Origin: Lachnospiraceae bacterium
GTDB taxonomy: Bacteria; Bacillota_A; Clostridia; Lachnospirales; Lachnospiraceae
Assembly (NCBI GenBank): GCA_017522685.1
Contig: JAFWYN010000028.1
Span: 38,079-102,078, forward strand
DNA length: 64,000 nt
Direction of reading: 5' to 3'
The stretch's first letter is position 1, and every line of letters begins with the position of its first letter. The notes under the pieces are model-generated. The model was not told where the DNA came from and did not search any database. It saw only the letters and a program-made list of their open reading frames with translations. Below are positions 1-64,000 of the stretch, one piece after another. The position numbers were made by a program, and so were the translations under genes.

Positions 1-695
1 ATACACACACAGGCACTGATAAAGAAGGTGTAAAGGAATCTCTGATAGGCCCGGGCGGTTCTTTGCAATTCCATCATATAGTCGGAAGCAAAAGTTTCTT
101 TGGATTTTACGGCAATCATAAAATCAGCGTTCTCTAGCACAGAGGAATCCGGCTTATATTGATAGGTAAAATACTGTTCCGGTCGAACTTCTGCCTGATA
201 CACATCCTGATCAAAAAAGGAAAGCAGTTCCAATGAACCATCATAAAAACAACATAAGATGGCATCGGTGGGCAACATAAGATGACCGTCCAGCTCTGAA
301 TACAGGGGGAAATCAACATTTCCGCTGTTCACACTGTATTTGCCCTGCTTGTTTCGGCGGGTGTGATACAGGATGTCGCTGCCGCCCTTAGCCAGCTCCT
401 GATTAAATTGCTGAAGTGCGGTTTTGGTTACTGTGCGTCCGGCAGTGACGTTTAAAGGATGTCCGGTATCGTCTCCTGCCCCCATATGTCCAATCATACC
501 ATAGGTATACAGCTTGCTGATATAGGTTCTAAATTCCGGCAGGTAATAAATATCACCGGTGAGAATGCCTTTTCCCTCCTGTTTGAGTGCAAAAAAGGCT
601 TCCCTGCCCATCCATAATGAACCACCCATTGTAAATATGGACGCGACAAGCAATAATCTGTAAAGGAATAATCGTATTTTTTTACTTGTTTTCAA
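1..695 (-). CDS. Sensor histidine kinase, N-terminal sensor part (partial)
   Basis: The reading frame is open from a TTG at 695 to the left window edge. It starts inside the response regulator gene (14-nt overlap), which supports translational coupling. The visible part has a short basic N-terminus, one hydrophobic segment at about residues 8-24, an extracytoplasmic domain of roughly 180 residues, and the beginning of a second hydrophobic segment at the edge (FLYTFFISACV). This is the usual layout of the sensing half of a membrane histidine kinase; the HAMP, HisKA and ATPase parts would lie outside the window. The kinase call rests on the layout and on the upstream OmpR-type regulator, since no kinase motif is visible. 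The TTG start is chosen because no ATG or GTG fits this frame nearby. Confidence 0.6.
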   Translation of the reverse strand, partial: MKTSKKIRLFLYRLLLVASIFTMGGSLWMGREAFFALKQEGKGILTGDIYYLPEFRTYISKLYTYGMIGHMGAGDDTGHPLNVTAGRTVTKTALQQFNQELAKGGSDILYHTRRNKQGKYSVNSGNVDFPLYSELDGHLMLPTDAILCCFYDGSLELLSFFDQDVYQAEVRPEQYFTYQYKPDSSVLENADFMIAVKSKETFASDYMMELQRTARAYQRFLYTFFISACVC

Positions 696-1380
696 GTTTG
701 TATCCAATGCCCCACACCACCTTTAAGTACTCCGGTTCTCCCGGGTTGATTTCTATTTTTTCACGAATTCTTCGAATATGTACCATAACCGTTTTTTCGC
801 CGTTATATGCGATGGGTTCCTGCCAGACGGCAGTATATATTTCCTCAGCGGAAAAAATGCGACCGGGATGCTTCATCAAAAGTTCCATAATCTTCGTTTC
901 CGTAGAGGTGAGCTTCACAATTTCACCATCGACCCTTAAGATATGGGAGGTGAAATCAAATTGCAGCCTTCCGATACGGACCTCCTGAGTGACGGTATGG
1001 ATGCCGCCTAATTGCATATATCGGCGCAGGCCGCTGCTTACTCTTGCCAGTACCTCCTTGTAGTGGAAGGGCTTGGTGATATAATCATCGGCACCGATGG
1101 ATAGTCCAAGTATTTTGTCAGACTCCTCTGATTTGGCTGACATAATCAGGATGGGGATATTGTTGCGTTCCCGGATTTTCAGGATGGTAGAGAAGCCGTC
1201 CATTTTGGGCATCATAATATCCAAAAGCATCAGATGAATCTGTGTGGATTCTAAAATCTGCAAAGCTTCCAAACCATTATACGCACAGTAAACCTGATAG
1301 CCTTCCTTTTCGAGTTGGATTTTTAATGTGTTAACGATATCTTTGTCATCATCAACAACCAGTATTCTTTCGTGATCCAT
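682..1380 (-). CDS. OmpR/PhoB-family response regulator
   Basis: 232 residues. The receiver domain spans residues 1-120, with acidic residues D10-D12, phosphoacceptor D54 (LLDIMMPKMDG), S81 and K103 (ITKPF). A winged-helix Trans_Reg_C domain follows at about 135-230, ending VVWGIGYKLE, a typical OmpR C-terminus. It is a DNA-binding regulator phosphorylated by a partner kinase, here probably the overlapping gene downstream. ATG at 1380 is preceded by AAGGAGAT. The pair faces away from the arginine operon and shares a 352-bp intergenic region with it. The signal sensed is unknown. Confidence 0.93.
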   Translation of the reverse strand: MDHERILVVDDDKDIVNTLKIQLEKEGYQVYCAYNGLEALQILESTQIHLMLLDIMMPKMDGFSTILKIRERNNIPILIMSAKSEESDKILGLSIGADDYITKPFHYKEVLARVSSGLRRYMQLGGIHTVTQEVRIGRLQFDFTSHILRVDGEIVKLTSTETKIMELLMKHPGRIFSAEEIYTAVWQEPIAYNGEKTVMVHIRRIREKIEINPGEPEYLKVVWGIGYKLENK

Positions 1381-1490
1381 GGTATCTCCTTGTTTTAGGG
1401 TCCATAAAGGGTTTCTACTAATAATATAGCAGAAAATTTTTACAAAAAAAGGAGTAAAATTCTTACAAATTTCTTAAGATTTGTTTTAGT

Positions 1491-1611
1491 TTATGCATGA
1501 ATGTAGTGCATAAAAGATGTTTTATGCAGAAAATATGCATAAAACAAGTAAAAAATAATATTTTTATAAAAAACTATTGCATAATATGCATAAAAGGTGT
1601 ATGATTATGCA
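1491..1611 (+). promoter_or_regulatory. argC operon promoter overlapped by ArgR-like palindromes
   Basis: A sigma-A type promoter is visible: TTGCAT (1577-1582), a 17-bp spacer, and TATGAT (1600-1605). Around it are inverted repeats with TTATGCA/TGCATAA half-sites at 1491-1513, 1522-1542, 1577-1593 and 1587-1611. The last two overlap the -35, spacer and -10. AT-rich palindromes of this size in front of argC are typical of ARG boxes bound by the arginine repressor ArgR, so arginine repression is the likely control. The repressor gene is not in this window. The leader from about 1612 to the argC start is around 120 nt and contains a modest hairpin (TCTTCG/CGAAGA, 1635-1668). The rest of 1381-1490 is AT-rich and should hold the leftward promoter of the response regulator, which I could not resolve. 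Confidence 0.75.
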
Positions 1612-1732
1612 ATCAATAGAATGTGGATGAGAATCTTCTTCGAAAAACAGTTGAGTTTTGTACGAAGAGAGAGTATAGTAATTATGTATGCTTTAGAATG
1701 GGTAAGGTATGATTTGAAAGGAAGTAGAGATT

Positions 1733-2686
1733 ATGAGTAAGAAGATGAAGATTTTTATTGATGGTAGCGAAGGAACTACCGGACTTAGAATATATGAGCG
1801 TTTCCAGGGAAGAGATGATATCGAACTTTTAAAGATTGATTCAGAACTGAGAAAGGATATTAATGAGAGAAAGCGTTTGATTAATGCGTCAGATGTTACT
1901 TTCCTTTGTCTGCCGGATGTAGCCTCCAGAGAATCCGTTTCTTTGGTGGAAAATGAGAATGTAGTCATCATTGATGCATCTACCGCCCACAGAACAGAAA
2001 GCGGTTGGGCTTACGGTTTTCCGGAGTTGTCCGAGGCACATAGAGAAGCCATTAAAACAGGGAAGAGAATCGCAGTACCGGGATGTTATGCTACCGGATT
2101 TATTTCTTTGGTATATCCCATGATTGCACAGGGTATTATGTCTGCCGACTATCCGGTCAGTGCATTTGGCCTTTCCGGTTACAGCGGAGCGGGCAAGAAG
2201 GTGATTGCTGCTTATGAAGCGGAAGAAAGACCGGTGGATTTCGATGCACCCAGAGAGTACGCATTGACACAATCCCACAAGCATCTGAAGGAAATGAAGG
2301 CCATCACAGGTTTGGCGAAAGAGCCTTTGTTCTCCCCTATTATCTGTGATTATTACAGCGGTATGGTGATGTCCGTGCCCGTATATACGGATATGTTGAA
2401 TAAGGCGAAGACTCCGGAAGAAATACATAAAATGTTCAGTGAGTTTTACGCAGGACAGAAGTTCGTAAAGGTCATGCCTCTGGATGCAGAAGCGGGAGAA
2501 GGGAATATGCTGGCCGGCAATGGTTGTTCCGGTTGGGACGGACTGAAAATATTCATCACCGGTAACGAAGACAGAGTGGTTCTTTCCTCTCAGTTTGATA
2601 ACTTAGGGAAGGGTGCTTCCGGTGCGGCAATCCAGTGCTTAAATATTGTAATGGGTTGTGAGGAAGATAAAGGATTACAACTATGA
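1733..2686 (+). CDS. argC: N-acetyl-gamma-glutamyl-phosphate reductase, type 2
   Basis: 317 residues, the length of the short type-2 ArgC family. It carries out the NADPH-dependent reduction of N-acetylglutamyl phosphate to the semialdehyde, the third step of arginine synthesis. The N-terminal nucleotide-binding region contains GSEGTTGLRI (11-20); the catalytic cysteine is C118 in VPGCYATGF. It is the first gene of the arg operon, with GGAAGTAGAGATT before the ATG and a 4-nt ATGA overlap with the next gene. Regulation is likely by ArgR through the upstream palindromes. Confidence 0.96.
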   Translation: MSKKMKIFIDGSEGTTGLRIYERFQGRDDIELLKIDSELRKDINERKRLINASDVTFLCLPDVASRESVSLVENENVVIIDASTAHRTESGWAYGFPELSEAHREAIKTGKRIAVPGCYATGFISLVYPMIAQGIMSADYPVSAFGLSGYSGAGKKVIAAYEAEERPVDFDAPREYALTQSHKHLKEMKAITGLAKEPLFSPIICDYYSGMVMSVPVYTDMLNKAKTPEEIHKMFSEFYAGQKFVKVMPLDAEAGEGNMLAGNGCSGWDGLKIFITGNEDRVVLSSQFDNLGKGASGAAIQCLNIVMGCEEDKGLQL

Positions 2687-3141
2687 AAAAATATACGATT
2701 AAGACCATGACCATAGAGGATTATGATGGTTTGTATGCACTTTGGATGACCATACACGGCTTCGGTATCCGTAGCGTGGATGACTCCAGGGAAGGTGTTG
2801 AGATGTTCTTAAAAAGAAATCCTTCCACCAGTGTGGTGGCGGTTTCCGATAGTGGGGAAATCGTGGGAGGTATTCTTTGCGGGCATGACGGACGAAGAGG
2901 TTGTCTGTACCATGTATGCGTAAGAGAGGATTACCGCAGACTGGGCATCGGCAAGGAAATGGTAGTGCATTGCATGAACGCATTGAAGGCTGAGAAAATC
3001 AATAAGGTAAGCCTGATAGCTTTCACCATAAATGATATCGGCAATGCTTTTTGGAATACCATCGGTTGGACCAAGAGAGAAGATTTGAACTATTATGATT
3101 TCACCTTGAATGAGGCGAATATTACGGCTTTTAATAAATAG
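2683..3141 (+). CDS. GNAT N-acetyltransferase within the arginine operon
   Basis: 152 residues forming a single GNAT domain. The acetyl-CoA binding motif is visible as VREDYRRLGIGKEMV (about 83-97), with a C-terminal beta segment around NAFWNTIGW. The start overlaps the argC stop by 4 nt (ATGA), so it is translated with the operon. GNAT proteins use acetyl-CoA to acetylate an amine. Its position between argC and argJ suggests a role in making N-acetylglutamate, as a stand-alone short acetylglutamate synthase, but ArgJ can also supply acetylglutamate and the sequence alone does not fix the substrate. Another small amine substrate is possible. Confidence 0.85.
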   Translation: MKKYTIKTMTIEDYDGLYALWMTIHGFGIRSVDDSREGVEMFLKRNPSTSVVAVSDSGEIVGGILCGHDGRRGCLYHVCVREDYRRLGIGKEMVVHCMNALKAEKINKVSLIAFTINDIGNAFWNTIGWTKREDLNYYDFTLNEANITAFNK

Positions 3142-3153
3142 GAGGAAGCAGAT

Positions 3154-4377
3154 ATGAAGGAAATCGCAGGTGGCGTAACAAGCGCGAAGGGGTTTGAGGC
3201 AGCAGGTGCAGAGGCTGCCGTAAAGTATAAGAATCGTAAGGATATGGCACTGGTTTACAGTACTGCACCTTGTAAGGTGGCAGGAACCTTTACTACAAAT
3301 GTAGTAAAAGCGGCACCGGTGCTTTGGGATAAGCAGGTGGTAGAAACAAGTGCATTTGCACAGGCAGTAGTAGTGAATTCCGGTATTGCCAATGCATGCA
3401 CCGGTAAGCCCGGTATGGATTGCTGTAAGGCAGAGGCAGAGCATGCAGGTAAGCTTTTAGGCATTCCTGCAGAAGCAGTATTGGTTGCTTCTACCGGTGT
3501 CATCGGTATGGCTATGCCTGTGGACAGATTATGTGCCGGTATTGAGAAACTGGTAGCAGCTAAGGCAGCTACTCCTAAGGCGGGATTGGATGCGGCTAAG
3601 GCGATTATGACCACCGATACCGTACATAAGCAGGTGGCAGTAGAGGTGGAACTGGGCGGAAAGACCGTAACCATAGGTGGTATGTGTAAGGGTTCCGGCA
3701 TGATTCATCCCAATATGTGTACCATGCTTGGCTTTGTGACCACAGATGCGAATATTTCGAAGGAAATGTTGCAGAAGGCAGTTTCTGCAAGTGTAGTAGA
3801 TTCTTTCAACATGATTTCCGTAGACGGAGATACTTCTACCAATGATACCTTACTGGTACTGGCCAACGGCTTGGCAGGCAATGAGGAGATTACAGCTGAG
3901 GGTGCTGATTTTAAGGCATTCTGTGAGGCTTTAGATTATGTGACCATGTACCTGGCTAAGAAGATGGCCGGTGACGGGGAAGGGGCTACGGCATTGTTTG
4001 AATGTCAAGTGGTAGGTGCGGATACCAAGGAAAATGCAAGAACTCTTGCAAAATCAGTAATTTGTTCTTCTCTGAGTAAGGCAGCTATCTTCGGACATGA
4101 TGCAAACTTCGGACGTTTCTTATGTGCATTGGGTTACAGCGGTGTGACTTTTGACCCCGAGAACGTAGATTTATACTTCCAAAGCAAATCCGGCCGTATC
4201 CATATTTTCGGTGAAGGAATTGCAAAGGATTACAGTGAAGAAGAAGCAACCAAGATTCTTTCCGATGAGGAAGTAACCATCTATGTAGATATGCATATGG
4301 GCAACGCAGAAGCAACCGCATGGGGCTGCGACTTAAGTTATGACTACGTAAAAATAAATGCGGACTACCGTTCGTAA
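3154..4377 (+). CDS. argJ: Glutamate N-acetyltransferase / ornithine acetyltransferase
   Basis: 407 residues, full length for ArgJ. The protein moves the acetyl group from N-acetylornithine to glutamate; bifunctional versions can also use acetyl-CoA. It is made as a precursor that self-cleaves before a conserved threonine, here T190 in MCTMLGF, which becomes the nucleophile of the beta chain. The residue before it is cysteine rather than the common alanine. The oxyanion and substrate motifs STGVIG (113-118) and [10 protein letters not shown] (179-188) are present. AGGAGG lies 7 nt upstream of the ATG. It is the third gene of the arg operon. Whether it is mono- or bifunctional cannot be told from sequence. 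Confidence 0.96.
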
Positions 4378-4391
4378 AAGGAGACTCAACC

Positions 4392-5279
4392 ATGGAAAAA
4401 AACATCGAAAAATACTTACAAAAAGCAGAGGTGCTCATCGAAGCACTTCCCTATATCCAGAAGTTTAACAGAAAGATCATCGTGGTAAAGTACGGCGGAA
4501 GTGCCATGAGCGATGAAGAATTGCAGAAAAACGTAATTAAAGACGTAACTTTACTGAAGTTAGTAGGCTTCAAACCCATTATTGTACATGGCGGCGGAAA
4601 GGCTATCAGCAAATGGGTGAATAAAGTCGGTAAGGAAGCACAGTTTTTGAACGGACTGCGTGTAACCGATGAAGAGACCATGGAAATCGCTGAAATGGTA
4701 CTTGGCAGAGTAAATAAAAGCCTGGTATCCATGGTACAGGAGTTGGGTGTAAAGGCTGTTGGTATCAGTGGTAAGGACGGTGGTTTGTTGAAGGTGGATA
4801 AGAAGTATTCTGACGGTCAGGATATTGGTTTTGTAGGCGATATCAAAGAGGTAGATGCAAAGATTCTCTATGATTTATTGGAGAATGATTTCCTTCCCAT
4901 CGTGGCACCCATCGGTATGGATGACAATTTTGATACCTACAATATTAACGCAGATGATGCAGCATGTGCTATTGCTAAGGCAGTTGGCGCAGATAAGCTG
5001 GTATTCTTAACTGATGTGGAAGGTCTGTATCGTGACTTTAATGATAAGTCCACCTTCATTTCCAGACTGACTGCAACAGAAGCAGACAATCTGATTAACA
5101 GCGGTATTATCGGCGGCGGTATGCTGCCTAAGTTAAATAACTGTACCTCTGCAATCAAGAATGGTGTAAGCAGAGTACATATTTTGGACGGAAGAGTTCC
5201 CCACACTTTGCTTTTGGAAGTGTTTACCAATCAGGGTGTTGGTACAGCGATTATTTCAGACGGTGACGAATGCCACTAA
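4392..5279 (+). CDS. argB: Acetylglutamate kinase
   Basis: 295 residues of the amino-acid kinase family. It phosphorylates N-acetylglutamate with ATP, the second step of arginine synthesis. Visible motifs are KYGGSAM near residue 33 (phosphate binding), [10 protein letters not shown] at about 64-73 and the GGGMLPK segment near 240. The N-terminal extension before the KYGG motif resembles that of hexameric, arginine-inhibited enzymes, so feedback inhibition is plausible. It sits 14 nt after argJ and 15 nt before argD. Confidence 0.96.
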
Positions 5280-5294
5280 TAAGGAGGCAAGAAT

Positions 5295-6488
5295 ATGAGT
5301 GAAGTAATGAAGAATTATATTGAGGAAGCGGAAAGTGCACTTTTACATACCTACAACCGGTACCAGATTGTGCTGGATAAGGGTGACGGAGTGTATTTGT
5401 ATGATACAGATGGCAAGAAGTACCTGGATTTTATGGCCGGTATTGCGGTATTTGCCTTCGGTTACAATAACAAGGCTTATAATGATGCTATCAAGGAGCA
5501 GGTGGATAAGCTGATTCACACATCCAATTATTTCTATAATGTGCCTGCTGTGGAAGCAGCAAAGAAGCTGACCAAGGCTTCCGGCATGGACAGAGTGTTT
5601 TTCACCAATTCCGGTGCGGAGGCAGTGGAGGGTGCATTAAAGGCTGCTGTGAAATATGCATATCTTAAGGATGGAGCCCACGACCATGAGATTATTGCCA
5701 TGGAGCATTCCTTCCACGGACGTACCATGGGTGCTTTGTCCGTAACCGGTAATCCCAAGTATCGTGAAGCATTTGAACCCTTGGCAGGGATTGTAAAGTT
5801 TGCACAGTTTAATGATTTTGCAAGTGTGGAAGCATTGGTAAATGAAAAGACCTGTGCCATTATCATGGAAACCGTACAGGGAGAGGGCGGTATTTATCCT
5901 GCAGATGCAGAGTTCCTTAAGAAGGTACGTGCCCTTTGTGATGAAAAGGATATCTTACTTATTTTGGATGAAATACAGAGTGGTATGGGCAGAACCGGTA
6001 CCATGTTTGCATGGCAGGATTATGGTGTGAAGCCGGATATTATGACTTCTGCCAAGGCACTGACCTGTGGTATACCCGGCGGTGCATTCCTGATGACGGA
6101 GAAGGTGGCACAGAACTCTTTGTGCGCCGGCGACCACGGTACCACCTATGGCGGTAATCCTTTGGCGGCAGCAGCTACCTCCAAGGTATTTGATTTATAT
6201 GAAGAATTGGATATCTTAAACAATGTAAAGGTAGTAGGTCCTTATCTGGCAGAGAAACTGGCAGAGTTGGCGGCAGAATTTGACTGCATTGAGACCAGCC
6301 GCGGTAAGGGACTTATGCAGGGACTTGTATTTAACAAGCCTGTTGGAGAAATCATTGCCCGCGCTATGGAAAAAGGTCTGATTCTGATTAACGCAGGAAC
6401 CAATATTATCCGTTTTGTACCTGCACTTACCATTACCAAAGAGAATGTGGATGAGATGATAGGCATTTTGAAGGAATGTATTTCGTAA
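5295..6488 (+). CDS. argD: Acetylornithine aminotransferase
   Basis: 397 residues, class-III PLP aminotransferase. It converts N-acetylglutamate semialdehyde to N-acetylornithine using glutamate. The PLP Schiff-base lysine is K254 in TSAKALTCG, the cofactor-binding aspartate is in LILDEIQSGMGRTG, and the substrate-phase motif SGAEAVEGALK is present near 106. AAGGAGGC precedes the ATG. It is the last biosynthetic gene of the operon; later arginine steps (argF, G, H) are not in the window. Confidence 0.95.
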   Translation: MSEVMKNYIEEAESALLHTYNRYQIVLDKGDGVYLYDTDGKKYLDFMAGIAVFAFGYNNKAYNDAIKEQVDKLIHTSNYFYNVPAVEAAKKLTKASGMDRVFFTNSGAEAVEGALKAAVKYAYLKDGAHDHEIIAMEHSFHGRTMGALSVTGNPKYREAFEPLAGIVKFAQFNDFASVEALVNEKTCAIIMETVQGEGGIYPADAEFLKKVRALCDEKDILLILDEIQSGMGRTGTMFAWQDYGVKPDIMTSAKALTCGIPGGAFLMTEKVAQNSLCAGDHGTTYGGNPLAAAATSKVFDLYEELDILNNVKVVGPYLAEKLAELAAEFDCIETSRGKGLMQGLVFNKPVGEIIARAMEKGLILINAGTNIIRFVPALTITKENVDEMIGILKECIS

Positions 6489-6504
6489 GATAGAAAGGTA
6501 AAGT

Positions 6505-7869
6505 ATGCATTTAAGAAAAAAGCTTTTAGCGATTCTGGCAGTTGTGATATTATTGGCAGTTACATTCTACGGTGCGGATTTGGAAAATTCCGGTGATGGT
6601 GAGGATGGTTTCTTCTCCATGTTTAGTAAGAAGAAAGATACCATATATTTCTGGTACAATGACGAAAGCATGTCGGATTATATTAATAGTGCTGCCGTTA
6701 TGTACGGAGAGAAATATAAGGTGAGAGTACTTCCTCAGTTGGTTTCGGAAAGCAGATATTTGGAGGCAATTAACCAGGCTACACTTTATGAGGAACATAT
6801 GCCGGATGCCTATCTGATTAGTAATGATTCTCTGGAAAAGGCATATAAGGCCGGTTTAGCAACGCCTGTAGAGGATGTTTCCAAAAGAATGAGTACCATT
6901 CATTTTCCGCAGACAGCACTGGATGCGGTGACTTATCAGGGAAAATACGTAGCATATCCTTTGTATTATGAAACTGCGGTATTGCTGTACAATGAGGATT
7001 ATCTGAAGCAATGGGCGTTGCAGCAGGCCGCGAAGGAAGCGGAAGAAGCAGAAAGAGAAGCCACCCAGGAGGAATTGCAGAGTCGTGCGGATGAGATTAT
7101 GGCACAGGCAGTTCCGAAGACCATTGATGACATTTTAAGTATGGCAGATACCTTTGACCCTCCGGAAACAGTGGAATCCATTTTCAAGTGGGATGTGTCG
7201 GATATCTTTTACAATTATTATTTTGTAGGCAATTATATGCTTATGGGCGGAGACACCGGTGACAGTAAGGATAAGCTGGATATCAATAATGAACAGGCTA
7301 AAAAATGTTTAGAGGTATATAAGGCACTCAATCAGTTCTTTTATATAGAGCCGGACAAGGTCTCATATGAGTCCGTACTTCAGGAATTTATGGAGGGTAA
7401 AATCGTATTTACCATAGCCACCACGGATGCAGTGGCTACTCTTAATCAGGCGAAAAAAGAAGGACTGACAGCTGTGGAGTACCAGGTGGCACTTTTGCCG
7501 GATCCGGGTGAGGATTTGAAGGGACGTTCCCTCTCCGTGACCCAGGCAGTTGCCATTAACGGTTATTCTCCCAATAAAGAGCTGGCGGAGCAGTTTGCTG
7601 CTTATCTGACCACAGAATATACCACCCTGCTTTATGAGAAGAGCGGACGTGTTGCTTCTTATCAGTTTGTAAACCAGAATGATAAAATATTGAATGTTTA
7701 CCGTGAACAGTATGAAAGCAGTATTTCTCTGCCTAAGATGGTAGAAACCGGCAATTATTGGTTGCAACTGGAAGTGTTGTTTTCTAAGGTGTGGAACGGT
7801 GGAGATGTAACAAAACTGGTGGATGAAATGTCAGAACGTCTTCATTCCCAATTGACAGAAACAAACTAA
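6505..7869 (+). CDS. Membrane-anchored extracellular solute-binding protein
   Basis: 454 residues. The N-terminus is basic followed by a hydrophobic segment (about 6-24) with no lipobox cysteine, so it is probably an uncleaved anchor or ordinary signal peptide. The body resembles family-1 (sugar-type) ABC solute-binding proteins, with a DTIYFWYNDESM-like first strand, VAYPLYYETAVLLYN near 155-170 and a helical insertion rich in Glu/Ala at about 170-200. No ABC permease or ATPase lies next to it. It starts 16 nt after argD, so it may be co-transcribed with the arg genes, but ligand and role are unknown. Confidence 0.8.
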   Translation: MHLRKKLLAILAVVILLAVTFYGADLENSGDGEDGFFSMFSKKKDTIYFWYNDESMSDYINSAAVMYGEKYKVRVLPQLVSESRYLEAINQATLYEEHMPDAYLISNDSLEKAYKAGLATPVEDVSKRMSTIHFPQTALDAVTYQGKYVAYPLYYETAVLLYNEDYLKQWALQQAAKEAEEAEREATQEELQSRADEIMAQAVPKTIDDILSMADTFDPPETVESIFKWDVSDIFYNYYFVGNYMLMGGDTGDSKDKLDINNEQAKKCLEVYKALNQFFYIEPDKVSYESVLQEFMEGKIVFTIATTDAVATLNQAKKEGLTAVEYQVALLPDPGEDLKGRSLSVTQAVAINGYSPNKELAEQFAAYLTTEYTTLLYEKSGRVASYQFVNQNDKILNVYREQYESSISLPKMVETGNYWLQLEVLFSKVWNGGDVTKLVDEMSERLHSQLTETN

Positions 7870-7941
7870 ATTTGTACACATATTTTGCCAATCAGCGGGA
7901 TATTCTATTACTATCAGCAAAGAATGATAAAGGAGTATCCC

Positions 7942-8373
7942 ATGATTGGTATTTTTATTGCATTAATATCCGGTGCACTGATGAGTATTCAGGGGGTTTT
8001 TAATACCGGTGTCACAAAAAGTTCAAGCATTTGGACTGCAAGTATCATAGTGCAGTTTACGGCCCTGTGTGTATGCCTGGGAGCATGGTTTATTACGGAC
8101 AGGAGTTCACTGATGGCACCCTTTAAGGTGGAGCCGAAATATATGCTCCTGGGTGGTGCTATCGGCGCTTTTATCACCTATACGGTTATCAAAAGTATGG
8201 AAAGCCTGGGACCGGCAAAAGCAGTAATGTTGATTGTTATTGCACAGCTGGCGGTGGCTTATGTGATAGAGCTGTTTGGTATGTTCGGAGTAGAAAAGCA
8301 ACCTTGGGAATGGAGAAAGGCCATTGGTATGCTGGTGGCCATTGCCGGGATAGTGATTTTTAAATGGCGGTAG
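7942..8373 (+). CDS. DMT-type membrane protein (DUF606/YdcZ-like)
   Basis: 143 residues with about four to five hydrophobic helices and the small-residue patterns of the drug/metabolite transporter superfamily (LISGALMSIQGVFNTGV at the N-terminus, GMLVAIAGIVIFKWR at the C-terminus). The YdcZ/DUF606 group consists of such half-size proteins, which probably dimerise. An upstream in-frame ATG at 7885 exists, but the start at 7942 is preferred because AAAGGAG lies 8 nt before it and the protein then begins directly with the first helix. Substrate unknown. Confidence 0.8.
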   Translation: MIGIFIALISGALMSIQGVFNTGVTKSSSIWTASIIVQFTALCVCLGAWFITDRSSLMAPFKVEPKYMLLGGAIGAFITYTVIKSMESLGPAKAVMLIVIAQLAVAYVIELFGMFGVEKQPWEWRKAIGMLVAIAGIVIFKWR

Positions 8374-8470
8374 AAAAGCAAAAAACCTACTTGCAGTTTA
8401 TTAACAACTAATTTACAATAGTATTTATCAACATAGAGAGGCATTCCGATTACCGTTGGGGAAAGGAACT

Positions 8471-9046
8471 ATGATGAAATACAGAAAAATGGGCATCCTG
8501 CTTTTGGCAGGAAGCCTTGTAATGTTCGGCGGTTGTGACGAAAAGGGAGAGCTTTCTTTTGATTCGGATACAGCCGGTGAAACTACATATAACCGGCAAA
8601 CGGTGGACAGTGTGCAAGTTACAGGGCAGGAAAAGATATTGGTGTATGTCTGCGGTGCGGTGAGCATGCCCGGAGTGATAGAAGTGGATGCAGACAGCAG
8701 AGTGGTGGATGTCATTGCTTTGGCAGGCGGTATGACGGAGTATGCGGATGAGACTTATCTGAATCTGGCGGGGAGACTGGATGACGGGGAAAAAATTTAT
8801 GTCCCCACCCGAGAAGAGGTCCTGCAGTGGGAATCTCAGGAGCAAGCCCAAAGCCTGATAAACATTAATACAGCCACCTCGGACAGATTGTGTGAGCTGC
8901 CCGGTATCGGAGAAAGTAAGGCGGCTGATATTATTGCCTATCGGGAGAAGAACGGTCCTTTTGAAACGGCTGAAGATATTATGAAGGTGCCGGGGATAAA
9001 GCTGAGTTTGTATGAAAAAATCGCAGATAAAATATGTGTAAAATAA
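8471..9046 (+). CDS. comEA: ComEA-like DNA-binding lipoprotein-type competence protein
   Basis: About 192 residues. A short signal segment ends at MFGGC, an imperfect lipobox. A SLBB-like domain follows (ILVYVCGAVSMPGVIEV region, about 55-115), then the helix-hairpin-helix DNA-binding motif (ININTATSDRLCELPGIGE and FETAEDIMKVPGIK, about 130-190). ComEA binds double-stranded DNA outside the membrane and passes it to the ComEC channel, which is encoded about 3 kb downstream. GGGGAAAGGA precedes two adjacent ATG codons (8471, 8474); either could be used. Confidence 0.92.
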   Translation: MMKYRKMGILLLAGSLVMFGGCDEKGELSFDSDTAGETTYNRQTVDSVQVTGQEKILVYVCGAVSMPGVIEVDADSRVVDVIALAGGMTEYADETYLNLAGRLDDGEKIYVPTREEVLQWESQEQAQSLININTATSDRLCELPGIGESKAADIIAYREKNGPFETAEDIMKVPGIKLSLYEKIADKICVK

Positions 9047-9066
9047 CAGGAAAGTGAGAAAATAAA

Positions 9067-9756
9067 GTGGCAAAAAGAGCATTGGTTGTGGATGATGAGA
9101 AGCTGATAGTAAAAGGAATCCGTTTCAGTCTGGAGCAGGATGATATGCAGGTGGATTGTGCATATGACGGAGAAGAAGCTTTGGAATATGCAAAGAATAA
9201 CCGGTATGACATTATCCTTTTGGATGTCATGTTACCCAAGTTGACCGGCTTTGAAGTATGCCAGCAGATTCGCGAGTTTTCCAATGTGCCTATTATCATG
9301 CTGACTGCAAAGGATGATGATATGGACAAGATACTGGGACTGGAATACGGTGCGGATGATTATATCACAAAGCCCTTTAATATTTTAGAAGTAAAAGCAC
9401 GTATTAAGGCAATTATGCGTCGTACGGATTCCGGCAAGACAGCTGCAAAAACAAAGGATGTTATCAGCGGAAATGTGCGTTTGGAGTGTGATGGCAGGCG
9501 TTGTTATATCGGCGGCAAGGAGATGGGCCTGACAGCCAAGGAATTTGAAGTGTTAGAGCTTTTGATGCTGAATCCGGACAAGGTATACAGCAGGGATGAG
9601 CTGCTGAAGCTGGTTTGGGGCGAGGATTATCCGGGTGATGTACGGACTGTGGATGTTCATATCCGGAGACTTCGGGAAAAAATCGAAGAGAATCCCAGTG
9701 AGCCTAAATATGTTCATACCAAATGGGGAGTAGGATATTATTTCCTCAATGAATAG
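9067..9756 (+). CDS. OmpR/PhoB-family response regulator
   Basis: 229 residues, GTG start. Receiver domain with D9/D10, phosphoacceptor D53 (LLDVMLPKLTG), T80 and K102 (ITKPF), followed by a winged-helix domain ending TKWGVGYYFLNE. It is followed 14 nt later by a histidine kinase, with which it forms a two-component system. Position between comEA and comEC is a family habit in Lachnospiraceae and need not mean competence control. The overall resemblance is to the PhoP/WalR-type regulators that respond to envelope state. Confidence 0.94.
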   Translation: MAKRALVVDDEKLIVKGIRFSLEQDDMQVDCAYDGEEALEYAKNNRYDIILLDVMLPKLTGFEVCQQIREFSNVPIIMLTAKDDDMDKILGLEYGADDYITKPFNILEVKARIKAIMRRTDSGKTAAKTKDVISGNVRLECDGRRCYIGGKEMGLTAKEFEVLELLMLNPDKVYSRDELLKLVWGEDYPGDVRTVDVHIRRLREKIEENPSEPKYVHTKWGVGYYFLNE

Positions 9757-9770
9757 GGAAGAAGAACAAG

Positions 9771-11270
9771 ATGATTAAAAAGTTATTTGGTTTTCTATAT
9801 CAATATATCAGTTTTCGAAGCTTGCGATCCAGAATCTTTTTGATGATTCTGCTGGTAGGGATTATCCCCAGTATTCTGATGCGTCAGGGTATCATGCGTA
9901 ATTATGAGGAGCGTGCGGTGGAACAAAGAACCCTGACGGTCCAGAATCAGCTGAAGATTGTGGCGGACCATTTGCTGAACGAAGACTATCTGAACAGCCC
10001 TTCCTCCAACGTAATCAGTGCGGAGCTGGATATGCTGTCCAATCTATATGATGGCAGAGTGCTTATCATCAACGGTAATTTCAAGATTATTAAAGATACA
10101 TACGGAATCAGTGAGGGAAAGACTATTATTTCCGAGGAAGTAATAAAGTGTTTCCTTGGGGAAAGTGTGGCCAAATATGATGCGGAGAATGGTTATATAG
10201 AGATGACAACGCCCATTGTGGACAATAAGAGCAATGAGACCGTTACGGATGCGGAAGGCAATGCGACGGAGGAAAGTGTCGGTGCATCCAAAGTTAAGGG
10301 CGTTATGCTTACCAGTATGTCCAATAGTTATATTGTGGGTACCATGGAGGTGCTGAGCCGTAAGGCGATCATTTTGGAGACTATTATGATTATCATCATT
10401 GTGGGGATTGCGTTCATTCTTTCAGGTATCCTTTCCGGACCCTTTGAACGTGTTACAAAGGCCATTAATGAGGTACAGGCGGGGTACTCCAATGAACCTA
10501 TTTCAGTACCCGATCTGGCAGAAACCGTGCATATTGTGGATGCTTTCAATCAGTTACTGCAAAGGATGAAGGTGTTGGATGATTCCAGGCAGGAGTTTGT
10601 ATCCAATGTCTCCCATGAATTAAAGACGCCCCTTACCTCCATGAAGGTATTGGCGGATTCTCTTTTGATGCAGGACAATGCACCGGCGGAGCTTTATCGG
10701 GAGTTTTTGGAGGATATTGTATCGGAAATCGACAGAGAGAATCGTATTATCACGGATTTGCTGGCATTGGTAAAGATGGACAAGACCACATCGGAGTTAA
10801 ATATCACGGCAGTAGATATTAACGAGCTGGCAGAGCTGATTTTGAAACGACTGCGTCCCATTGCCAGAAAGCTGGATGTGGAAGTAGTGTTTGAAAGTAT
10901 CCGTCCCGTGATTGCAGAGGTGGATGAGGTGAAGATGACCCTGATTATGTCCAATCTGGTGGAAAATGCCATAAAGTACAACAAAGAGCATGGCTGGGTA
11001 AAGGTGGTAGTGGATGCGGACCACCAGTATTTCACCTTTGAGGTAAGTGATTCCGGTATCGGCATCCCGGAAGAGTCATTGACTCAGATATACGAACGTT
11101 TTTATCGAGTGGACAAATCCCACTCCAGGGAAATCGGAGGTACCGGATTGGGACTTGCCATTTCAAAGAATGCAGTATTGGCACATAGGGGCTTTATTAC
11201 CGTGACCAGTACGGAAGGAGAGGGAAGTTGCTTTTTAGTGAAGATACCCTTAAATTATATTGCACAGTAG
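9771..11270 (+). CDS. Membrane sensor histidine kinase
   Basis: 499 residues. TM1 is at about 20-38, the extracytoplasmic sensor at about 40-198, TM2 at about 199-222, then HAMP-type linker, HisKA with phosphorylated H282 (SHELKTPL), and HATPase_c with N box NLVENAIKYN, G1 DSGIGIPEE and G2 GGTGLGLAI. It phosphorylates the regulator encoded just upstream. The architecture (one periplasmic domain, no PAS) is common for cell-envelope sensors. Its stop is followed by the lipoprotein gene in the same transcription unit. Confidence 0.95.
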   Translation: MIKKLFGFLYQYISFRSLRSRIFLMILLVGIIPSILMRQGIMRNYEERAVEQRTLTVQNQLKIVADHLLNEDYLNSPSSNVISAELDMLSNLYDGRVLIINGNFKIIKDTYGISEGKTIISEEVIKCFLGESVAKYDAENGYIEMTTPIVDNKSNETVTDAEGNATEESVGASKVKGVMLTSMSNSYIVGTMEVLSRKAIILETIMIIIIVGIAFILSGILSGPFERVTKAINEVQAGYSNEPISVPDLAETVHIVDAFNQLLQRMKVLDDSRQEFVSNVSHELKTPLTSMKVLADSLLMQDNAPAELYREFLEDIVSEIDRENRIITDLLALVKMDKTTSELNITAVDINELAELILKRLRPIARKLDVEVVFESIRPVIAEVDEVKMTLIMSNLVENAIKYNKEHGWVKVVVDADHQYFTFEVSDSGIGIPEESLTQIYERFYRVDKSHSREIGGTGLGLAISKNAVLAHRGFITVTSTEGEGSCFLVKIPLNYIAQ

Positions 11271-11283
11271 GAAGGAAGAAGAT

Positions 11284-12198
11284 ATGAGAAAATGGTTGCT
11301 TCTTTTATGTGTATTCTTATTGGTTTTTAATCTTGCAGGCTGCGGAGCCGGAGAGGAACCGGAAGAGAATCTTTTCCCCATTTACTATGTAAGTAAGTCA
11401 GAGACGAAGGTTGAAATGCATCAGTATCCCTTGCAGGAAAAGGAAACAAAGGCACAGATTGAAGAAATTTTGCGGGCTATGGCTACACCATCCCCCAAGA
11501 ATGAATACAAAGCCCCATTGGCTATGGGCTTTCAAATATTGGATTATCAGCTGGAAAACGGAAAGCTTTTAATCAATGTGGACGAAAAATACAAAGAACT
11601 CAATACCATCCAGGAGGTGTTGGTCAGAGCGGCACTGGTACGTACCCTGACAGCACATCCCGCGGTCAACTTTGTGGCTATCCGAGTAAATAATGAGCAG
11701 CTTTTTGACAGCTTGGGCAATTTGGTGGGCTGGATGAATGCATATCATTTTATCGAAAACGATGGTAAGGAGATTAATACCTACGAGGAGGTAAAGCTAA
11801 AACTGTATTTTGCCAACGAGACGGGGGATAAGCTGGTACAGGTAACCAGAACCAAGGAATATAATACCAATATTTCTTTGGAGAAACTGATTGTGGAGGA
11901 GCTTATTAAGGGACCAAACAGTGAAGCGGTTTACCCTACCATCAATCCGGCCACCAAGGTGGCAAATGTTACGGTAAAGGACGGAGTATGTTACGTAAAT
12001 CTGGATGAAAACTTTTTAAGCCAGACCTATACGGTGACACCGGAGGTGACGATTTTCTCTATAACCAACTCGCTGGTGGAGCTTACGAATGTAAATAAGG
12101 TTCAGATTTCCATCAACGGAGACACCTCGGGAACTTATCGTGAAAAATATAGTTTTACTACATATTTTGAACGCAATCTGGACCTGGTGGAAAATTAA
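11284..12198 (+). CDS. GerMN-domain lipoprotein
   Basis: 304 residues. The signal peptide ends in a clean lipobox LAGC (C20), so it is probably lipid-anchored outside the membrane. Two tandem GerMN (sporulation/germination) domains follow: about 45-165 and 175-295, each with an LLINVDEKY or YVNLDENF strand. An in-frame ATG at 11260 inside the kinase gene is rejected in favour of 11284, which has AGGAAGGAAGA in front and gives the signal peptide directly. GerMN proteins are often paired with envelope two-component systems, as here; the molecular function is unknown. Confidence 0.9.
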   Translation: MRKWLLLLCVFLLVFNLAGCGAGEEPEENLFPIYYVSKSETKVEMHQYPLQEKETKAQIEEILRAMATPSPKNEYKAPLAMGFQILDYQLENGKLLINVDEKYKELNTIQEVLVRAALVRTLTAHPAVNFVAIRVNNEQLFDSLGNLVGWMNAYHFIENDGKEINTYEEVKLKLYFANETGDKLVQVTRTKEYNTNISLEKLIVEELIKGPNSEAVYPTINPATKVANVTVKDGVCYVNLDENFLSQTYTVTPEVTIFSITNSLVELTNVNKVQISINGDTSGTYREKYSFTTYFERNLDLVEN

Positions 12199-12216
12199 GC
12201 AGAAGGGCGGATAACA

Positions 12217-14442
12217 ATGCGAAGACCACTTTTGTGCGGTTGCATCTGCCTGTTTGTACTGCTGGCGCTTTGGACCAAACTCATGCATCCTCTTCCCCGG
12301 ACCGTTTCTGATACGGTGGGGGAGGGGGATTGTGTAATCCTGACAGGACAGGTGTACCAAAAAGAATACCGTATCAGTTACGGTGAAGAAAAAATACGTT
12401 TCTATTTAAAATCTATTACTTTTTCAGACCAATCGAAGCTTTCTGAAAATCAAAGAAATAATACCCTGAAAAATATCATATGTGATGTACCTGCAGAGGT
12501 GTGTAAAGAATGGGGCCGGATTCCGCCATTGGGCTGTCAAATTATGGCGGAAGGTTTTTTGCAGGCCTTTTCCCATGCTACCAACGATGGGGAGTTTGAT
12601 GCCGCAAATTATTACGCAATAGAAGGAATCGGTGCTACCTTGAAGGAGGTGCGTATTCTTAAGACAGATGCGAATCGTTGGCCCGTCCGGGAAGGTTTGT
12701 ACCAATTACGGCAATATTTGCTTGGGAATCTGTACCGGGCCTTTCCGGAAAAGGAGGCATCCATTCTGGCTAAGATGCTTCTGGGAGACGGAAGCGGACT
12801 GGACCGGGAAATCAGGGATTTGTACCAGGCTAACGGCATTGTACATATTCTTAGTATTTCCGGACTTCACATTACCTTACTTGGCATGGGTTTCTATCAA
12901 TTGCTGAGACGACTTACCATGCCCATAGTGCCGGCAGCAATATTGGGAGGAATCGTAATATTGCTGTATGGTATCATGACCGGGTTCGGAGTATCCGCCT
13001 GCAGGGCCATCGGTATGTATCTGATTCGCATGTTGGGAGAGGTCTGGGGGAAAAGCTATGACATGCTGACGGCTATGGGTGTGCTGGTGGTGACCATGCT
13101 TATGGAGAATCCGCAGCTTTCCTATCACAGCGGTTTTTTGCTTTCCTTTGCTTCTGTCTGCGGCATAGGGCTACTGGGACCGATTCTGCAGCTACCTGCC
13201 GGTATGTTCCGAAAGAGAGCCGGGCAACCCGGGTGGATGGTGCTTATGAAAAAAGCATTGGAGGGAGGCGTGAGCGGAATCTCTGTCAGTCTTTCTGTGA
13301 CGCTGTTTACGCTTCCGATTCAATTCTTTTTCTTTTATCAGATTCCGGTCTATTCTGTTTTCTTGAATCTTCTTGTAATTCCCTTTATGAGTGTGGTTAT
13401 GATAGTAGGGCTGCTGGGCATGGTGTTTCCTGTATTGGGATTCTTAAGTCCGATAGAGGTAGGGATTTTTAGTTGGTTTGAATGGCTTTGCAAACTTTTT
13501 GAAAAGCTGCCCGGTCATACGTTGTTACTGGGCCGGCCGGATATGTGGCGTATTCTATTGTACTACCTGTTTTTACTGGTGCCGGTATTTTGGTGGAAGA
13601 AGGGGCAGAAAAAAGTGTTCCTGGGTTGTACGGTTGTGGCACTGATACTTTTGCTGATACCCCTTCCCGGTAGGACAAGGATATACTGTCTGGATGTAGG
13701 GCAGGGAGAGTGTATTGTGTTACAAACGAAAGGGGGCGAGAATTATTTATTTGACGGAGGAAGCAACAGCAGGTCGAACGTGGGAGAAAAGGTGATAGTC
13801 CCCTTTTTACAATATCATGGAATGGGGAAGCTGGATGGTGTGTTTCTGTCCCATGTGGATACGGACCATGTGAACGGTGTCCTTCAGATGCTGCAGGGAG
13901 GGGACGTAATGGTTAAGACACTATATATACCCTCGGGACAGGAGGGAGCTTTCTCTGAGAAGCTTAAATCCATGGAAACGGGAGAAAGAATAGAACTACA
14001 AACGGTACAAAAAGGGAATGTATGGACACATCAGGACTTTACGCTGAAATGTCTGCATCCGGCTAAGGATTTTCAGGGGGAGAGCAATGATGGCAGTGCC
14101 TGTTATCTGTTGCAGGCAGGGGATTTTAGGATGCTGTTGACCGGAGATGTGGAGGAAGCCGGCGAAGAAAGGCTGTTAGAGGGGCTAAAAGGGCAAAATA
14201 TATCGGGGGTGGATGTGCTGAAGGTGGCCCATCACGGTTCCTCAAGCAGTACTTCCGGGGAGTTTCTGGAGCGGATACAGCCCAAACTGGCAATTATTTC
14301 CTGCGGCAGAAAGAATTCCTACGGACATCCCCACACAGAAACCCTGGAAAGACTGAAGCAGGCCGGTTGCAGGATTATGACTACACCTGAGTATGGTCAG
14401 ATTACGATAGATACGGAGGAAAAAATTGCATGGGGTTATTGA
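12217..14442 (+). CDS. comEC: ComEC/Rec2 DNA uptake channel with MBL domain
   Basis: 741 residues. The order is the standard one: N-terminal DUF4131/OB-like extracytoplasmic region (about 25-170), a competence channel with about ten transmembrane helices (about 200-470; SISGLHITLLGMG is the signature), and a C-terminal metallo-beta-lactamase-like domain (about 485-740) with DVGQGECIVL, LSHVDTDHVNG and VAHHGSSSS metal-site motifs. It is thought to move single-stranded DNA into the cell, the MBL part degrading the other strand. It partners with ComEA upstream. The stop overlaps the region before holA. Confidence 0.95.
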   Translation: MRRPLLCGCICLFVLLALWTKLMHPLPRTVSDTVGEGDCVILTGQVYQKEYRISYGEEKIRFYLKSITFSDQSKLSENQRNNTLKNIICDVPAEVCKEWGRIPPLGCQIMAEGFLQAFSHATNDGEFDAANYYAIEGIGATLKEVRILKTDANRWPVREGLYQLRQYLLGNLYRAFPEKEASILAKMLLGDGSGLDREIRDLYQANGIVHILSISGLHITLLGMGFYQLLRRLTMPIVPAAILGGIVILLYGIMTGFGVSACRAIGMYLIRMLGEVWGKSYDMLTAMGVLVVTMLMENPQLSYHSGFLLSFASVCGIGLLGPILQLPAGMFRKRAGQPGWMVLMKKALEGGVSGISVSLSVTLFTLPIQFFFFYQIPVYSVFLNLLVIPFMSVVMIVGLLGMVFPVLGFLSPIEVGIFSWFEWLCKLFEKLPGHTLLLGRPDMWRILLYYLFLLVPVFWWKKGQKKVFLGCTVVALILLLIPLPGRTRIYCLDVGQGECIVLQTKGGENYLFDGGSNSRSNVGEKVIVPFLQYHGMGKLDGVFLSHVDTDHVNGVLQMLQGGDVMVKTLYIPSGQEGAFSEKLKSMETGERIELQTVQKGNVWTHQDFTLKCLHPAKDFQGESNDGSACYLLQAGDFRMLLTGDVEEAGEERLLEGLKGQNISGVDVLKVAHHGSSSSTSGEFLERIQPKLAIISCGRKNSYGHPHTETLERLKQAGCRIMTTPEYGQITIDTEEKIAWGY

Positions 14443-14513
14443 AGAATACGTTGCAGATTTTTGAGGAATACGTTATATTGGAAGATAGAAAGAAATGTGA
14501 AGGACAGGGTATC

Positions 14514-15494
14514 ATGCAACGGATAAACAATGATATAAAGACCGGAACTTACCAACCTGTATATTTGCTGTACGGGGAGGAACGGTACCTGAAAAAACAA
14601 TATAAGGATAAGCTGAAAAAGGCACTTTGTGCGCCCGATGACAATATGAATAATCATATGTTTGAAGGAAAGGGTATCTCCGTGGGTGAGGTCATTGATT
14701 TGGCGGAGACCATGCCCTTCTTTGCGGACCGGAAGGTGATCTTCCTGGAAGACAGCGGATTGTTAAAATCCGGCGGGGAACAGCTGGCGGAGTATTTGGG
14801 AAGCCAGAACGAGACCACGGTTCTTGTCTTTGTGGAGTCCGAGATTGATAAGCGAAGCAAGCTGTACAAGGCCATCCAGTCCAAGGGCTGTGTGGTGGAA
14901 TTTGAAACCCAGGATGAGAATACTCTCAAACGCTGGGTGGCAGGTCTTTTGGCCAAGGAAGGAAAGAAGGTCACCGAAAGCACGGTACAGTTATTCTTAA
15001 GCAAGACCGGTACGGATATGGAGAATATCCACGGAGAGCTGGAGAAGCTGATATGCTTCTGTATGGATAAAGAAGTGGTGGAGCCGGCGGATGTGGAAAC
15101 CATCTGTACCACCAGAGTGACCAGCCACATCTTTGATATGGTGGACGCCATAGCGGATAAGAAGCAAAAGAAGGCCCTGGAGCTGTATTATGAATTATTG
15201 GCATTGAAGGAGCCGCCCATGCGTATTTTATTCCTGATAGCCAGACAGTGCAATATATTGTTACAGGTCAAAGCTATGAAGAATAAGGGCTATGGCAATA
15301 AGGACATGGCTTCTGCCATAGGAGTGCCGCCCTTTGCATTAGGAAAATATGCCACCCAGGCAGGCAAATTTAAGACCGCACAGTTGAAGGAGGCAGTGGC
15401 CCGGTGCGTGGAGGCAGAGGAAGCTGTAAAAACCGGCAGAATGAATGATGTGATGAGCGTGGAAATCCTGATTATGAGCGTATTCGGAGCTTGA
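14514..15494 (+). CDS. holA: DNA polymerase III subunit delta
   Basis: 327 residues from the chosen start. The protein opens the sliding clamp as part of the clamp loader. N-terminal region begins YLLYGEERYLKKQY, typical for HolA; the middle shows AETMPFFADRKVIFLE, and the C-terminal collar helices contain MRILFLIARQ. A longer frame starts at 14430 inside comEC, but AAGGACAGGG before ATG 14514 and the family N-terminus favour the shorter protein. holA after comEC is common in Firmicutes; rpsT, which often follows, is absent. Confidence 0.94.
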   Translation: MQRINNDIKTGTYQPVYLLYGEERYLKKQYKDKLKKALCAPDDNMNNHMFEGKGISVGEVIDLAETMPFFADRKVIFLEDSGLLKSGGEQLAEYLGSQNETTVLVFVESEIDKRSKLYKAIQSKGCVVEFETQDENTLKRWVAGLLAKEGKKVTESTVQLFLSKTGTDMENIHGELEKLICFCMDKEVVEPADVETICTTRVTSHIFDMVDAIADKKQKKALELYYELLALKEPPMRILFLIARQCNILLQVKAMKNKGYGNKDMASAIGVPPFALGKYATQAGKFKTAQLKEAVARCVEAEEAVKTGRMNDVMSVEILIMSVFGA

Positions 15495-15661
15495 TAAGCA
15501 GGAATCAGAAGCTGCGAAAAGAACAGTATTTGGTCGAATTTTGTACCATATTCTTTGATTTTTTACGAATTTTTGTTCTTTAAGACCTAAAAAACGTACT
15601 TGTTATATGTTATTCTTTCCTTAGAAATTCACAAGAAAGAGTAATCAGGGAGGATACCCAT

Positions 15662-16069
15662 ATGACAGGTAGAATGTATGAGAGAAATGTAAGAAGAGGC
15701 GTTCGTAAGGAAGCGGTTTTTGTATTGTTTACCGTGTTTATGATATTAAGTTTATGGTTTTTTATTTCAGAAAAGGTGATGAGTCAGAATAACGGGACTG
15801 TAACCGTGGACGAGGCAGCTTTTTTGGAATTGGAAAGCAACTATCTTTCTCAGGTAAAGGTTTATTTGGAGGAAGAAGGCTTTCGAAACAGCGGAGTGGC
15901 ATTAAGTCGTGTGATTGAGACTGACGGCAGCAGAAGCTATGAGATCACATTGCATCACAAGAAGCTGAATGAACTTAGTTTGGAAGAACAGAAAAAGCTG
16001 AAGGCGGATATTGAAGAATTGGCTTTCGGAGTATCCGGTTGTGAGTTTCAGGTTACATTCCTGGGATGA
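15662..16069 (+). CDS. Small single-pass membrane protein, unknown
   Basis: 135 residues. Basic N-terminus (about 1-20), one transmembrane helix (about 21-40), then an extracytoplasmic domain of alternating charged helix and strand (LSQVKVYLEEEGF, YEITLHHKKL, GCEFQVTFLG). The topology (N inside, C outside) follows the positive-inside rule. CAGGGAGGAT precedes the ATG. A 167-bp gap separates it from holA, so it likely has its own promoter. Not recognised; no function is offered. Confidence 0.75.
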   Translation: MTGRMYERNVRRGVRKEAVFVLFTVFMILSLWFFISEKVMSQNNGTVTVDEAAFLELESNYLSQVKVYLEEEGFRNSGVALSRVIETDGSRSYEITLHHKKLNELSLEEQKKLKADIEELAFGVSGCEFQVTFLG

Positions 16070-16098
16070 TAAATCATTAAGGATATGTTATACTGAGG

Positions 16099-16704
16099 AT
16101 GGACTTTGTAGAAGGAATCAAGGGGGTTATGATGAGAAATCCAAAAGCACAGGAAATATACAGACATTTTAAGGGCAATTTGTATCAGATTGTAACCATA
16201 GCAGAGCACACCGAGACAGGAGAGCAGATGGTGGTGTATCAGGCTATGTACGGAGACTTTAAAATATATACCAGACCCTTGGAGATGTTTTGCAGTAAGG
16301 TGGATAAGGAGAAATATCCTGAGGTGAGTCAGGAGTATCGGTTTGAGTTGCAGGGATGCCCGGGTGAGAGTATTGCAATAAGTCCGGAGGAGAAACAGGT
16401 GGTTGTTGAAGAGATTCCGCAGGAAACTATTGCGGTAGAATTGGAAGAGAAAGAAGCAGAGCCGGAAGAGGAAGCAACTGAGGTTACCTTGGATCCGGGA
16501 CTTTTAGAGTTTTTGGATGCGGACACCTATACCCAGCGTTTAAATGTACTGACGAGCATGCATCATCGCATTACGGACCAGCTGTTAACCACCATGGCGA
16601 TAGCCAGTGATATTGAGCTGGAAGAGGGAGATCTGGAAAGCCGTTACCAGTCTCTGAAGAACTGTTTACTCACCTTAGATAAGTATGAAATCAGCAGAGA
16701 TTAA
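16099..16704 (+). CDS. DUF1653-containing protein
   Basis: 201 residues. The N-terminal 80 residues are a DUF1653 domain (YRHFKGNLYQIVTIAEHT, VVYQAMYGDFKIYTRPLEMF). The middle (about 95-135) is a low-complexity Glu/Val-rich linker, and the C-terminal part (about 140-200) is helical. DUF1653 is a small beta domain with no assigned biochemical role. The linker and helical C-terminus are extra compared with the stand-alone domain. A second ATG at about 16129 exists, but no better ribosome site is seen. It runs into the next gene with a 12-nt gap. Confidence 0.8.
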   Translation: MDFVEGIKGVMMRNPKAQEIYRHFKGNLYQIVTIAEHTETGEQMVVYQAMYGDFKIYTRPLEMFCSKVDKEKYPEVSQEYRFELQGCPGESIAISPEEKQVVVEEIPQETIAVELEEKEAEPEEEATEVTLDPGLLEFLDADTYTQRLNVLTSMHHRITDQLLTTMAIASDIELEEGDLESRYQSLKNCLLTLDKYEISRD

Positions 16705-16716
16705 GTTAGAAGCATT

Positions 16717-18519
16717 ATGAAATACGAGAATATAGTACAGGGTAAATTTATAAAGCGTCCTAACCGGTTTATCGCCCATGTGGAGATAGAAGGAAGGGAA
16801 GAAATCGTACATGTAAAAAATACCGGGCGTTGCAAGGAATTGCTGGTGCCCGGTGCTGTTGTTTATTTGCAGAAAAGTGACAATAAGTCCCGCAGTACCG
16901 CTTATGATTTGATTGCGGTACAAAAGGGAGAGCGGATCATCAATATGGATTCTCAGATTCCCAATAAGGTGGTGGAGGAATGGCTCAGAGAGGGCACGTT
17001 TTTCCATGACCTTATTTCCGTACGTCCGGAGACAACATATGGCAACTCCCGATTTGATTTGTACGCGGAGACCAAGGATGAAAAGATATTCATCGAAGTA
17101 AAGGGTGTCACTTTGGAGGAGGATGGTGTGGTACGATTCCCCGATGCCCCTTCCGATAGGGCGCTGAAGCATGTGGAGGAGCTGATAAAGGCGAAGCAGG
17201 AAGGGTATCGCGCGTTGCTATTTTTCGTGATACAGATGAAGGAGGTTAAGTATTTTACCCCGAATACAGATACCCAGCCGGAGTTTGGTGCGGCTTTGGA
17301 GAGGGCTGCAAAAGCAGGTGTGGAAATCTATGCCTATGATTGTGAAGTGACGCAGGACACTATTATTTTGCAGAAGGAAGTACCGGTGGCCATAAATTCA
17401 GAAAATCTTAAGGAATTCTTTAGAAAAGAGGGCGGTTTGTTTATTTCAAATCCTCTATTAACATGGTATGATAAGGCTAGGCGTAGTCTTCCCTGGAGAG
17501 AAGATCCTACACCCTATCATGTATGGGTGTCTGAGATTATGCTGCAACAAACCAGAGTAGAAGCGGTGAAGCCTTATTACCGCAGGTTTATCGAAACTTT
17601 ACCTGATGTGAAAAGTCTGGCAGAGGCGGAAGAAGAACAGCTGCTGAAGCTGTGGGAGGGACTGGGGTATTACAGTCGTGTCCGTAATATGCAGCAGGCA
17701 GCCCAACAGGTGATGGAGCAGTATGGTGGTGTGATTCCGGGAGAGTATGAGGAGCTTCTGAAGCTGAAAGGTATCGGTTCTTATACCGCAGGAGCCATTG
17801 CTTCCATAGCCTATGGGCAGAAGGTACCGGCAGTAGATGGTAATGTACTTCGGGTGTTGTCCAGATACCATATGGACGATAGTCCCATAAATGATGCCAA
17901 GGTGAAGGCGCGGACAGAGCAGGAATTGAGAGAAGTAATGTCCGGGGAGCGACCGGGAGATTTCAACCAGGCCATGATGGAGCTGGGTGCCATGGTTTGT
18001 ATTCCCAACGGAAAGCCGCTGTGTGAGAACTGTCCCTTGCAGACACATTGCAAGGCCCACAGAGAGCATTGCGAATTGCAATATCCTGCCAAGGCAGAGA
18101 AGAAGGAGCGTAGGAAAGAGTATCGGACGGTACTCATTATCAAAGATGCAGAAAAAGCGGCAATCCGTAAGAGACCTGCCAAGGGTCTGTTAGCCGGAAT
18201 GTATGAGTTTCCCTGTATGGAAGGTCAGTTTACCGGGGAACAGGTGCTGGATTATTTGAAAAGTCAGGGCTTGCAGCCGCTTCATATCAAAGAGTTGGGT
18301 TCTGCAAAGCACGTGTTCAGTCATAAGGAGTGGCATATGCAGGGCTATGCCATCCGTGTGGATGAGCTGGCCCCAAAGAAGGATACGGAAGAGGCAAAAG
18401 AGTGGATTTTTGTGGAACCTTTTGAAACAGAAGCACGTTACCCCATACCCTCTGCTTTTGCGGCATATGTGCCCTATCTGAATATCCGCTTAGGAAAAGA
18501 CCGATTTGAAGGAGAATAA
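16717..18519 (+). CDS. SfsA nuclease - MutY adenine glycosylase fusion
   Basis: 600 residues in one uninterrupted frame. Residues 1-230 are SfsA-like: VHVKNTGRCKELL, YGNSRFDLYAE and FIEVKGVTLEE carry the PD-(D/E)XK nuclease residues, and FPDAPSDRALKHVEELI matches the family end. Residues about 245-595 are a complete MutY: catalytic Glu in SEIMLQQTRVEAV, HhH-GPD with LLKLKGIGSYTAGAIAS, catalytic Asp in VPAVDGNVLRVLSRYH, a 4Fe-4S cluster with C-X7-C-X2-C-X5-C spacing, and a C-terminal NUDIX-like 8-oxoG recognition domain. MutY removes adenine opposite 8-oxoguanine. SfsA and MutY are normally separate proteins of about 230 and 350 residues, so each half is full length. Confidence 0.93.
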   Translation: MKYENIVQGKFIKRPNRFIAHVEIEGREEIVHVKNTGRCKELLVPGAVVYLQKSDNKSRSTAYDLIAVQKGERIINMDSQIPNKVVEEWLREGTFFHDLISVRPETTYGNSRFDLYAETKDEKIFIEVKGVTLEEDGVVRFPDAPSDRALKHVEELIKAKQEGYRALLFFVIQMKEVKYFTPNTDTQPEFGAALERAAKAGVEIYAYDCEVTQDTIILQKEVPVAINSENLKEFFRKEGGLFISNPLLTWYDKARRSLPWREDPTPYHVWVSEIMLQQTRVEAVKPYYRRFIETLPDVKSLAEAEEEQLLKLWEGLGYYSRVRNMQQAAQQVMEQYGGVIPGEYEELLKLKGIGSYTAGAIASIAYGQKVPAVDGNVLRVLSRYHMDDSPINDAKVKARTEQELREVMSGERPGDFNQAMMELGAMVCIPNGKPLCENCPLQTHCKAHREHCELQYPAKAEKKERRKEYRTVLIIKDAEKAAIRKRPAKGLLAGMYEFPCMEGQFTGEQVLDYLKSQGLQPLHIKELGSAKHVFSHKEWHMQGYAIRVDELAPKKDTEEAKEWIFVEPFETEARYPIPSAFAAYVPYLNIRLGKDRFEGE

Positions 18520-18521
18520 AA

Positions 18522-19550
18522 ATGAAACTGTTATCCATAGCAATTCCTTGTTACAACTCAGAAAATTATATGCGTAAATGTGTGGATTCTTTGCTGGTAG
18601 GCGGAGAAGACGTGGAGATATTGATTGTCAATGACGGTTCCACCAAGGATAATACGGCTGCCATCGCAGATGAATATGCGGCCAAGTATCCCACTATTGT
18701 GAAAGCCATTCATAAAGAGAACGGCGGACACGGTTCTGCTGTAAATGCCGGAATCGAACATGCCAAAGGTCTGTTCTTTAAAGTGGTGGACAGTGACGAC
18801 TGGGTAAAGAAGGAAGCCTATTTGCAGGTGTTGGATACCCTTCGCAGCCTGGTGGGCGGTCCCACTATGCTGGATATGATGGTATGCAATTTCGTATACG
18901 AAAAAGAAGGAGAAAAGAAGAAAAAGGTGATGCACTACCGACACATTCTGCCGGTGGGAGAAATGTTTACCTGGGAGGATTGCAAGAGATTCCGTAAGGG
19001 ACATTACATTCTGATGCACTCCGTGATTTTCAGAACCAAGCTTTTGAAGGAATGCGGCTTACATTTGCCGGAGCATACATTCTATGTGGACAATATTTAT
19101 GTGTTTGAGCCCCTTCCTTATGTGAAGAATATGTATTATCTGGATGTGAACCTGTATCGCTATTATATAGGCAGACAGGATCAGTCCGTAAATGAAGAGA
19201 TTATGATTTCCCGAATCGACCAGCAGATTAAGGTGAACAAGATTATGATTGATTATCTGGTGGAGCATCAGGCAGAAGCGAAAAAGACCAAGAGACTTTA
19301 CCAGTATATGAAGAATTATCTGGAAATCGTTACAACCGTTTCTTCCGTGCTTTTGATTCGTTCCGGTACGGAGGAGAATCTGGCGAAGAAGGAGGAACTG
19401 TGGCAGTATATCAAGGACTGTGACCGCTACTTATACAGATGGTTGCGTCACGGTATCATGGGTAGTGCCATGAATCTGCCGGGTAAGGGCGGACGTAAGC
19501 TTTCCGTGGATGCATACCATATTGCACAGAAAATATATAAATTTAATTAA
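18522..19550 (+). CDS. Family 2 glycosyltransferase
   Basis: 342 residues. GT-A fold start ISIAIPCYNSENYMRKCVDSL, nucleotide-sugar motif IVNDGSTKDNT (near 37-47) and DxD-type VVDSDDW (near 91). No transmembrane helix, so it is probably cytoplasmic or membrane-associated. It transfers a sugar from an activated donor, commonly onto cell-surface glycans or lipids; the acceptor is not predictable. It lies 2 nt after the SfsA-MutY gene and ends at a strong terminator. Confidence 0.9.
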   Translation: MKLLSIAIPCYNSENYMRKCVDSLLVGGEDVEILIVNDGSTKDNTAAIADEYAAKYPTIVKAIHKENGGHGSAVNAGIEHAKGLFFKVVDSDDWVKKEAYLQVLDTLRSLVGGPTMLDMMVCNFVYEKEGEKKKKVMHYRHILPVGEMFTWEDCKRFRKGHYILMHSVIFRTKLLKECGLHLPEHTFYVDNIYVFEPLPYVKNMYYLDVNLYRYYIGRQDQSVNEEIMISRIDQQIKVNKIMIDYLVEHQAEAKKTKRLYQYMKNYLEIVTTVSSVLLIRSGTEENLAKKEELWQYIKDCDRYLYRWLRHGIMGSAMNLPGKGGRKLSVDAYHIAQKIYKFN

Positions 19551-19554
19551 GCAA

Positions 19555-19597
19555 CAAAAAGCCGGCTTATCCAATCGGAAAGCCGGCTAAATTTTTG
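19555..19597. terminator. Bidirectional terminator between glycosyltransferase and PAP2 gene
   Basis: AGCCGGCTT (19560-19568) pairs with AAGCCGGCT (19579-19587) over a 10-nt loop. T-rich tracts lie on both sides (ATTTTTGT on the + strand, CTTTTTG on the - strand), so it can end transcription from both convergent genes. Confidence 0.88.
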
Positions 19598-19600
19598 TAG

Positions 19601-20290
19601 TTAACTGATTTGTGCTTTGGAACGGTTCTTGCGAAGCATACTGGAAAAGCGTACCACTAAACTTCGTTCCGGGTCGTAGACCAGATTGTACATGAGACCG
19701 GCCAAAACCAGAGCGGTCAGTACATCAAATACTGAGTGCTGTTTGATGAACATGGTGGACAGCACGATGGAAATACATAAAATCAGGGAACCGATTTGGA
19801 TACCTTTGTATTTCTTTAAGGACTGACATGTGGCGATACCTAAGTGAGCACCGATGGAATTGTACACGTGGATACTGGGCCAGATATTGGTGGAAGTATC
19901 CGTCTGATACAGATTCGCAATCAGCTGTGTAAAGATATTGTCACGAGGCATCACCTGGGGGCGGAGCAAATGTCCGTTGGGCCATAAGGCTGATACGGTT
20001 AAAAATAATGTCATGCCGGTGGCTAAGAAGATGCAGCATTTCGCATATTCACTTCGGTTCTTAAAAAAGAGGAATACCACTACCACGGCCACATAAGCAA
20101 ACCACAACAGGTAGGGGATGATGAAAACCTCCCAAAAAGGAATCACATCATCAATATCCATATGTATCACATAGAAATCACTGCGGATGGTTTTCTCTAA
20201 ATGTGAAAACCATTTCATATAAACGATTCCGTAAATCAGTAAAGGAATCGCATGCCAATACTTCTGAAAGGCAAGCTTCAAATATTTCAT
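19601..20290 (-). CDS. PAP2-superfamily lipid phosphatase/transferase
   Basis: 229 residues with about five to six membrane helices. The PAP2 active-site motifs are visible in order: HLLRPQVMPRDN, WPSIHVYNS (P-S-x-H) and KQHSVFDV (S/Q-x-H-x3-D). It most resembles the AUR1/inositol-phosphoryl-transferase branch rather than PgpB. It would dephosphorylate or transfer phospho-headgroups at the outer membrane face. Its neighbour on the same strand is a lipid kinase, which makes a lipid-phosphate role likely for both. The first 270 bp upstream contain the structured element described separately. Confidence 0.88.
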   Translation of the reverse strand: MKYLKLAFQKYWHAIPLLIYGIVYMKWFSHLEKTIRSDFYVIHMDIDDVIPFWEVFIIPYLLWFAYVAVVVVFLFFKNRSEYAKCCIFLATGMTLFLTVSALWPNGHLLRPQVMPRDNIFTQLIANLYQTDTSTNIWPSIHVYNSIGAHLGIATCQSLKKYKGIQIGSLILCISIVLSTMFIKQHSVFDVLTALVLAGLMYNLVYDPERSLVVRFSSMLRKNRSKAQIS

Positions 20291-20407
20291 AATATACTCC
20301 TAAAAATTCTTGGTCGTCGATATCATCCCTTAGTATAATCAATAAAATTTATTTTGCAAGAGGATTTGGTGAACCTTTAGTAATCTTTAGAAAATTTTAA
20401 GTTTTTG

Positions 20408-20558
20408 GTGACGATTCAGAGCCATGCAAATTAAAAATGTGTGCATCATGCTTGTATGAATGCACACATTTTTATATTTATATGGCGAGAAGCCCTCCAT
20501 GAGCAAAAGGAAAGCCTCGTAGAGGCGGTTTTGCGAATGGAGGACACTGAATCGTTAC
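20408..20558 (+). ncRNA. Structured element, copy 1 of 2
   Basis: A 151-nt segment folds as nested helices. P1: GTGACGATTCAG (20408-20419) with CTGAATCGTTAC (20547-20558), one G-U pair. P2: GCCATGCAAAT onward with its partner ending ATATGGC (20421-20485), about 19 bp plus the GCCAT/ATGGC base. Junction GAGAAG. P3: CCTCCAT with ATGGAGG and CAAAA with TTTTG. P4: GCCTC-GTA-GAGGC (20514-20526). Shared blocks with the copy at 57196-57345 are the GCCATGCAAAT and GGCGAGAAG junctions and the AAAAGGAAAGCCT core. P1, P2, outer P3 and P4 differ in sequence but still pair. It does not match any riboswitch I can name. Strand is assigned by the G-rich single-stranded junctions and is not certain. It lies between the lipid kinase 3' end and the PAP2 start, both on the - strand. 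Confidence 0.72.
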
Positions 20559-20560
20559 TG

Positions 20561-21493
20561 TTAATGGATGATAGTCAGTGCCCTTCTCTGACAGCTAATG
20601 GTCAGTTCATCATCCTTACGCAGAATTTCACCGTCCGTATGAATCCATAATGGCGCAGAAGCCTTAATATGGATGGTTTGTGCCTTATAAGGGGTGATGC
20701 CCGGGAACAGGTAATGCTTTCCAAAGAAAGCAGTGGGCAGAACCATAAGAATCACAAGCTTGGGCAGTTTGGTGGCTGCCGTACAAATATCGATTACACC
20801 GTCATCACACTTTGCATCCGGACAGAATTTGAAGCCCCCACCCTCGTAGCGGTGCAGCATGGAGGCGGAGAATAAATATTTCTTTATGGTAAAGGTGGGC
20901 TTATCGTCCAGGGTGATCTCACAGGAGGCGGACTTGGCTGCAAGTAACTGCTTCACGGCAATGGTCAGGTAAGCCAGTTTGCCAAGCTTAATCCGATTTA
21001 AAGCCTTTTTGAAGGCAGAGCGGTTGGTTTCCTCGCAGACTGCCGCATCAAATCCCATGCCACAACTGACTGCAAAGTACCTCTTGGTGCCGTCTTTGAA
21101 GATGACACATCCCACATCCATTTTATGTGCGCTACCGGTCTCAAATACCTGTTTGGCAGCTGCAAGAGTGTCCTTAGAGATGCCTAAATCTCTGGCCAAA
21201 TCATTGCTGGAGCCGGTGGGAATATAACCCAGAGTAACAGCACGAAAGTTTGAAATCCCCTGCAGGGCTTCATTGACCGTACCGTCGCCGCCTAAGATGA
21301 CCAACTTTCTGGGAGCAACTACAGAAGCACCTTTCGTGATTTTGGCAGCCAATTTGGCCACATCCCCGGGATGCTCTGAGAAGTAAGAAATATATTCAAT
21401 TTTATGTTCCATCAAGTAAGGCTCAACAATGGTTTTCCAAAGCTTTTTGCCGGCGCCGGAACGGGAAGCCGGATTGATGATGATGTGGTACAT
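20561..21493 (-). CDS. Diacylglycerol/lipid kinase family protein (DagK/YegS)
   Basis: 310 residues from the chosen start. N-terminal HIIINPASRSGAGKK is the family opening, and the nucleotide motif LGGDGTVNEALQGI (about 62-75) is intact; PTGSSNDLARDLG follows. The enzyme phosphorylates a lipid such as diacylglycerol or undecaprenol using ATP. A longer frame begins at 21532, but ATG 21493 has AAAGGGAGC in front. It is paired with the PAP2 gene on the same strand. Confidence 0.92.
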   Translation of the reverse strand: MYHIIINPASRSGAGKKLWKTIVEPYLMEHKIEYISYFSEHPGDVAKLAAKITKGASVVAPRKLVILGGDGTVNEALQGISNFRAVTLGYIPTGSSNDLARDLGISKDTLAAAKQVFETGSAHKMDVGCVIFKDGTKRYFAVSCGMGFDAAVCEETNRSAFKKALNRIKLGKLAYLTIAVKQLLAAKSASCEITLDDKPTFTIKKYLFSASMLHRYEGGGFKFCPDAKCDDGVIDICTAATKLPKLVILMVLPTAFFGKHYLFPGITPYKAQTIHIKASAPLWIHTDGEILRKDDELTISCQRRALTIIH

Positions 21494-21564
21494 AAGTGCT
21501 CCCTTTTTTGTATTTTTCTTTTCTTCTATCATACCAAATTGTCCATGGAAAAAGCAAGTATGGC

Positions 21565-21592
21565 TTGCAATCTGGAAAAACTATGATATAAT
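21565..21592 (+). promoter_or_regulatory. glyA promoter
   Basis: TTGCAA (21565-21570), 16-bp spacer, TATAAT (21587-21592). It drives the glyA gene, with a leader of about 35-40 nt and AAGGAGG before the start. It is located between divergent genes. Confidence 0.8.
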
Positions 21593-21636
21593 GGTTACAT
21601 ATTTTGGCGAATTAACGTGTTACAAGGAGGATAATC

Positions 21637-22875
21637 ATGTATTCATTAGAAGAAGTAATGAACGTGGACGCCGAAGTCGCACAGGCGATTGTCGACGAAC
21701 AGAACAGACAAAACAGTCATATTGAGTTGATTGCATCAGAGAACTGGGTGAGCAAAGCTGTTATGGCAGCTATGGGAAGTGTTCTTACCAATAAATATGC
21801 AGAAGGCTATCCGGCTAAGAGATATTACGGCGGATGTGACTGCGTGGACGTAGTGGAAACCTTAGCAATCGAAAGAGCAAAGGAATTGTTTGGTTGTGAT
21901 TACGCAAACGTACAGCCCCACTCAGGTGCACAGGCAAACATGGCAGTGCAGTTTGCAGTATGTCAGCCCGGCGATACCATTATGGGTATGAACTTAGACC
22001 ACGGCGGACATTTAACCCACGGTTCACCGGTAAATATGTCAGGTAAGTACTTCAACATCGTTCCTTACGGTGTAAATGATGATGGTTTCCTTGATTATGA
22101 TAAGATGAGAGAGCTTGCTTTAGAATGTAAGCCTAAGCTCATCATTGCAGGTGCGTCAGCTTATGCTCGTACCATTGATTTTAAGAAATTCCGTGAAGTG
22201 GCTGATGAAGTCGGCGCAGTATTGATGGTGGATATGGCTCATATCGCCGGTCTGGTAGCAGCAGGTCTTCATCCCAGCCCCATTCCTTATGCAGATGTTG
22301 TTACTACCACTACTCACAAAACTTTACGTGGACCTCGTGGTGGTCTGATTCTTTGCAACAAGGAAGCAGCTGAGAAGTTCAACTTCAACAAGGCTATTTT
22401 CCCCGGCATCCAGGGTGGTCCTTTGATGCATGTCATCGCTGCAAAGGCAGTTTGCTTCAAGGAAGCATTAAGCGACGAGTTCAAGGCTTATCAGAAGGGT
22501 ATTGTGGACAACGCACAGGCACTTTGCAAGGGCTTGATGAGCAGAGGTATCAAGATTGTTTCCGGCGGTACCGACAACCACTTGATGCTGGTTGACCTGA
22601 CCAACTTTGACTTAACCGGTAAGGCTGTTGAGAAGCTGCTTGACAGTGCACATATTACCTGTAACAAGAATACCATCCCTAATGATCCGAAGTCTCCTTT
22701 CGTAACCAGTGGTGTACGTCTGGGTACTCCTGCAGTAACCTCTCGTGGTATGAATACTGAGGATATGGACAAGATCGCAGAAGCAATCGCAATGCTTATC
22801 AAGGGTGGCGAGGAGAAGGTGCCTGAAGCAAGAGCTATTGTACAGGCATTAACCGACAAATATCCTTTGGTATAA
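21637..22875 (+). CDS. glyA: Serine hydroxymethyltransferase
   Basis: 412 residues, full length. It interconverts serine and glycine with tetrahydrofolate, the main one-carbon source. The PLP lysine is K228 in [24 protein letters not shown] (95-104) and [13 protein letters not shown] (198-210) are the other signatures. It has its own promoter and a strong terminator, so it is a single-gene transcript. Glycine/threonine metabolism links it loosely to the threonine-branch genes that follow. Confidence 0.97.
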
Positions 22876-22894
22876 TCAGAAAATAAGTGATTTT

Positions 22895-22940
22895 AAACCG
22901 TTCATGACAGTAGTTGGTACTATTGCCATGAACGGTTTTT
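22895..22940 (+). terminator. glyA terminator
   Basis: AAACCGTTCATG (22895-22906) pairs with CATGAACGGTTT (22927-22938), followed by T's. The 12-bp stem lies 20 nt after the glyA stop. Confidence 0.88.
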
Positions 22941-22971
22941 AAATTGTTTAGAAAATTATACAATATTCCTA

Positions 22972-23000
22972 TTGCTTTTCCCGGCACATCATGCTATCAT
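22972..23000 (+). promoter_or_regulatory. Promoter of the ACT-hom-apgM-like operon
   Basis: TTGCTT (22972-22977), 17-bp spacer, TATCAT (22995-23000). The leader to the first start codon is about 90 nt. No attenuator or T-box was seen. Confidence 0.65.
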
Positions 23001-23095
23001 ATCCTCCATGAGAAGACAAGTGTCCGTGGTAGAAAAACATTATTGGGGTTTTCGACATGGTGTCACCGGGATACTTGGAGTGTAGAGGAGAAGGA

Positions 23096-23536
23096 ATGAA
23101 GGAACCGGCAAAGTATTTTGTAGTGCGTCGTAAGGCAGTACCGGAAGTGCTTCTGAAGGTGGTGGAAGCCAAGGAGCTTTTGGAGACCGAGAAGGTGATG
23201 AATATCCAGGAAGCGGTGGATGCGGTGGGCATCAGTCGAAGCTCTTTTTATAAGTACAAGGATGATATTTTTCAATTCCATGACAATGCCCAGGGTATGA
23301 CCATTACGTTGCTTTTTCAGATGGATGATGAGCCGGGGCTTTTGTCCGATGTACTGAAGATTATCGCAGACCATGGTGGAAATATCCTTACCATCCATCA
23401 AAGTATCCCGATCAACGGAGTAGCATCTTTAAGTATTACGATTCAGATATTGAAGCGTATCGATGTATCCGCCATGATTGGAGAGATGGAGAATCAGAAG
23501 GGTATGCACCACGTAAAAATATTAGCAAAAGAATAG
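23096..23536 (+). CDS. ACT domain protein (UPF0735/PheB-like)
   Basis: 146 residues. The N-terminal half (about 1-70) has the short helical region typical of UPF0735 proteins (YFVVRRKAVPEVLLKVVEAK, SRSSFYKYKDDIF, which resembles a helix-turn-helix); the C-terminal half (about 72-146) is an ACT ligand-binding domain (ITLLFQMDDEPGLLSDVLKI). ACT domains bind amino acids. Next to homoserine dehydrogenase and aspartate kinase it likely senses an aspartate-family amino acid, but this is inference. ATG 23096 has GGAGAAGGA upstream; a frame from 23057 is longer but lacks a site. Confidence 0.9.
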   Translation: MKEPAKYFVVRRKAVPEVLLKVVEAKELLETEKVMNIQEAVDAVGISRSSFYKYKDDIFQFHDNAQGMTITLLFQMDDEPGLLSDVLKIIADHGGNILTIHQSIPINGVASLSITIQILKRIDVSAMIGEMENQKGMHHVKILAKE

Positions 23537-23549
23537 CGAGGACGAGAGT

Positions 23550-24758
23550 ATGATTCATGTAGCAGTGTTAGGATACGGTACCGTAGGAAGCGGTGTGGTA
23601 GAAGTAATTGAAGGCAATAAGGCTTTGATAAACAAGAGATCTCTTACCGAGATTAATGTAAAATATATTTTGGATTTGTTGGATTTCCCCGGGGATCCTT
23701 ACGAGGATAAAATCGTACATAGTATAGATGTGATTGTGGATGACCCGGAAGTCAGCATCGTATGTGAAACCATGGGCGGTGTAAGGGCGGCTTATGAATT
23801 CACCAAGAAGGCTTTGTCAAAGGGCAAGAGCGTATGTACCTCCAATAAGGAGATGGTAGCAAAGTATGGTCCTGAGATGCTGCAGTTAGCTAAGGAAAAT
23901 AATTGTAACTATCTGTTTGAAGCCAGTGTGGGTGGCGGTATTCCCATTATCCGTCCTATTAACGAGGCTCTTACAGCAGAGAAGCTGGAAGCTATCACAG
24001 GTATCTTGAACGGTACCACCAACTATATATTAACCAAGATGCAGAACGAAGGTGCCAACTTTGCAGATGTACTGAAGGAAGCACAGGATTTGGGCTATGC
24101 GGAGTTGCATCCGGAAGCAGATGTGGAAGGCTTTGATGCTTGCCGTAAGATTGCCATCCTTTCTTCTTTGATGGTTGGTAAGACTGTAAACTATGAAGAT
24201 ATTTATACCGAAGGTATCACTAAGATTACCGCGGATGATTTTGTATATGCTAAGGCAATGGGCAAGTCCATCAAGCTGCTGGCTATGAGCAAGGCTTTGG
24301 AGAATGGTACTTTAGCAATGGTTTCTCCTTGTATGATTGATGCAAGCAGTCCCTTGTATATGGTACAGGACGTATTCAATGCGGTACTGGTAAAAGGCAA
24401 TATGCTGGGCGACGCTATGTTCTACGGTAAAGGCGCCGGTAAGCTGGCTACCGCAAGTGCAGTAGTGGCTGACGTGATTGAATGTGCCCGCAATATGGAT
24501 ACCACCCTTCCTATTTTCTGGGATGCTGAGGTAGAAAAGCTGGTAGACATGGCAGATGTGGAAAGAGCATTCTTCGTACGTGCCAAGGTAGCAGACAAGG
24601 ATGCAGTACTTGCGGCTTTTGCAGGCGCTGAGGTAGTGGAAGTAGCAGGACGCGATGACTTCGCACTGGTAACTTCCGTAATGAAGGAGAAGGATTTTGC
24701 AGCCAAGTACGAAGCTTTGGGAGATAAGGTGCTTAACAGAATCCGTGTGGAAGCTTAA
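23550..24758 (+). CDS. hom: Homoserine dehydrogenase
   Basis: 402 residues. Reduces aspartate semialdehyde to homoserine with NAD(P)H. N-terminal Rossmann motif VLGYGTVGSGVVEVI (6-20), catalytic region ILNGTTNYILTKM and DLGYAELHPEADVEGFDACRK with the substrate lysine. The C-terminal part is about 80 residues long, shorter and less clear than a normal ACT domain, so feedback control may be weak or depend on the ACT protein encoded upstream. The preceding gene ends 13 nt before. Confidence 0.95.
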   Translation: MIHVAVLGYGTVGSGVVEVIEGNKALINKRSLTEINVKYILDLLDFPGDPYEDKIVHSIDVIVDDPEVSIVCETMGGVRAAYEFTKKALSKGKSVCTSNKEMVAKYGPEMLQLAKENNCNYLFEASVGGGIPIIRPINEALTAEKLEAITGILNGTTNYILTKMQNEGANFADVLKEAQDLGYAELHPEADVEGFDACRKIAILSSLMVGKTVNYEDIYTEGITKITADDFVYAKAMGKSIKLLAMSKALENGTLAMVSPCMIDASSPLYMVQDVFNAVLVKGNMLGDAMFYGKGAGKLATASAVVADVIECARNMDTTLPIFWDAEVEKLVDMADVERAFFVRAKVADKDAVLAAFAGAEVVEVAGRDDFALVTSVMKEKDFAAKYEALGDKVLNRIRVEA

Positions 24759-24788
24759 GAAGAGGACTCCGGTCCGGGAGGAATATAT

Positions 24789-25991
24789 ATGAAATATGTA
24801 GTTGTACTGGGAGACGGTATGGCGGATGAACCCATCGAGGCTCTGGGAGGCAAGACTCCCCTGGCCTATGCCAACACTCCTGTAATGGATAAATTAAGTA
24901 AACTGTCTGAAATCGGTATGGTGCATACCATTCCCGATGGTATGAAGCCCGGTTCCGATACAGCTAATCTGTCCGTAATGGGCTATGACCCTAAGAAATA
25001 TTATTCCGGTCGTTCTCCGCTGGAAGCACTGAGTATCGGTGTGCCCATGAAGGATACGGACGTGGCTATCCGTTGTAATATTGTGACCATTTCCGAAGAG
25101 GATGTACCCTTTGAGGAAAAGACCATTATCGACCATAGCTCTTCCGAAATCAGTACCGAGGATTGTGCGGTGCTTTTGCAGGAAGTAATGAAGGAACTGG
25201 CCAATGAAACCTATCAGTTTTATGTAGGTACCAGCTATCGTCATTGTCTCATCTGGGACAAAGGCAGTGTGGTGGAATTAACCCCTCCTCACGATGTATT
25301 AGGTCAGGTGATTGGTCAGCATTTACCTCAGGATGAAGCTTTGCGGGAAATGATGAGAAAAAGCTATGATATCCTGGTAAATCACCCTATCAATATAGAG
25401 CGTAAGAAGCAGGGATTAAATCCTGCCAACTGTTGCTGGTTCTGGGGGGCAGGTACCAAGCCCATGCTGGATTCCTTTGAAGAGAAGACCGGCAAGAAGG
25501 GTATGATGGTGTCCGCGGTAGATTTGCTGAAGGGTATCGCGGTAGGTGCCGGAATGGGTACCGTAGAAGTGGAAGGTGCCAACGGCGGCTTACATACCAA
25601 TTATGCAGGCAAGGTGGACGCAGCGGCTAAGGCACTGTTAGAAGAGGATTATGACTTTGTATATATCCATGTGGAAGCACCCGATGAAATGGGTCACCAG
25701 GGCAGTATGGAGCGTAAGGTACGGGCTATCGAGTATCTGGACGAAAAGGTCATCGGCCCTATGGTAGAGAAGCTGGAACAGGCAGGCGTAGATTTCCGTA
25801 TGCTGGTGCTTCCGGACCATCCCACCCCCATCCGTGTAAGAACCCACACTTCTGAGAACGTGCCTTATATGCTGTATGACAGCACTGCCAAGCAGGAGAA
25901 TGGATGGAATTACAACGAAGCAGAGGCACTTATGAGTGGCAATTTAGAGCCTGTAGGACATAAGTTGATTGAAAAGCTGTTGGAAGCTTAG
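24789..25991 (+). CDS. ApgM-family protein, probable homoserine kinase analogue
   Basis: 400 residues of the alkaline-phosphatase superfamily, 2,3-BPG-independent phosphoglycerate mutase (ApgM) type. Metal-site motifs: VLGDGMADEP (7-16), GSDTANLSVMGYDP (55-68) with the nucleophilic Ser/Thr, HVEAPDEMGHQG and LPDHPTPIRVRTHT. Bacterial members next to hom have been proposed by comparative genomics as analogues of homoserine kinase rather than glycolytic mutases. Here it lies between hom and an aspartate kinase, and no thrB is visible, which supports that reading. Glycolytic mutase activity remains possible. Confidence 0.88.
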   Translation: MKYVVVLGDGMADEPIEALGGKTPLAYANTPVMDKLSKLSEIGMVHTIPDGMKPGSDTANLSVMGYDPKKYYSGRSPLEALSIGVPMKDTDVAIRCNIVTISEEDVPFEEKTIIDHSSSEISTEDCAVLLQEVMKELANETYQFYVGTSYRHCLIWDKGSVVELTPPHDVLGQVIGQHLPQDEALREMMRKSYDILVNHPINIERKKQGLNPANCCWFWGAGTKPMLDSFEEKTGKKGMMVSAVDLLKGIAVGAGMGTVEVEGANGGLHTNYAGKVDAAAKALLEEDYDFVYIHVEAPDEMGHQGSMERKVRAIEYLDEKVIGPMVEKLEQAGVDFRMLVLPDHPTPIRVRTHTSENVPYMLYDSTAKQENGWNYNEAEALMSGNLEPVGHKLIEKLLEA

Positions 25992-26020
25992 AATAAATAT
26001 TTTTAGGAGGACTCATAGAA

Positions 26021-27340
26021 ATGAGCAAGGTAGTAAAATTCGGCGGTAGCTCACTGGCCAGCGCTGAGCAGTTTGAAAAGGTTGGAAAGATTATCAGAGC
26101 AGATAAGGATAGAAGATTTGTAGTACCCTCTGCACCCGGAAAGAGAGATGCCAAGGATACCAAGGTAACAGATATGTTGTACGGCTGTTATGCATTGGCA
26201 GAAGAAGGCAAGGACTTCAAGGCAGAGTTAAAGGCTATCAAGGAGCGTTATCAGGGTATTATCGACGGCTTAAAACTGGATTTGTCTTTGGAAGAGGAAT
26301 TCAAAATCGTAGAGAAGAACTTTAAGGAAAAAGCAGGTAAGGACTACGCTGCTTCCCGTGGTGAATATTTAAACGGTATCATTATGGCAAACTATTTGGG
26401 CTATGAGTTTATTGATTCTGCTACCGTAATCTTTTTCAAGGAAAACGGTGAGTTTGATTCTGAAAAGACCAATGAAGTACTTTCTGCAAGACTTAAGGAT
26501 TGTAAGTCTGCAGTGGTTCCCGGCTTTTATGGCGCTTACGAAGATGGTCGTGTAAAGACCTTCTCCAGAGGCGGTTCCGATATCACAGGTTCCATCGTGG
26601 CAAGAGCCATCAAGGCAGATGTATACGAGAACTGGACTGATGTTTCCGGTATCCTGGTAGTGGATCCTCGTATCATCCCCAATCCCGCAGCCATCGAAAC
26701 CATCACCTACAGAGAGCTTCGTGAGCTTTCTTACATGGGCTTTAGTGTACTTCACGAAGATGCTATCTTCCCTGTACGCAGAGAGGGTATTCCGATAAAC
26801 ATCCGCAACACCAATGCACCGGAAGATAATGGAACCTGGATTGTAGGAAGTACCTGCCAGAAATCCAAGTATGTGATTACCGGTATTGCAGGTAAGAAGG
26901 GCTTCTGCTCCATCAACATCGAAAAGGATATGATGAACTCCGAAATCGGCTTTGGACGTAAGGTATTGCAGGCCTTCGAAGACAATGGTATCTCTTTCGA
27001 GCATGTACCTTCCGGTATCGATACCATGACCGTATTCGTACATCAGGATGAATTCATGCACAAGGAGCAGCAGGTAGTGGCAGCACTGCACAGACTGGCC
27101 AATCCTGACGTAATCGACATCGAGTCTGATTTGGCACTGATTGCTGTAGTAGGACGCGGCATGAAATCCACCCGTGGTGTGTCCGGCAGAATCTTCTCCG
27201 CATTGGCACACAAGAATGTCAACGTAAAGATGATCGATCAGGGTTCCTCTGAGCTGAACATTATCATCGGTGTAACCAATGACGATTTCGAGATTGCCAT
27301 CAAGGCGATTTACGATATTTTCGTAGAATCACAGTTATAA
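26021..27340 (+). CDS. Aspartate kinase
   Basis: 439 residues. First step of the aspartate family pathway, phosphorylating aspartate with ATP. N-terminal VVKFGGSSLASAEQF (4-18) is the kinase signature; FSRGGSDITGSIVA (about 185-198) and the C-terminal pair of ACT segments (ITGIAGKKGFCSINIEKD, ALIAVVGRGMKSTRGVSG) indicate allosteric control by lysine and/or threonine. AGGAGG lies 9 nt upstream. It closes the threonine-branch cluster and is followed by a terminator. Confidence 0.95.
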   Translation: MSKVVKFGGSSLASAEQFEKVGKIIRADKDRRFVVPSAPGKRDAKDTKVTDMLYGCYALAEEGKDFKAELKAIKERYQGIIDGLKLDLSLEEEFKIVEKNFKEKAGKDYAASRGEYLNGIIMANYLGYEFIDSATVIFFKENGEFDSEKTNEVLSARLKDCKSAVVPGFYGAYEDGRVKTFSRGGSDITGSIVARAIKADVYENWTDVSGILVVDPRIIPNPAAIETITYRELRELSYMGFSVLHEDAIFPVRREGIPINIRNTNAPEDNGTWIVGSTCQKSKYVITGIAGKKGFCSINIEKDMMNSEIGFGRKVLQAFEDNGISFEHVPSGIDTMTVFVHQDEFMHKEQQVVAALHRLANPDVIDIESDLALIAVVGRGMKSTRGVSGRIFSALAHKNVNVKMIDQGSSELNIIIGVTNDDFEIAIKAIYDIFVESQL

Positions 27341-27349
27341 TAACATAAA

Positions 27350-27380
27350 GGGGAAATTCCGGTAGGAATTTCCCCTTTTT
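27350..27380 (+). terminator. Terminator after aspartate kinase
   Basis: GGGGAAATTCC (27350-27360), loop GGTA, GGAATTTCCCC (27365-27375), TTTTT. An 11-bp perfect stem; it may also act weakly on the convergent regulator gene. Confidence 0.92.
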
Positions 27381-27412
27381 ATGTAGTAATGTCATAGGAA
27401 TGCTGAGAATAT

Positions 27413-29110
27413 TTAAATATCCGCCACTCGCGCTTTGAACTCGGAGGCGAACTTGCGTGAAATCCTGATTTTCACATTTCCGGCAAGTGTTGCGAGCATA
27501 GTTCTGTCGCTGTCGGGAGTATATCCGGTCACCTTTGTGATATTGAGAAGCGTTGACTTTGATACCCGTAAAAAGCCGGCATCTGTATACTGTTCTTCCA
27601 GCTGGGACAGAGAGCTTCGCACTACAAGGCGTGCGGAACGCAGCACTGCAACTGTTTTTCTGCCATCGGTCTCAAAATATAGTACATTATCTATACTGAT
27701 GCGATGCAGGGTTTCTCCATTGTATGCAAATAATATTTTGCTTTTTTTGTCACTCTCGGTGGGAACTGAGGCTTCTGTCAAAGTCAATGCAGCATTATTA
27801 CGTATCCTAAGTACCTCCAGACCTATGGCAAGATGCCTTGTGTAATTCTTAAAATGTGCGTTATATATCGTGGGCTTATTGTAGCAGACAGCTATATGTC
27901 CCAGGTCTTTGTCGTTGAATACTATGGGAAGCACATATATGATGGTGGAGGAGTCTGCTTGCGTAGCATTCGGAGGAAGTATATCGGTACTCTTAAAATC
28001 CACCTGATCTTCCTTTCCTATAAAATCCAACATAAATAAGCAACGTGAAATATTCTTATCTATATGTAAACATACAGCTAAGCTGCTTTTATCTGCAATA
28101 AGGTAGTGGGTCTGTGATATTACATCAGAGATATCCTGTATATCGCGGCATGCAAATAATCTTTCATCAAGCTCGCTATTAGCAAAATGTGTATCCTCAA
28201 CACTGCGCTTTTCATGCATTTCAAGACTTCTTCGCATATTATGATGTTGATTGGTGCCACAACCACAGCTCATACCCGTGATAATATTGGGTCTCGGACG
28301 GATAATCTGTGGCTCATCTTCTCCGGAAATAAGTGAATGCAGACGAGATACAGCGATTCGTCCCAGGTATTCGGTATCACAGCTGCAAGTGGTTATAGAG
28401 AGAATACCGTTTTGTGCAGTAGTGCTTGCACTAAAGCCGGTAACGATGATATCATCCGGCACACGGATACCATGTCGGAAAAGTGCCTTTATAAAGAAAA
28501 ATGCAATAATATCGCTGTAACAGATGACCGCGTCCGGTTTTTCCACATTTCCGTAGGCAATATCCTCTGCCAGCTTATCGGCACATTCTCTCCAGAAACC
28601 GCCGTAAATCATATTGTCGTCTGTCACGGATATGCCGTGTTTTTTTAGCGAGTTCATAAAGCCTATATCGATTTTGGTAGCATAACCTTGATATCCACCC
28701 AGGAAATATAATAGTTCACAGTTGTGCTGTTCGATGATGTGGTCTGTCAGTAGTTCTATATTGCGACTGTAGTCGCCGGAAAACGCATCGCCCAAAACGG
28801 TGGAATTACCCAGTACAACTACAGGCTTATTGCATTTTTCGGAAATATATCGTTCCACTCTCTTACCCAAGGATTTGTTCGCCGAGAAGGATTTTTCAAA
28901 AAATACTACACCATCATATTTGTCAAAGTCTATCAGATCATATACCGACTCTTCACCCTGGGTTTTCTGCTGATTCAATAGTGCCATGGAAAACACTGTG
29001 GTAACATAGTTCAGCTTTTCTGCCTGTTTTGCCACTCCTATGAGATACTCGTCTCGATAATCCTCTGTAACATCTGCCATTATTACGCAAATATTGCCTT
29101 TCTTGTCCAT
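27413..29110 (-). CDS. LacI/PBP1-like sensor fused to LytTR DNA-binding domain
   Basis: 565 residues from the chosen start. Residues about 1-310 resemble a LacI-type periplasmic-binding-like sensor domain (CVIMADVTEDYRDEYL, PDAVICYSDIIAFFFIKALF, VTGFSAS) without the usual N-terminal LacI helix-turn-helix. Residues about 320-450 are a GAF-like or linker region, and about 460-565 are a LytTR domain (NVLYFETDGRKTVAVL, FLRVSKSTLLNITKV). A small ligand bound by the sensor would presumably control DNA binding by LytTR. No transmembrane helix is seen, so it is cytoplasmic. ATG 29110 preceded by GGTGGTG is favoured over 29152. Target genes unknown; the island begins upstream on the other strand. Confidence 0.85.
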   Translation of the reverse strand: MDKKGNICVIMADVTEDYRDEYLIGVAKQAEKLNYVTTVFSMALLNQQKTQGEESVYDLIDFDKYDGVVFFEKSFSANKSLGKRVERYISEKCNKPVVVLGNSTVLGDAFSGDYSRNIELLTDHIIEQHNCELLYFLGGYQGYATKIDIGFMNSLKKHGISVTDDNMIYGGFWRECADKLAEDIAYGNVEKPDAVICYSDIIAFFFIKALFRHGIRVPDDIIVTGFSASTTAQNGILSITTCSCDTEYLGRIAVSRLHSLISGEDEPQIIRPRPNIITGMSCGCGTNQHHNMRRSLEMHEKRSVEDTHFANSELDERLFACRDIQDISDVISQTHYLIADKSSLAVCLHIDKNISRCLFMLDFIGKEDQVDFKSTDILPPNATQADSSTIIYVLPIVFNDKDLGHIAVCYNKPTIYNAHFKNYTRHLAIGLEVLRIRNNAALTLTEASVPTESDKKSKILFAYNGETLHRISIDNVLYFETDGRKTVAVLRSARLVVRSSLSQLEEQYTDAGFLRVSKSTLLNITKVTGYTPDSDRTMLATLAGNVKIRISRKFASEFKARVADI

Positions 29111-29361
29111 ATCAACACCACCTTTTGGAAACATACGCTGCGTGAAATTCACAATGTAATAGTATTCTGTTTTTTTTATAAAGTCAAGGAAAACCGCAAA
29201 ATGCAGTGTGTTTTGTTATGTTTTTATCATCTTGACTGCATGTTCTTCCGGCCGGAAGTAGTGTATAAAATGTGGCATTTGACAACTTGGACGTATATTG
29301 GGCATCTTACGCAATGAAATGTACCAGAAACGCACCATATCGTCCTTTCACACATGATGTA

Positions 29362-29391
29362 TTGAAATAGTTTTATATAATTTTGTAAAAT
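29362..29391 (+). promoter_or_regulatory. Probable promoter of the accessory island
   Basis: TTGAAA (29362-29367), 18-bp spacer, TAAAAT (29386-29391). This is the best promoter-like site in the 447-bp stretch between the divergent regulator start and the first island gene. The remaining 29153-29360 shows no gene and no clear structure. Confidence 0.45.
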
Positions 29392-29411
29392 AATAGTAAA
29401 ATGAAGAATAG

Positions 29412-29543
29412 TATGCTTTCGAAAAGACGGAAGTGTGGATTTCGAAGATACCGGAAGTGTTGGAAACAGACGGAAAGGCTCAGAGGGAGCGCGTCTTTAA
29501 AAACTTCGAGGGCGATAACAGGAATGAGTTCAGAGTTAAATAG
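29412..29543 (+). pseudogene. C-terminal remnant of a lost gene
   Basis: A 43-codon open frame ending in TAG at 29541-29543, without a start codon. The peptide is charged and hydrophilic (TEVWISKIPEVLETDGKAQR onward, ending NEFRVK) and reads like a real C-terminus rather than random sequence. The stop merges with the AGGAGG of the next gene, as in a coupled gene pair. It may be the end of a degraded neighbour or toxin-like gene; not recognised. A different frame of 84 codons overlaps the next gene and is rejected as coding. Confidence 0.35.
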
Positions 29544-29557
29544 GAGGAGAAAAAATA

Positions 29558-30913
29558 ATGGAAGATATAATAAAAGATGTGGTTTTTGGAGAAGTAGAGT
29601 TTCGCAAAAACTATGTGTGGGTAAGAAGCTTAGAGAAACCGTTGTTCGGCTCTGATACGATAGTGAAAGTTTTGGTGCAGGACGAGAATCAGGAAGGTAT
29701 TCTTGACGTACAAAGAAAGGCTTATCAGACCTACCTTGAGAACGAAGAGAAGTATATCAGGGAAGTTCCTAAATACATCCTCGATTATTACAAGTGGAAT
29801 TATGAAGAAATAGACAGAGTTGTATATCTTGAAGAGGATAAGCAAAAAGATACAATTGCCGAGAAGGCATTATTTAGAATGTGCAAAGTGTTTTTCCTTC
29901 AGATAGCCCGAGACGGTAGTTTCGGATGGGTGTTAGGAAGTTCCTGGAGTAAAATTCCTTTTGTGGTTCTTCTCTCCGAACAGGAACCCCGTATCCTGAT
30001 GAAGCGTGACGAGTTTCGTTACCTGCACAAGATGAATGATGACACCTTCGGTCTCTTGGTTCACGATGTAGCAAACAGCTGGAAAGGTTTGACCAAGCAT
30101 TCTTTCTTTGGTGTGGAAGAAAACCTTGTAATAGAGCTGGAAGGAAGCGTAGAGGACGGTATCACCGAGGCACAGAAAAAAGCTTATGCTGAATACCTGC
30201 AAAAAGAAGATGAGCTTTTCAAAAAGTTTACAGAAGTGTTGAAGGCATCGGGAACTGATAGGACAGCTCTGCCGAAAACTCTTTACATAGATATTGAGGG
30301 TGACTACGGCTGGATTTGTTATGCACAGTGGAATAAACGCTACATCGGAGTGCTTCTTTCCGAGGATACACCGCTTATTTTTAAGAACAACAACCAATTA
30401 CTGAAATATCGTAAGAGAAACAGTCCGGTTGTTTTAGAAGATTTCAGAAACGAAGAGAGATACTCTTACGGAAGTGGCTTTGTATGGGGAGAAGAGGCAA
30501 CCATCTTGGTTGACAGAGGAAAACGCTCGCTGGAAGAGATGCTTCCTCTGATAAATAAGTTTGTTGAGTCGCTAAACAACAAAGATGCATTTGTAAAAGC
30601 ACTTATTGATGACGGAATGCTTGCACTTGCAGAGGAATGGGTGTCAAGCTGTGTGGATGAAGCAGAGGACAGTACAGAAGAACGCAGAGGCTATATGGTT
30701 GATGATGAAACAGCGGTATATCTTCCAATCAGCGAGAAGGATTTTGCAGCGTCGTTTGAATTTGATACCATTGACATTTCCTACGATGAGAAAGCGGAAG
30801 ACATATCTGCACACATTTTCATCAATTGCGACCCGGATTATTTTGCTGACCATAGTATAGAGGTATACATGGACAGTAAGGGAAATATTGATGTAATCGG
30901 ACTGGCAGGGTAA
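29558..30913 (+). CDS. DUF6985-like/DUF2262-like protein, paralogue A
   Basis: 451 residues, no signal peptide or membrane helix. N-terminal unit (about 1-190) matches what I recall as DUF6985: FGEVEFRKNYVWV, GILDVQRKAYQTYLEN, ILDYYKWNYEEI. A second, shorter unit with the same GITEAQKKAYAEYLQK signature spans about 190-300. The C-terminal 150 residues (FVWGEEATILVD, INCDPDYFADHSIEVYMD) are DUF2262-like. Domain names are from memory; repeat structure is seen directly. Such proteins occur in arrays of immunity-like genes. GGAGGAG precedes the ATG. First complete gene of the island. Confidence 0.85.
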   Translation: MEDIIKDVVFGEVEFRKNYVWVRSLEKPLFGSDTIVKVLVQDENQEGILDVQRKAYQTYLENEEKYIREVPKYILDYYKWNYEEIDRVVYLEEDKQKDTIAEKALFRMCKVFFLQIARDGSFGWVLGSSWSKIPFVVLLSEQEPRILMKRDEFRYLHKMNDDTFGLLVHDVANSWKGLTKHSFFGVEENLVIELEGSVEDGITEAQKKAYAEYLQKEDELFKKFTEVLKASGTDRTALPKTLYIDIEGDYGWICYAQWNKRYIGVLLSEDTPLIFKNNNQLLKYRKRNSPVVLEDFRNEERYSYGSGFVWGEEATILVDRGKRSLEEMLPLINKFVESLNNKDAFVKALIDDGMLALAEEWVSSCVDEAEDSTEERRGYMVDDETAVYLPISEKDFAASFEFDTIDISYDEKAEDISAHIFINCDPDYFADHSIEVYMDSKGNIDVIGLAG

Positions 30914-30977
30914 TTCTCAAATTTTACTACAAAAGCCAACATAGGCAATAAATAAACATTTTTAGGAGAAAAATATC

Positions 30978-32039
30978 ATGAATGAAAATCTTGAAATAAA
31001 AAGTCTTGAAGTAGTGGCTGAACAGGGCGATATGGAGGCACAGTTTCATCTTGGACGCATGTATTGTCAAGGCGAAGGCACAGAAGTGAATTACGAAAAG
31101 GCATTGTATTGGTGGGAGAAGGCCGCCGAACAAGGTGATGTGCGGGCACAGTTCAATGTGGGGCTTATATTTTTCCGTGGTCTCGGAACAGAAGTGAATT
31201 ACGAAAAGGCATTGTACTGGTATGAGAAGGCCGCCGAACAAGGCGATGCGAAAGCACAGTTCGCAACCGCCGATATGTATTATTGTAGTTATGGCGAAGG
31301 CATGTCATGGGACAAAGAAAAGGCACTGTACTGGTTTGAGAAGGCGGCTGAACAGGGTCATATGAAAGCACAGTTCGCAACCGGTTGCATTTATTACAAA
31401 GGTGAAGGAACGAAAAGAAACAAGGAAAAGGCATTGTATTGGTGGGAGCAGGCTGCTGCACAAGGAAATAAAAGGGCACAGGAATACATAGAAGCTAACA
31501 GTAATAACACCCCAAAAACTTCGGTTAAAAATCTTCCGAATACAGTCAAATTAAAAGATTTTTCTGCGAGCGAGCGATATGAGGATGAATATAAAGCCTG
31601 CGCAAAGGTATGGGATAAAAATCTATACATATCAGTTACTGCTGATATACTCCCTCTCGAAGATATGATTCCGATAATAAACGATATGCTTAAGGGCCTG
31701 AATAGTCAAAAAGAAGCTTTTTTCAACGATTTGGTAGATAGCTATCTCCCCCAAGCAGAAGACTGGGTTTTAAATCTCTGCGAGGAGTCTGAGGAGGACA
31801 GCACCGATGAAAAGCGTTGTTTCATTACAGATGATTATAATGAGATTTATTTGCCGATATCAAAAGAGGATTTCCTCGATTCTCTGAACTTATCAATATA
31901 TGTAAGCTATGACAAGGATGAGTCAGACATTTTGGTAGACGGTTATATCAATTGCGAACCTGACTATTTCGCAGGTCACAGTATAGAGTTTATTGTGGAC
32001 GGTAAGGGCAATTTTGAAATCGAAGGACTGGCAGGGTAA
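30978..32039 (+). CDS. Sel1-repeat protein with DUF2262-like C-terminus
   Basis: 353 residues. Residues about 14-165 are four Sel1-type alpha/alpha repeats (ALYWWEKAAEQGDVRAQFNV, ALYWYEKAAEQGDAKAQF and so on). After a linker, about 205-353 is the same DUF2262-like domain as in paralogue A, ending YFAGHSIEFIVDGKGN, with the shared LAG terminus. Sel1 repeats mediate protein contacts. Swapping the N-terminal module while keeping the C-terminal module is typical of modular immunity or effector families. AGGAGAAA precedes the ATG; 64 nt separate it from paralogue A. Confidence 0.85.
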   Translation: MNENLEIKSLEVVAEQGDMEAQFHLGRMYCQGEGTEVNYEKALYWWEKAAEQGDVRAQFNVGLIFFRGLGTEVNYEKALYWYEKAAEQGDAKAQFATADMYYCSYGEGMSWDKEKALYWFEKAAEQGHMKAQFATGCIYYKGEGTKRNKEKALYWWEQAAAQGNKRAQEYIEANSNNTPKTSVKNLPNTVKLKDFSASERYEDEYKACAKVWDKNLYISVTADILPLEDMIPIINDMLKGLNSQKEAFFNDLVDSYLPQAEDWVLNLCEESEEDSTDEKRCFITDDYNEIYLPISKEDFLDSLNLSIYVSYDKDESDILVDGYINCEPDYFAGHSIEFIVDGKGNFEIEGLAG

Positions 32040-32051
32040 GGAGAACGCATT

Positions 32052-33053
32052 ATGTCATCACAGGAAAATAGTAGTAACAAATCAGATTATCAGATATTAA
32101 AGGACATTATTCTAAACAACGATAAGCAGGCGTCTATGGATGAAGCCATTGAAAACTGGCAGATTGATGACGACAATTTTGACAGCTTTTTCGATGAACT
32201 TTCAGAGGGTTACAATGAGCTTTGTATGGAGCATGTACCGATGGCTATCGAAAGCTTATACAAGAGTGATGAGAAGATTAAAACTATGATCTTTCGCATG
32301 CTTTTAGAGTTTACTTGTGAGGATATTCCTTATGTAACTAATCTTGAAAACTTACAAATGTTCGATGCAAAGCTTGAGTACATTTATAGTACGTTGGCCA
32401 AGGTGTTTTCTTGGTGCTTTAATGGGATAGGCGATTGCATGGGACTGATTATTTTGAATAACGACCCGGAGCTTAATTTAGCACAACCGAAGGAGAAAGA
32501 GATTATTATCGACAGTATAAGGGAACGTTTGGAGGCTATATATGAGTACGTATCGGAACATGGATGTGATAGAGATGACGTAATCTCAACGCTTTCCATT
32601 ACATTGGATATGGCTGCTCGTCTTGGTAACAATGACATTTTGGCATGGGTTAAAAAAATAGCAGAACTTCCATTGGATCCTGAATGTGAATTATTCCTGA
32701 TTAAGGCAATGGCACTTAACAATATGCCGATTTTGCCTCAAAGTATAGATAGATTAATTGAATTTGATGCAAGCAGACTTATAAGAATGTTGAATTTAAT
32801 TGATAGAACGGATTTGTTGAACAAAAGTCACATTACGCAAGAGAAGATTGCTTATGCAGAAATGCAAAACTGGCTGCGTCATCCAAGCGAGTGCGGAGAT
32901 ACCTTGGATAAGTTGGAATTAGTAGATTCCATGATTTATAACGAGTACCTGTATTATATATTTAAGTATACTTCTACCGCACCTAAGCTTAAAGAACGAG
33001 GATTTATGATTGGTGTTGCGGGAGGATATGACAAGGATAAGATTTCTGAATGA
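32052..33053 (+). CDS. Alpha-helical protein of unknown function, probably frameshifted
   Basis: 333 residues, acidic and nearly all helical, without signal peptide; the pattern suggests HEAT-like helical repeats. Not recognised. The frame ends at a TGA at 33051-33053, but the +1 frame continues across the stop with a protein-like sequence (RFLNETGHTFSDF through SDYWKNAAEQK) to a TAA at 33166-33168. The simplest reading is a one-base indel near 33040 that removes the last 40 residues. It begins 12 nt after the Sel1 gene. Confidence 0.7.
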   Translation: MSSQENSSNKSDYQILKDIILNNDKQASMDEAIENWQIDDDNFDSFFDELSEGYNELCMEHVPMAIESLYKSDEKIKTMIFRMLLEFTCEDIPYVTNLENLQMFDAKLEYIYSTLAKVFSWCFNGIGDCMGLIILNNDPELNLAQPKEKEIIIDSIRERLEAIYEYVSEHGCDRDDVISTLSITLDMAARLGNNDILAWVKKIAELPLDPECELFLIKAMALNNMPILPQSIDRLIEFDASRLIRMLNLIDRTDLLNKSHITQEKIAYAEMQNWLRHPSECGDTLDKLELVDSMIYNEYLYYIFKYTSTAPKLKERGFMIGVAGGYDKDKISE

Positions 33054-33193
33054 AACCGGACATACATTTTCTGATTTCTCACCTATAGGCAATGATTATA
33101 AAGAACAGGCATTAGGCATCATTCAGATAATATCCGACTACTGGAAAAATGCGGCAGAGCAGAAATAAAATTATGCAGATTTAGTCGCACTAA

Positions 33194-33224
33194 AAAAGGA
33201 ACCTGTAAAACAGATTCCTTTTTC
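33194..33224 (+). terminator. Possible weak terminator
   Basis: AAAAAGGAA pairs with TTCCTTTTT over a 12-nt loop. The stem is AT-rich, so strength is doubtful. The gap 33169-33269 holds nothing else clear. Confidence 0.4.
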
Positions 33225-33269
33225 TAAAGATAAATTTGGTGCTTGCATAAAGAGAGGAAGAATTTTGCA

Positions 33270-34592
33270 ATGGAAGACATAATAAAAGATGAGTTTTTGG
33301 GAGAAGTAAAGTATAAGCCCAATATAGGATCATGGGTTGGAATAACAGATGCTCCACTTTATAATTCTGAAGGGAATCTAAAACTTGTAGTACAAGATCT
33401 TGAGAAAGAAGGCATCCTGGATGTACAAAGAGAGGCATATAAAACCTATTTGCAGAATGCAGATAAGTATAAAGAAATCGCAGTAGATTATCTTTTGGAT
33501 TATTATAAGTGGAATTATGAATACATCGCAAGTGAAGTTTCCGGTGTGACTGAGAAGGATCATAAGGATGTGGTCACTGAGACCCGGCTTTTTGAGTTTA
33601 TGACTTTATGGTACCTCTTTATTTGCAGGGACGGAAGCTTCGGATATGCCTTTGGCTGTTGTTGGGACGTGGATAATGGTTTGGCAGTGCTTCTGTCGGA
33701 AGAAGAGCCGAGGATAATCTCCAGAACACAGCTGAAAAATCTCCACAAAAAAAACGACGATACTTTCGGATTACTTGTTCATGACGGAAAAGAGAATTGG
33801 AAAGGTCTGGAGCATGTTACGTTCTCGGGGAAAAAAGAAAATCTGGAAATAGAGCTAAGTGGCAGCGTAGAAGAGGGAATTACGGAAGCTCAGCAAAAGG
33901 CCTATGTTACATATCAGCAGCAAAAGGATGCGTATTTTATGCAACTTGCGGAAGTGCTGTTAGCTGCGAATGCAGAAAGCTCGCAGACAATACAGCCCAA
34001 AACACTTTATATAGACAGAGAAGGAAATATGGGTTGGATCTGTTATACGAATTTGGATGCTTCTTACGTGGGTGCACTTTTTACAGGTGAGAATATATTG
34101 CTTGTGACAGATTATCAATTAAAGAATATGGGAGAATACAGGCTTACAGAGGATAAAATATGCGGAAAGTTGCTTATAGATGATTCTTTTGCAGGCAGAA
34201 TAGAAATCCGCTCTTTTCTTGGTAAAATCCAAACACTTTATTTAGATTTTCAATTGGAGGAAGGCAAGCTGACGAGGGAACAAAGAGAAGCTTATAAAAA
34301 ATATCAGAAACAAAATCCGAAGTTTTGGGAAAATATTAAAGATGTGATGTTAGATTATTACCTTTCCATTTATGAGGATATGGCTGAGTTTATCGATGTT
34401 CCGGAAGGCTTGGAAATAGAGAATGTGACAAGGGATACCGTAATGAATATGGTGGATTTCGGCAGAATTTATTTTACGGATGCTGGTAGGGGATGTTTCC
34501 TTGGTGAGTGCCCGATTGGCGAGGAAGAAGGAATTGGCTTCGAGTTTACGGATGGCGAAATCGAGATAATAGAACCAGACGAGATTCTTTAG
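33270..34592 (+). CDS. DUF6985-like multi-unit protein, paralogue B
   Basis: 440 residues. Three copies of the same unit: about 1-185 (GILDVQREAYKTYLQN), 190-300 (GITEAQQKAYVTYQQQ) and 305-440 (KLTREQREAYKKYQKQ). Unlike paralogues A and C it lacks the DUF2262-like end and finishes with an acidic tail (EIIEPDEIL). The nucleotide sequence at 33541-33732 is almost identical to paralogue C at 36601-36771, pointing to recent duplication or gene conversion. ATG 33270 is chosen over 33243, with AGAGGAAG upstream. Confidence 0.83.
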   Translation: MEDIIKDEFLGEVKYKPNIGSWVGITDAPLYNSEGNLKLVVQDLEKEGILDVQREAYKTYLQNADKYKEIAVDYLLDYYKWNYEYIASEVSGVTEKDHKDVVTETRLFEFMTLWYLFICRDGSFGYAFGCCWDVDNGLAVLLSEEEPRIISRTQLKNLHKKNDDTFGLLVHDGKENWKGLEHVTFSGKKENLEIELSGSVEEGITEAQQKAYVTYQQQKDAYFMQLAEVLLAANAESSQTIQPKTLYIDREGNMGWICYTNLDASYVGALFTGENILLVTDYQLKNMGEYRLTEDKICGKLLIDDSFAGRIEIRSFLGKIQTLYLDFQLEEGKLTREQREAYKKYQKQNPKFWENIKDVMLDYYLSIYEDMAEFIDVPEGLEIENVTRDTVMNMVDFGRIYFTDAGRGCFLGECPIGEEEGIGFEFTDGEIEIIEPDEIL

Positions 34593-34616
34593 AGGTATTT
34601 GATAGAGGATAAAAGG

Positions 34617-34772
34617 ATGAATGATAAAATTTTCGGAGAAGTAGAGTATAAGGATGGTGCATGGACGCAGACGGTAGATATATCGTTATTTGGGCGTGAA
34701 AAAGAAATGGATATTATTATTCAAGATGATGAAAAAGAGGGAATTCTTGATATCCAAAGAAATGCATATTGA
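34617..34772 (+). CDS. Orphan N-terminal fragment of a DUF6985-like paralogue
   Basis: 51 residues: begins MNDKIFGEVEYKDGAW and ends EGILDIQRNAY at TGA, matching only the first 50 residues of paralogues A-C. AAAAGG is 2 nt before the ATG. It is truncated exactly in the Q-x-x-A-Y motif, after which the membrane protein gene begins 12 nt later. Probably a vestige of a recombination event, though a short product could still be made. Confidence 0.65.
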   Translation: MNDKIFGEVEYKDGAWTQTVDISLFGREKEMDIIIQDDEKEGILDIQRNAY

Positions 34773-34784
34773 GGAGATTAATTT

Positions 34785-36320
34785 ATGATTATAGTTTTTT
34801 TGATAGCGAGTGTACTGTTATCCTTTTTTTCCTTGGTGGCAAAGGAGTGTTACAGACTTGGACGCAGCATGAGGAATATAGGTATTTCACTTTTATTATT
34901 GATTACACTTACTGTGCACTCTGCACTAATCTATTTTATTGCAACAAAGCTCATTTTTCTGACGATAGTGCCATTGATTGCATTTTACATCTACTGGTTT
35001 ATGTTTGCACCGTTTTACGTGAACAGTGATCCTGCCGGTGCGGGTATGGCGCATGGATTTCATGCGATTATCGGTGTAGGTTCGGGTATTATTTTTGGAA
35101 TTATTTTCTATGTACTTATCATACTCTTATCGCCGCTGGCTTTATATATCGCTTTGGGTTTTTATGTGCTTATAGGCTTATACAGTATTTATTACACCTA
35201 TTATTGTTATACTTCCGGAGGTGAATTTCAGTACAGTGCCATGCGGGAAAATCTGAGCTATGAACAATACAGAAGAACATTGTTCAGAGAAAGTATGGTC
35301 AAGAAAGGTGATCCATGGGAGGCCAAGGAATTGGACGATTGGCCCAAGGAAATTACGCATTACAACGTTTTCGGCAGCAAGCTTGAGATCAAAAGCTTTG
35401 ATTCCATGCCATGCTTGTTGCTTGAGGCAAGTTTTATTCATGCATCCGGTGAAGAGGAAACTATTGATACCATATTCGGATGCGGTATTCTGGAATATAT
35501 ATATAATGACGCTCGCGAAGATGACTTTATACCAAAGCATATCGCTATGGTATGGCGGGACCTTTCCGAGGGGAAAACCTATCGCATCGACGCCGACCTG
35601 CCTGAGGAGCTGAGTTCATACTCTGATACGGTGAACAAGGATCGGGATGATGACCTGGATTTTGTTATTATGCCGGGGGGCAGGGTTCTTATGTATCACA
35701 ACCGCTATAATCAGATACATAATATTATGATTGATTATCCTTTACAGGGTGTGGAAACTAATGAATATGATGAAAGAATCGCGGAATATTTTGCGGAAAA
35801 CAATATCAATCTCGACCACTATGCGAAAAAAGAATTGCCGGATGTGGAGACCATTGATAATTACCTGAAGCGTTTTCCTTATACCGTTTCTTTTGTCTAT
35901 GAAAATGAACGTTATAAAACACAGAAGAGTATCTGTAACTTTTTCAACGGAGAGAAAATTTTATCTGCTGAGCAATGGGTAGCTGACATAGAGCCTGCCC
36001 GGATTAAGGATGTATTCCTTCGGTTTCAGTATGAACAGAGTCGGTATTCCTGTTTTCTCTTTTTTAACGAAGACGAGATTTTATCAGTATTCAAAGAAGC
36101 CTTCGAGACGGGCGATGCAGCCGGTAACGGAGAGTTTGTAATCAAAGCCGGACGTAACAGAAATGATTTTACGTTTACATTAAAAGTCGCAGACAAGGCT
36201 TATACGTTGAAAAAATGCGAGATAAGGCTTTATAAAAATAACGAAGATGACCGGGGAAGGCTTGTATTTAAGAATTACAAAGGGGAACGTAAAAATCTGC
36301 TGAGAGGACTTTGGAAATGA
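34785..36320 (+). CDS. Membrane protein with large cytoplasmic domain, unknown
   Basis: 511 residues. Four to five hydrophobic helices in the first 155 residues, then a soluble domain of about 350 residues. The soluble part contains two sections, one around VWRDLSEGKTYRIDADLPEE and one at the C-terminus with KNYKGERKNLLRGLWK. Not recognised with confidence. GAGGAG upstream of the ATG; the stop overlaps the next start (ATGA). Membrane immunity proteins in polyimmunity loci have similar layouts, but that is inference. Confidence 0.7.
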   Translation: MIIVFLIASVLLSFFSLVAKECYRLGRSMRNIGISLLLLITLTVHSALIYFIATKLIFLTIVPLIAFYIYWFMFAPFYVNSDPAGAGMAHGFHAIIGVGSGIIFGIIFYVLIILLSPLALYIALGFYVLIGLYSIYYTYYCYTSGGEFQYSAMRENLSYEQYRRTLFRESMVKKGDPWEAKELDDWPKEITHYNVFGSKLEIKSFDSMPCLLLEASFIHASGEEETIDTIFGCGILEYIYNDAREDDFIPKHIAMVWRDLSEGKTYRIDADLPEELSSYSDTVNKDRDDDLDFVIMPGGRVLMYHNRYNQIHNIMIDYPLQGVETNEYDERIAEYFAENNINLDHYAKKELPDVETIDNYLKRFPYTVSFVYENERYKTQKSICNFFNGEKILSAEQWVADIEPARIKDVFLRFQYEQSRYSCFLFFNEDEILSVFKEAFETGDAAGNGEFVIKAGRNRNDFTFTLKVADKAYTLKKCEIRLYKNNEDDRGRLVFKNYKGERKNLLRGLWK

Positions 36321-37696
36321 AAGATATATTAAAGGATGATGTTTTTGGGGAAGTAAATTTCCAAGAAGAAGCATGGGTTGGATGTATGGATGTCCCGGTG
36401 TATAACTCTGACGGTGGATTGATGCTTGTAGTACAGGATGATGATAAAGAAGGTATCCTGGATATACAGAGAGAAGCTTATAAAACCTATTTGCAGAATG
36501 CGGATAGATATAAAGAAATCGCAGTAGATTTTCTTTTGGACTATTACAAGTGGAACTATGAATACATCGCTAGTGAAGTTTCCGGTGTGAATGAGAATGA
36601 TCATAAGGATGTGGTCACTGAGACCCAGCTTTTTGAGTTTATAGAGCTATGGTACCTCTTTATTTGCAGGGACGGAAGCTTCGGATATGCCTTTGGCTGT
36701 TGTTGGGACGTGGATAATGGTTTGGCAGTGCTTCTTTCGGAAGAAGAGCCGAGGATAATCTCCAGAACACAGCTGGAAAATTTACACAAGATAAACGATG
36801 ATGGCTTAGGTCTTCTTGTCCATTACGGTAAAAATACATGGAAGGGCTGGAAAAAGCACTCTTTGTTCGGCAAGAATGAGCACTTGGAAATAGAGCTGGA
36901 AGGAAGCGTAGAAGACGGTATCACTGAGGTGCAGAAAAAAGCATATGCTGAGTACCTGCAAAAAGAAGATGAGCTTTTCAAGAAGTTTGCAGAAGTGTTG
37001 AAGGTATCAGGAGCTGACAGGACAGCCCTGCCGAAAGTACTCTACATCGACAAGGAGGGTAACTACGGCTGGATTTGCTTTGCACTATGGAATGATAAAT
37101 ATATGGGAGTGCTTCTTTCCCAGGATACACCACGTATTCTTAGTGAAAGCCGGTTGCGGAACTATCGAAGGAGAAGTATGAGTGTGAAACCGGAGGAATT
37201 CGGGTTTTCCAATCGTTTTTTTGGAGTTCTGTCTTGCAACGTTTTTGTATGGGGAGAAGAGACAGAGATATGTGTTGACAAAGAGAAAGGACCGCTTGAA
37301 GACCTGGTGCCTTTAATCAATAACTTGCTTTCCTTCTTGAATCATAATGAAAATGCCGTGATGAAAGCGATTGTTGTTGATGCCGGTATGCTTAAGCAGG
37401 CAGAATACTATATTGACTGCATGGAGGAAGCGGAGGGAAGCACAGAGGAATGCAGAGTCTTTATCCTTGAAGACGGAACTGTGGTTACTCTTCCGCTGTC
37501 AGAGGAGGATTTCATCGAGTCCCTTCACCTAAAAGAGGTGTTCATAGAGTTTGATAATGAAGAGCAGGAACTCTCTGCTACCTTAACTTTCTATTGCAGG
37601 CCTGATTATTTTGTGGATCCGGAAACAAATCATATCATAGCAGTAAATATGGACAGTAAGGGAAATATCAGGGATGTCGAACTGGTAGAAATATAG
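36317..37696 (+). CDS. DUF6985-like/DUF2262-like protein, mosaic paralogue C
   Basis: 459 residues. The N-terminal 180 residues are nearly identical to paralogue B (DNA at 36601-36771 versus 33541-33711 differs at few positions). From about residue 190 it instead follows paralogue A closely (ELEGSVEDGITE, YLQKEDELFKKF, TALPKVLYID), with a DUF2262-like C-terminus (YFVDPETNHIIAVNMDSKGN). It is thus a chimera of the two other paralogues. ATG 36317 overlaps the previous stop by 4 nt. Confidence 0.85.
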   Translation: MKDILKDDVFGEVNFQEEAWVGCMDVPVYNSDGGLMLVVQDDDKEGILDIQREAYKTYLQNADRYKEIAVDFLLDYYKWNYEYIASEVSGVNENDHKDVVTETQLFEFIELWYLFICRDGSFGYAFGCCWDVDNGLAVLLSEEEPRIISRTQLENLHKINDDGLGLLVHYGKNTWKGWKKHSLFGKNEHLEIELEGSVEDGITEVQKKAYAEYLQKEDELFKKFAEVLKVSGADRTALPKVLYIDKEGNYGWICFALWNDKYMGVLLSQDTPRILSESRLRNYRRRSMSVKPEEFGFSNRFFGVLSCNVFVWGEETEICVDKEKGPLEDLVPLINNLLSFLNHNENAVMKAIVVDAGMLKQAEYYIDCMEEAEGSTEECRVFILEDGTVVTLPLSEEDFIESLHLKEVFIEFDNEEQELSATLTFYCRPDYFVDPETNHIIAVNMDSKGNIRDVELVEI

Positions 37697-37712
37697 AAGG
37701 AGTAATTTCGCG

Positions 37713-37762
37713 ATGACAGAATCCGGCGAGACTCTTTAGATATATTTGAAAAGTGAGAAAAT
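37713..37762 (+). pseudogene. 3' vestige of a further DUF6985-like paralogue
   Basis: GAATCCGGCGAGACTCTTT and TAGATATATTTGA (37719-37750) resemble the 3' end of paralogue B (GAACCAGACGAGATTCTTT then TAGAGGTATTTGA). Only the last codons before the stop and part of the trailer survive. It fits the view that cassettes were inserted between paralogue ends. Confidence 0.45.
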
Positions 37763-38281
37763 ATGAAGAATTTTAGAAATAATATAACGGTAATCGTAAG
37801 AATAAAGAATCGTGAATATATGTACATTAAAAATACCATATATGGGTATTCGCCGGAACTGGAAGGGCTTGGTTTTGAACACCATGATGAAGCCCCAACA
37901 TACCGCGAATACAGCCGACCGGTAGAGAAAAGCGAAATCGAATCGGCTTATCGGGTGAAATGTAATTACGGTATCTACAAAGGGGTACAAGTGCGGGTTG
38001 CAGATTATCAAAAGGATACCGGTAAGATTTACATAATGGTTGGTGACGATAAGCAGGGTGAGGCGTTAGGCATTGAGCCTTGGATAGACTACAACGACAA
38101 ATGCTATCGCTATTACGAGACATATGTTGATGTATCTGAGGTTACGGATATTTATGAAAAACGGGTGCCGGTGGAAGATTTCCCTTTCACCTGTCCGGAG
38201 ATTGTTTACCTGAAAAAGGACAGCCAGTGGATTCCCTGGCATGCGTATGGTACTTTGTTAAAGGATGGGGAGTGGGTATGA
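37763..38281 (+). CDS. Immunity-like small protein, unknown
   Basis: 172 residues, no signal or membrane helix. Beta-rich, with aromatic and acidic residues spread through it (RVADYQKDTGKIYIMVGDD, YVDVSEVTDIYEKRVPV). Not recognised. Translation is coupled to the next gene, whose ATG overlaps this stop (ATGA). Confidence 0.65.
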   Translation: MKNFRNNITVIVRIKNREYMYIKNTIYGYSPELEGLGFEHHDEAPTYREYSRPVEKSEIESAYRVKCNYGIYKGVQVRVADYQKDTGKIYIMVGDDKQGEALGIEPWIDYNDKCYRYYETYVDVSEVTDIYEKRVPVEDFPFTCPEIVYLKKDSQWIPWHAYGTLLKDGEWV

Positions 38282-38421
38282 TAAAAATTCGTAGATTCAT
38301 TCGTAAACTATATAGTTTTTTTGTAGAGTGTATATGGGGACCTATATTTACCTTGGTATTTATGGTGTTTTACTTAATATTCTATTTTATAAGAGCATTG
38401 TTTAGAGCAATCCTTAAATAG
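38278..38421 (+). CDS. Small basic membrane protein
   Basis: 47 residues. A basic N-terminus (MIKIRRFIRKLY) precedes one long hydrophobic segment (about 14-42) interrupted by a few charged residues at the end. Starts in the previous stop codon. Function unknown. Confidence 0.6.
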   Translation: MIKIRRFIRKLYSFFVECIWGPIFTLVFMVFYLIFYFIRALFRAILK

Positions 38422-38490
38422 CTGTGTATAGGATCATAAGTATCGTACCTTTCAAAGGATGCAGAGTGAATTCGTAAAGAGGAAGCATTT

Positions 38491-40038
38491 ATGTCAAATT
38501 GGGAAGAAGTAACACAAGACAAGGAATTACTGTCAAAAGTAGAAGATTGGGTTCGGGGACTGAGTATCGACTCTCCCCAGGAAATGTTCCATGACGGGAA
38601 TTATCCGGAACGAAAAGGTGAAGACTTAGATGCTTTTGATGATGTATTAAATGCAGAAACCAAAGGAGGAAAAAATAAAATGAGTATAATGGATAGGATT
38701 AATAAGAGTGATTATGTAGAGGTTTTCTCTGCTATTTTAGGAAAAATGATGGCTGCTCAGAGAAGGGTAGAAGAATATATTGAAAAAGACCAAGGATGGG
38801 AATATGACTTTGCGGAGGGAACCCTTTCCTTTGGCGAGGATGTTTATCCCGTGCAATTTATCGGAAAAGAGAAAGATGTTTGGAAGTGGGCACGCGAAGA
38901 GAACCATAAAGCATTTAATAAATGTGTTTTTGGTTTGGTAAACGAGGCTTATGCTTTGGGTGAGGAATGGAAATTTGAGTTGTTAACATCGCCTCAACTG
39001 GAAATAGAAGATGATTGTAACGGAGATCATATATCCGCCTTATGTTGTGGAATAAGTAAAGATAATTACGTTTATTATTGCGTACAGCCGGAAGAGGAAT
39101 ATATTTTCCTCGGAATAGGCAACGCACCGGAGGAAGTATATGCACCGGTTGACAGGAATGAATTCAAAAAGATAGTAGCAAGGGGTATCGAGGCTTATAC
39201 GATAGACCATAAAATCTTTTTAGAAGCATTTCTGGAGTGGAATAACACGCCGTACGAATGGAATGGCGACAACGTGATTGCGCATTTTGACAAAGATTTA
39301 GTCTTTGTATTTGAAGAGGACGAAGGCGATTATAGTATTACGTCAATAAAAACAGTATCCGGCAGGGAACCTTCAAATGAGCAGGCGAATAGCAGGATTT
39401 CAATAACCCTGGAAGACGGGGAAATCAATATACAGGGAACCATCAATCTGGGCTACATCGGTACTTATACGGATGACGAGATTGAGATAAATGACACCTT
39501 GGAGGAAATCAGAGAATGGGAGATTGTACAGGAACACCTTGACGAGGACTGTACGGATGAAGAGCTTATTGCGTTCTTAAATAAGTATTTTAATGAGTTC
39601 GCAGATAAAATAACCCGCAATATCGACAATATCAACGGTACGTTTTTGTTACAGACGTTTACGGATATGGAGTGCAATGAAATCGATTTTATGGAAATCG
39701 AGGAACTCTTTTTAGAGGACAAGCTGCCTTATGGTAATGAAGAGGATATCGCAGAACTCTATAATTTCGCACATGACGGCCTGCGAAGTCTCATCCCTTA
39801 TCTGGAATCCCCTAACGATGGCTGTATTCCCAAGGGACATATTGAAGCTTTACTCCGGTCCTTTTTCCCGGCCTTTGATTTCGATTGCTTTATTGCCAAT
39901 ATCGTTCCGGAGGTGGTGACGCTTTGTGACGGAAGTATCGCCTTCCAGTGTTCCGATGCCTTTGACGAGGCGATTTTGTGTGGAGCCTATGCGGAACTGG
40001 ATGAGGAATTGTGCTTCACGGATTGGCATAATTTTTAA
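38491..40038 (+). CDS. DUF6882-like protein with fused N-terminal remnant
   Basis: 515 residues in the longest frame. Residues 64-260 look like a DUF6882-type domain (EYIEKDQGWEYDFAEG, VWKWAREENHKAF); the rest is acidic and unrecognised. The first 63 residues resemble parts of the protein at 41199: NWEEVTQDKELLSKVED and FHDGNYPERKGED. Codons 58-63 (ACC AAA GGA GGA AAA AAT AAA) contain a perfect AAAGGAGG, 10 nt before in-frame ATG 38680. The original start may therefore be 38680, with the upstream part a fused remnant. Both products are possible. Confidence 0.75.
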   Translation: MSNWEEVTQDKELLSKVEDWVRGLSIDSPQEMFHDGNYPERKGEDLDAFDDVLNAETKGGKNKMSIMDRINKSDYVEVFSAILGKMMAAQRRVEEYIEKDQGWEYDFAEGTLSFGEDVYPVQFIGKEKDVWKWAREENHKAFNKCVFGLVNEAYALGEEWKFELLTSPQLEIEDDCNGDHISALCCGISKDNYVYYCVQPEEEYIFLGIGNAPEEVYAPVDRNEFKKIVARGIEAYTIDHKIFLEAFLEWNNTPYEWNGDNVIAHFDKDLVFVFEEDEGDYSITSIKTVSGREPSNEQANSRISITLEDGEINIQGTINLGYIGTYTDDEIEINDTLEEIREWEIVQEHLDEDCTDEELIAFLNKYFNEFADKITRNIDNINGTFLLQTFTDMECNEIDFMEIEELFLEDKLPYGNEEDIAELYNFAHDGLRSLIPYLESPNDGCIPKGHIEALLRSFFPAFDFDCFIANIVPEVVTLCDGSIAFQCSDAFDEAILCGAYAELDEELCFTDWHNF

Positions 40039-40052
40039 GAAGAAGTGACACT

Positions 40053-41171
40053 ATGAGAAGAATTGTTGGATATATTTTTTTGATTATACTTTTAATTTGT
40101 CAAACCATAAAAGGGTTATTTATAGCGTGGCTGGAATCATTTCAGCTTGACATGTATCTGTTGGACGCTATGTATGAAGAGAAGAAAGTAAAGCTATCCG
40201 CCATCCTTTCCATGCTTGGTACCATTCCTTTGCTTCTGGTAAGTGTGTTTGTGGCAAAGTGTTCTCTTGCCGGAAACGGAAATGTGGCAGCCCAGGCAGC
40301 CGTAATCGTTTGTGGAATCATGTTTTTAAAAACCTTTGGAAAGTTTCTTTTTAAGAGAACCACCTACCAATTCATTGAACTGTCGGAATTTAAGGCATTC
40401 CCTATATTTTTATGGCTTTTCAAGGGCCTGGAATGTGTTTTGTATTTCTGCTTGTGGCAGGAGCTGGGCTTGGGATTCTTAGTGGTATATCTGTTTGGTA
40501 CCGTCGTACACAGTAACGCGTTGTGGATCAAACATGAGATGGATACCTGGAATACAGACATGGAGGACATGAGGCAAACCTTTGGCGGCGAAATGACACT
40601 GGGCAGTATCGTGATTGCCATTGGTACGGTTTTGTGTGGGGTGCGGCTTGTGAAAGCAGGGAACAGCACGTTGGGGCTTGTCTGTGCCGCAGGCTTCCTT
40701 GTTATTGAGCTTGTGAAGGCTTATGCATTGGTTTTTGATAAGGGATTTTACAAGCTGTATCACAGCGAAAAGTATCAGGAAAAAGTCCCTGTTTCCGAAA
40801 ACGGAGCACGCCTGATACGCACAGAAAGAAGAAATATTAGAAGAAATCTCACCATAAAGGATGTGGCTATGGCACTTTTTCCTGTACTTGTGGCAGTGGC
40901 AGTCTGGGGAGTGCTTTCGGGCTTCTCGATGAATCTATTGTCTGAGGGAGCATTCCCTTGGAACATTTTAATCCTGGTGAGTTTGCTGCTTTACAGCCTT
41001 ACGTCAGGCGGCTATTGCGGTTCGCTTCACAGACTGGCATCTTTCCTTGTGCTGATACCGGCATTCATCCTGCTGTGGGAAAGCGTGGGGAATATCAGTA
41101 TCCCCGGTGTGCTGGTGATGTACTTTGGAATGATTGTGTATCAGTGGGATAAGTATCAGACGTATACATAG
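40053..41171 (+). CDS. Multi-pass membrane protein, unknown
   Basis: 372 residues with about nine to ten hydrophobic helices spread over the whole length and a basic loop near residues 255-275 (RLIRTERRNIRRNL). No transporter signature is visible. It starts 14 nt after the DUF6882-like gene with a weak ribosome site (AGAAGTGA). Unknown function. Confidence 0.7.
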   Translation: MRRIVGYIFLIILLICQTIKGLFIAWLESFQLDMYLLDAMYEEKKVKLSAILSMLGTIPLLLVSVFVAKCSLAGNGNVAAQAAVIVCGIMFLKTFGKFLFKRTTYQFIELSEFKAFPIFLWLFKGLECVLYFCLWQELGLGFLVVYLFGTVVHSNALWIKHEMDTWNTDMEDMRQTFGGEMTLGSIVIAIGTVLCGVRLVKAGNSTLGLVCAAGFLVIELVKAYALVFDKGFYKLYHSEKYQEKVPVSENGARLIRTERRNIRRNLTIKDVAMALFPVLVAVAVWGVLSGFSMNLLSEGAFPWNILILVSLLLYSLTSGGYCGSLHRLASFLVLIPAFILLWESVGNISIPGVLVMYFGMIVYQWDKYQTYT

Positions 41172-41198
41172 AAATTTATAAATGTGGAGGATAAAATT

Positions 41199-42227
41199 AT
41201 GGCAAAGAAAATAGTTGATTGGGAAACGGTAGCAAAGGACAGAGAGGTACTTGCAAGAGTTGAAGATATGGTAAAAGAGGGGGCTGCTATGGGCGGTGTG
41301 CTTCCCAAGGAAATGTGCGATGAACTGAATGCACTTACGGGGAATAAGTGGACCGGTAAGAAGTACAAGGAGTTCTGCGATGTATATGATTTCCCCTGGG
41401 AAGCAGAAGAAGTGGTATACGCTCTGTTTCACAATGGCGAATTTCCGGACAAGAAGGAAGAAGAATGGTTTGCATGGAAGATTGAAGAATCCATTGACAG
41501 TGACCAGGATGCCATCGCCTTTTTTTATCTGTGTCAATATGAGAATGACAGTGAAAGATGCAATAAGTATGAGCAGGTGGATGTAAAACCGTTAAATGAG
41601 GAAGTGCTCAGTGCTTTCGCCGGTTGGGAAATTGAGGAAGACTGGGAAAAGAATGATTATGTGACATTCTGGTGCAGTAACAAAGACACCTATGGCTATA
41701 AGAAAATGTTGAAGCTTTATAACGGATATTGTGACAGGATGTTATCTTGCCGAATGCTCAATTTTGATGAGAAAGAGAAAGAGACGATTTTAACGCTGCT
41801 TCAGAAGTATTACAACCATGTTTCTTGTGATTTCGATATCCAAAAGACATATCAGGTCATCGAATCGGAAATGCCCAGTCTGTTTGGAGCAAGTGCACCG
41901 GAGGGAGAAATGACCAGAGAGTTTCTGGAAGAGAACTGGGTGGTATCCTCCTATGACGAAGGAGAAGACTGTCAGTTGGATTATTACATGCATGAGATGA
42001 GCTGCTTCCCGGGAGAGAAGGCGTACTGTTATTCCCACGAGGATGATGAGCTGCGTGAACTGGAAATCGTGCATGTGATAGCACGTATGGATAATGCATC
42101 GTTGTATGATGAATTGATTCAGGACGAAGATGTGCTTATCAATGGAGAAGAAGAATATGGTGCGGATTGCAGTGCGGAGTTTACCGGAATGTTTAGCTGC
42201 TATCTGGTGTGGTTTAAAGAAGTGTAA
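41199..42227 (+). CDS. Acidic island protein, unknown
   Basis: 342 residues, soluble and strongly acidic. N-terminus DWETVAKDREVLARVEDMV and the FHNGEFPDKKEEE segment recur in shortened form in the fused N-terminus at 38491. Starts with GGAGG before the ATG; a GTG at 41184 within that site is rejected as start. Not recognised. Confidence 0.68.
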   Translation: MAKKIVDWETVAKDREVLARVEDMVKEGAAMGGVLPKEMCDELNALTGNKWTGKKYKEFCDVYDFPWEAEEVVYALFHNGEFPDKKEEEWFAWKIEESIDSDQDAIAFFYLCQYENDSERCNKYEQVDVKPLNEEVLSAFAGWEIEEDWEKNDYVTFWCSNKDTYGYKKMLKLYNGYCDRMLSCRMLNFDEKEKETILTLLQKYYNHVSCDFDIQKTYQVIESEMPSLFGASAPEGEMTREFLEENWVVSSYDEGEDCQLDYYMHEMSCFPGEKAYCYSHEDDELRELEIVHVIARMDNASLYDELIQDEDVLINGEEEYGADCSAEFTGMFSCYLVWFKEV

Positions 42228-42246
42228 GATAACGAGGTAAACCAAA

Positions 42247-43335
42247 TTGCGTTACATAATCGAAGATAAAAAGTATCGTTTTAAGTCTGCATTTGATACC
42301 GAAACAGGGGCCTATGTCCGTACCGGTGTGCTGGATGAAAAGGGCAAGGATACCGGGACAGACCCTTTTATGGCATCCTATCCTCATCTGATTGACGTGG
42401 GAATTATGGGACATTGTATCCACGGAAAAACCGGGCTTTGTGCCAAAGCAGGTATCGGATGCTATCAAAGCGGTATGCTAATAGAACAACCGAATATGTC
42501 AGTGGAAGATTTCCGGTGGATAGCAGAGCAGTCCAAGGGCAGGTGCAATCAGTTTGCACTGGGCGGCAGAGGAGACCCGGACCAGCATGAGTATTTTGAG
42601 GAGATTCTTCGAATCTGCCGTGAACATATGCTTGTGCCGAATTTTACCACCTCGGGCTATGGTATGACACCGGAAATCGCGAAGCTGTGCAAGCAGTATT
42701 GCGGCGCCGTGGCGGTAAGCTGGTATCGAAGTGAATATACCCTAAAAGCGATTCAGATGTTGCTTCAGGCCGGTGTTAAAACCAATATTCATTATGTCCT
42801 TGGCAATAACAGTATGGATGAAGCAATTGAGCGGTTGCGAAACAACGACTTCCCGGAAGGCATCAATGCAGTGATATTTCTCTTGCATAAGCCTGCCGGG
42901 CAGGGCACAAAGGCCAATATGCTCAAAGCGGATGACCCGAGAGTGGCGGCATTTTTTGCAGAGGTGGAAAAAAGACATTTCTTCAAGGTGGGAATGGATA
43001 GCTGTAATGTGCCGGGGGCAATCAATTTTTGTAAAACGGTCAGACCTGAATCTCTGGACACCTGTGAGGGAGGACGTTACAGCTGCTATATCGGTGCGGA
43101 TATGAATATGGTACCATGTAGCTTTGACCAGGAGAAACGGTATCAGGTATCCCTTAGGGAGATGACCATAGAGGAGGCTTGGAACAGTGAAGCCTTTGAG
43201 CGTTTTCGTAACAGAATGCGTGGAGCATGTCCGGATTGTGAAAAGAGAGAGCTTTGTATGGGTGGGTGCCCGTTAATGCCGGAAATAGTTTTTTGTGGAA
43301 GTGAAAAAAGAAAATACAATAATGTAAAGGGGTAA
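42247..43335 (+). CDS. Radical SAM/SPASM protein with CX7CX6C motif
   Basis: 362 residues from a TTG start (GAGG 12 nt upstream). In the position expected for the SAM-binding 4Fe-4S cluster there are C57, C65 and C72 (GHCIHGKTGLC, then AKAGIGCYQSG), spacing CX7CX6C rather than the usual CX3CX2C. The barrel follows with a GGRGDP motif (106-111), equivalent to the GGEP SAM-binding region. The C-terminus has SPASM-type cysteines: CEGGRYSCYIGADMNMVPC near 276-298 and CPDCEKRELCMGGCP near 328-343, for auxiliary clusters. Radical SAM/SPASM proteins usually modify a peptide or protein. The gene just downstream starts with MKIRTDFVTNSSSSSF, an attractive substrate. Chemistry unknown. Confidence 0.85.
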   Translation: MRYIIEDKKYRFKSAFDTETGAYVRTGVLDEKGKDTGTDPFMASYPHLIDVGIMGHCIHGKTGLCAKAGIGCYQSGMLIEQPNMSVEDFRWIAEQSKGRCNQFALGGRGDPDQHEYFEEILRICREHMLVPNFTTSGYGMTPEIAKLCKQYCGAVAVSWYRSEYTLKAIQMLLQAGVKTNIHYVLGNNSMDEAIERLRNNDFPEGINAVIFLLHKPAGQGTKANMLKADDPRVAAFFAEVEKRHFFKVGMDSCNVPGAINFCKTVRPESLDTCEGGRYSCYIGADMNMVPCSFDQEKRYQVSLREMTIEEAWNSEAFERFRNRMRGACPDCEKRELCMGGCPLMPEIVFCGSEKRKYNNVKG

Positions 43336-43341
43336 AAGAAG

Positions 43342-44748
43342 ATGAAAATCAGAACCGATTTTGTAACTAATTCCAGTAGCAGCAGTTTTATACTTGTAAT
43401 CGATATGGAGCTTGCGAATAATGAGTCAGTACGTTTTGAAGCCAATGGCGGTACGGATGAAACCGGAAGAATCGATTATTTCCGTTATGATGCCATCGTA
43501 AAAGTCAGCCCGAAACAGTTGAGTCAGGCAGAAAGTGTGGACGAACTGATTCAGATGCTGGAAGATGGTGTGGTAGACGGTCAGGTAAAAAACTATGACG
43601 AAAAATATGAGCAGAAAATATTTGACCGGTCCCGTGTAGAAGTAAATGACTGGGATGAAGAATTCGATGCTTATGATTTTGTGGAAGAGATCAGAAGTAA
43701 AATAACCGATGTGAGCCAGATTAAGAAAATCACCATTTCCGGTGAGGAAGACGGCGATTCTTATTACTTCAGAGAGTATGTCTATGATGTGGAAACCGGG
43801 GAATATACCGGCAAACAGATCGGAGAAGCATTCCAGGCAAACGGCTCAACCGGCGGTGACCTGCGTATAAGCGACCTTGACTTGTGTAAGATTACATACG
43901 ATGCGGACGACGGTGAAGAGGAAGAAGATACACAGGTAGAAATTTTGCAGTTACGCAATATGCAGGAAGAAGGAAACGATGGTCCCGATTATGTAGAAAC
44001 CGAAAACGGTGCAGTCATTAATAACATTAAATATGCCATTACTTCCGAAACTACCTGTAAGGTTGTGGGTTGTGAATGGGGCGGTAAAGAAGCGATTATT
44101 CCCGCAGAGGTAACAATCAAAGGCAAGCTGTATAAGGTTACCGCAGTGGGAGCTTCCGCCTTTTCTGTTAGCACTTTTGGACATATTGAGTTGCCGGTAG
44201 GAATTACAGAGATAGAAGATAATGCCTTAGAATGCTGGTTTTTGCAGAGTGTGAAGCTTCCTGACGGACTTATTACAATGGGAAATTTTATTTTTAATTG
44301 TTGCTCGAAGCTGGAGGAGGTTGAGATTCCTGATTCGGTGAAAAGCATAGGTTTGTATGCATTCCGCGGGTGTCAGAATCTGAAAAAAGTGAAGCTGTCA
44401 GCCGGACTGGAAGAATTAAGTGATTCTCTGTTTTGCGATTGCAAGTCCTTGGAGAGCATAGAAATTCCGGATTCTGTAAAAGTGATAGGTGAGGCTGTTT
44501 TCTCCGGCTGCGAAAAACTGAAAAAAGTGAAGCTGCCGGAAGGATTGACAGAGATTGACAGATTAGTGTTTAATGAGTGCAAGTCCTTGGAGTGTATAGA
44601 GATTCCGGACACGGTTAAGAGCATCGGTAACTATGCATTCTGTAAATGTGAAAAACTGACTGCCGTGGATTTGCCATCCGGACTGGTATCTGTAGGAGAA
44701 GGGGCATTTCAGGGCTGTTCATCGTTAAAAAATACCGAACTTCTGTAA
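43342..44748 (+). CDS. Preferred extent of the FVTNSSSSSF-leader LRR protein
   Basis: 468 residues from ATG 43342, the start to use for this gene (the 43357 entry is the same gene given a start within the leader and should be treated as superseded). AAGGGGTAAAAGAAG precedes the ATG, giving a clear ribosome site. The leader MKIRTDFVTNSSSSSF is therefore translated. Repeats resemble those of the next two genes, with a shared YAITSETTCKVVG segment before the first repeat. Confidence 0.85.
   Translation: MKIRTDFVTNSSSSSFILVIDMELANNESVRFEANGGTDETGRIDYFRYDAIVKVSPKQLSQAESVDELIQMLEDGVVDGQVKNYDEKYEQKIFDRSRVEVNDWDEEFDAYDFVEEIRSKITDVSQIKKITISGEEDGDSYYFREYVYDVETGEYTGKQIGEAFQANGSTGGDLRISDLDLCKITYDADDGEEEEDTQVEILQLRNMQEEGNDGPDYVETENGAVINNIKYAITSETTCKVVGCEWGGKEAIIPAEVTIKGKLYKVTAVGASAFSVSTFGHIELPVGITEIEDNALECWFLQSVKLPDGLITMGNFIFNCCSKLEEVEIPDSVKSIGLYAFRGCQNLKKVKLSAGLEELSDSLFCDCKSLESIEIPDSVKVIGEAVFSGCEKLKKVKLPEGLTEIDRLVFNECKSLECIEIPDTVKSIGNYAFCKCEKLTAVDLPSGLVSVGEGAFQGCSSLKNTELL
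43357..44748 (+). CDS. FVTNSSSSSF-leader LRR protein, candidate radical SAM substrate
   Basis: About 463 residues. Starting at ATG 43342 the protein opens MKIRTDFVTNSSSSSF, a short conserved-looking segment with five consecutive serines, followed by an acidic domain (about 20-220) and then BspA/TpLRR-type repeats (about 225-468; LEEVEIPDSVKSIGLYAF, LESIEIPDSVKVIG). The start coordinate that matches this peptide is 43342. There is no signal peptide, which is unusual for BspA-type LRR proteins. It lies 6 nt after the radical SAM gene. Function unknown; coupling to the radical SAM gene suggests modification of the Ser-rich N-terminus. Confidence 0.5.
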   Translation, partial: DFVTNSSSSSFILVIDMELANNESVRFEANGGTDETGRIDYFRYDAIVKVSPKQLSQAESVDELIQMLEDGVVDGQVKNYDEKYEQKIFDRSRVEVNDWDEEFDAYDFVEEIRSKITDVSQIKKITISGEEDGDSYYFREYVYDVETGEYTGKQIGEAFQANGSTGGDLRISDLDLCKITYDADDGEEEEDTQVEILQLRNMQEEGNDGPDYVETENGAVINNIKYAITSETTCKVVGCEWGGKEAIIPAEVTIKGKLYKVTAVGASAFSVSTFGHIELPVGITEIEDNALECWFLQSVKLPDGLITMGNFIFNCCSKLEEVEIPDSVKSIGLYAFRGCQNLKKVKLSAGLEELSDSLFCDCKSLESIEIPDSVKVIGEAVFSGCEKLKKVKLPEGLTEIDRLVFNECKSLECIEIPDTVKSIGNYAFCKCEKLTAVDLPSGLVSVGEGAFQGCSSLKNTELL

Positions 44749-44790
44749 AGTTGACACAAATCCTATCAATAAGTTTAGGAGGAAAATTGA

Positions 44791-46584
44791 ATGAATGAAG
44801 CTACAAATAACGTAAACGATAATGTTGAATATGAGATTACTTCAGAGACTACTTGTGAAGTGGTTGGTTATGAAGGAGAACTTGCGGAAGTGAGCATACC
44901 GGAGACGGTTATCATCGACGGAAAACAGTATGCGGTTACCTCGGTGGCTGATCGTGCTTTCTATGGCTGTAAGGAGTTGGAATCGGTTGAACTTCCTGAC
45001 TCTGTAGAAGACATTGGTGGATTTGTTTTCTGCGATTGCGAAAACTTAAGCAAAGTCAAGCTTCCGGCCGGACTTACAAAAATAAATACCTTTACTTTTA
45101 AAGGGTGTAAGTCTTTGGAACATATAGAGCTTCCGGATTCTATTACAACCATAGGTGATTGGGCTTTCTATAATTGTGAAAAACTAAGTGCGATCGATTT
45201 TCCTTCCGGATTAAGAGTCTTGAAAGGTGGGGCTTTTCAAGGTTGTGCATCTTTAAAGCACGTTGAACTTCCGTTAGGGTTAACAGAGATTGATAGAATT
45301 GTCTTTGCTAATTGTCCGTCATTGGAGGAACTTCCTGAAGCACCGTTTTGTAAATATGGTTTTAGCGAAGATGTCAGTAAGGAAGTTGTGGATGAGGAGG
45401 AAGGTAGCACTGAACCGGAAGACTGCTGCGAGCAGGAAGTGACAAGGGGTATCAAGCCTTGCAAATTGGCTAAAAATATCATAAGAGTCTGGTCCTACAA
45501 AGGGGAACCGGTGAAACTTTTTCCTGATAAAATTGTGATTGGAGAGAAGGAGCTTCCTACAGAATATAATAAATATACCTGCAAGAACGGTGTTTTGTCT
45601 TGTGAAGATGATGAAAACTTCTATGTTTATGACGGGAATCAATTTGTACAGACAGAATGCAGATACAATCACCACAATGATTACTTTTCGCCGGAAGTAT
45701 TCGTTTCCGCAAAGGTAGATATCGAAAACAGTATTCAGTACATCGCCTTAAACGACCATGGGGCTCAATACGAATTTGAATATACTTTCGTAAACCCGTA
45801 TTTAAATTTTATGAAGCTTACGAAAGAAAAACAGAATAACTCGTTTTCGGAATACTATTATTTTCCTAAAGTAGGAGTGCTGCTCGCTGTAGAATTAGTA
45901 GATAAGAACAACCCCAAACTTCGCTTTTTTTCTAAAACAGGAGAAGAATTGTGGAGCTTAGAGCAAGTAAAGGGAGAAGGATCCTTTAAGTCCCTCTCGT
46001 TTTATGTGAATACCATGAGTATTGACTTTGAAAGCAATGAAATCCTTATAAAAGTACAAAAAGGGAAACGTTGCTATACGGTTTGCTACAATGTGCAAAA
46101 CGGTGAAGTGATTTGGTATCGGAAAGAAAATCATCCGTTCCTGTTTAGCGGTGCGAAGGGTGAAGACGGACTTCAGCATGGATTGATTCCGTATAAGGAA
46201 AACGGAACGCTTGGTACTGTATTGTTTGAAATGAATCCGTCAACGAAGAAAGTGCGTACCTACCGTATTTCAGAGGACGCTAAGGCTGAGAAAGTGTCAG
46301 TTTCCGGCTATGAAACCAAGAATGACGTCTACAAATATATTCTAGACGGAGAAATCTTGTATGCGGTTCACGAAGCGGAGCTGATAGTTGTGGACATTAA
46401 AAAGAAGCGGATATTGGGCAGAAAATCAGCACCGAAAAATTGCAAGTATTTTCAAAACGCTACGGTTCTGATAGAAGATAAGCTGTATGTATGCTTATAT
46501 TATGCTTCCGGCAAAAAGGAAGGCCAATATTTTAGTGAATGTTACTGTTTGGATGAAAGGAGAAATGAAAATAATGACAAATAA
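44791..46584 (+). CDS. BspA-type LRR protein with propeller-like C-terminus
   Basis: 597 residues, no signal peptide. YEITSETTCEVVGYEG (14-29) parallels the previous protein; six LRRs follow to about residue 190 (LESVELPDSVEDIGGFVF, LEHIELPDSITTIGDWAF). The C-terminal 370 residues show repeated beta strands with aromatic residues (LRFFSKTGEELWSLEQ, YNVQNGEVIWYRKE, ELIVVDIKKKRILG), resembling PQQ-type or WD-type propeller blades. AGGAGG precedes the ATG. Probably a cytoplasmic binding protein. Confidence 0.78.
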   Translation: MNEATNNVNDNVEYEITSETTCEVVGYEGELAEVSIPETVIIDGKQYAVTSVADRAFYGCKELESVELPDSVEDIGGFVFCDCENLSKVKLPAGLTKINTFTFKGCKSLEHIELPDSITTIGDWAFYNCEKLSAIDFPSGLRVLKGGAFQGCASLKHVELPLGLTEIDRIVFANCPSLEELPEAPFCKYGFSEDVSKEVVDEEEGSTEPEDCCEQEVTRGIKPCKLAKNIIRVWSYKGEPVKLFPDKIVIGEKELPTEYNKYTCKNGVLSCEDDENFYVYDGNQFVQTECRYNHHNDYFSPEVFVSAKVDIENSIQYIALNDHGAQYEFEYTFVNPYLNFMKLTKEKQNNSFSEYYYFPKVGVLLAVELVDKNNPKLRFFSKTGEELWSLEQVKGEGSFKSLSFYVNTMSIDFESNEILIKVQKGKRCYTVCYNVQNGEVIWYRKENHPFLFSGAKGEDGLQHGLIPYKENGTLGTVLFEMNPSTKKVRTYRISEDAKAEKVSVSGYETKNDVYKYILDGEILYAVHEAELIVVDIKKKRILGRKSAPKNCKYFQNATVLIEDKLYVCLYYASGKKEGQYFSECYCLDERRNENNDK

Positions 46585-47872
46585 AGAACTTGCTGAGTTT
46601 GAAAAAGAAAATGAATTTAATTTATTTAATAGTGAATATGTAGTATATCCGGGATACACTATGAGATTTTTGATTAAATCCCCAAAAACCTGTGCCGCCG
46701 GAGGCATTGAAAAGGTAACGGAAAAAAATCTGCATCTTGAAATACCTGCCAGTGTTGAAATTAACGGAAATACATATTGGGTGAATGAAATATTTGCAGA
46801 AAGCTTCTGGGGTAATGATTATATTGAATCTGTGACGATACCTGATACGGTTACTTGCATAGACTATGGAGCGTTTAATCAATGTCGCTTCTTAAAGAGC
46901 GTACACATTCCGGATTCGGTAACCGTAATTGATGAACTTGCGTTTACCGGCTGTAAATCCTTAAAATCTGTCAGCCTGCCTGCAAACGTCAAGATTGACA
47001 AAGACAGCTTTGATAGGCGTAAGTCGCTTGTCATAACAAGACGTGAGCCTGTGGAACCTGTTTTAGTTGACGCGAAAGCTGATTCTGCAAAGCAGAGTGA
47101 CTGTGGTGCAGATAAGAAGAATGAAAGCCTGTTTGATGAGAAGCTGTTTATCTGGGAAGGCAAAAAGACCTTTTCTCATGATAATTTTGACGAGCTTGAT
47201 GATATGGATAAGCTACAGGTTCTCACCGGTTGTGAATGCAAAGAGTTCGATGGTTCGGTTGACACTTATTTCAAATACCGTGAACAGGGTAAGAAAGAAG
47301 GCTTCATTCCTGTGATTGTTGCCACGGACGATATATATTTTGAGCAGCTGGAAGTTTTTTTGAAATGCGGTGGCGAAGGTTCTATCTCTAAGATTCAGAA
47401 AATTGTGGAGAAATATCATAAAAAGATGTTGGCAGAGCCTGTGGAAGACGGCAAGGCTTATCTTGAGAAAAATCATATTTTCGGTGAATGGGATGACGAC
47501 GTAGATTTGGACGGTGAAGATTATGAGGCATCAGACGCATTCACCAGAAACGGTTATCTTGTGAGAGTGCCTGTTACCGAGCCGTGGCGTATCTGGGTCT
47601 ACCTGCCTTACGGCGGCTGGAATGCTTGTCCGAAGGTTACAGAGCACATGGCTGTATCAAAGTACTGGTACGAGCAATATGGTGCATATCCTGCCGTGTT
47701 ATCCTTTGACACCATTGATTATGCGGTAGAAAAGCCGGTAGAAGACCTTGAGAAGCTTGCAAATGAAATGGGTACCTACTGCTTCGATATTGTAGAGCAA
47801 GGCTGTGAAACCTATAGTGCTTTGGCGGCAAGCCTTGTGAATTCAAGGATTTGGAATTTCTGGTGGGATTAG
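46574..47872 (+). CDS. LRR protein with DUF4253 C-terminal domain
   Basis: 432 residues. LRR-type repeats at about 70-145 (LKSVHIPDSVTVIDELAF) and a C-terminal DUF4253 domain (about 315-432) recognisable by YLPYGGWNACPKVTEHMAVS, YGAYPAVLSFDTIDY and the ending SRIWNFWWD. DUF4253 occurs in immunity-type gene arrays; no activity is known. The gene overlaps the previous one by 11 nt; AGGAG lies 11 nt before ATG 46574, and ATG 46565 is too close to it. Confidence 0.8.
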   Translation: MTNKELAEFEKENEFNLFNSEYVVYPGYTMRFLIKSPKTCAAGGIEKVTEKNLHLEIPASVEINGNTYWVNEIFAESFWGNDYIESVTIPDTVTCIDYGAFNQCRFLKSVHIPDSVTVIDELAFTGCKSLKSVSLPANVKIDKDSFDRRKSLVITRREPVEPVLVDAKADSAKQSDCGADKKNESLFDEKLFIWEGKKTFSHDNFDELDDMDKLQVLTGCECKEFDGSVDTYFKYREQGKKEGFIPVIVATDDIYFEQLEVFLKCGGEGSISKIQKIVEKYHKKMLAEPVEDGKAYLEKNHIFGEWDDDVDLDGEDYEASDAFTRNGYLVRVPVTEPWRIWVYLPYGGWNACPKVTEHMAVSKYWYEQYGAYPAVLSFDTIDYAVEKPVEDLEKLANEMGTYCFDIVEQGCETYSALAASLVNSRIWNFWWD

Positions 47873-47873
47873 T

Positions 47874-48080
47874 ATGAAGATAATAAAAGCAATAAAAGAC
47901 TTTAAGAATAGTTTAAAGGATGGATGGAAGCCGTTTTTCATAATTATAGGTTTATTTGAGGTGATATATGTGATATTATCTATATTAGGTTATCTGATAT
48001 GGATAATAGCTGATAAGATACGTATGCATAAGCGTTATGTAAAGGGACGAAAAGGGGAAGAAAAAAGTACGGAAGATTAG
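47874..48080 (+). CDS. Small membrane protein
   Basis: 68 residues with a hydrophobic stretch (about 20-48) flanked by basic segments; start 1 nt after the previous stop. Similar in kind to the 47-residue protein at 38278. Unknown function. Confidence 0.6.
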   Translation: MKIIKAIKDFKNSLKDGWKPFFIIIGLFEVIYVILSILGYLIWIIADKIRMHKRYVKGRKGEEKSTED

Positions 48081-48090
48081 GAGGAATTTT

Positions 48091-51000
48091 ATGAAAAGGT
48101 TTTTGGCAGTAATCCTAGCGGTGGTACTCACCGTTTCCATGTTGCCCATGAAAGCAGAAGCAGAGGTTCTAAATAGTGAACACTTACGTTTTGATTTTGG
48201 TGGAGCCGGAGTGGAAGAGGGATACATAGGAGTATCGGCAGAGGATGCTTATACGGCGGAGGCCGGCTATGGATTTGCGAGTACCGACGCGGTGGAGAAT
48301 GTTCCTGCAAGTGGAGAAGGAGCATTGTCGGATGCGGTACGTTTTAAGTCCGGTGTTCCGGGGCATGTTTTTCATGTGGATTTGCCCAGCGGAGTGTATA
48401 AGATAACCGTGACAACCGGCGATGTGCAGTCCACTACCATCAATGCAGAGGGTTTGCCCCAGCTCTTCTTTTTGACGGGCAATAATGCGGTGGATACTTT
48501 TACCATACCGGTGACAGACGGGCAGCTGAATATCTATGCAGGCTCCGGTGTGGGAACAGAGTTTTCTATCAGTGCCCTGGAGATTCAGCGGACATCCACA
48601 GGAACCACTACCAAGCCCACCATCTGGATTGGCGGTGATTCCACGGCTGCAAACTACTACAATGTGCCGGCGGATGCCAAGCGTGGCTGGGGACAGTATT
48701 TAAGCAATTATGTGGATATGGACCAATATGATATACGTAATATATCCGCAAGCGGCATTACCTCACGGGAATTAAAGGATTATTTCTTCCCTTCTGCGGA
48801 GTATTACGGTAAAAGCGGCGATATCATGATTCTGGCGGTAGGGTTGAATGATTATTCCCAGCAGTATACCGGGGATCCCGATGCAGTTGACCCAACAGAA
48901 TATATTGCCAATATGACAGAAATGATTCAGCGTGCAAAAGCAAAGGGAATGACGGTTTATTTGGTACAACAGCATGGTCAGTTGGATGACTGTAGCAAAT
49001 ATCCGGTGCTGACAAGCAAATGGTTTGGCAAGGAACTGGAGACCATTGCAGCGGCAGAGAATGTGGGTATTATCGACTTGTTTGAGCCCTGGCTGGTATT
49101 TTGCATGGAAAATACGGTAAGAGTGGCAGGTAAGTATTATAGCGATGATAAGCTGCATATGAATGCATTGGGGGCGGACATGCTTGCCGGCATGGTGAAG
49201 GAGCAGCTTTTCCCTGCGGCAAAGCCGGCTCCCGGTGAAGACCCGTATAAAAATTTTGATACTTCGTCCACCGTATATTATGAGGCGGAAGCTTCCGGCG
49301 GACCGGTTGTCAATCCTCATAAGGGATATGTTATGACCGTTTATGATGATTGGGCCTTTGAGTCCACCAATCCTTACGGTATCGGCGGCTCTATGAACAA
49401 TACTGCCTGGGAAATGTCCACCATTTGTACCGGGGAACCCAAGTGGGATGAATTGAATCCTGCGGAGGGCGTGTATGACTGGTCTTCCATCGACAGTATG
49501 CTGGAAGCCTGTGAAAAATACGGCTATACCTACGGAATCCGAATTCTTCCCTATTCCCATCTTTCCGGTTCTCATGCTAATTACGGAAAGGACCATGTTT
49601 TCGTACCGGATTGGGTGTTTGCGAAGGGGGCAAAGATGGACCGCGCAACACTGTACAGTGATCCTTCTGTGGAATTGGATATTCCCAAGTGGGACGACCC
49701 CATCTTCTTGCAGGCAGCGAAGGATTTTGCAGATGCTCTTGCAGAACACTACGACGGGGACCCGCGAGTGGAGTTTATCGATATCAGTGTGTTCGGTAAC
49801 TGGGGTGAGTGGCATACTTCCACGTTTAACGGCAACCCCATGCCTTCTATAGAGATTCAGAAGGATATGATTAAGTACTACAGTGATGCTTTCGATAAGA
49901 CATGGCTTTGCGTTACCTCCGGTGCTTACGGAGAAGTGTATGATTATGCACGGTCCCTTGGAATTCCCAAACGTGTGAATGGTTTGATTGGCTCACACAA
50001 CAATGAATGGAATTTAAGACCCAATTATTATGACAATTTACCTGTAATCGGTGAAAACTTCCTGCCCTATAGAATGATGTTGGATCCTACTGTGGCCGAA
50101 GAACAAGGTATAGTGCAGAATTATGATGAGAATTATTTGAGATGGACACCCCAGCGTTTCCGTGAGACCATTGAGATTTCACACTTATCCATCTATGCAT
50201 TTGACCAGGATAGTCATCATAGTTATGAGTTTTATAACGAGCAAAAAGACCTTATCGAGGAAATGAATAACCGATTGGGCTACAATTTCACGGTAACAAG
50301 CGCTAAGAGAAACGGTAATAAGCTGTTGGTTACCATTAAGAATACGGGTTTGGCACCGGCGTTCTTTGATATTACATTGAGCGCGGAGATTACAGATGCA
50401 GAGGGCAATAAACTGGGCACTTTCGGAAACCCTGTAAAAATAGCGAAGGGAACTTTTGCCGACGATACCGAGCAGACCTTTTTGTTTGAATATAACGGAA
50501 CCCTTGACGAGGATGCAGTCCTTTGTCTGGCAATGTATGAAAGCAGTAAATTGCCGGCAACGAAGGCTAAGGCACGTGCTGCAGTTCAGGATCCTACCGT
50601 AAAATTTGACAATAAGAACACCATGTCCAATAACAGATTGCGGATGGTGATTGATGAAAGTATGCACACTCATACAGGAACCTTGGTAGCACAGCAGGAT
50701 GCTACCTGTACCGAGTTTGGCGTAAAGGCATATTATAAATGTCCATGCGGTAAGTTCTTTACGGATGCGGCATGCACCTCAGAAATCACTGATTTAGAAG
50801 CATGGAAGAGCGGAGCGGGAAGGATAGCCAAGGAAGCCCACAGTGGCGGAACTCCTACTTGTGAGAAAAAGGCAAAATGTGCTGTCTGCGGTACGGAGTA
50901 CGGAGAGTTAGCAGATCACGAATATGGTGCAGAATGGAACTCTGATGATGCAGACCACTGGAAGGAATGTGGGGGTTGTGAAGCGGAGAAGGACCGAGGT

Positions 51001-51387
51001 GGCCATGGTGACAATAATAGGGATGGTAAATGTGATGTGTGTGGCAAAACTGTGACATCCGTTGAGCCAACACCCACACCCACGCCAACTCCAACACCCA
51101 CGCCAACTCCAACGCCTACGGTAGCGCCTACAGCGACGCCCACGGTAGCGCCTACAGCGACACCTACGGCCGTGCCTACGGAAGTACCTACGTCGGCACC
51201 TACAGCAGCACCTACAGTAGCCCCCACGGTAGCGCCTACAGCAGCACCTACGGCAACACCTTCAGTGCCCATAAGTCCACAGACAGAGGATGACTCCAAT
51301 CCATGGTTTTTTTGTGGTATTGGTTTTGCTGCTTTGTTGGCTGGGGTCAGCATTTCTCTGCGGAAGAGAAAAAAGTATATAAGATAA
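48091..51387 (+). CDS. Large secreted SGNH-hydrolase/glycosidase-like surface protein
   Basis: 1098 residues. Signal peptide 1-25; CBM-like beta domain about 28-170; SGNH/GDSL esterase about 178-372 (GGDSTAANYY, catalytic Asp-His in SDDKLHMNALGAD), as in rhamnogalacturonan acetylesterases; then a (beta/alpha)8-like region about 392-735 (VVNPHKGYVMTVYDDW, WHTSTFNGNPMPSIEI) of the DUF4832/DUF4874 type. A Cys/His-rich region (about 855-985) with CPCGKFF and CDVCGK, a Pro-Thr-Ala linker (about 990-1060) and a C-terminal SPQTEDD, hydrophobic segment and RKRKK tail follow: a cell-wall sorting signal of non-LPXTG type. Role likely in complex polysaccharide breakdown. Confidence 0.85.
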   Translation: MKRFLAVILAVVLTVSMLPMKAEAEVLNSEHLRFDFGGAGVEEGYIGVSAEDAYTAEAGYGFASTDAVENVPASGEGALSDAVRFKSGVPGHVFHVDLPSGVYKITVTTGDVQSTTINAEGLPQLFFLTGNNAVDTFTIPVTDGQLNIYAGSGVGTEFSISALEIQRTSTGTTTKPTIWIGGDSTAANYYNVPADAKRGWGQYLSNYVDMDQYDIRNISASGITSRELKDYFFPSAEYYGKSGDIMILAVGLNDYSQQYTGDPDAVDPTEYIANMTEMIQRAKAKGMTVYLVQQHGQLDDCSKYPVLTSKWFGKELETIAAAENVGIIDLFEPWLVFCMENTVRVAGKYYSDDKLHMNALGADMLAGMVKEQLFPAAKPAPGEDPYKNFDTSSTVYYEAEASGGPVVNPHKGYVMTVYDDWAFESTNPYGIGGSMNNTAWEMSTICTGEPKWDELNPAEGVYDWSSIDSMLEACEKYGYTYGIRILPYSHLSGSHANYGKDHVFVPDWVFAKGAKMDRATLYSDPSVELDIPKWDDPIFLQAAKDFADALAEHYDGDPRVEFIDISVFGNWGEWHTSTFNGNPMPSIEIQKDMIKYYSDAFDKTWLCVTSGAYGEVYDYARSLGIPKRVNGLIGSHNNEWNLRPNYYDNLPVIGENFLPYRMMLDPTVAEEQGIVQNYDENYLRWTPQRFRETIEISHLSIYAFDQDSHHSYEFYNEQKDLIEEMNNRLGYNFTVTSAKRNGNKLLVTIKNTGLAPAFFDITLSAEITDAEGNKLGTFGNPVKIAKGTFADDTEQTFLFEYNGTLDEDAVLCLAMYESSKLPATKAKARAAVQDPTVKFDNKNTMSNNRLRMVIDESMHTHTGTLVAQQDATCTEFGVKAYYKCPCGKFFTDAACTSEITDLEAWKSGAGRIAKEAHSGGTPTCEKKAKCAVCGTEYGELADHEYGAEWNSDDADHWKECGGCEAEKDRGGHGDNNRDGKCDVCGKTVTSVEPTPTPTPTPTPTPTPTPTVAPTATPTVAPTATPTAVPTEVPTSAPTAAPTVAPTVAPTAAPTATPSVPISPQTEDDSNPWFFCGIGFAALLAGVSISLRKRKKYIR

Positions 51388-51405
51388 TACGGAAGTTTTA
51401 GAAGC

Positions 51406-51442
51406 GGCAGTGAGATGATAATATTCTCACTGCCATTTTTTT
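51406..51442 (+). terminator. Terminator after the surface protein gene
   Basis: GGCAGTGAG (51406-51414) pairs with CTCACTGCC (51426-51434), followed by ATTTTTTT. Confidence 0.88.
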
Positions 51443-51459
51443 CAATCTTGTTTTTTAAA

Positions 51460-51488
51460 TTGCATAACGGCATGCAATACCGTATAAT
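51460..51488 (+). promoter_or_regulatory. Promoter of the amidase gene
   Basis: TTGCAT (51460-51465), 17-bp spacer, TATAAT (51483-51488); the gene starts 52 nt further on. Confidence 0.75.
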
Positions 51489-51539
51489 GTAAAAAGCAAA
51501 ATAAGTAAAAGAAGTATTTACAGAAATCAGGAGAATTAA

Positions 51540-52499
51540 ATGAGAAATGTATATAAATGTCTTTTTTTGAGTCTGATGACCGTATTGTTGTTAACCGGCT
51601 GTGTAGCTCACAGATTGCCGGAGGAGCAACTAATAGTAGTGGGAGAGAAGTTGGAGGAGAAGGATGTGATAAATACATCCACGGAAGCTCCCACCGCGAC
51701 GGAGAAACCGGTGGAGACCGAAACCATTGTGGTTACAGAGGCACCCACGGAAGCACCGGTAGAGACTGAAGCACCCCGGAACACAGAAGCACCACAGATT
51801 ACGGCTACGCCACAGCCCACTCAGACACCTGTGCCAACTATGGCACCCGTATTGCCTGCAGAAAAGAACGGCTTTCTGGTGGTAATTGATGCGGGGCACC
51901 AGCGAAAGGGCAATTCGGAGAAGGAACCGGTAGGACCCGGCTCCGACCAGTTGAAGGCTAAGGTCTCCAGCGGTACCACCGGCTGTGTCAGCGGATGGGC
52001 AGAGTATGAGCTGAATCTGGTGGTTTCTTTGAAGTTACAGGCAGAGCTGGAGGCCAGAGGCTATGAGGTGCTGATGGTGCGAACCACCCATGATGTAAAT
52101 ATCAGTAACAGCGAGCGTGCACAGGTGGCTAATGATGCAGGTGCCGATGTTTTTATCCGTATCCATGCCAATGGTTCGGAGAATCCGGAGGTACACGGAG
52201 CCATGACCATCTGTCAGACAGCAACCAATCCTTACAATGCAGCTTATTATGAAGCCAGCAAGAGCTTAAGTACCTGTGTGCTGGATGGTATGGTGGAAAC
52301 TACCGGTTGTAAGAGACGTAAGGTGTGGGAGACAGATACCATGAGCGGTATTAACTGGTGCCAGGTGCCGGTGACTATCGTGGAGATGGGCTATATGACC
52401 AATCCGGAGGAGGATGCTTTGATGGCTACTCCTGAATACCAGGATAAAATAGTGCAAGGCATTGCCAATGGCATAGATGTTTATGCAAATCGACAATAA
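51540..52499 (+). CDS. N-acetylmuramoyl-L-alanine amidase lipoprotein
   Basis: 319 residues. Lipobox LTGC (C21), then a Thr/Glu/Pro-rich stalk (about 35-110), then an amidase_3 domain (about 115-319): zinc ligands H in VIDAGHQ, E in WAEYELN and H in IRIHANGS, catalytic E in [11 protein letters not shown]. It cleaves the bond between muramic acid and the stem peptide in cell-wall turnover. Lipid-anchored outside the membrane. The stalk is common in this genome's envelope proteins. Confidence 0.93.
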
Positions 52500-52573
52500 T
52501 CGACAAATTTACAGATATTTCCAAGTGTGTCAACACATTTATAAAAATATATTAAAATAATTTTAAAAATGTG

Positions 52574-52602
52574 TTGACAAATGTCGAGAGCTTGTATATA
52601 AT
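52574..52602 (+). promoter_or_regulatory. Strong consensus promoter before noncoding transcript
   Basis: TTGACA (52574-52579), 17-bp spacer, TATAAT (52597-52602): a perfect consensus. The -35 lies in an inverted repeat TGTCAACACATTT (near 52527-52539) / AAATGTGTTGACA (52567-52579), which could be an operator; the mirror half carries TTGACA on the opposite strand. Confidence 0.85.
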
Positions 52603-52608
52603 AAAGAC

Positions 52609-52980
52609 ATAAACAACAAGGGTTCACAGTATAGATGAAATGGATGGAGGCACCATCCAAATATATAGAACAGGAGGTACGGACCGCCAGCAACGTAAAT
52701 TGAGATTCTTAAGTGAATCAGGAAAACTTCCATAATATACCAAAGAACAAAGCACAAAGGATAAGAGGTGAATCACAGAAGAGAAAGTAACGCAGTACAT
52801 ATGAGAGATTGATGACGTTACAGTACAATCAGTACGAAAGAGAAATGTGAGAGGTACTAAGGATGAATGGAAGACAATTGAATAGGGAACTAAAAAATGT
52901 TTAGGAGGATTTGTCCAATGGATAGCATAGTTTAGGAGAGCGTGCTGATGAAGTAATGTCGGTACGCTCTCTTTCATTTT
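52609..52980 (+). ncRNA. Putative noncoding RNA, about 370 nt
   Basis: From the consensus promoter to a terminator there is no frame of convincing size or ribosome site. Local hairpins are visible (GGATGG-AGGCA-CCATCC, 52642-52658). A 31-codon frame at 52640-52735 exists without a ribosome site and is not called. The sequence does not show tmRNA, RNase P, SRP or 6S signatures that I can identify. The next gene starts 84 nt after the terminator. Confidence 0.6.
52936..52980 (+). terminator. Terminator of the noncoding transcript
   Basis: GAGAGCGT (52936-52943) pairs with ACGCTCTC (52964-52971), then TTTCATTTT. A 20-nt loop. Confidence 0.8.
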
Positions 52981-53063
52981 GCCTAAAAACTGAAATAATG
53001 GTAGCCATGACCTCTTGTCCTATGGTAATATAGAAGCGAGTTTGATATCAAAGAGGTATATTT

Positions 53064-54413
53064 ATGGACGAAAGAAGAGAAATTCGCAGAAAGAGAAGAC
53101 AGAGGAATCAGATGCTGGCTTATGCAACAGCATTTTTGGCGTTACTTTTGATAGCAGTATTGATTGTGCAGGGCGTAAAGCTTGTGACCAAGAAGGATAC
53201 CACACCTGCCGTCAGTCAGACGGAATCGGTTGCAGATTCTACGGAAGAAATCCCGGAGGCTACACCGGATGTGCTGGATGATCTGTATGCTTCGGAAGAG
53301 GTGCTTATTCCGCCTACTGAGGAACCGGAGGCAACACCTGCACCTCCCACGCAGGAAGAGCTGATGGAGCAGAGAATTGAAGAAATCATTGCAGGCATGC
53401 CCATTACAGAGAAGGTGGCAGGTCTGTTTATCCTGACACCGGAAGGGTTGACCGGTGCCGGTACTGCCATCAAGGCAGGGGATGCTACCAAGGCGGCTTT
53501 GGAAGCCTACAAGGTGGGCGGTATCATATACATGAAGAAGAATATTCAGTCCAAGGAACAGATTACGGAGATGATTGCCAATACCAGGAGCTACAGCAAG
53601 TATCCTTTGTTTATCGCTGTGGATGAAGAGGGCGGTACCGTAACCCGAGTGGCGGCAGCCGGATTGGTGGAGGCACAGCCGTCGCCTAAAGAAATCGGAG
53701 AAACCGGGGATGCCACTAAGGCTTATGAGACCGGAACTACCATTGGCGCTTATCTGAAAGAGCTGGGCTTTGATGTAAACTTCGCACCGGTGGCGGATTT
53801 GAGCAATGTGGAAGGCAGTATTATGCTGGATCGAAGTTATGGAGCCACAGCGGCAGAGGTAACTCCTTATGTGCTTAATATGATGAAGGGCTTGGAGGAG
53901 CAGGGCATAATCGCCTGTATGAAGCATTTCCCGGGGATTGGCGGTACTACCGGAGATACTCATGATGGTCTGGTGGCCATCACCCGTACCGCAGAGGAAA
54001 TGCGTTCAGAGGAGCTGGCAGTGTATAAAGCAGGTATAGAGGCAGGCGTGCAGATGATTATGCTGGGGCATGCGGATGTGGAGTCCCTGACAGGAGATAA
54101 AACATCGGCTGTTTTGTCCAAGGTGATTGTGACGGACATCCTGAGGGGCGAGCTGGGCTTTGACGGAGTGATTGTGACGGATGCATTGAATATGAAGGCT
54201 ATATCTGAGTACTTTACCTCGGAGCAGGCAGCAGTAATGGCACTGAAGGCAGGTTGTGATATGATTATGATGCCGGAGGATTTCCTGCAGGCCTATGCAG
54301 GAGTATTGAATGCAGTATCAGAGGGCACCATTTCAGAAGAGAGAATCAATGATTCCCTGCGTCGTATTTATCGTATCAAGCTGGCAGAGGAGTTTCTGGT
54401 AGAAGGAGAATAA
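53064..54413 (+). CDS. Beta-N-acetylhexosaminidase, GH3 (NagZ-like)
   Basis: 449 residues. N-terminal transmembrane anchor (about 15-35), Thr/Glu/Pro stalk (about 40-95), then the GH3 domain. The NagZ signature KHFPGIGGTTGDTHDG contains the catalytic His; the nucleophile Asp is in VIVTDALNM. VDEEGGTVTR is also typical. It releases N-acetylglucosamine from muropeptides or glycans outside the cell. It sits with the amidase, suggesting cell-wall turnover. Next gene 4 nt away. Confidence 0.92.
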   Translation: MDERREIRRKRRQRNQMLAYATAFLALLLIAVLIVQGVKLVTKKDTTPAVSQTESVADSTEEIPEATPDVLDDLYASEEVLIPPTEEPEATPAPPTQEELMEQRIEEIIAGMPITEKVAGLFILTPEGLTGAGTAIKAGDATKAALEAYKVGGIIYMKKNIQSKEQITEMIANTRSYSKYPLFIAVDEEGGTVTRVAAAGLVEAQPSPKEIGETGDATKAYETGTTIGAYLKELGFDVNFAPVADLSNVEGSIMLDRSYGATAAEVTPYVLNMMKGLEEQGIIACMKHFPGIGGTTGDTHDGLVAITRTAEEMRSEELAVYKAGIEAGVQMIMLGHADVESLTGDKTSAVLSKVIVTDILRGELGFDGVIVTDALNMKAISEYFTSEQAAVMALKAGCDMIMMPEDFLQAYAGVLNAVSEGTISEERINDSLRRIYRIKLAEEFLVEGE

Positions 54414-54417
54414 GCTT

Positions 54418-55083
54418 ATGTTGGGCTTTGCCATACAAAAGGGAGAAAAGGTACATGTAATCGGTGCCTGCCCCAAAGACGGATATGAAAAAAGTGCAGT
54501 GCAGCTTCTGCAAAATTGTGATAGATTTATCGCAAGAGAAGGTTTCGTGAAGGTGGATTTTCCGGAGGAAGGCTTCACGCAGATGGAGGAATATCAGGCA
54601 TATTTCGAAAAGCAGGGTTATACCTTTGAACCTTATGTGGAGATGGACATGTGGTTGAAAGATTATACCATGCCGCAGATGCCGGTGCCGGAAGGTGTGA
54701 CCTTTGACTATTATAAGGGGAGTCTTGCGGAGCTTCGTGAGGCGGTGGCAAAGGTGGAAGAGAACTGGGTGCAGTTTTTCAACGAAGGGGACTGTTTCTA
54801 CTGCGGTTTCTTGGATGGCAAGATTGTGTCCCTTTGCATCCTGGGCTTTGATGATGACTGGGTCATTTCCGACAGCAGTATGCGCGTAGGAAGTGTGGGC
54901 TGCGTGGGTACCGTGCCCGAATATCGTAAGAAGGGTATCGGCTTGGCTATGGTAGCCCATGCTACGCAGATACTGAAGGAAGCAGGTTGCGACAAGTCCT
55001 TTATCCACTATACCGCTTTGGATAAATGGTACGGCCGATTAGGATACGAGACTTGTATGGCTTTTGCGTTAGGAGAGAAATAA
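54418..55083 (+). CDS. GNAT acetyltransferase
   Basis: 221 residues. The C-terminal half carries the GNAT fold (GCVGTVPEYRKKGIGLAMVAH, about 159-180), and the N-terminal half (about 1-90) is an extension without a recognisable domain. Substrate unknown. Translation probably coupled to the GH3 gene (4-nt gap). Confidence 0.85.
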   Translation: MLGFAIQKGEKVHVIGACPKDGYEKSAVQLLQNCDRFIAREGFVKVDFPEEGFTQMEEYQAYFEKQGYTFEPYVEMDMWLKDYTMPQMPVPEGVTFDYYKGSLAELREAVAKVEENWVQFFNEGDCFYCGFLDGKIVSLCILGFDDDWVISDSSMRVGSVGCVGTVPEYRKKGIGLAMVAHATQILKEAGCDKSFIHYTALDKWYGRLGYETCMAFALGEK

Positions 55084-55132
55084 TAAAATAAAGCACATAA
55101 ATTATATAGACATATACCAGGGAGGAAAAGTG

Positions 55133-56095
55133 ATGGAACAGGAAAACAAAAGAGGAAATGGTAATAAGAAGTATATTACGATAGTGCTGATAGCATTAAT
55201 CGCTGTGGGTGCGATAGTGGGGCTGTTGTTGTTTCTAAATTCAAAGGGAAATGCGGATGAAAAGGATGATGTGGTTGTAGCATCAAAGGAGCTGGAAGAA
55301 ACAGTGGAACCAAAGGTGACAGCAGAACCTGAGGTGACTCCTGCACCGGCAAAGGTATCTAAGGACGAGCTGATGGCAAATGTGGCACCGGAGCATAGGG
55401 AAGATTTCGAATTAGTTTTAGCAGATAAAATGGCTAATGGAATTACTGATTATACTTATGAAGATTATTTAGCAGCCCTTGAAAAAGAAAAGGAAAAAGA
55501 AGAAGAATCTTCTAAGATTAATGTTGAGGATGTTGAAGACATTAATGCAAATAAGGAAGTAATTGAGCAGACCATTATTAGAGATATTGCTCGTTATAAT
55601 CAGTATATTTATGATCATTGTGGATATCCTGAAAGCGAATATGGAGTAGGTCCTCATGCAATTGCTGCAGATCCAAATGTAAAAAACTGGAGCTTATTTA
55701 ATGGTGTTATGACATACATGGATATGTTGGTTGATTATGCAGGAGGAAAACGTTCAAACGTTTTGGGCAGTGAGCAGTTTAGTATTTCTGTAGATCAGCA
55801 GGTATTAGGACTTCGTGGTGCTATGTTTAATGGAATTCCTTATGAACAGGACCCTAAATTTGGTGAATATCATTTTATTCTTGCTAATTTCTTAGCTGAT
55901 GGTCATCCTGATATTGATTCTGTTGAAAACCTTTCTTTAGAATATGTAAATGAAATTATGGATTTTGATAGTCATCAGGTTGGAGTAATTGCAACTTTTA
56001 CTTGCAACGGAACGAAGTATACTTGTTGGTTAGAATCTACTTCTATGAGTGCTGATGGAGCTTATTATACAGTTTTAGATCTCAAGAAGAATTAG
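55133..56095 (+). CDS. Membrane-anchored protein, unknown
   Basis: 320 residues. Basic N-terminus, transmembrane helix (about 17-39), acidic stalk with Val-Thr-Ala-Glu-Pro repeats (about 40-80), helical part with an EKEKEKEEESS run, and a C-terminal domain (about 145-320) ending YYTVLDLKKN. The first ~270 nt have the codon style of the neighbours, whereas from about 55400 the codons become AT-ended (GAT, ATT, CTT). AGGGAGGAAAAG precedes the ATG; a GTG at 55130 is possible. Not recognised. Confidence 0.78.
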   Translation: MEQENKRGNGNKKYITIVLIALIAVGAIVGLLLFLNSKGNADEKDDVVVASKELEETVEPKVTAEPEVTPAPAKVSKDELMANVAPEHREDFELVLADKMANGITDYTYEDYLAALEKEKEKEEESSKINVEDVEDINANKEVIEQTIIRDIARYNQYIYDHCGYPESEYGVGPHAIAADPNVKNWSLFNGVMTYMDMLVDYAGGKRSNVLGSEQFSISVDQQVLGLRGAMFNGIPYEQDPKFGEYHFILANFLADGHPDIDSVENLSLEYVNEIMDFDSHQVGVIATFTCNGTKYTCWLESTSMSADGAYYTVLDLKKN

Positions 56096-56143
56096 TTATA
56101 TAATAACTATATTGCTAAGGAGGTTTAATAACATAAAACATAA

Positions 56144-56182
56144 AGGAACATACTAATCCGTTTGGAGGTATGTTCTTTTTTA
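56144..56182 (+). terminator. Terminator
   Basis: GAACATAC (56146-56153) pairs with GTATGTTC (56168-56175), followed by TTTTTT. Confidence 0.82.
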
Positions 56183-56230
56183 GTAATTTTCAAAAGAACT
56201 ATAATGTGATAACATGAAAGGAGACACAAA

Positions 56231-56857
56231 ATGGAAACAGGAAAAGAGATTACAGCAAGGGAGATTATTCAATTCTATGTGAAGAAGGAGAAGAATCCGA
56301 CTAAAACCAATGAGTTTTTGAATGGTGGTTATGGTCAGGTTAGGGGCGGATATATTAGCTTCGCTAATGAACGAGGAGAGGATAGCAAGCAGGTCATTCA
56401 AATCCTTCAGGAGAAAAAGGAAGAATTGCTGAAAAGTGATGAGTTATGTTGGCTGGAAACGCTTTATGACAGACATGAGGTTTTACTTTCGGAAGAGGAG
56501 AAAAGTAAGCCGAACCAGAAATGGCACTTATTGATATCTTATTATGCATATAAGCTTATTGTGCAGAGGTATGGGATAAAGAAGGTAAGAGTAGTAGAGG
56601 ATATTGACGCAAAGAAGACGACGGTTTTCGGGCGTATAAGATGTCCGGAACTGTGCTTATGGATGGTGGAAGCAGCCAAAGACGGAGAGATACTTAAGGA
56701 TGAAGACGCAGAGGACTTATATGCTAATATAGTGGAGATTAAAAAGCAAAATAGATGGTATTGGAACTGGTTGTCTTGGTGGAAGAAAAACCGCGAAAGC
56801 TATGATACTAGATTAGTGGAGATTATTTTGAAAGAAAAAGAACGAGGAGAGAAATAA
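56231..56857 (+). CDS. Unknown soluble protein
   Basis: 208 residues, charged and mainly helical, no signal peptide. Trp-rich near the C-terminus (NRWYWNWLSWWKKNRES). GGAGACA precedes the ATG. The following gene begins 1 nt after the stop, so they are one unit. Not recognised. Confidence 0.68.
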   Translation: METGKEITAREIIQFYVKKEKNPTKTNEFLNGGYGQVRGGYISFANERGEDSKQVIQILQEKKEELLKSDELCWLETLYDRHEVLLSEEEKSKPNQKWHLLISYYAYKLIVQRYGIKKVRVVEDIDAKKTTVFGRIRCPELCLWMVEAAKDGEILKDEDAEDLYANIVEIKKQNRWYWNWLSWWKKNRESYDTRLVEIILKEKERGEK

Positions 56858-56858
56858 T

Positions 56859-57152
56859 ATGAAACCCAAATCCCCCATGAGTGAACAGCTCTTTGAGATG
56901 ATGCTGGAGAGAGGCTATTCGAGAGAGTTCAGTGATTTAATAACCAAGAATCTGAATACGGACTTTACAGCCACCCGGATGATCGGGTATTTGTCCCATT
57001 ATTCCAGCTTGCCGGAAGGGGAAGTGGTGGATGAGATGTTGGCGATTCTTAGTGACAGGGACCGCATTATGCGGAAGAAGGAGGCGGAAGCCGCCAATGC
57101 CCGCTGGAATCAGATTATGTGGGAAGGATTTCAGACAGAAGATAATGAGTAA
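56859..57152 (+). CDS. Small conserved-looking helical protein
   Basis: 97 residues, soluble and helical (MSEQLFEMMLERGYSREF; EMLAILSDRDRIMRKKEAEA). GAGGAG lies before the ATG. No known domain recognised. Confidence 0.7.
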   Translation: MKPKSPMSEQLFEMMLERGYSREFSDLITKNLNTDFTATRMIGYLSHYSSLPEGEVVDEMLAILSDRDRIMRKKEAEAANARWNQIMWEGFQTEDNE

Positions 57153-57165
57153 GTGAGATATGTAA

Positions 57166-57192
57166 GACGGTAGCGTGGGCTACCGTCTTTTT
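57166..57192 (+). terminator. Terminator
   Basis: GACGGTAGC (57166-57174), loop GTGG, GCTACCGTC (57179-57187), TTTTT. Confidence 0.92.
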
Positions 57193-57195
57193 GTA

Positions 57196-57345
57196 CCTAT
57201 TCAGAGCCATGCAAATCTACAATATCAGGCTGTACAAGCTTGCTTGTTAAAGACTGATATTGTAGATTTATATGGCGAGAAGTCATACATTCGCAAAAGG
57301 AAAGCCTTGTAAAGGCGGTTTTTGCGAATGTATGCACTGAATAGG
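57196..57345 (+). ncRNA. Structured element, copy 2 of 2
   Basis: 150 nt with the same fold as 20408-20558. P1: CCTATTCAG (57196-57204) with CTGAATAGG (57337-57345). P2: AAATCTACAATATCAG pairs perfectly with CTGATATTGTAGATTT, closed by GCCAT/ATGGC; an extra ACAAGC/GCTTGT hairpin is in its loop. P3: ATACATTCGCAAAA with TTTTGCGAATGTAT. P4: GCCTT-GTA-AAGGC. It lies just after a terminator and 21 nt before the gntR promoter, so it may be independently made or act on gntR. Confidence 0.72.
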
Positions 57346-57365
57346 CATTTTTTTAAGAAATAGTA

Positions 57366-57417
57366 TTGACAACTGAGCTATACAATGGTATAAATTGTAT
57401 AAAGTGATATTATACAA
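57366..57417 (+). promoter_or_regulatory. gntR-ABC operon promoter and operator
   Basis: TTGACA (57366-57371), 17-bp spacer, TATAAA (57389-57394). Three palindromic half-sites overlap or follow it: TATACAA (57379-57385), TTGTATAA (57395-57402) and TTATACAA (57410-57417). The inverted pair TTGTATAA/TTATACAA fits a GntR/YtrA-type operator, so the operon is probably autorepressed. Confidence 0.82.
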
Positions 57418-57468
57418 TTATATCTCTGAGTAGTTCGAAATGCTTAGAGTAAGAAGGAGTGCACACCA

Positions 57469-57843
57469 ATGAATATTAATATCAGTAATTCATCCGGCGA
57501 ACCAATCTATCTGCAGATTGTGAGCCAGATCAAGACGCTGATTCTGGAAGGTAAGCTGCAAGAAGGGGACGCCCTTCCATCCATGCGAAACCTGGCCACT
57601 GAGCTCAGAATCAGCTTTATGACCACGAAACGCGCCTATGAGGAGCTGGAGCGTGACGGCTTTATCGAGTCGTATACGGGCAGAGGAAGCTTTGTAAAGG
57701 CACAGAACACGGAACTTTATAGAGAAGAGCAGATTAAGGCTATAGAGGCCCTGCTGATGGAGGCCAGCGATAAGGCAAGAAAATGCGGTATCTCCACAGG
57801 GGAGCTTCATGAGCTTCTGGATCTTGTAAATGAAGGAGAATAA
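57469..57843 (+). CDS. GntR-family (YtrA-type) regulator
   Basis: 124 residues: winged helix about 1-75 (YLQIVSQIKTLILEG, LPSMRNLATELRISFMTTKR) and a short C-terminal helical tail, the size of YtrA-type regulators that sit before ABC exporter genes. It likely represses its own operon at the palindromes upstream; the effector is unknown. Confidence 0.93.
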   Translation: MNINISNSSGEPIYLQIVSQIKTLILEGKLQEGDALPSMRNLATELRISFMTTKRAYEELERDGFIESYTGRGSFVKAQNTELYREEQIKAIEALLMEASDKARKCGISTGELHELLDLVNEGE

Positions 57844-57845
57844 GG

Positions 57846-58724
57846 ATGGAAAATTACGAGAATGCCATAGAAATCAAAGGCTTAACCAAGAAGTATGATG
57901 GTTTTACCCTGGATAATGTATCCTTTGAGGTGCCTAAGGGCAGTATCATGGGATTCATCGGCCAAAACGGAGCCGGTAAATCCACCACCATTAACAGTTT
58001 ATTGAATATTATTCCTATCAACAGCGGTGAAATCAAGCTGTTGGGAATGGACCATAAAAGTAAGGAGAAGGAAATTAAGGAGCGTACAGCAGTGGTATTT
58101 GATACCCTTCCTTTCCACGGCATCCTGAATACCAAGGATATGTCCAAGATTTTTCAGGGGATTTATCCTAAGTGGGACGAGGAGCAGTATCAGAAGTATC
58201 TGGACCGCTTCCAGCTTCCTCAGAAAAAGAAAATCGGTGATTTTTCAAAGGGTATGAAAATGAAGCTGCAGATTACCTGCGCCCTTTCTCACCATGCAGA
58301 GCTTCTGATTATGGATGAGCCCACATCCGGCTTAGATCCGGTAGTGCGTGATGAAATCCTACGTATTTTCATGGAGTATCTGGAGAGCGGCGAATGCAGT
58401 ATGCTCATGTCCTCCCATATCACCAGTGATTTGGAGAAAATCGCAGACAGTATTACCTTTATCGATAGAGGTAAAATCCTGCTGACCGGCTACAAGGATG
58501 ATATTCTGGAGTCCCATGGTGTTATCAAATGCAGCAAGGAACAGCTGAAGGAGATGGACCCCAAGGATTATGTGGGTGCCCGAATCAATACTTACGGAGC
58601 TGAAGTGATGGTTGCGGACAGAGAAGCCATGAGTCAGAAGTACAGAGGGCTGATACTGGATGCCACAACCTTGGAAGAAATCATGGTTTACTATGTGAAT
58701 CGCGACAATAAGGAGTGGGTATGA
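57846..58724 (+). CDS. ABC transporter ATPase
   Basis: 292 residues. Walker A GQNGAGKST, signature FSKGMKMKL, Walker B LLIMDEPTSGLDP, H-loop SSHIT. CcmA/YtrB-like. With the two following membrane subunits it forms an ABC-2 exporter. Stop overlaps the next start. Confidence 0.95.
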   Translation: MENYENAIEIKGLTKKYDGFTLDNVSFEVPKGSIMGFIGQNGAGKSTTINSLLNIIPINSGEIKLLGMDHKSKEKEIKERTAVVFDTLPFHGILNTKDMSKIFQGIYPKWDEEQYQKYLDRFQLPQKKKIGDFSKGMKMKLQITCALSHHAELLIMDEPTSGLDPVVRDEILRIFMEYLESGECSMLMSSHITSDLEKIADSITFIDRGKILLTGYKDDILESHGVIKCSKEQLKEMDPKDYVGARINTYGAEVMVADREAMSQKYRGLILDATTLEEIMVYYVNRDNKEWV

Positions 58725-59512
58725 TGACGGAAAAATATAAATCATTACTTTATCGGGAATGGAAGGTTAGTAAGAAGTTTTATCTGCTCAGAATCGTGCT
58801 GCTTTTGCTTTTTACCCTAATGCTTGGGGGTGGCACTATATATGCTGTAAATGCAAGTGCGGGCCGGGAGGTAGCGGCAGGGGCCGCTGAAGCCCTTGAT
58901 TGGGCTTTGATATTCTTTTTCTATTTGCTGGTACTGTTTATCGCAGCGGCCAGTGGGGAGGACAATGGTGTTTATAAGTCGGATGTAAACAGTGGCTGGC
59001 TGAAATTCTCCTGGGCATTACCCGTGACGGCTCATGAGAAGGCTGTGACAAAGCTTACTTTTCGGGGAATCGTGGTACTGATAGGAACCCTATATATGTT
59101 TATGTCCATAGGCGTGATTTGTGGGATTACCGGATTTGCCCATATGAAAACGGTGGTGTATGCCTTTTTCTGGTGCCTGGATTTCTGTCTTTTATATGAC
59201 GTGATTAAGGATTTTATTATCATGCGTGCAGTGGATGTGAAAGCAGTGAAAAAGATGGGGAATATTGCACTGGTTGTTATTATAGTGGCGATTGATTTGC
59301 CCTATTTCATGAAGGCTATACAAGGCACTCCACCGGAGGACATCTTGGATAGCAAGATGGTGACTATGATGAAAAATAACGATTTTAGTGGACTGACGGA
59401 ATTAATCACCATTCCCGACCTTTGGGGTTGGGTAGGTATCCTGCTTCTGTTTGTGATACTTATTGGAGGCTTTTTACTTAGTCGGAAGAATTTTGAGAGG
59501 AGAAATGCATGA
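58721..59512 (+). CDS. ABC-2 type membrane subunit
   Basis: 263 residues, six hydrophobic helices. ATG 58721 overlaps the ATPase stop; a GTG at 58715 and ATG 58724 are alternatives. Likely permease subunit of the exporter; substrate unknown. Confidence 0.82.
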   Translation: MMTEKYKSLLYREWKVSKKFYLLRIVLLLLFTLMLGGGTIYAVNASAGREVAAGAAEALDWALIFFFYLLVLFIAAASGEDNGVYKSDVNSGWLKFSWALPVTAHEKAVTKLTFRGIVVLIGTLYMFMSIGVICGITGFAHMKTVVYAFFWCLDFCLLYDVIKDFIIMRAVDVKAVKKMGNIALVVIIVAIDLPYFMKAIQGTPPEDILDSKMVTMMKNNDFSGLTELITIPDLWGWVGILLLFVILIGGFLLSRKNFERRNA

Positions 59513-60246
59513 TGAAGGGCTATCTGTATAAGGAGTGGAAGCAGAATCGTCTCTTATTTTTGCTGATAGCAGTGGCTGCCATAGAGCAGGCATTATTTCC
59601 TATCCAGTTTTTCATGTTAGATAGAAGAACCATTTCCCGAGAAGCTTTTTTGTATTTTGCTCAAGGCGGTCAGCTAGTCCAAATGGCGGCTTCCATAGCG
59701 GCGGCCATTTGTGTGTTGGGAGCGCAGGAAATGATTTACCGGAATGATGATATGAAAGCCTGGGGACTCTTTGTGGCGTCCAATCCCAAGGGTATCAAGG
59801 GCTATATCCTTACCAAATACAGCATAACAGCTGCCATGAGTATGTGCTTTTTTATCTTAAGTGCGGGCTTTGACTACATATTTACGAAGATTGCCAATGT
59901 GATTGGAGGAATAGGCCTTTCCCCAAGGACAGAGTTCCTTTGGATTCTGACCCTGATTATGTTGTTGCTTAGTGCTGTGGAGATGCCCTTTGTGATTCGC
60001 TTTGGGATGAAGCTGGGCAATACCATTAAGCTGATAATCTTTATTGCTTTATTTATTCTTTGGGTAGTGTTATTGATTACGAATCCCTTGGGAATCGTGG
60101 ATACCATATTTGCTTTCTTTGCGGGTAAGGAGATTCCTTTTTCCGTGAAATGGGGGCTGCCGATGATATCCTTTGGTGTATTCATCCTGTCCGGTTTGAT
60201 TTCCTGCAAGCTGTATATTAAGGGTGTATTTCAGTATTACAATTAG
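59509..60246 (+). CDS. ABC-2 type membrane subunit
   Basis: 245 residues, about six helices, start overlapping the previous stop by 4 nt. Begins MMKGYLYKEWKQNR, similar in style to the previous subunit (KSLLYREWK), suggesting a heterodimer of related permeases. Confidence 0.82.
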   Translation: MMKGYLYKEWKQNRLLFLLIAVAAIEQALFPIQFFMLDRRTISREAFLYFAQGGQLVQMAASIAAAICVLGAQEMIYRNDDMKAWGLFVASNPKGIKGYILTKYSITAAMSMCFFILSAGFDYIFTKIANVIGGIGLSPRTEFLWILTLIMLLLSAVEMPFVIRFGMKLGNTIKLIIFIALFILWVVLLITNPLGIVDTIFAFFAGKEIPFSVKWGLPMISFGVFILSGLISCKLYIKGVFQYYN

Positions 60247-60256
60247 GGAGGGTACC

Positions 60257-62125
60257 ATGAAAAGAATATTGGCTTTTATATTATGCGTGGTCTTTGTATG
60301 TACCATGCCCGCCATGAGTGCTTATGCTACAGAAGGTCGTACTCCTTACGGTGTAACATTAGAGTATGTGAAGGCAGAAATAGGACACATGGCGGAAGTA
60401 AATAAGGATTATTATGCCTCCTTTGCTACATCGGTATTTCAGGGCGAGGAAGTACTGTATGAGAATTATTTTGGCTATATAGACCGGGAGAATCAGATCC
60501 CGGCAGATGAAACTTGTGTTTATGAATGGGGCAGTGTGTCCAAGCTGCTTGTATGGGTGAGTGTATTGCAACTCTACGAGCAAGGGAAAATCGATTTGGA
60601 GGCAGATATCCGGGAGTATCTTCCAGAGGACTTCTTTAAGAAACTAAAATACGAGGACTCTATTACCATGCTGCATTTGATGAACCATAATGCGGGCTGG
60701 GAGGAAACCTCATTACCCATAGAGACGGAAGAAGAGGAGGATATTCTTCCTTTGGAGGAGGCGCTCCGAAAGCTGGAGCCGGCGCAAACCTTCCGCCCGG
60801 GAGAAATCACAGCTTACTCTAACTGGGGAACGGCTTTGGCTGGATATATCGTGGAGCGTATCAGTGGCATGGAGTATGCAGAGTATGTGCGGATAAATAT
60901 CCTGACTCCACTGGGTATGGAGCAAACTGCTGTCAGGCCGGACTACCGTGACAATGAGTGGGTCCGTGTACAAAGAGAAAGGCAGAAGTCCTATCTGATC
61001 GTGGGGAATAAGCAAGTAGGGCTTATCACCGACGAGGACTTGGGAAGCGGTATCCGCTATATCCAACCGTATCCCGCAGGTGCAGTGGTTGGTACCTTGG
61101 CGGATTTGACCAAGTTCGGTCAGGCCTTTGTGTCAGAGGATTGTCCTTTGTTTGAAAGAAAAGAAACCTTGGAGTTTATGCTTTCTGCCAGTGATTTTTA
61201 CGGGAATAGCGATATTCCGAAGAATTGTCACGGGCTTTGGTGTACGGAATATGCCGTGCGTACCTTGGGACATGCGGGTAATACCACCGGTGGCAGTGCC
61301 AATCTGGTATTTGATAAGGACAGTAAAATGGGTGTAGTGGTGCTGACTAACCAGCAGGCGGAAAGCCTCTTTTGCTATAAGATACCGGAGCTGGTATTTG
61401 GATCCATGGAAAGAGGTTCGTTCTTTAGAGATGCAACCATTACCACAGAAATGGACTTGAGTGGAGATTATGTCATGAGCAGGGGGTACTTCGAAGGTGG
61501 CCGGAAAATCGTTCCTTGTCTGACCTATGTACCTATACGGGCGTCAGAGGAGAAGGACCTTTTTACCCAGCTGGGAGAGCCTGCACTGAAGCAGTTTGGA
61601 GACAATCTGTACCGAATCGTGGGTAGTAATGAGTTCGTTTATGCTACCACCACCTCGGAAGGGCAGCTGGTTTTAGAATCCTCTATGATGACCTTGCTTC
61701 GGGACGAGGCAGTAGCAGGAGAATCTTCGGCAGTAACAGTGTTTGCGGCCATAGCAGTGGCAGGGGTGATTCTGCTGCTGGCCATGCTGGTGATTAAGCT
61801 ACTGATGCAGGAAGTAAAAGTACCGGCGGCCAAGTGGCTTGTGGTAGGGGCGATAGCTATAGTGCTTTTGGGAGTCTATGTATTTGCATTGGCTATAGAA
61901 ACTACATCCCTGGTACTGATACAGGTATTAAATGTGGTGGTCAGCTGTGTGGTTATGATCTGCTTGACAGTATGTCTGTTGTCCGCAGGAGTGGCTGTCA
62001 AAACGGTTATCAAGGAAAAGGGATTGAATTGGAAAGGACGCCTGTTGTATGTGGTTTATGCCCTGTGCCAGTTGTATGTGATTGGGTTTGCAGTGTATTT
62101 CAGATTGTTTGATTTTTGGACGTAA
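60257..62125 (+). CDS. Beta-lactamase-family serine hydrolase with membrane C-terminus
   Basis: 622 residues. Signal peptide 1-25, class C-type serine hydrolase domain about 35-370 with SxxK S93-x-x-K96 (SVSK), YSN at 187-189 and HAG (GHAGNTTGG), then a beta domain and about four transmembrane helices in the last 130 residues. Such proteins act as peptidases or esterases on cell-wall or peptide substrates rather than as resistance enzymes. GGGAGGGTACC precedes ATG 60257. It follows the ABC operon by 10 nt and may be co-expressed. Confidence 0.9.
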   Translation: MKRILAFILCVVFVCTMPAMSAYATEGRTPYGVTLEYVKAEIGHMAEVNKDYYASFATSVFQGEEVLYENYFGYIDRENQIPADETCVYEWGSVSKLLVWVSVLQLYEQGKIDLEADIREYLPEDFFKKLKYEDSITMLHLMNHNAGWEETSLPIETEEEEDILPLEEALRKLEPAQTFRPGEITAYSNWGTALAGYIVERISGMEYAEYVRINILTPLGMEQTAVRPDYRDNEWVRVQRERQKSYLIVGNKQVGLITDEDLGSGIRYIQPYPAGAVVGTLADLTKFGQAFVSEDCPLFERKETLEFMLSASDFYGNSDIPKNCHGLWCTEYAVRTLGHAGNTTGGSANLVFDKDSKMGVVVLTNQQAESLFCYKIPELVFGSMERGSFFRDATITTEMDLSGDYVMSRGYFEGGRKIVPCLTYVPIRASEEKDLFTQLGEPALKQFGDNLYRIVGSNEFVYATTTSEGQLVLESSMMTLLRDEAVAGESSAVTVFAAIAVAGVILLLAMLVIKLLMQEVKVPAAKWLVVGAIAIVLLGVYVFALAIETTSLVLIQVLNVVVSCVVMICLTVCLLSAGVAVKTVIKEKGLNWKGRLLYVVYALCQLYVIGFAVYFRLFDFWT

Positions 62126-62132
62126 AAATAGG

Positions 62133-62170
62133 AAGAGTGTGTTCCGAGGGATTGGGACACACTCTTTTCC
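62133..62170 (+). terminator. Terminator
   Basis: AAGAGTGTGT (62133-62142) pairs with ACACACTCTT (62157-62166), followed by TTCC. Confidence 0.85.
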
Positions 62171-62298
62171 TTTTGCAGGAAAAGGAGGTTCCGGGGAAAG
62201 AGAAATATTCTATAGACCGCCGATACCCGATTATAGAACTTGTTTTTTGCTATAGATATTAGTATAATGACTTGTAAAGGAATATGGAGGCAAAAGAA

Positions 62299-62901
62299 AT
62301 GAAGAAGAAATCCATAATAATTGTTTTAATAGTTATCTTACTTGTATGTGCCATAAGTGGTGCTATATGGTTCATCAGTGCCAATAAAGAAACAGAGGAT
62401 GTGGCGAGTGCGGATGTAGAGGCAACAGCGGTTCCTACGGAAGAACCTATACCCGAACCCACAGAAGCGCCGACGCCGGAACCCACAGAAGTTCCGACTC
62501 CCGAACCAACGGAGGTTCCAACTCCCGAACCGACTGAAGTTCCAACACCGGAACCTACAGAGGCGCCAACTCCGGAACCTACGGAAGTGCCTACGCCGGA
62601 ACCGGCAGATAATACAAATCCGGCATTTTATGATTGGGTAAGTAAGGAAACGGAAGAAGCAGATATTAAATGGTTTGTGGAAAACTTTGGTGTTTCAGAA
62701 GCAGAGTTAAGAACCTGGGATAATACAAAATGGCAGAAAACGATGGATGACTGGTTAAACAAAGCTTTGCATAGCGGTTCGTCCGATAGTAGTGACTGGG
62801 GAGAGCCGGACGGTGGTGGTGATTTGCCATTAGATGAACCTTCAACACGCCAGCCGGCTACTGGTATTCCAGAAGAGGAAACAGATGCAGGTTATATGTA
62901 A
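62299..62901 (+). CDS. Anchored protein with Pro-Glu-Pro-Thr repeats
   Basis: 200 residues. N-terminal transmembrane helix (about 4-25), then about nine PEPTE(V/A)PT repeats (about 45-105), then a small domain (about 108-200) rich in Trp/Asp. GGAGG at 62286-62290 supports ATG 62299 rather than 62284. The stalk would project a small domain outside the cell. Unknown function. Confidence 0.78.
   Translation: MKKKSIIIVLIVILLVCAISGAIWFISANKETEDVASADVEATAVPTEEPIPEPTEAPTPEPTEVPTPEPTEVPTPEPTEVPTPEPTEAPTPEPTEVPTPEPADNTNPAFYDWVSKETEEADIKWFVENFGVSEAELRTWDNTKWQKTMDDWLNKALHSGSSDSSDWGEPDGGGDLPLDEPSTRQPATGIPEEETDAGYM
62437..62614 (+). repeat. Degenerate 24-nt tandem repeat inside the stalk gene
   Basis: Repeats of CCGACGCCGGAACCCACAGA type (period 24 nt) encode the Pro-Thr-Pro-Glu stalk. 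Array length may vary between strains by slippage. Confidence 0.7.
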
Positions 62902-62921
62902 TAAGTGAATATAGAATAATC

Positions 62922-62955
62922 AAAGAGGCACTGATTTTATCAATGCCTCTTTTTA
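62922..62955 (+). terminator. Terminator
   Basis: AAAGAGGCA (62922-62930) pairs with TGCCTCTTT (62944-62952), followed by TTAAC. Confidence 0.85.
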
Positions 62956-63033
62956 ACTTATAGTATGTAATATCAACTTATGTGGAATTCCAGGCAGCAT
63001 AGGGGACTCAAAAAGGGACTCAAAATAGTGGGT

Positions 63034-63200
63034 GCAAGAAGCAAGACGGGGAATCGAACAAGAGACTTGCAAGCAAGTCTCTGCGGAGAAAAATGCTTCG
63101 CATTTTCTCCTGAATTCTCTCTATGGGGCTCATGGCTTACAAAAAAGAGATATCCTAACGGATATCTCTTTTTTGTAAGCGCGAGACGGGGATCGAATTC
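63034..63200. repeat. Hairpin block between tRNA-like fragments
   Basis: GACGGGGAATCGAAC (63043-63057 approximately) and GACGGGGATCGAATTC (63185-63200 approximately) are near-identical direct repeats resembling the T-arm and 3' end of a tRNA on the minus strand. Between them are three hairpins: AGAGACTTGC/GCAAGTCTCT (63061-63082), GGAGAAAAATG/CATTTTCTCC (63085-63110), and a perfect 21-bp stem with TAAC loop (63135-63180) that could serve as a two-way terminator. Looks like a scar of integration at a tRNA. Confidence 0.5.
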
Positions 63201-63265
63201 GGGATTGCTCACAAACCCTATAATAATCAAGGAGGAAAGCACTCTATCCGCGAGCTGTCCCCAGA
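63180..63265 (-). pseudogene. tRNA-like remnant
   Basis: On the - strand AGCTCGCGGATAGAGTGC resembles a tRNA D-arm, and TTCGATCCCCGTCTCGC a T-loop and acceptor end, but the anticodon arm does not pair. The anticodon area TTTCCTCCT could derive from tRNA-Arg(CCU). It is not called as a functional tRNA. Confidence 0.35.
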
Positions 63266-63418
63266 AGTGTCCCCCAAATTCAATTTTATCTTTCTCAACT
63301 GATAGTTACATTAGCTATCTTTCCTAGTTATTGTTTTCAAAATTCTCTTTGCTATAATGAACTTGTAAACTTACAGAAACAATATCCCTGATCAATAACC
63401 ACATGTTATATAGGTTTT

Positions 63419-63538
63419 ATGAATTTTGCAAAAAAATGTAAAGAATTACGAATTAAGAAAGTAGCAACACAAGAGCAGATGGCAATAGCACTAAATCTCT
63501 ATTCGTAGGCTGTTAGCAAATGGAAAAATAGAGATTGA
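63419..63538 (+). pseudogene. Broken XRE-family regulator fragment
   Basis: MNFAKKCKELRIKKVATQEQ and then MAIALNLYS, stop TAG (63506), followed in frame by AVSKWKNRD and TGA (63536). This matches the first part of an XRE helix-turn-helix (QAVSKWENG motif), with the stop in place of glutamine. Only a fragment remains. Confidence 0.72.
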
Positions 63539-63544
63539 GATATA

Positions 63545-63795
63545 ATAGTGACAAGCTTAAGAAGGCCTTATAAATAGGGCGTTTCAGAGGTTAGTCCAAA
63601 TATATCTTTTTAATCAGTTACGGTAAAATTGGTGGAGAAAGGCGCCAGAAAAACTGAATATGAAATCAAGAGAGGGTATGGACTTCACCATCTGAATAAT
63701 AAAAAAGACCGTAGGAAGGCATGGGTAATGCCCGAATCCAAATATTCCATTGGAGGGTAGGCAGCTGTGAGAAACGGCCGCCTATTTTCTTTTTT
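63545..63795 (+). promoter_or_regulatory. Possible structured leader with terminator
   Basis: The 63556-63757 stretch contains nested complementarity (GGCATGGGTAATGCC at 63718-63732) and leads to a terminator TAGGC-A-GC / GC-C-GCCTA (63758-63784) followed by TTTTCTTTTTT. No frame of size is seen. It could be a riboswitch-like leader or short RNA, but no known class is recognised, and no gene starts directly after it. Confidence 0.35.
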
Positions 63796-63894
63796 GCAGG
63801 CTTTTGTTTGGTAAAGACAATTAAAGGGTAAAAGGCGATAAAATAGCAGAGTAGTAATGAAAGGGAAACATTACCACCCTACTTGTGTAGGGGA

Positions 63895-64000
63895 TTAAGT
63901 GTAAGTCTTGATAATTTCTTCCGCGATGCATCTTCTGGAAACACAGCGGTCCATTGCCTGTTTTTCTACATAGCGATGAGCATCCGGTTCGCTCATTTTA
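63895..64000 (-). CDS. C-terminal part of an unknown gene (partial)
   Basis: On the - strand a frame enters from the right edge and ends at TAA (63895-63897); the last 34 residues end in RRCIAEEIIKTYT. It contains two cysteines and charged helical sequence. Too short to identify. Confidence 0.6.
   Translation of the reverse strand, partial: KMSEPDAHRYVEKQAMDRCVSRRCIAEEIIKTYT

Follow-up and report, generated by a model that had tools for sequence, protein, structure and literature searches.

Analysis of the 64-kb window, by which we mean the whole stretch of DNA under study, revealed a pair of closely spaced genes at positions 42247–44748 of the forward strand. The TAA stop codon of the first is followed after exactly 6 nt (AAGAAG) by the ATG of the second. 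The features of the pair and its surroundings are as follows.

42234..42237, + strand: GAGG, by eye the likely ribosome-binding site in front of the enzyme ORF
42247..43335, + strand: radical SAM/SPASM enzyme, 362 aa, TTG start
42415..42462, + strand: CX7CX6C loop, codons of Cys57–Cys72, with the three conserved SAM-cluster cysteines
42562..42579, + strand: GGRGDP motif, at residue 106 of the enzyme
43063..43239, + strand: SPASM domain (Pfam), residues 273–331 of the enzyme
43342..44748, + strand: tagged protein, 468 aa, ATG start
43342..43389, + strand: N-terminal tag MKIRTDFVTNSSSSSF, residues 1–16, the proposed substrate
43390..43851, + strand: acidic domain behind the tag, residues 17–170, also present in LRR, BRCT or HIRAN relatives
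44005..44745, + strand: BspA-type leucine-rich repeats (LRR_5; limits approximate)
44791..46584, + strand: untagged downstream protein with similar LRRs, outside the pair and a useful contrast

The translated enzyme places C57, C65 and C72 in a CX7CX6C arrangement, a non-canonical spacing for the radical SAM superfamily. Its relatives fall into three types, and only one of these has the auxiliary-cluster cysteines. Among 95 enzymes of type I, the three loop cysteines are aligned and retained in 94, 93 and 94 sequences, respectively, and the auxiliary-cluster cysteines C253, C273, C291 and C331 are present in 94–95. The protein scores above the cut-offs of the Pfam SPASM family PF13186 (E = 1.2e-8; 35.5 bits, cut-off 21.5) and of TIGR04085 (32.7 bits, cut-off 27). 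It is unmatched by Pfam Radical_SAM (PF04055) at E ≤ 1, a family matched by 12 of 22 of its relatives (E ≤ 0.01). The predicted structure (pLDDT 89.4) has a radical SAM barrel fold, the top Foldseek matches being radical SAM enzymes (E = 7e-12); the closest folds are those of SuiB, anSMEcpe and PqqE, with SkfB also near. We conclude that the enzyme is a SPASM-type radical SAM protein, modelled as one of the SPASM-fold peptide-modifying type. The CX7CX6C, GGRGDP and SPASM-cysteine features on which the original prediction was built are borne out by the reading of the ORF and by the SPASM domain scores.

The description of the partner given there, a Ser-rich start 6 nt downstream leading into an acidic domain and LRRs with no signal peptide, is likewise accurate. 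Residues 1–220 contain 55 Asp/Glu versus 21 Lys/Arg, the LRR_5 match has an E-value of 4.6e-54, and the Kyte–Doolittle maximum (19-residue mean) is only 1.08, at residue 266, so that there is no obvious signal peptide. A fold search with a tagged-protein model returned nothing at E ≤ 0.001. Across the window's six reading frames, the tag turns up only here.

The 16-residue tag is nearly constant and the protein body behind it varies. The start MKxRxDFVTNSS is found in 119 of the 120 relatives listed (159 found); two further protein searches list 120 of 246 and 120 of 4461 matches. Asn10 and Ser11 are present in 224 of 224 sequences collected with a pattern that left positions 9–16 free except for at least four serines; Asn10 and Ser11–Ser13 are fixed while position 14 is free. 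The tag is far from chance, since 119 of the 120 listed relatives match and shuffling gave no tag calls versus 294 in the real sequences (131 viral loci, three mononucleotide shuffles each). The serine codons are a mixture of the TCN and AGY families; this and the shuffling control led us to reject a low-complexity coincidence.

The bodies include LRR, BRCT and HIRAN proteins and many unrelated ones, often small phage proteins, and their lengths vary widely. They share no sequence able to serve as a common target, and a Pfam scan of ten of them gave one match, below the cut-off. The original prediction placed the substrate in a Ser-rich N-terminus joined to a full-size repeat protein. A Ser-rich N-terminus of a full-size protein as the substrate is the best supported reading here, although the support is partial; the repeat body is incidental because the same tag sits on so many unrelated bodies, and a trait peculiar to LRR proteins was accordingly rejected. 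The tag is unstructured in the structure model of one relative, its profile has no match in the PDB at E ≤ 10, and we found no description of it in the open-access PMC literature. In the tagged protein of phage RB16, the tryptic N-terminal peptide read from the sequence is SGFVSNSSSSSFIVR.

Lack of co-occurrence across genomes had been named as one result that would refute the original prediction, which came through this test strongly, in genomes as in viral contigs. Among 391 genomes of the class, the enzyme is present in five, and these five are the sole strong tag matches; it is missing from G385 and G124, both weak partial tag matches. Among 398 genomes of the phylum, all nine with the tag have the enzyme, compared with none of the 20 tested from the 389 tag-negative genomes; chance estimates for this co-occurrence take the genomes to be independent. 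Six of the seven genomes behind loci L002–L008 contain the tag, and the seventh holds enzyme remnants only. In the phylum of G455 (299 genomes), the tag is found in G455 alone. No type II tags were found in 177 class genomes, a set that holds no positive control. Overall, the pairing recurs in unrelated bacteria and in phages; its distribution, for which one locus set kept 80 of 87 loci, is patchy, with phages and plasmids among the carriers.

Tagged ORFs, between one and eight per locus by a tag pattern that fixes N-S-S, accompany 74 of the 84 type I enzyme loci in viral contigs, some of these loci being near copies; within the stretch examined, the tag was unseen in the other 10 and in 6 of 47 type II/III loci. 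These counts overstate independence, since many of the loci, like many phage records, are closely related. The enzymes were clustered at 50% identity because many viral loci are near copies, and the tag accompanies 42 of the 49 clusters. The phage records in the record searches, of which 60 of 174–175 are listed, are close relatives and were compared by genus counts. Phage arrays present up to eight different bodies behind nearly the same tag. In RB16, KP15 and CfP1, the tag lies some 20 kb from the enzyme. Neither tag nor enzyme was found in T4, RB49, KVP40, phiKZ, SPO1 or S-PM2, and LR756500 has a distant enzyme with neither tag I nor tag II. A PhoH query tried as a control in the viral contigs returned five loci, from RB16-like phages, and was dropped.

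The patchy occurrence in phages and plasmids is what would be expected if the two genes merely travelled together on mobile DNA with no functional link, the tag being a low-complexity run. We regard this as most improbable: the link is kept at about 20 kb, across the 49 enzyme clusters and within single ORFs, and the mixed serine codons and the shuffling result speak against a low-complexity origin. Plain operon hitch-hiking was rejected on the persistence of the link over this distance and on the fusions. Of the type II/III enzymes, 17 out of 50 (about 12 distinct) are fused to the tag in one ORF, and in type III the tag is carried on the enzyme's own ORF. Moreover, tag variants track enzyme clades, Thr/Ser at position 9 requiring 2 changes on the enzyme tree versus 27.6 when shuffled, with the labels of L039 and L032 assigned as Ser by hand.

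Relatives with the canonical CX3CX2C loop pair with the same tag as the CX7CX6C enzyme, so the odd spacing, taken in the original prediction as a mark of the system, is rejected as its defining trait. The sister enzymes that lack the auxiliary-cluster cysteines pair with sister tags having the same core, and the reaction common to the three types therefore probably needs no auxiliary cluster. Some related pairs sit within Avs-like defence operons. The MBL, protease and STAND genes of Avs1 (AVAST type I) all lie in the operon of one relative (L036) and in part in that of another (L038), L222 and L223 having been judged by eye only; none was found among the scanned neighbours in the window.

We consider it probable that the tag is the substrate of the enzyme, a transferable N-terminal modification site that is altered at one or more positions within its [T/S]NSSS core. 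Both the role of the tag and the placing of the change in the NSSS core are inferred from the separation of the tag from its bodies, the co-occurrence, the clade-following variants, the one-ORF fusions and the enzyme model. The enzyme would bind the flexible N-terminus M-K-[IV]-R-x-[DG]-F-V, and 5'-deoxyadenosyl-radical chemistry would alter one or more residues of T/S-N-S-S-S, the body remaining attached as cargo. Candidate chemistries are epimerisation, desaturation, serine oxidation, C–C bond formation and loss of a serine side chain.

The conserved M-K-[IV]-R-x-[DG]-F-V segment does resemble a recognition stretch, and PMC8326336 describes RiPP enzymes as frequently requiring a leader that itself stays unmodified. 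The tag might thus be a docking or adaptor element only, holding the cargo on the enzyme or switching the enzyme, with the modification itself made elsewhere on the cargo or on a third molecule. This seems unlikely to us given that the bodies offer no common target, that docking alone does not require Asn10 and Ser11–Ser13 to be fixed with Ser14 free, and that the type III enzyme bears the tag on its own ORF. Alternatively, the modified tag could be cleaved and released as a small peptide, leaving the body as a follower or carrier, and SPASM enzymes of the same fold, SuiB, PqqE and SkfB being nearest, do mature small peptides. We find this more improbable still, as no constant protease or exporter was seen by eye in the ORF lists beside the pairs, the bodies are retained as full LRR, BRCT or HIRAN domains, and a peptide product has no need of arrays with up to eight different bodies behind a near-identical tag.

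With the tag as substrate, the pairing points to an unrecognised way of marking proteins chemically. We propose, tentatively and with somewhat more doubt than conviction, a new post-translational marking system in which three enzyme types apply one chemistry to a shared N-terminal [T/S]NSSS core on unrelated proteins, and which is used by phages and by STAND-type defence operons. A likely use in some hosts is the marking of proteins in conflict settings, namely phage gene arrays and defence operons. Since both sides use the system, the mark may belong to the conflict itself, perhaps by marking activation or self, or by serving as a decoy. If correct, bacteria and their viruses would possess a transferable N-terminal modification site with a dedicated enzyme and, likely, a new radical SAM reaction for which two of the three types need no auxiliary cluster. 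"Hypothetical" proteins of the studied phages RB16, RB43, KP15, Ma-LMM01 and the Lak megaphages would be concerned, PHROG 7293 (enzyme) and 7397 (tagged protein) would gain a testable function, and some Avs-like operons a new component. The tag could also become a short, genetically encoded label for proteins.

Radical SAM genes accompany peptide effectors in the vWA-MoxR/FtsH conflict systems, where they are said to modify the product of a neighbouring gene in the operon; the section of that paper on the radical SAM enzyme and its effector mentions no tag (Kaur et al. 2020, PMC7159879). The SPASM peptide modifiers SuiB, PqqE, SkfB and CteB resemble the present enzyme in fold, in the SPASM domain and in the location of the enzyme gene beside that of a presumed substrate. 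They act on small precursor peptides dedicated to them, in contrast to the constant N-terminal tag described here, which sits on many unrelated and often full-size proteins; the spacing of the cluster loop also varies. In RiPP biosynthesis, an enzyme modifies the product of a linked gene, a small precursor made of leader and core that is cut to yield a peptide. Modification of the linked gene's product is a putative role of the window enzyme, to judge from co-occurrence; the tag is borne here by a 468-aa protein and elsewhere by bodies of widely varying length. The anaerobic sulfatase maturases (anSMEs), SPASM radical SAM enzymes that change a Ser or Cys within a protein, rank high in the fold search. 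We rejected this assignment, the window enzyme scoring 13.1 bits against an anSME family cut-off of 349.45; unlike anSME substrates, the tag lacks the sulfatase motif C/S-x-P-x-R, and no sulfatase appears in the window ORF lists or in the Pfam/NCBIfam matches of the tested neighbours. Sorting systems such as LPXTG/sortase and PEP-CTERM/exosortase rely on a single dedicated enzyme and a short, constant tag that many unrelated proteins carry. The layout found here is the same, with the difference that the enzyme belongs to the radical SAM superfamily and that the tag stands at the N-terminus of a protein in which no signal peptide is evident.

ORF reading and a Pfam scan confirmed the gene pair reported in the original prediction, with its CX7CX6C and GGRGDP motifs, SPASM domain, 6-nt gap, acidic domain and leucine-rich repeats (LRRs). 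The genes concerned are the following.

42247-43335, + strand: radical SAM/SPASM enzyme, 362 aa, TTG start with GAGG just 5'
43342-44748, + strand: tagged protein, 468 aa
44791-46584: next downstream gene, with similar repeats at its start and no tag

The first two genes lie head to tail, with 6 nt between the TAA of the enzyme gene and the ATG of its partner. Cys57, Cys65 and Cys72 of the enzyme form the CX7CX6C motif, GGRGDP lies at residue 106, and the SPASM domain scores above the Pfam cut-off. The N-terminus of the partner reads MKIRTDFVTNSSSSSF; we refer to its 16 Ser-rich residues as the tag, numbered from Met1, and to the remainder, here an acidic domain and C-terminal BspA-type LRRs, as the body. 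No further copy of the tag was found in the 64-kb window. The neighbours of the pair are LRR proteins and proteins of unknown function in the Pfam scan; those at 37763-41171 and 46571-47872 include a DUF6882 protein, a membrane-like protein and an LRR plus DUF4253 protein.

The original prediction had named co-occurrence across genomes as a check, and the pairing holds. In five of seven related loci from genome contigs (L002-L006), a tagged gene lies directly 3' of a complete enzyme gene; L007 stops within the enzyme, and L008 holds remnants only. An enzyme profile gave five matches in 391 genomes of the class, and a tag profile found the identical five genomes at E≤1.8e-6, with the tag less than 2 kb from the enzyme, together with two weak partial matches elsewhere (G385 and G124); the probability of this overlap by chance is 1.3e-11 if genomes are taken as independent. 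At the phylum level, nine of 398 genomes matched the tag profile. The enzyme is present in 9/9 of these, within about 0.5 kb of the tag, versus 0/20 listed tag-negative genomes (chance 1.0e-7, genomes again taken as independent); in G737, the enzyme is broken across two contigs, one of which carries the tag. A search of 61 relatives gave a single enzyme, whose start is overlapped by a tagged ORF. The tag is found in six of the seven genomes behind L002-L008, the exception being that of L008. This locus matches the window with about 90% identity over 41186-42305 and 47159-48044, but it has kept only short pieces of the enzyme gene and of the tagged gene's end, so that the two genes are missing jointly. 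The 342-aa gene directly upstream of the pair is retained there.

Pairs are also frequent in viral contigs. Of 84 loci, some of them near copies, with an enzyme bearing auxiliary-cluster cysteines (type I), 74 carry tagged ORFs, from one to eight per locus and frequently arranged in tandem. Viral loci contain 242 type I tags and 52 tags of the sister types II and III, all 294 on the strand of the enzyme; in six frames, 294 of 301 motif occurrences are at an N-terminal ORF position, and shuffled viral-locus sequences yielded no tags. Vibrio phage D479 and the contig of L032 have five tags each. In phages RB16, KP15 and CfP1, no tag was found inside 11 kb around the enzyme, and two tagged genes per genome lie some 20 kb away. 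With RB16 queries, tblastn retrieved 174 phage records for the enzyme and 175 and 174 for the two tagged proteins, with nearly identical host-genus breakdowns; these phages are close kin. Neither enzyme nor tag was found in T4, RB49, KVP40, phiKZ, SPO1 or S-PM2. A tag was present in eight of ten phage and contig records examined, weakly and as a fused variant in Salmonella phage Arash; the uncultured phage LR756500 has a distant enzyme and neither a type I nor a type II tag, and the 5-kb fragment of L021 has no tag. Over all loci, the enzymes form 49 clusters at 50% identity, and for 42 of these at least one fetched locus contains a tag.

The tag is conserved as a unit. A protein search with residues 1-170 of the tagged protein gave 159 matches, and 119 of the 120 listed begin MKxRxDFVTNSS, with identity over the searched region falling to about 30%; the remaining one, P0033, starts later. 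Precomputed domains among the matches listed include LRR, BRCT and HIRAN. The fetched loci yielded 224 distinct tags to an anchor that requires at least four Ser in positions 9-16 and places no other constraint there; N10 and S11 occur in 224, S12 in 223, S13 in 221 and S15 in 216, and position 14 is Ser in only 174. Position 9 is Thr (119) or Ser (105), and position 16 is Phe (189), Tyr (34) or Asn (1). Both TCN and AGY codons are used at each of positions 11-15 (122 and 101, respectively, at position 12); since these are not interconvertible by one base change, it is the amino acid that is kept. Conservation falls below 1 bit from position 19 onward, as measured on 54 tags collected earlier by means of a pattern with N-S-S fixed. 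For the tagged relative P0020, an AlphaFold model gives pLDDT values below 50 at residues 3-11 and a first strand beginning at residue 15; judged from this model, the tag forms a flexible tail. In tagged proteins from L010, L011, L076, L080, L081 and L082, which have about 470-500 aa or more, the tag leads, by eye, into a hydrophobic, alanine-rich stretch, and the four scanned had no Pfam domain above the cut-off. Another recurrent body, in which a CxxC-like ICxIC motif follows the tag, is found in L027, L028, L029, L143, L197 and other viral loci whose arrays are otherwise different.

The enzyme was modelled from 32 aligned sequences with a pLDDT of 89.4. Top-ranking Foldseek matches to the model include SuiB, anSMEcpe, PqqE, TigE and SkfB, and a SuiB entry is nearest by sequence (E 5.5e-13). 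Cluster spacings in the family comprise CX3CX2C, CX5CX3C, CX7CX2C, CX7CX6C, CX7CX8C and CX12CX2C; given this variation, the odd spacing in the window is a trait of its own branch. Besides the SAM-cluster cysteines, 95 type I enzymes retain C253, C273, C291 and C331 (94-95/95) and C152 (87/95), with C328 (70), C337 (49), C341 (46) and C350 (45) optional (window numbering).

Types II and III were reached through relatives of the Arash enzyme. In type II, Microcystis phage Ma-LMM01 and Prevotella phage Lak-B5 have ORFs with an N-terminal QxR--VFETNSSSTH next to a radical SAM gene; in Lak-B5 (L094:3941-6935), the radical SAM gene is followed by four tandem ORFs, which account for all VFETNSSSTH matches in the 543-kb genome. 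In type III, tags such as GFATNSSSSHS share an open frame with the enzyme, and this holds for 17 (about 12 distinct) of the 50 type II/III enzymes; 16 such fused ORFs come from viral contigs, besides Arash gp146c. The latter, annotated as a methyltransferase (L042:4551-5981), combines, in one ORF, a IRYGFATNSSSSHS tag at the N-terminus with a radical SAM domain at the C-terminus. A type II/III profile found 47 viral loci, 41 of them with a tag. In the 50 type II/III enzymes, no cysteines are conserved other than the three of the SAM cluster, all other columns being below 30% Cys. As [T/S]NSSS is common to the tags of all three types, we infer that the auxiliary cluster is not required for a shared reaction, unless the types differ in chemistry.

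Tag variants track enzyme clades. On a quick maximum-likelihood tree of the 95 type I enzymes, 85 of which were labelled by tag position 9 (49 Thr, 36 Ser), this residue changes twice, versus a mean of 27.6 with shuffled labels, and none of 500 shuffles was as low. Each of the 83 type I clusters whose label came from its own loci has either Thr or Ser alone; one type II cluster, L096, has both.

The settings of some pairs are those of conflict systems. L036 encodes, in order, an Avs1a-like MBL protein (E 2.8e-79), an Avs1b-like protease (7e-20), an Avs2-like STAND ATPase (2e-24), a 142-aa protein, the tagged protein and the enzyme; in L038, a single 984-aa protein matches both the protease and the STAND models. 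These calls rest on PADLOC models, and those for L222 and L223, with the gene order of L036, were made by eye. The Avs1-like operon with an extra gene of 133-142 aa and the tagged and radical SAM genes spans L036:4736-10729, L038:1-5452, L222:4490-10344 and L223:3553-9549. Plasmids of Agrobacterium, Rhodobacter and Rhizobium carry a gene with a SMEK-domain annotation upstream of the tag and enzyme, and the single one examined has a NACHT match. In Proteiniclasticum ruminis, the pair is flanked by DrmD/TmtA-model matches and, by eye, a McrBC-like pair. These settings make a conflict role likely for some pairs, and it may or may not extend to the pair in the window, whose neighbours are LRR proteins and proteins of unknown function. 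Also by eye, ABC-transporter genes are close to the pairs of L037, L224 and L225, and L037 has nearby genes resembling nifB and nifV.

Overall, the gene-pair observation is real and general, and it is nearly certain, from the genomics, that tag and enzyme form a dedicated pair. The enzyme would take the disordered N-terminus as its substrate and alter the NSSS core of whichever protein bears the tag; this reading, in which the N-terminus is the substrate as originally proposed, is the most likely one and, as chemistry, a strong prediction. The target is likely to be the tag rather than the body, because the bodies compared have no common sequence, the tag is what they share, and position 14 is free whereas N10 and S11-S13 are fixed.

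The full texts of 5.39 million open-access PMC papers were searched, most subscription papers and bioRxiv being outside this scope. The letters of the tag matched just two papers, both unrelated by title and abstract. Queries combining radical SAM with SPASM, phage, RiPP, Avs1 or conflict topics gave one related idea, that of Kaur et al. 2020 (PMC7159879); the passage retrieved from PMC10853773 is unrelated, and PMC8326336 does not contain the word 'phage'. In the section of Kaur et al. on vWA-MoxR systems, a radical SAM domain is described as likely to modify a peptide effector; no tag is named there. These searches returned no described system in which a constant tag at the N-terminus of otherwise unrelated proteins is joined to a dedicated radical SAM enzyme, and we therefore regard this combination as new; the fold of the enzyme is a known one.
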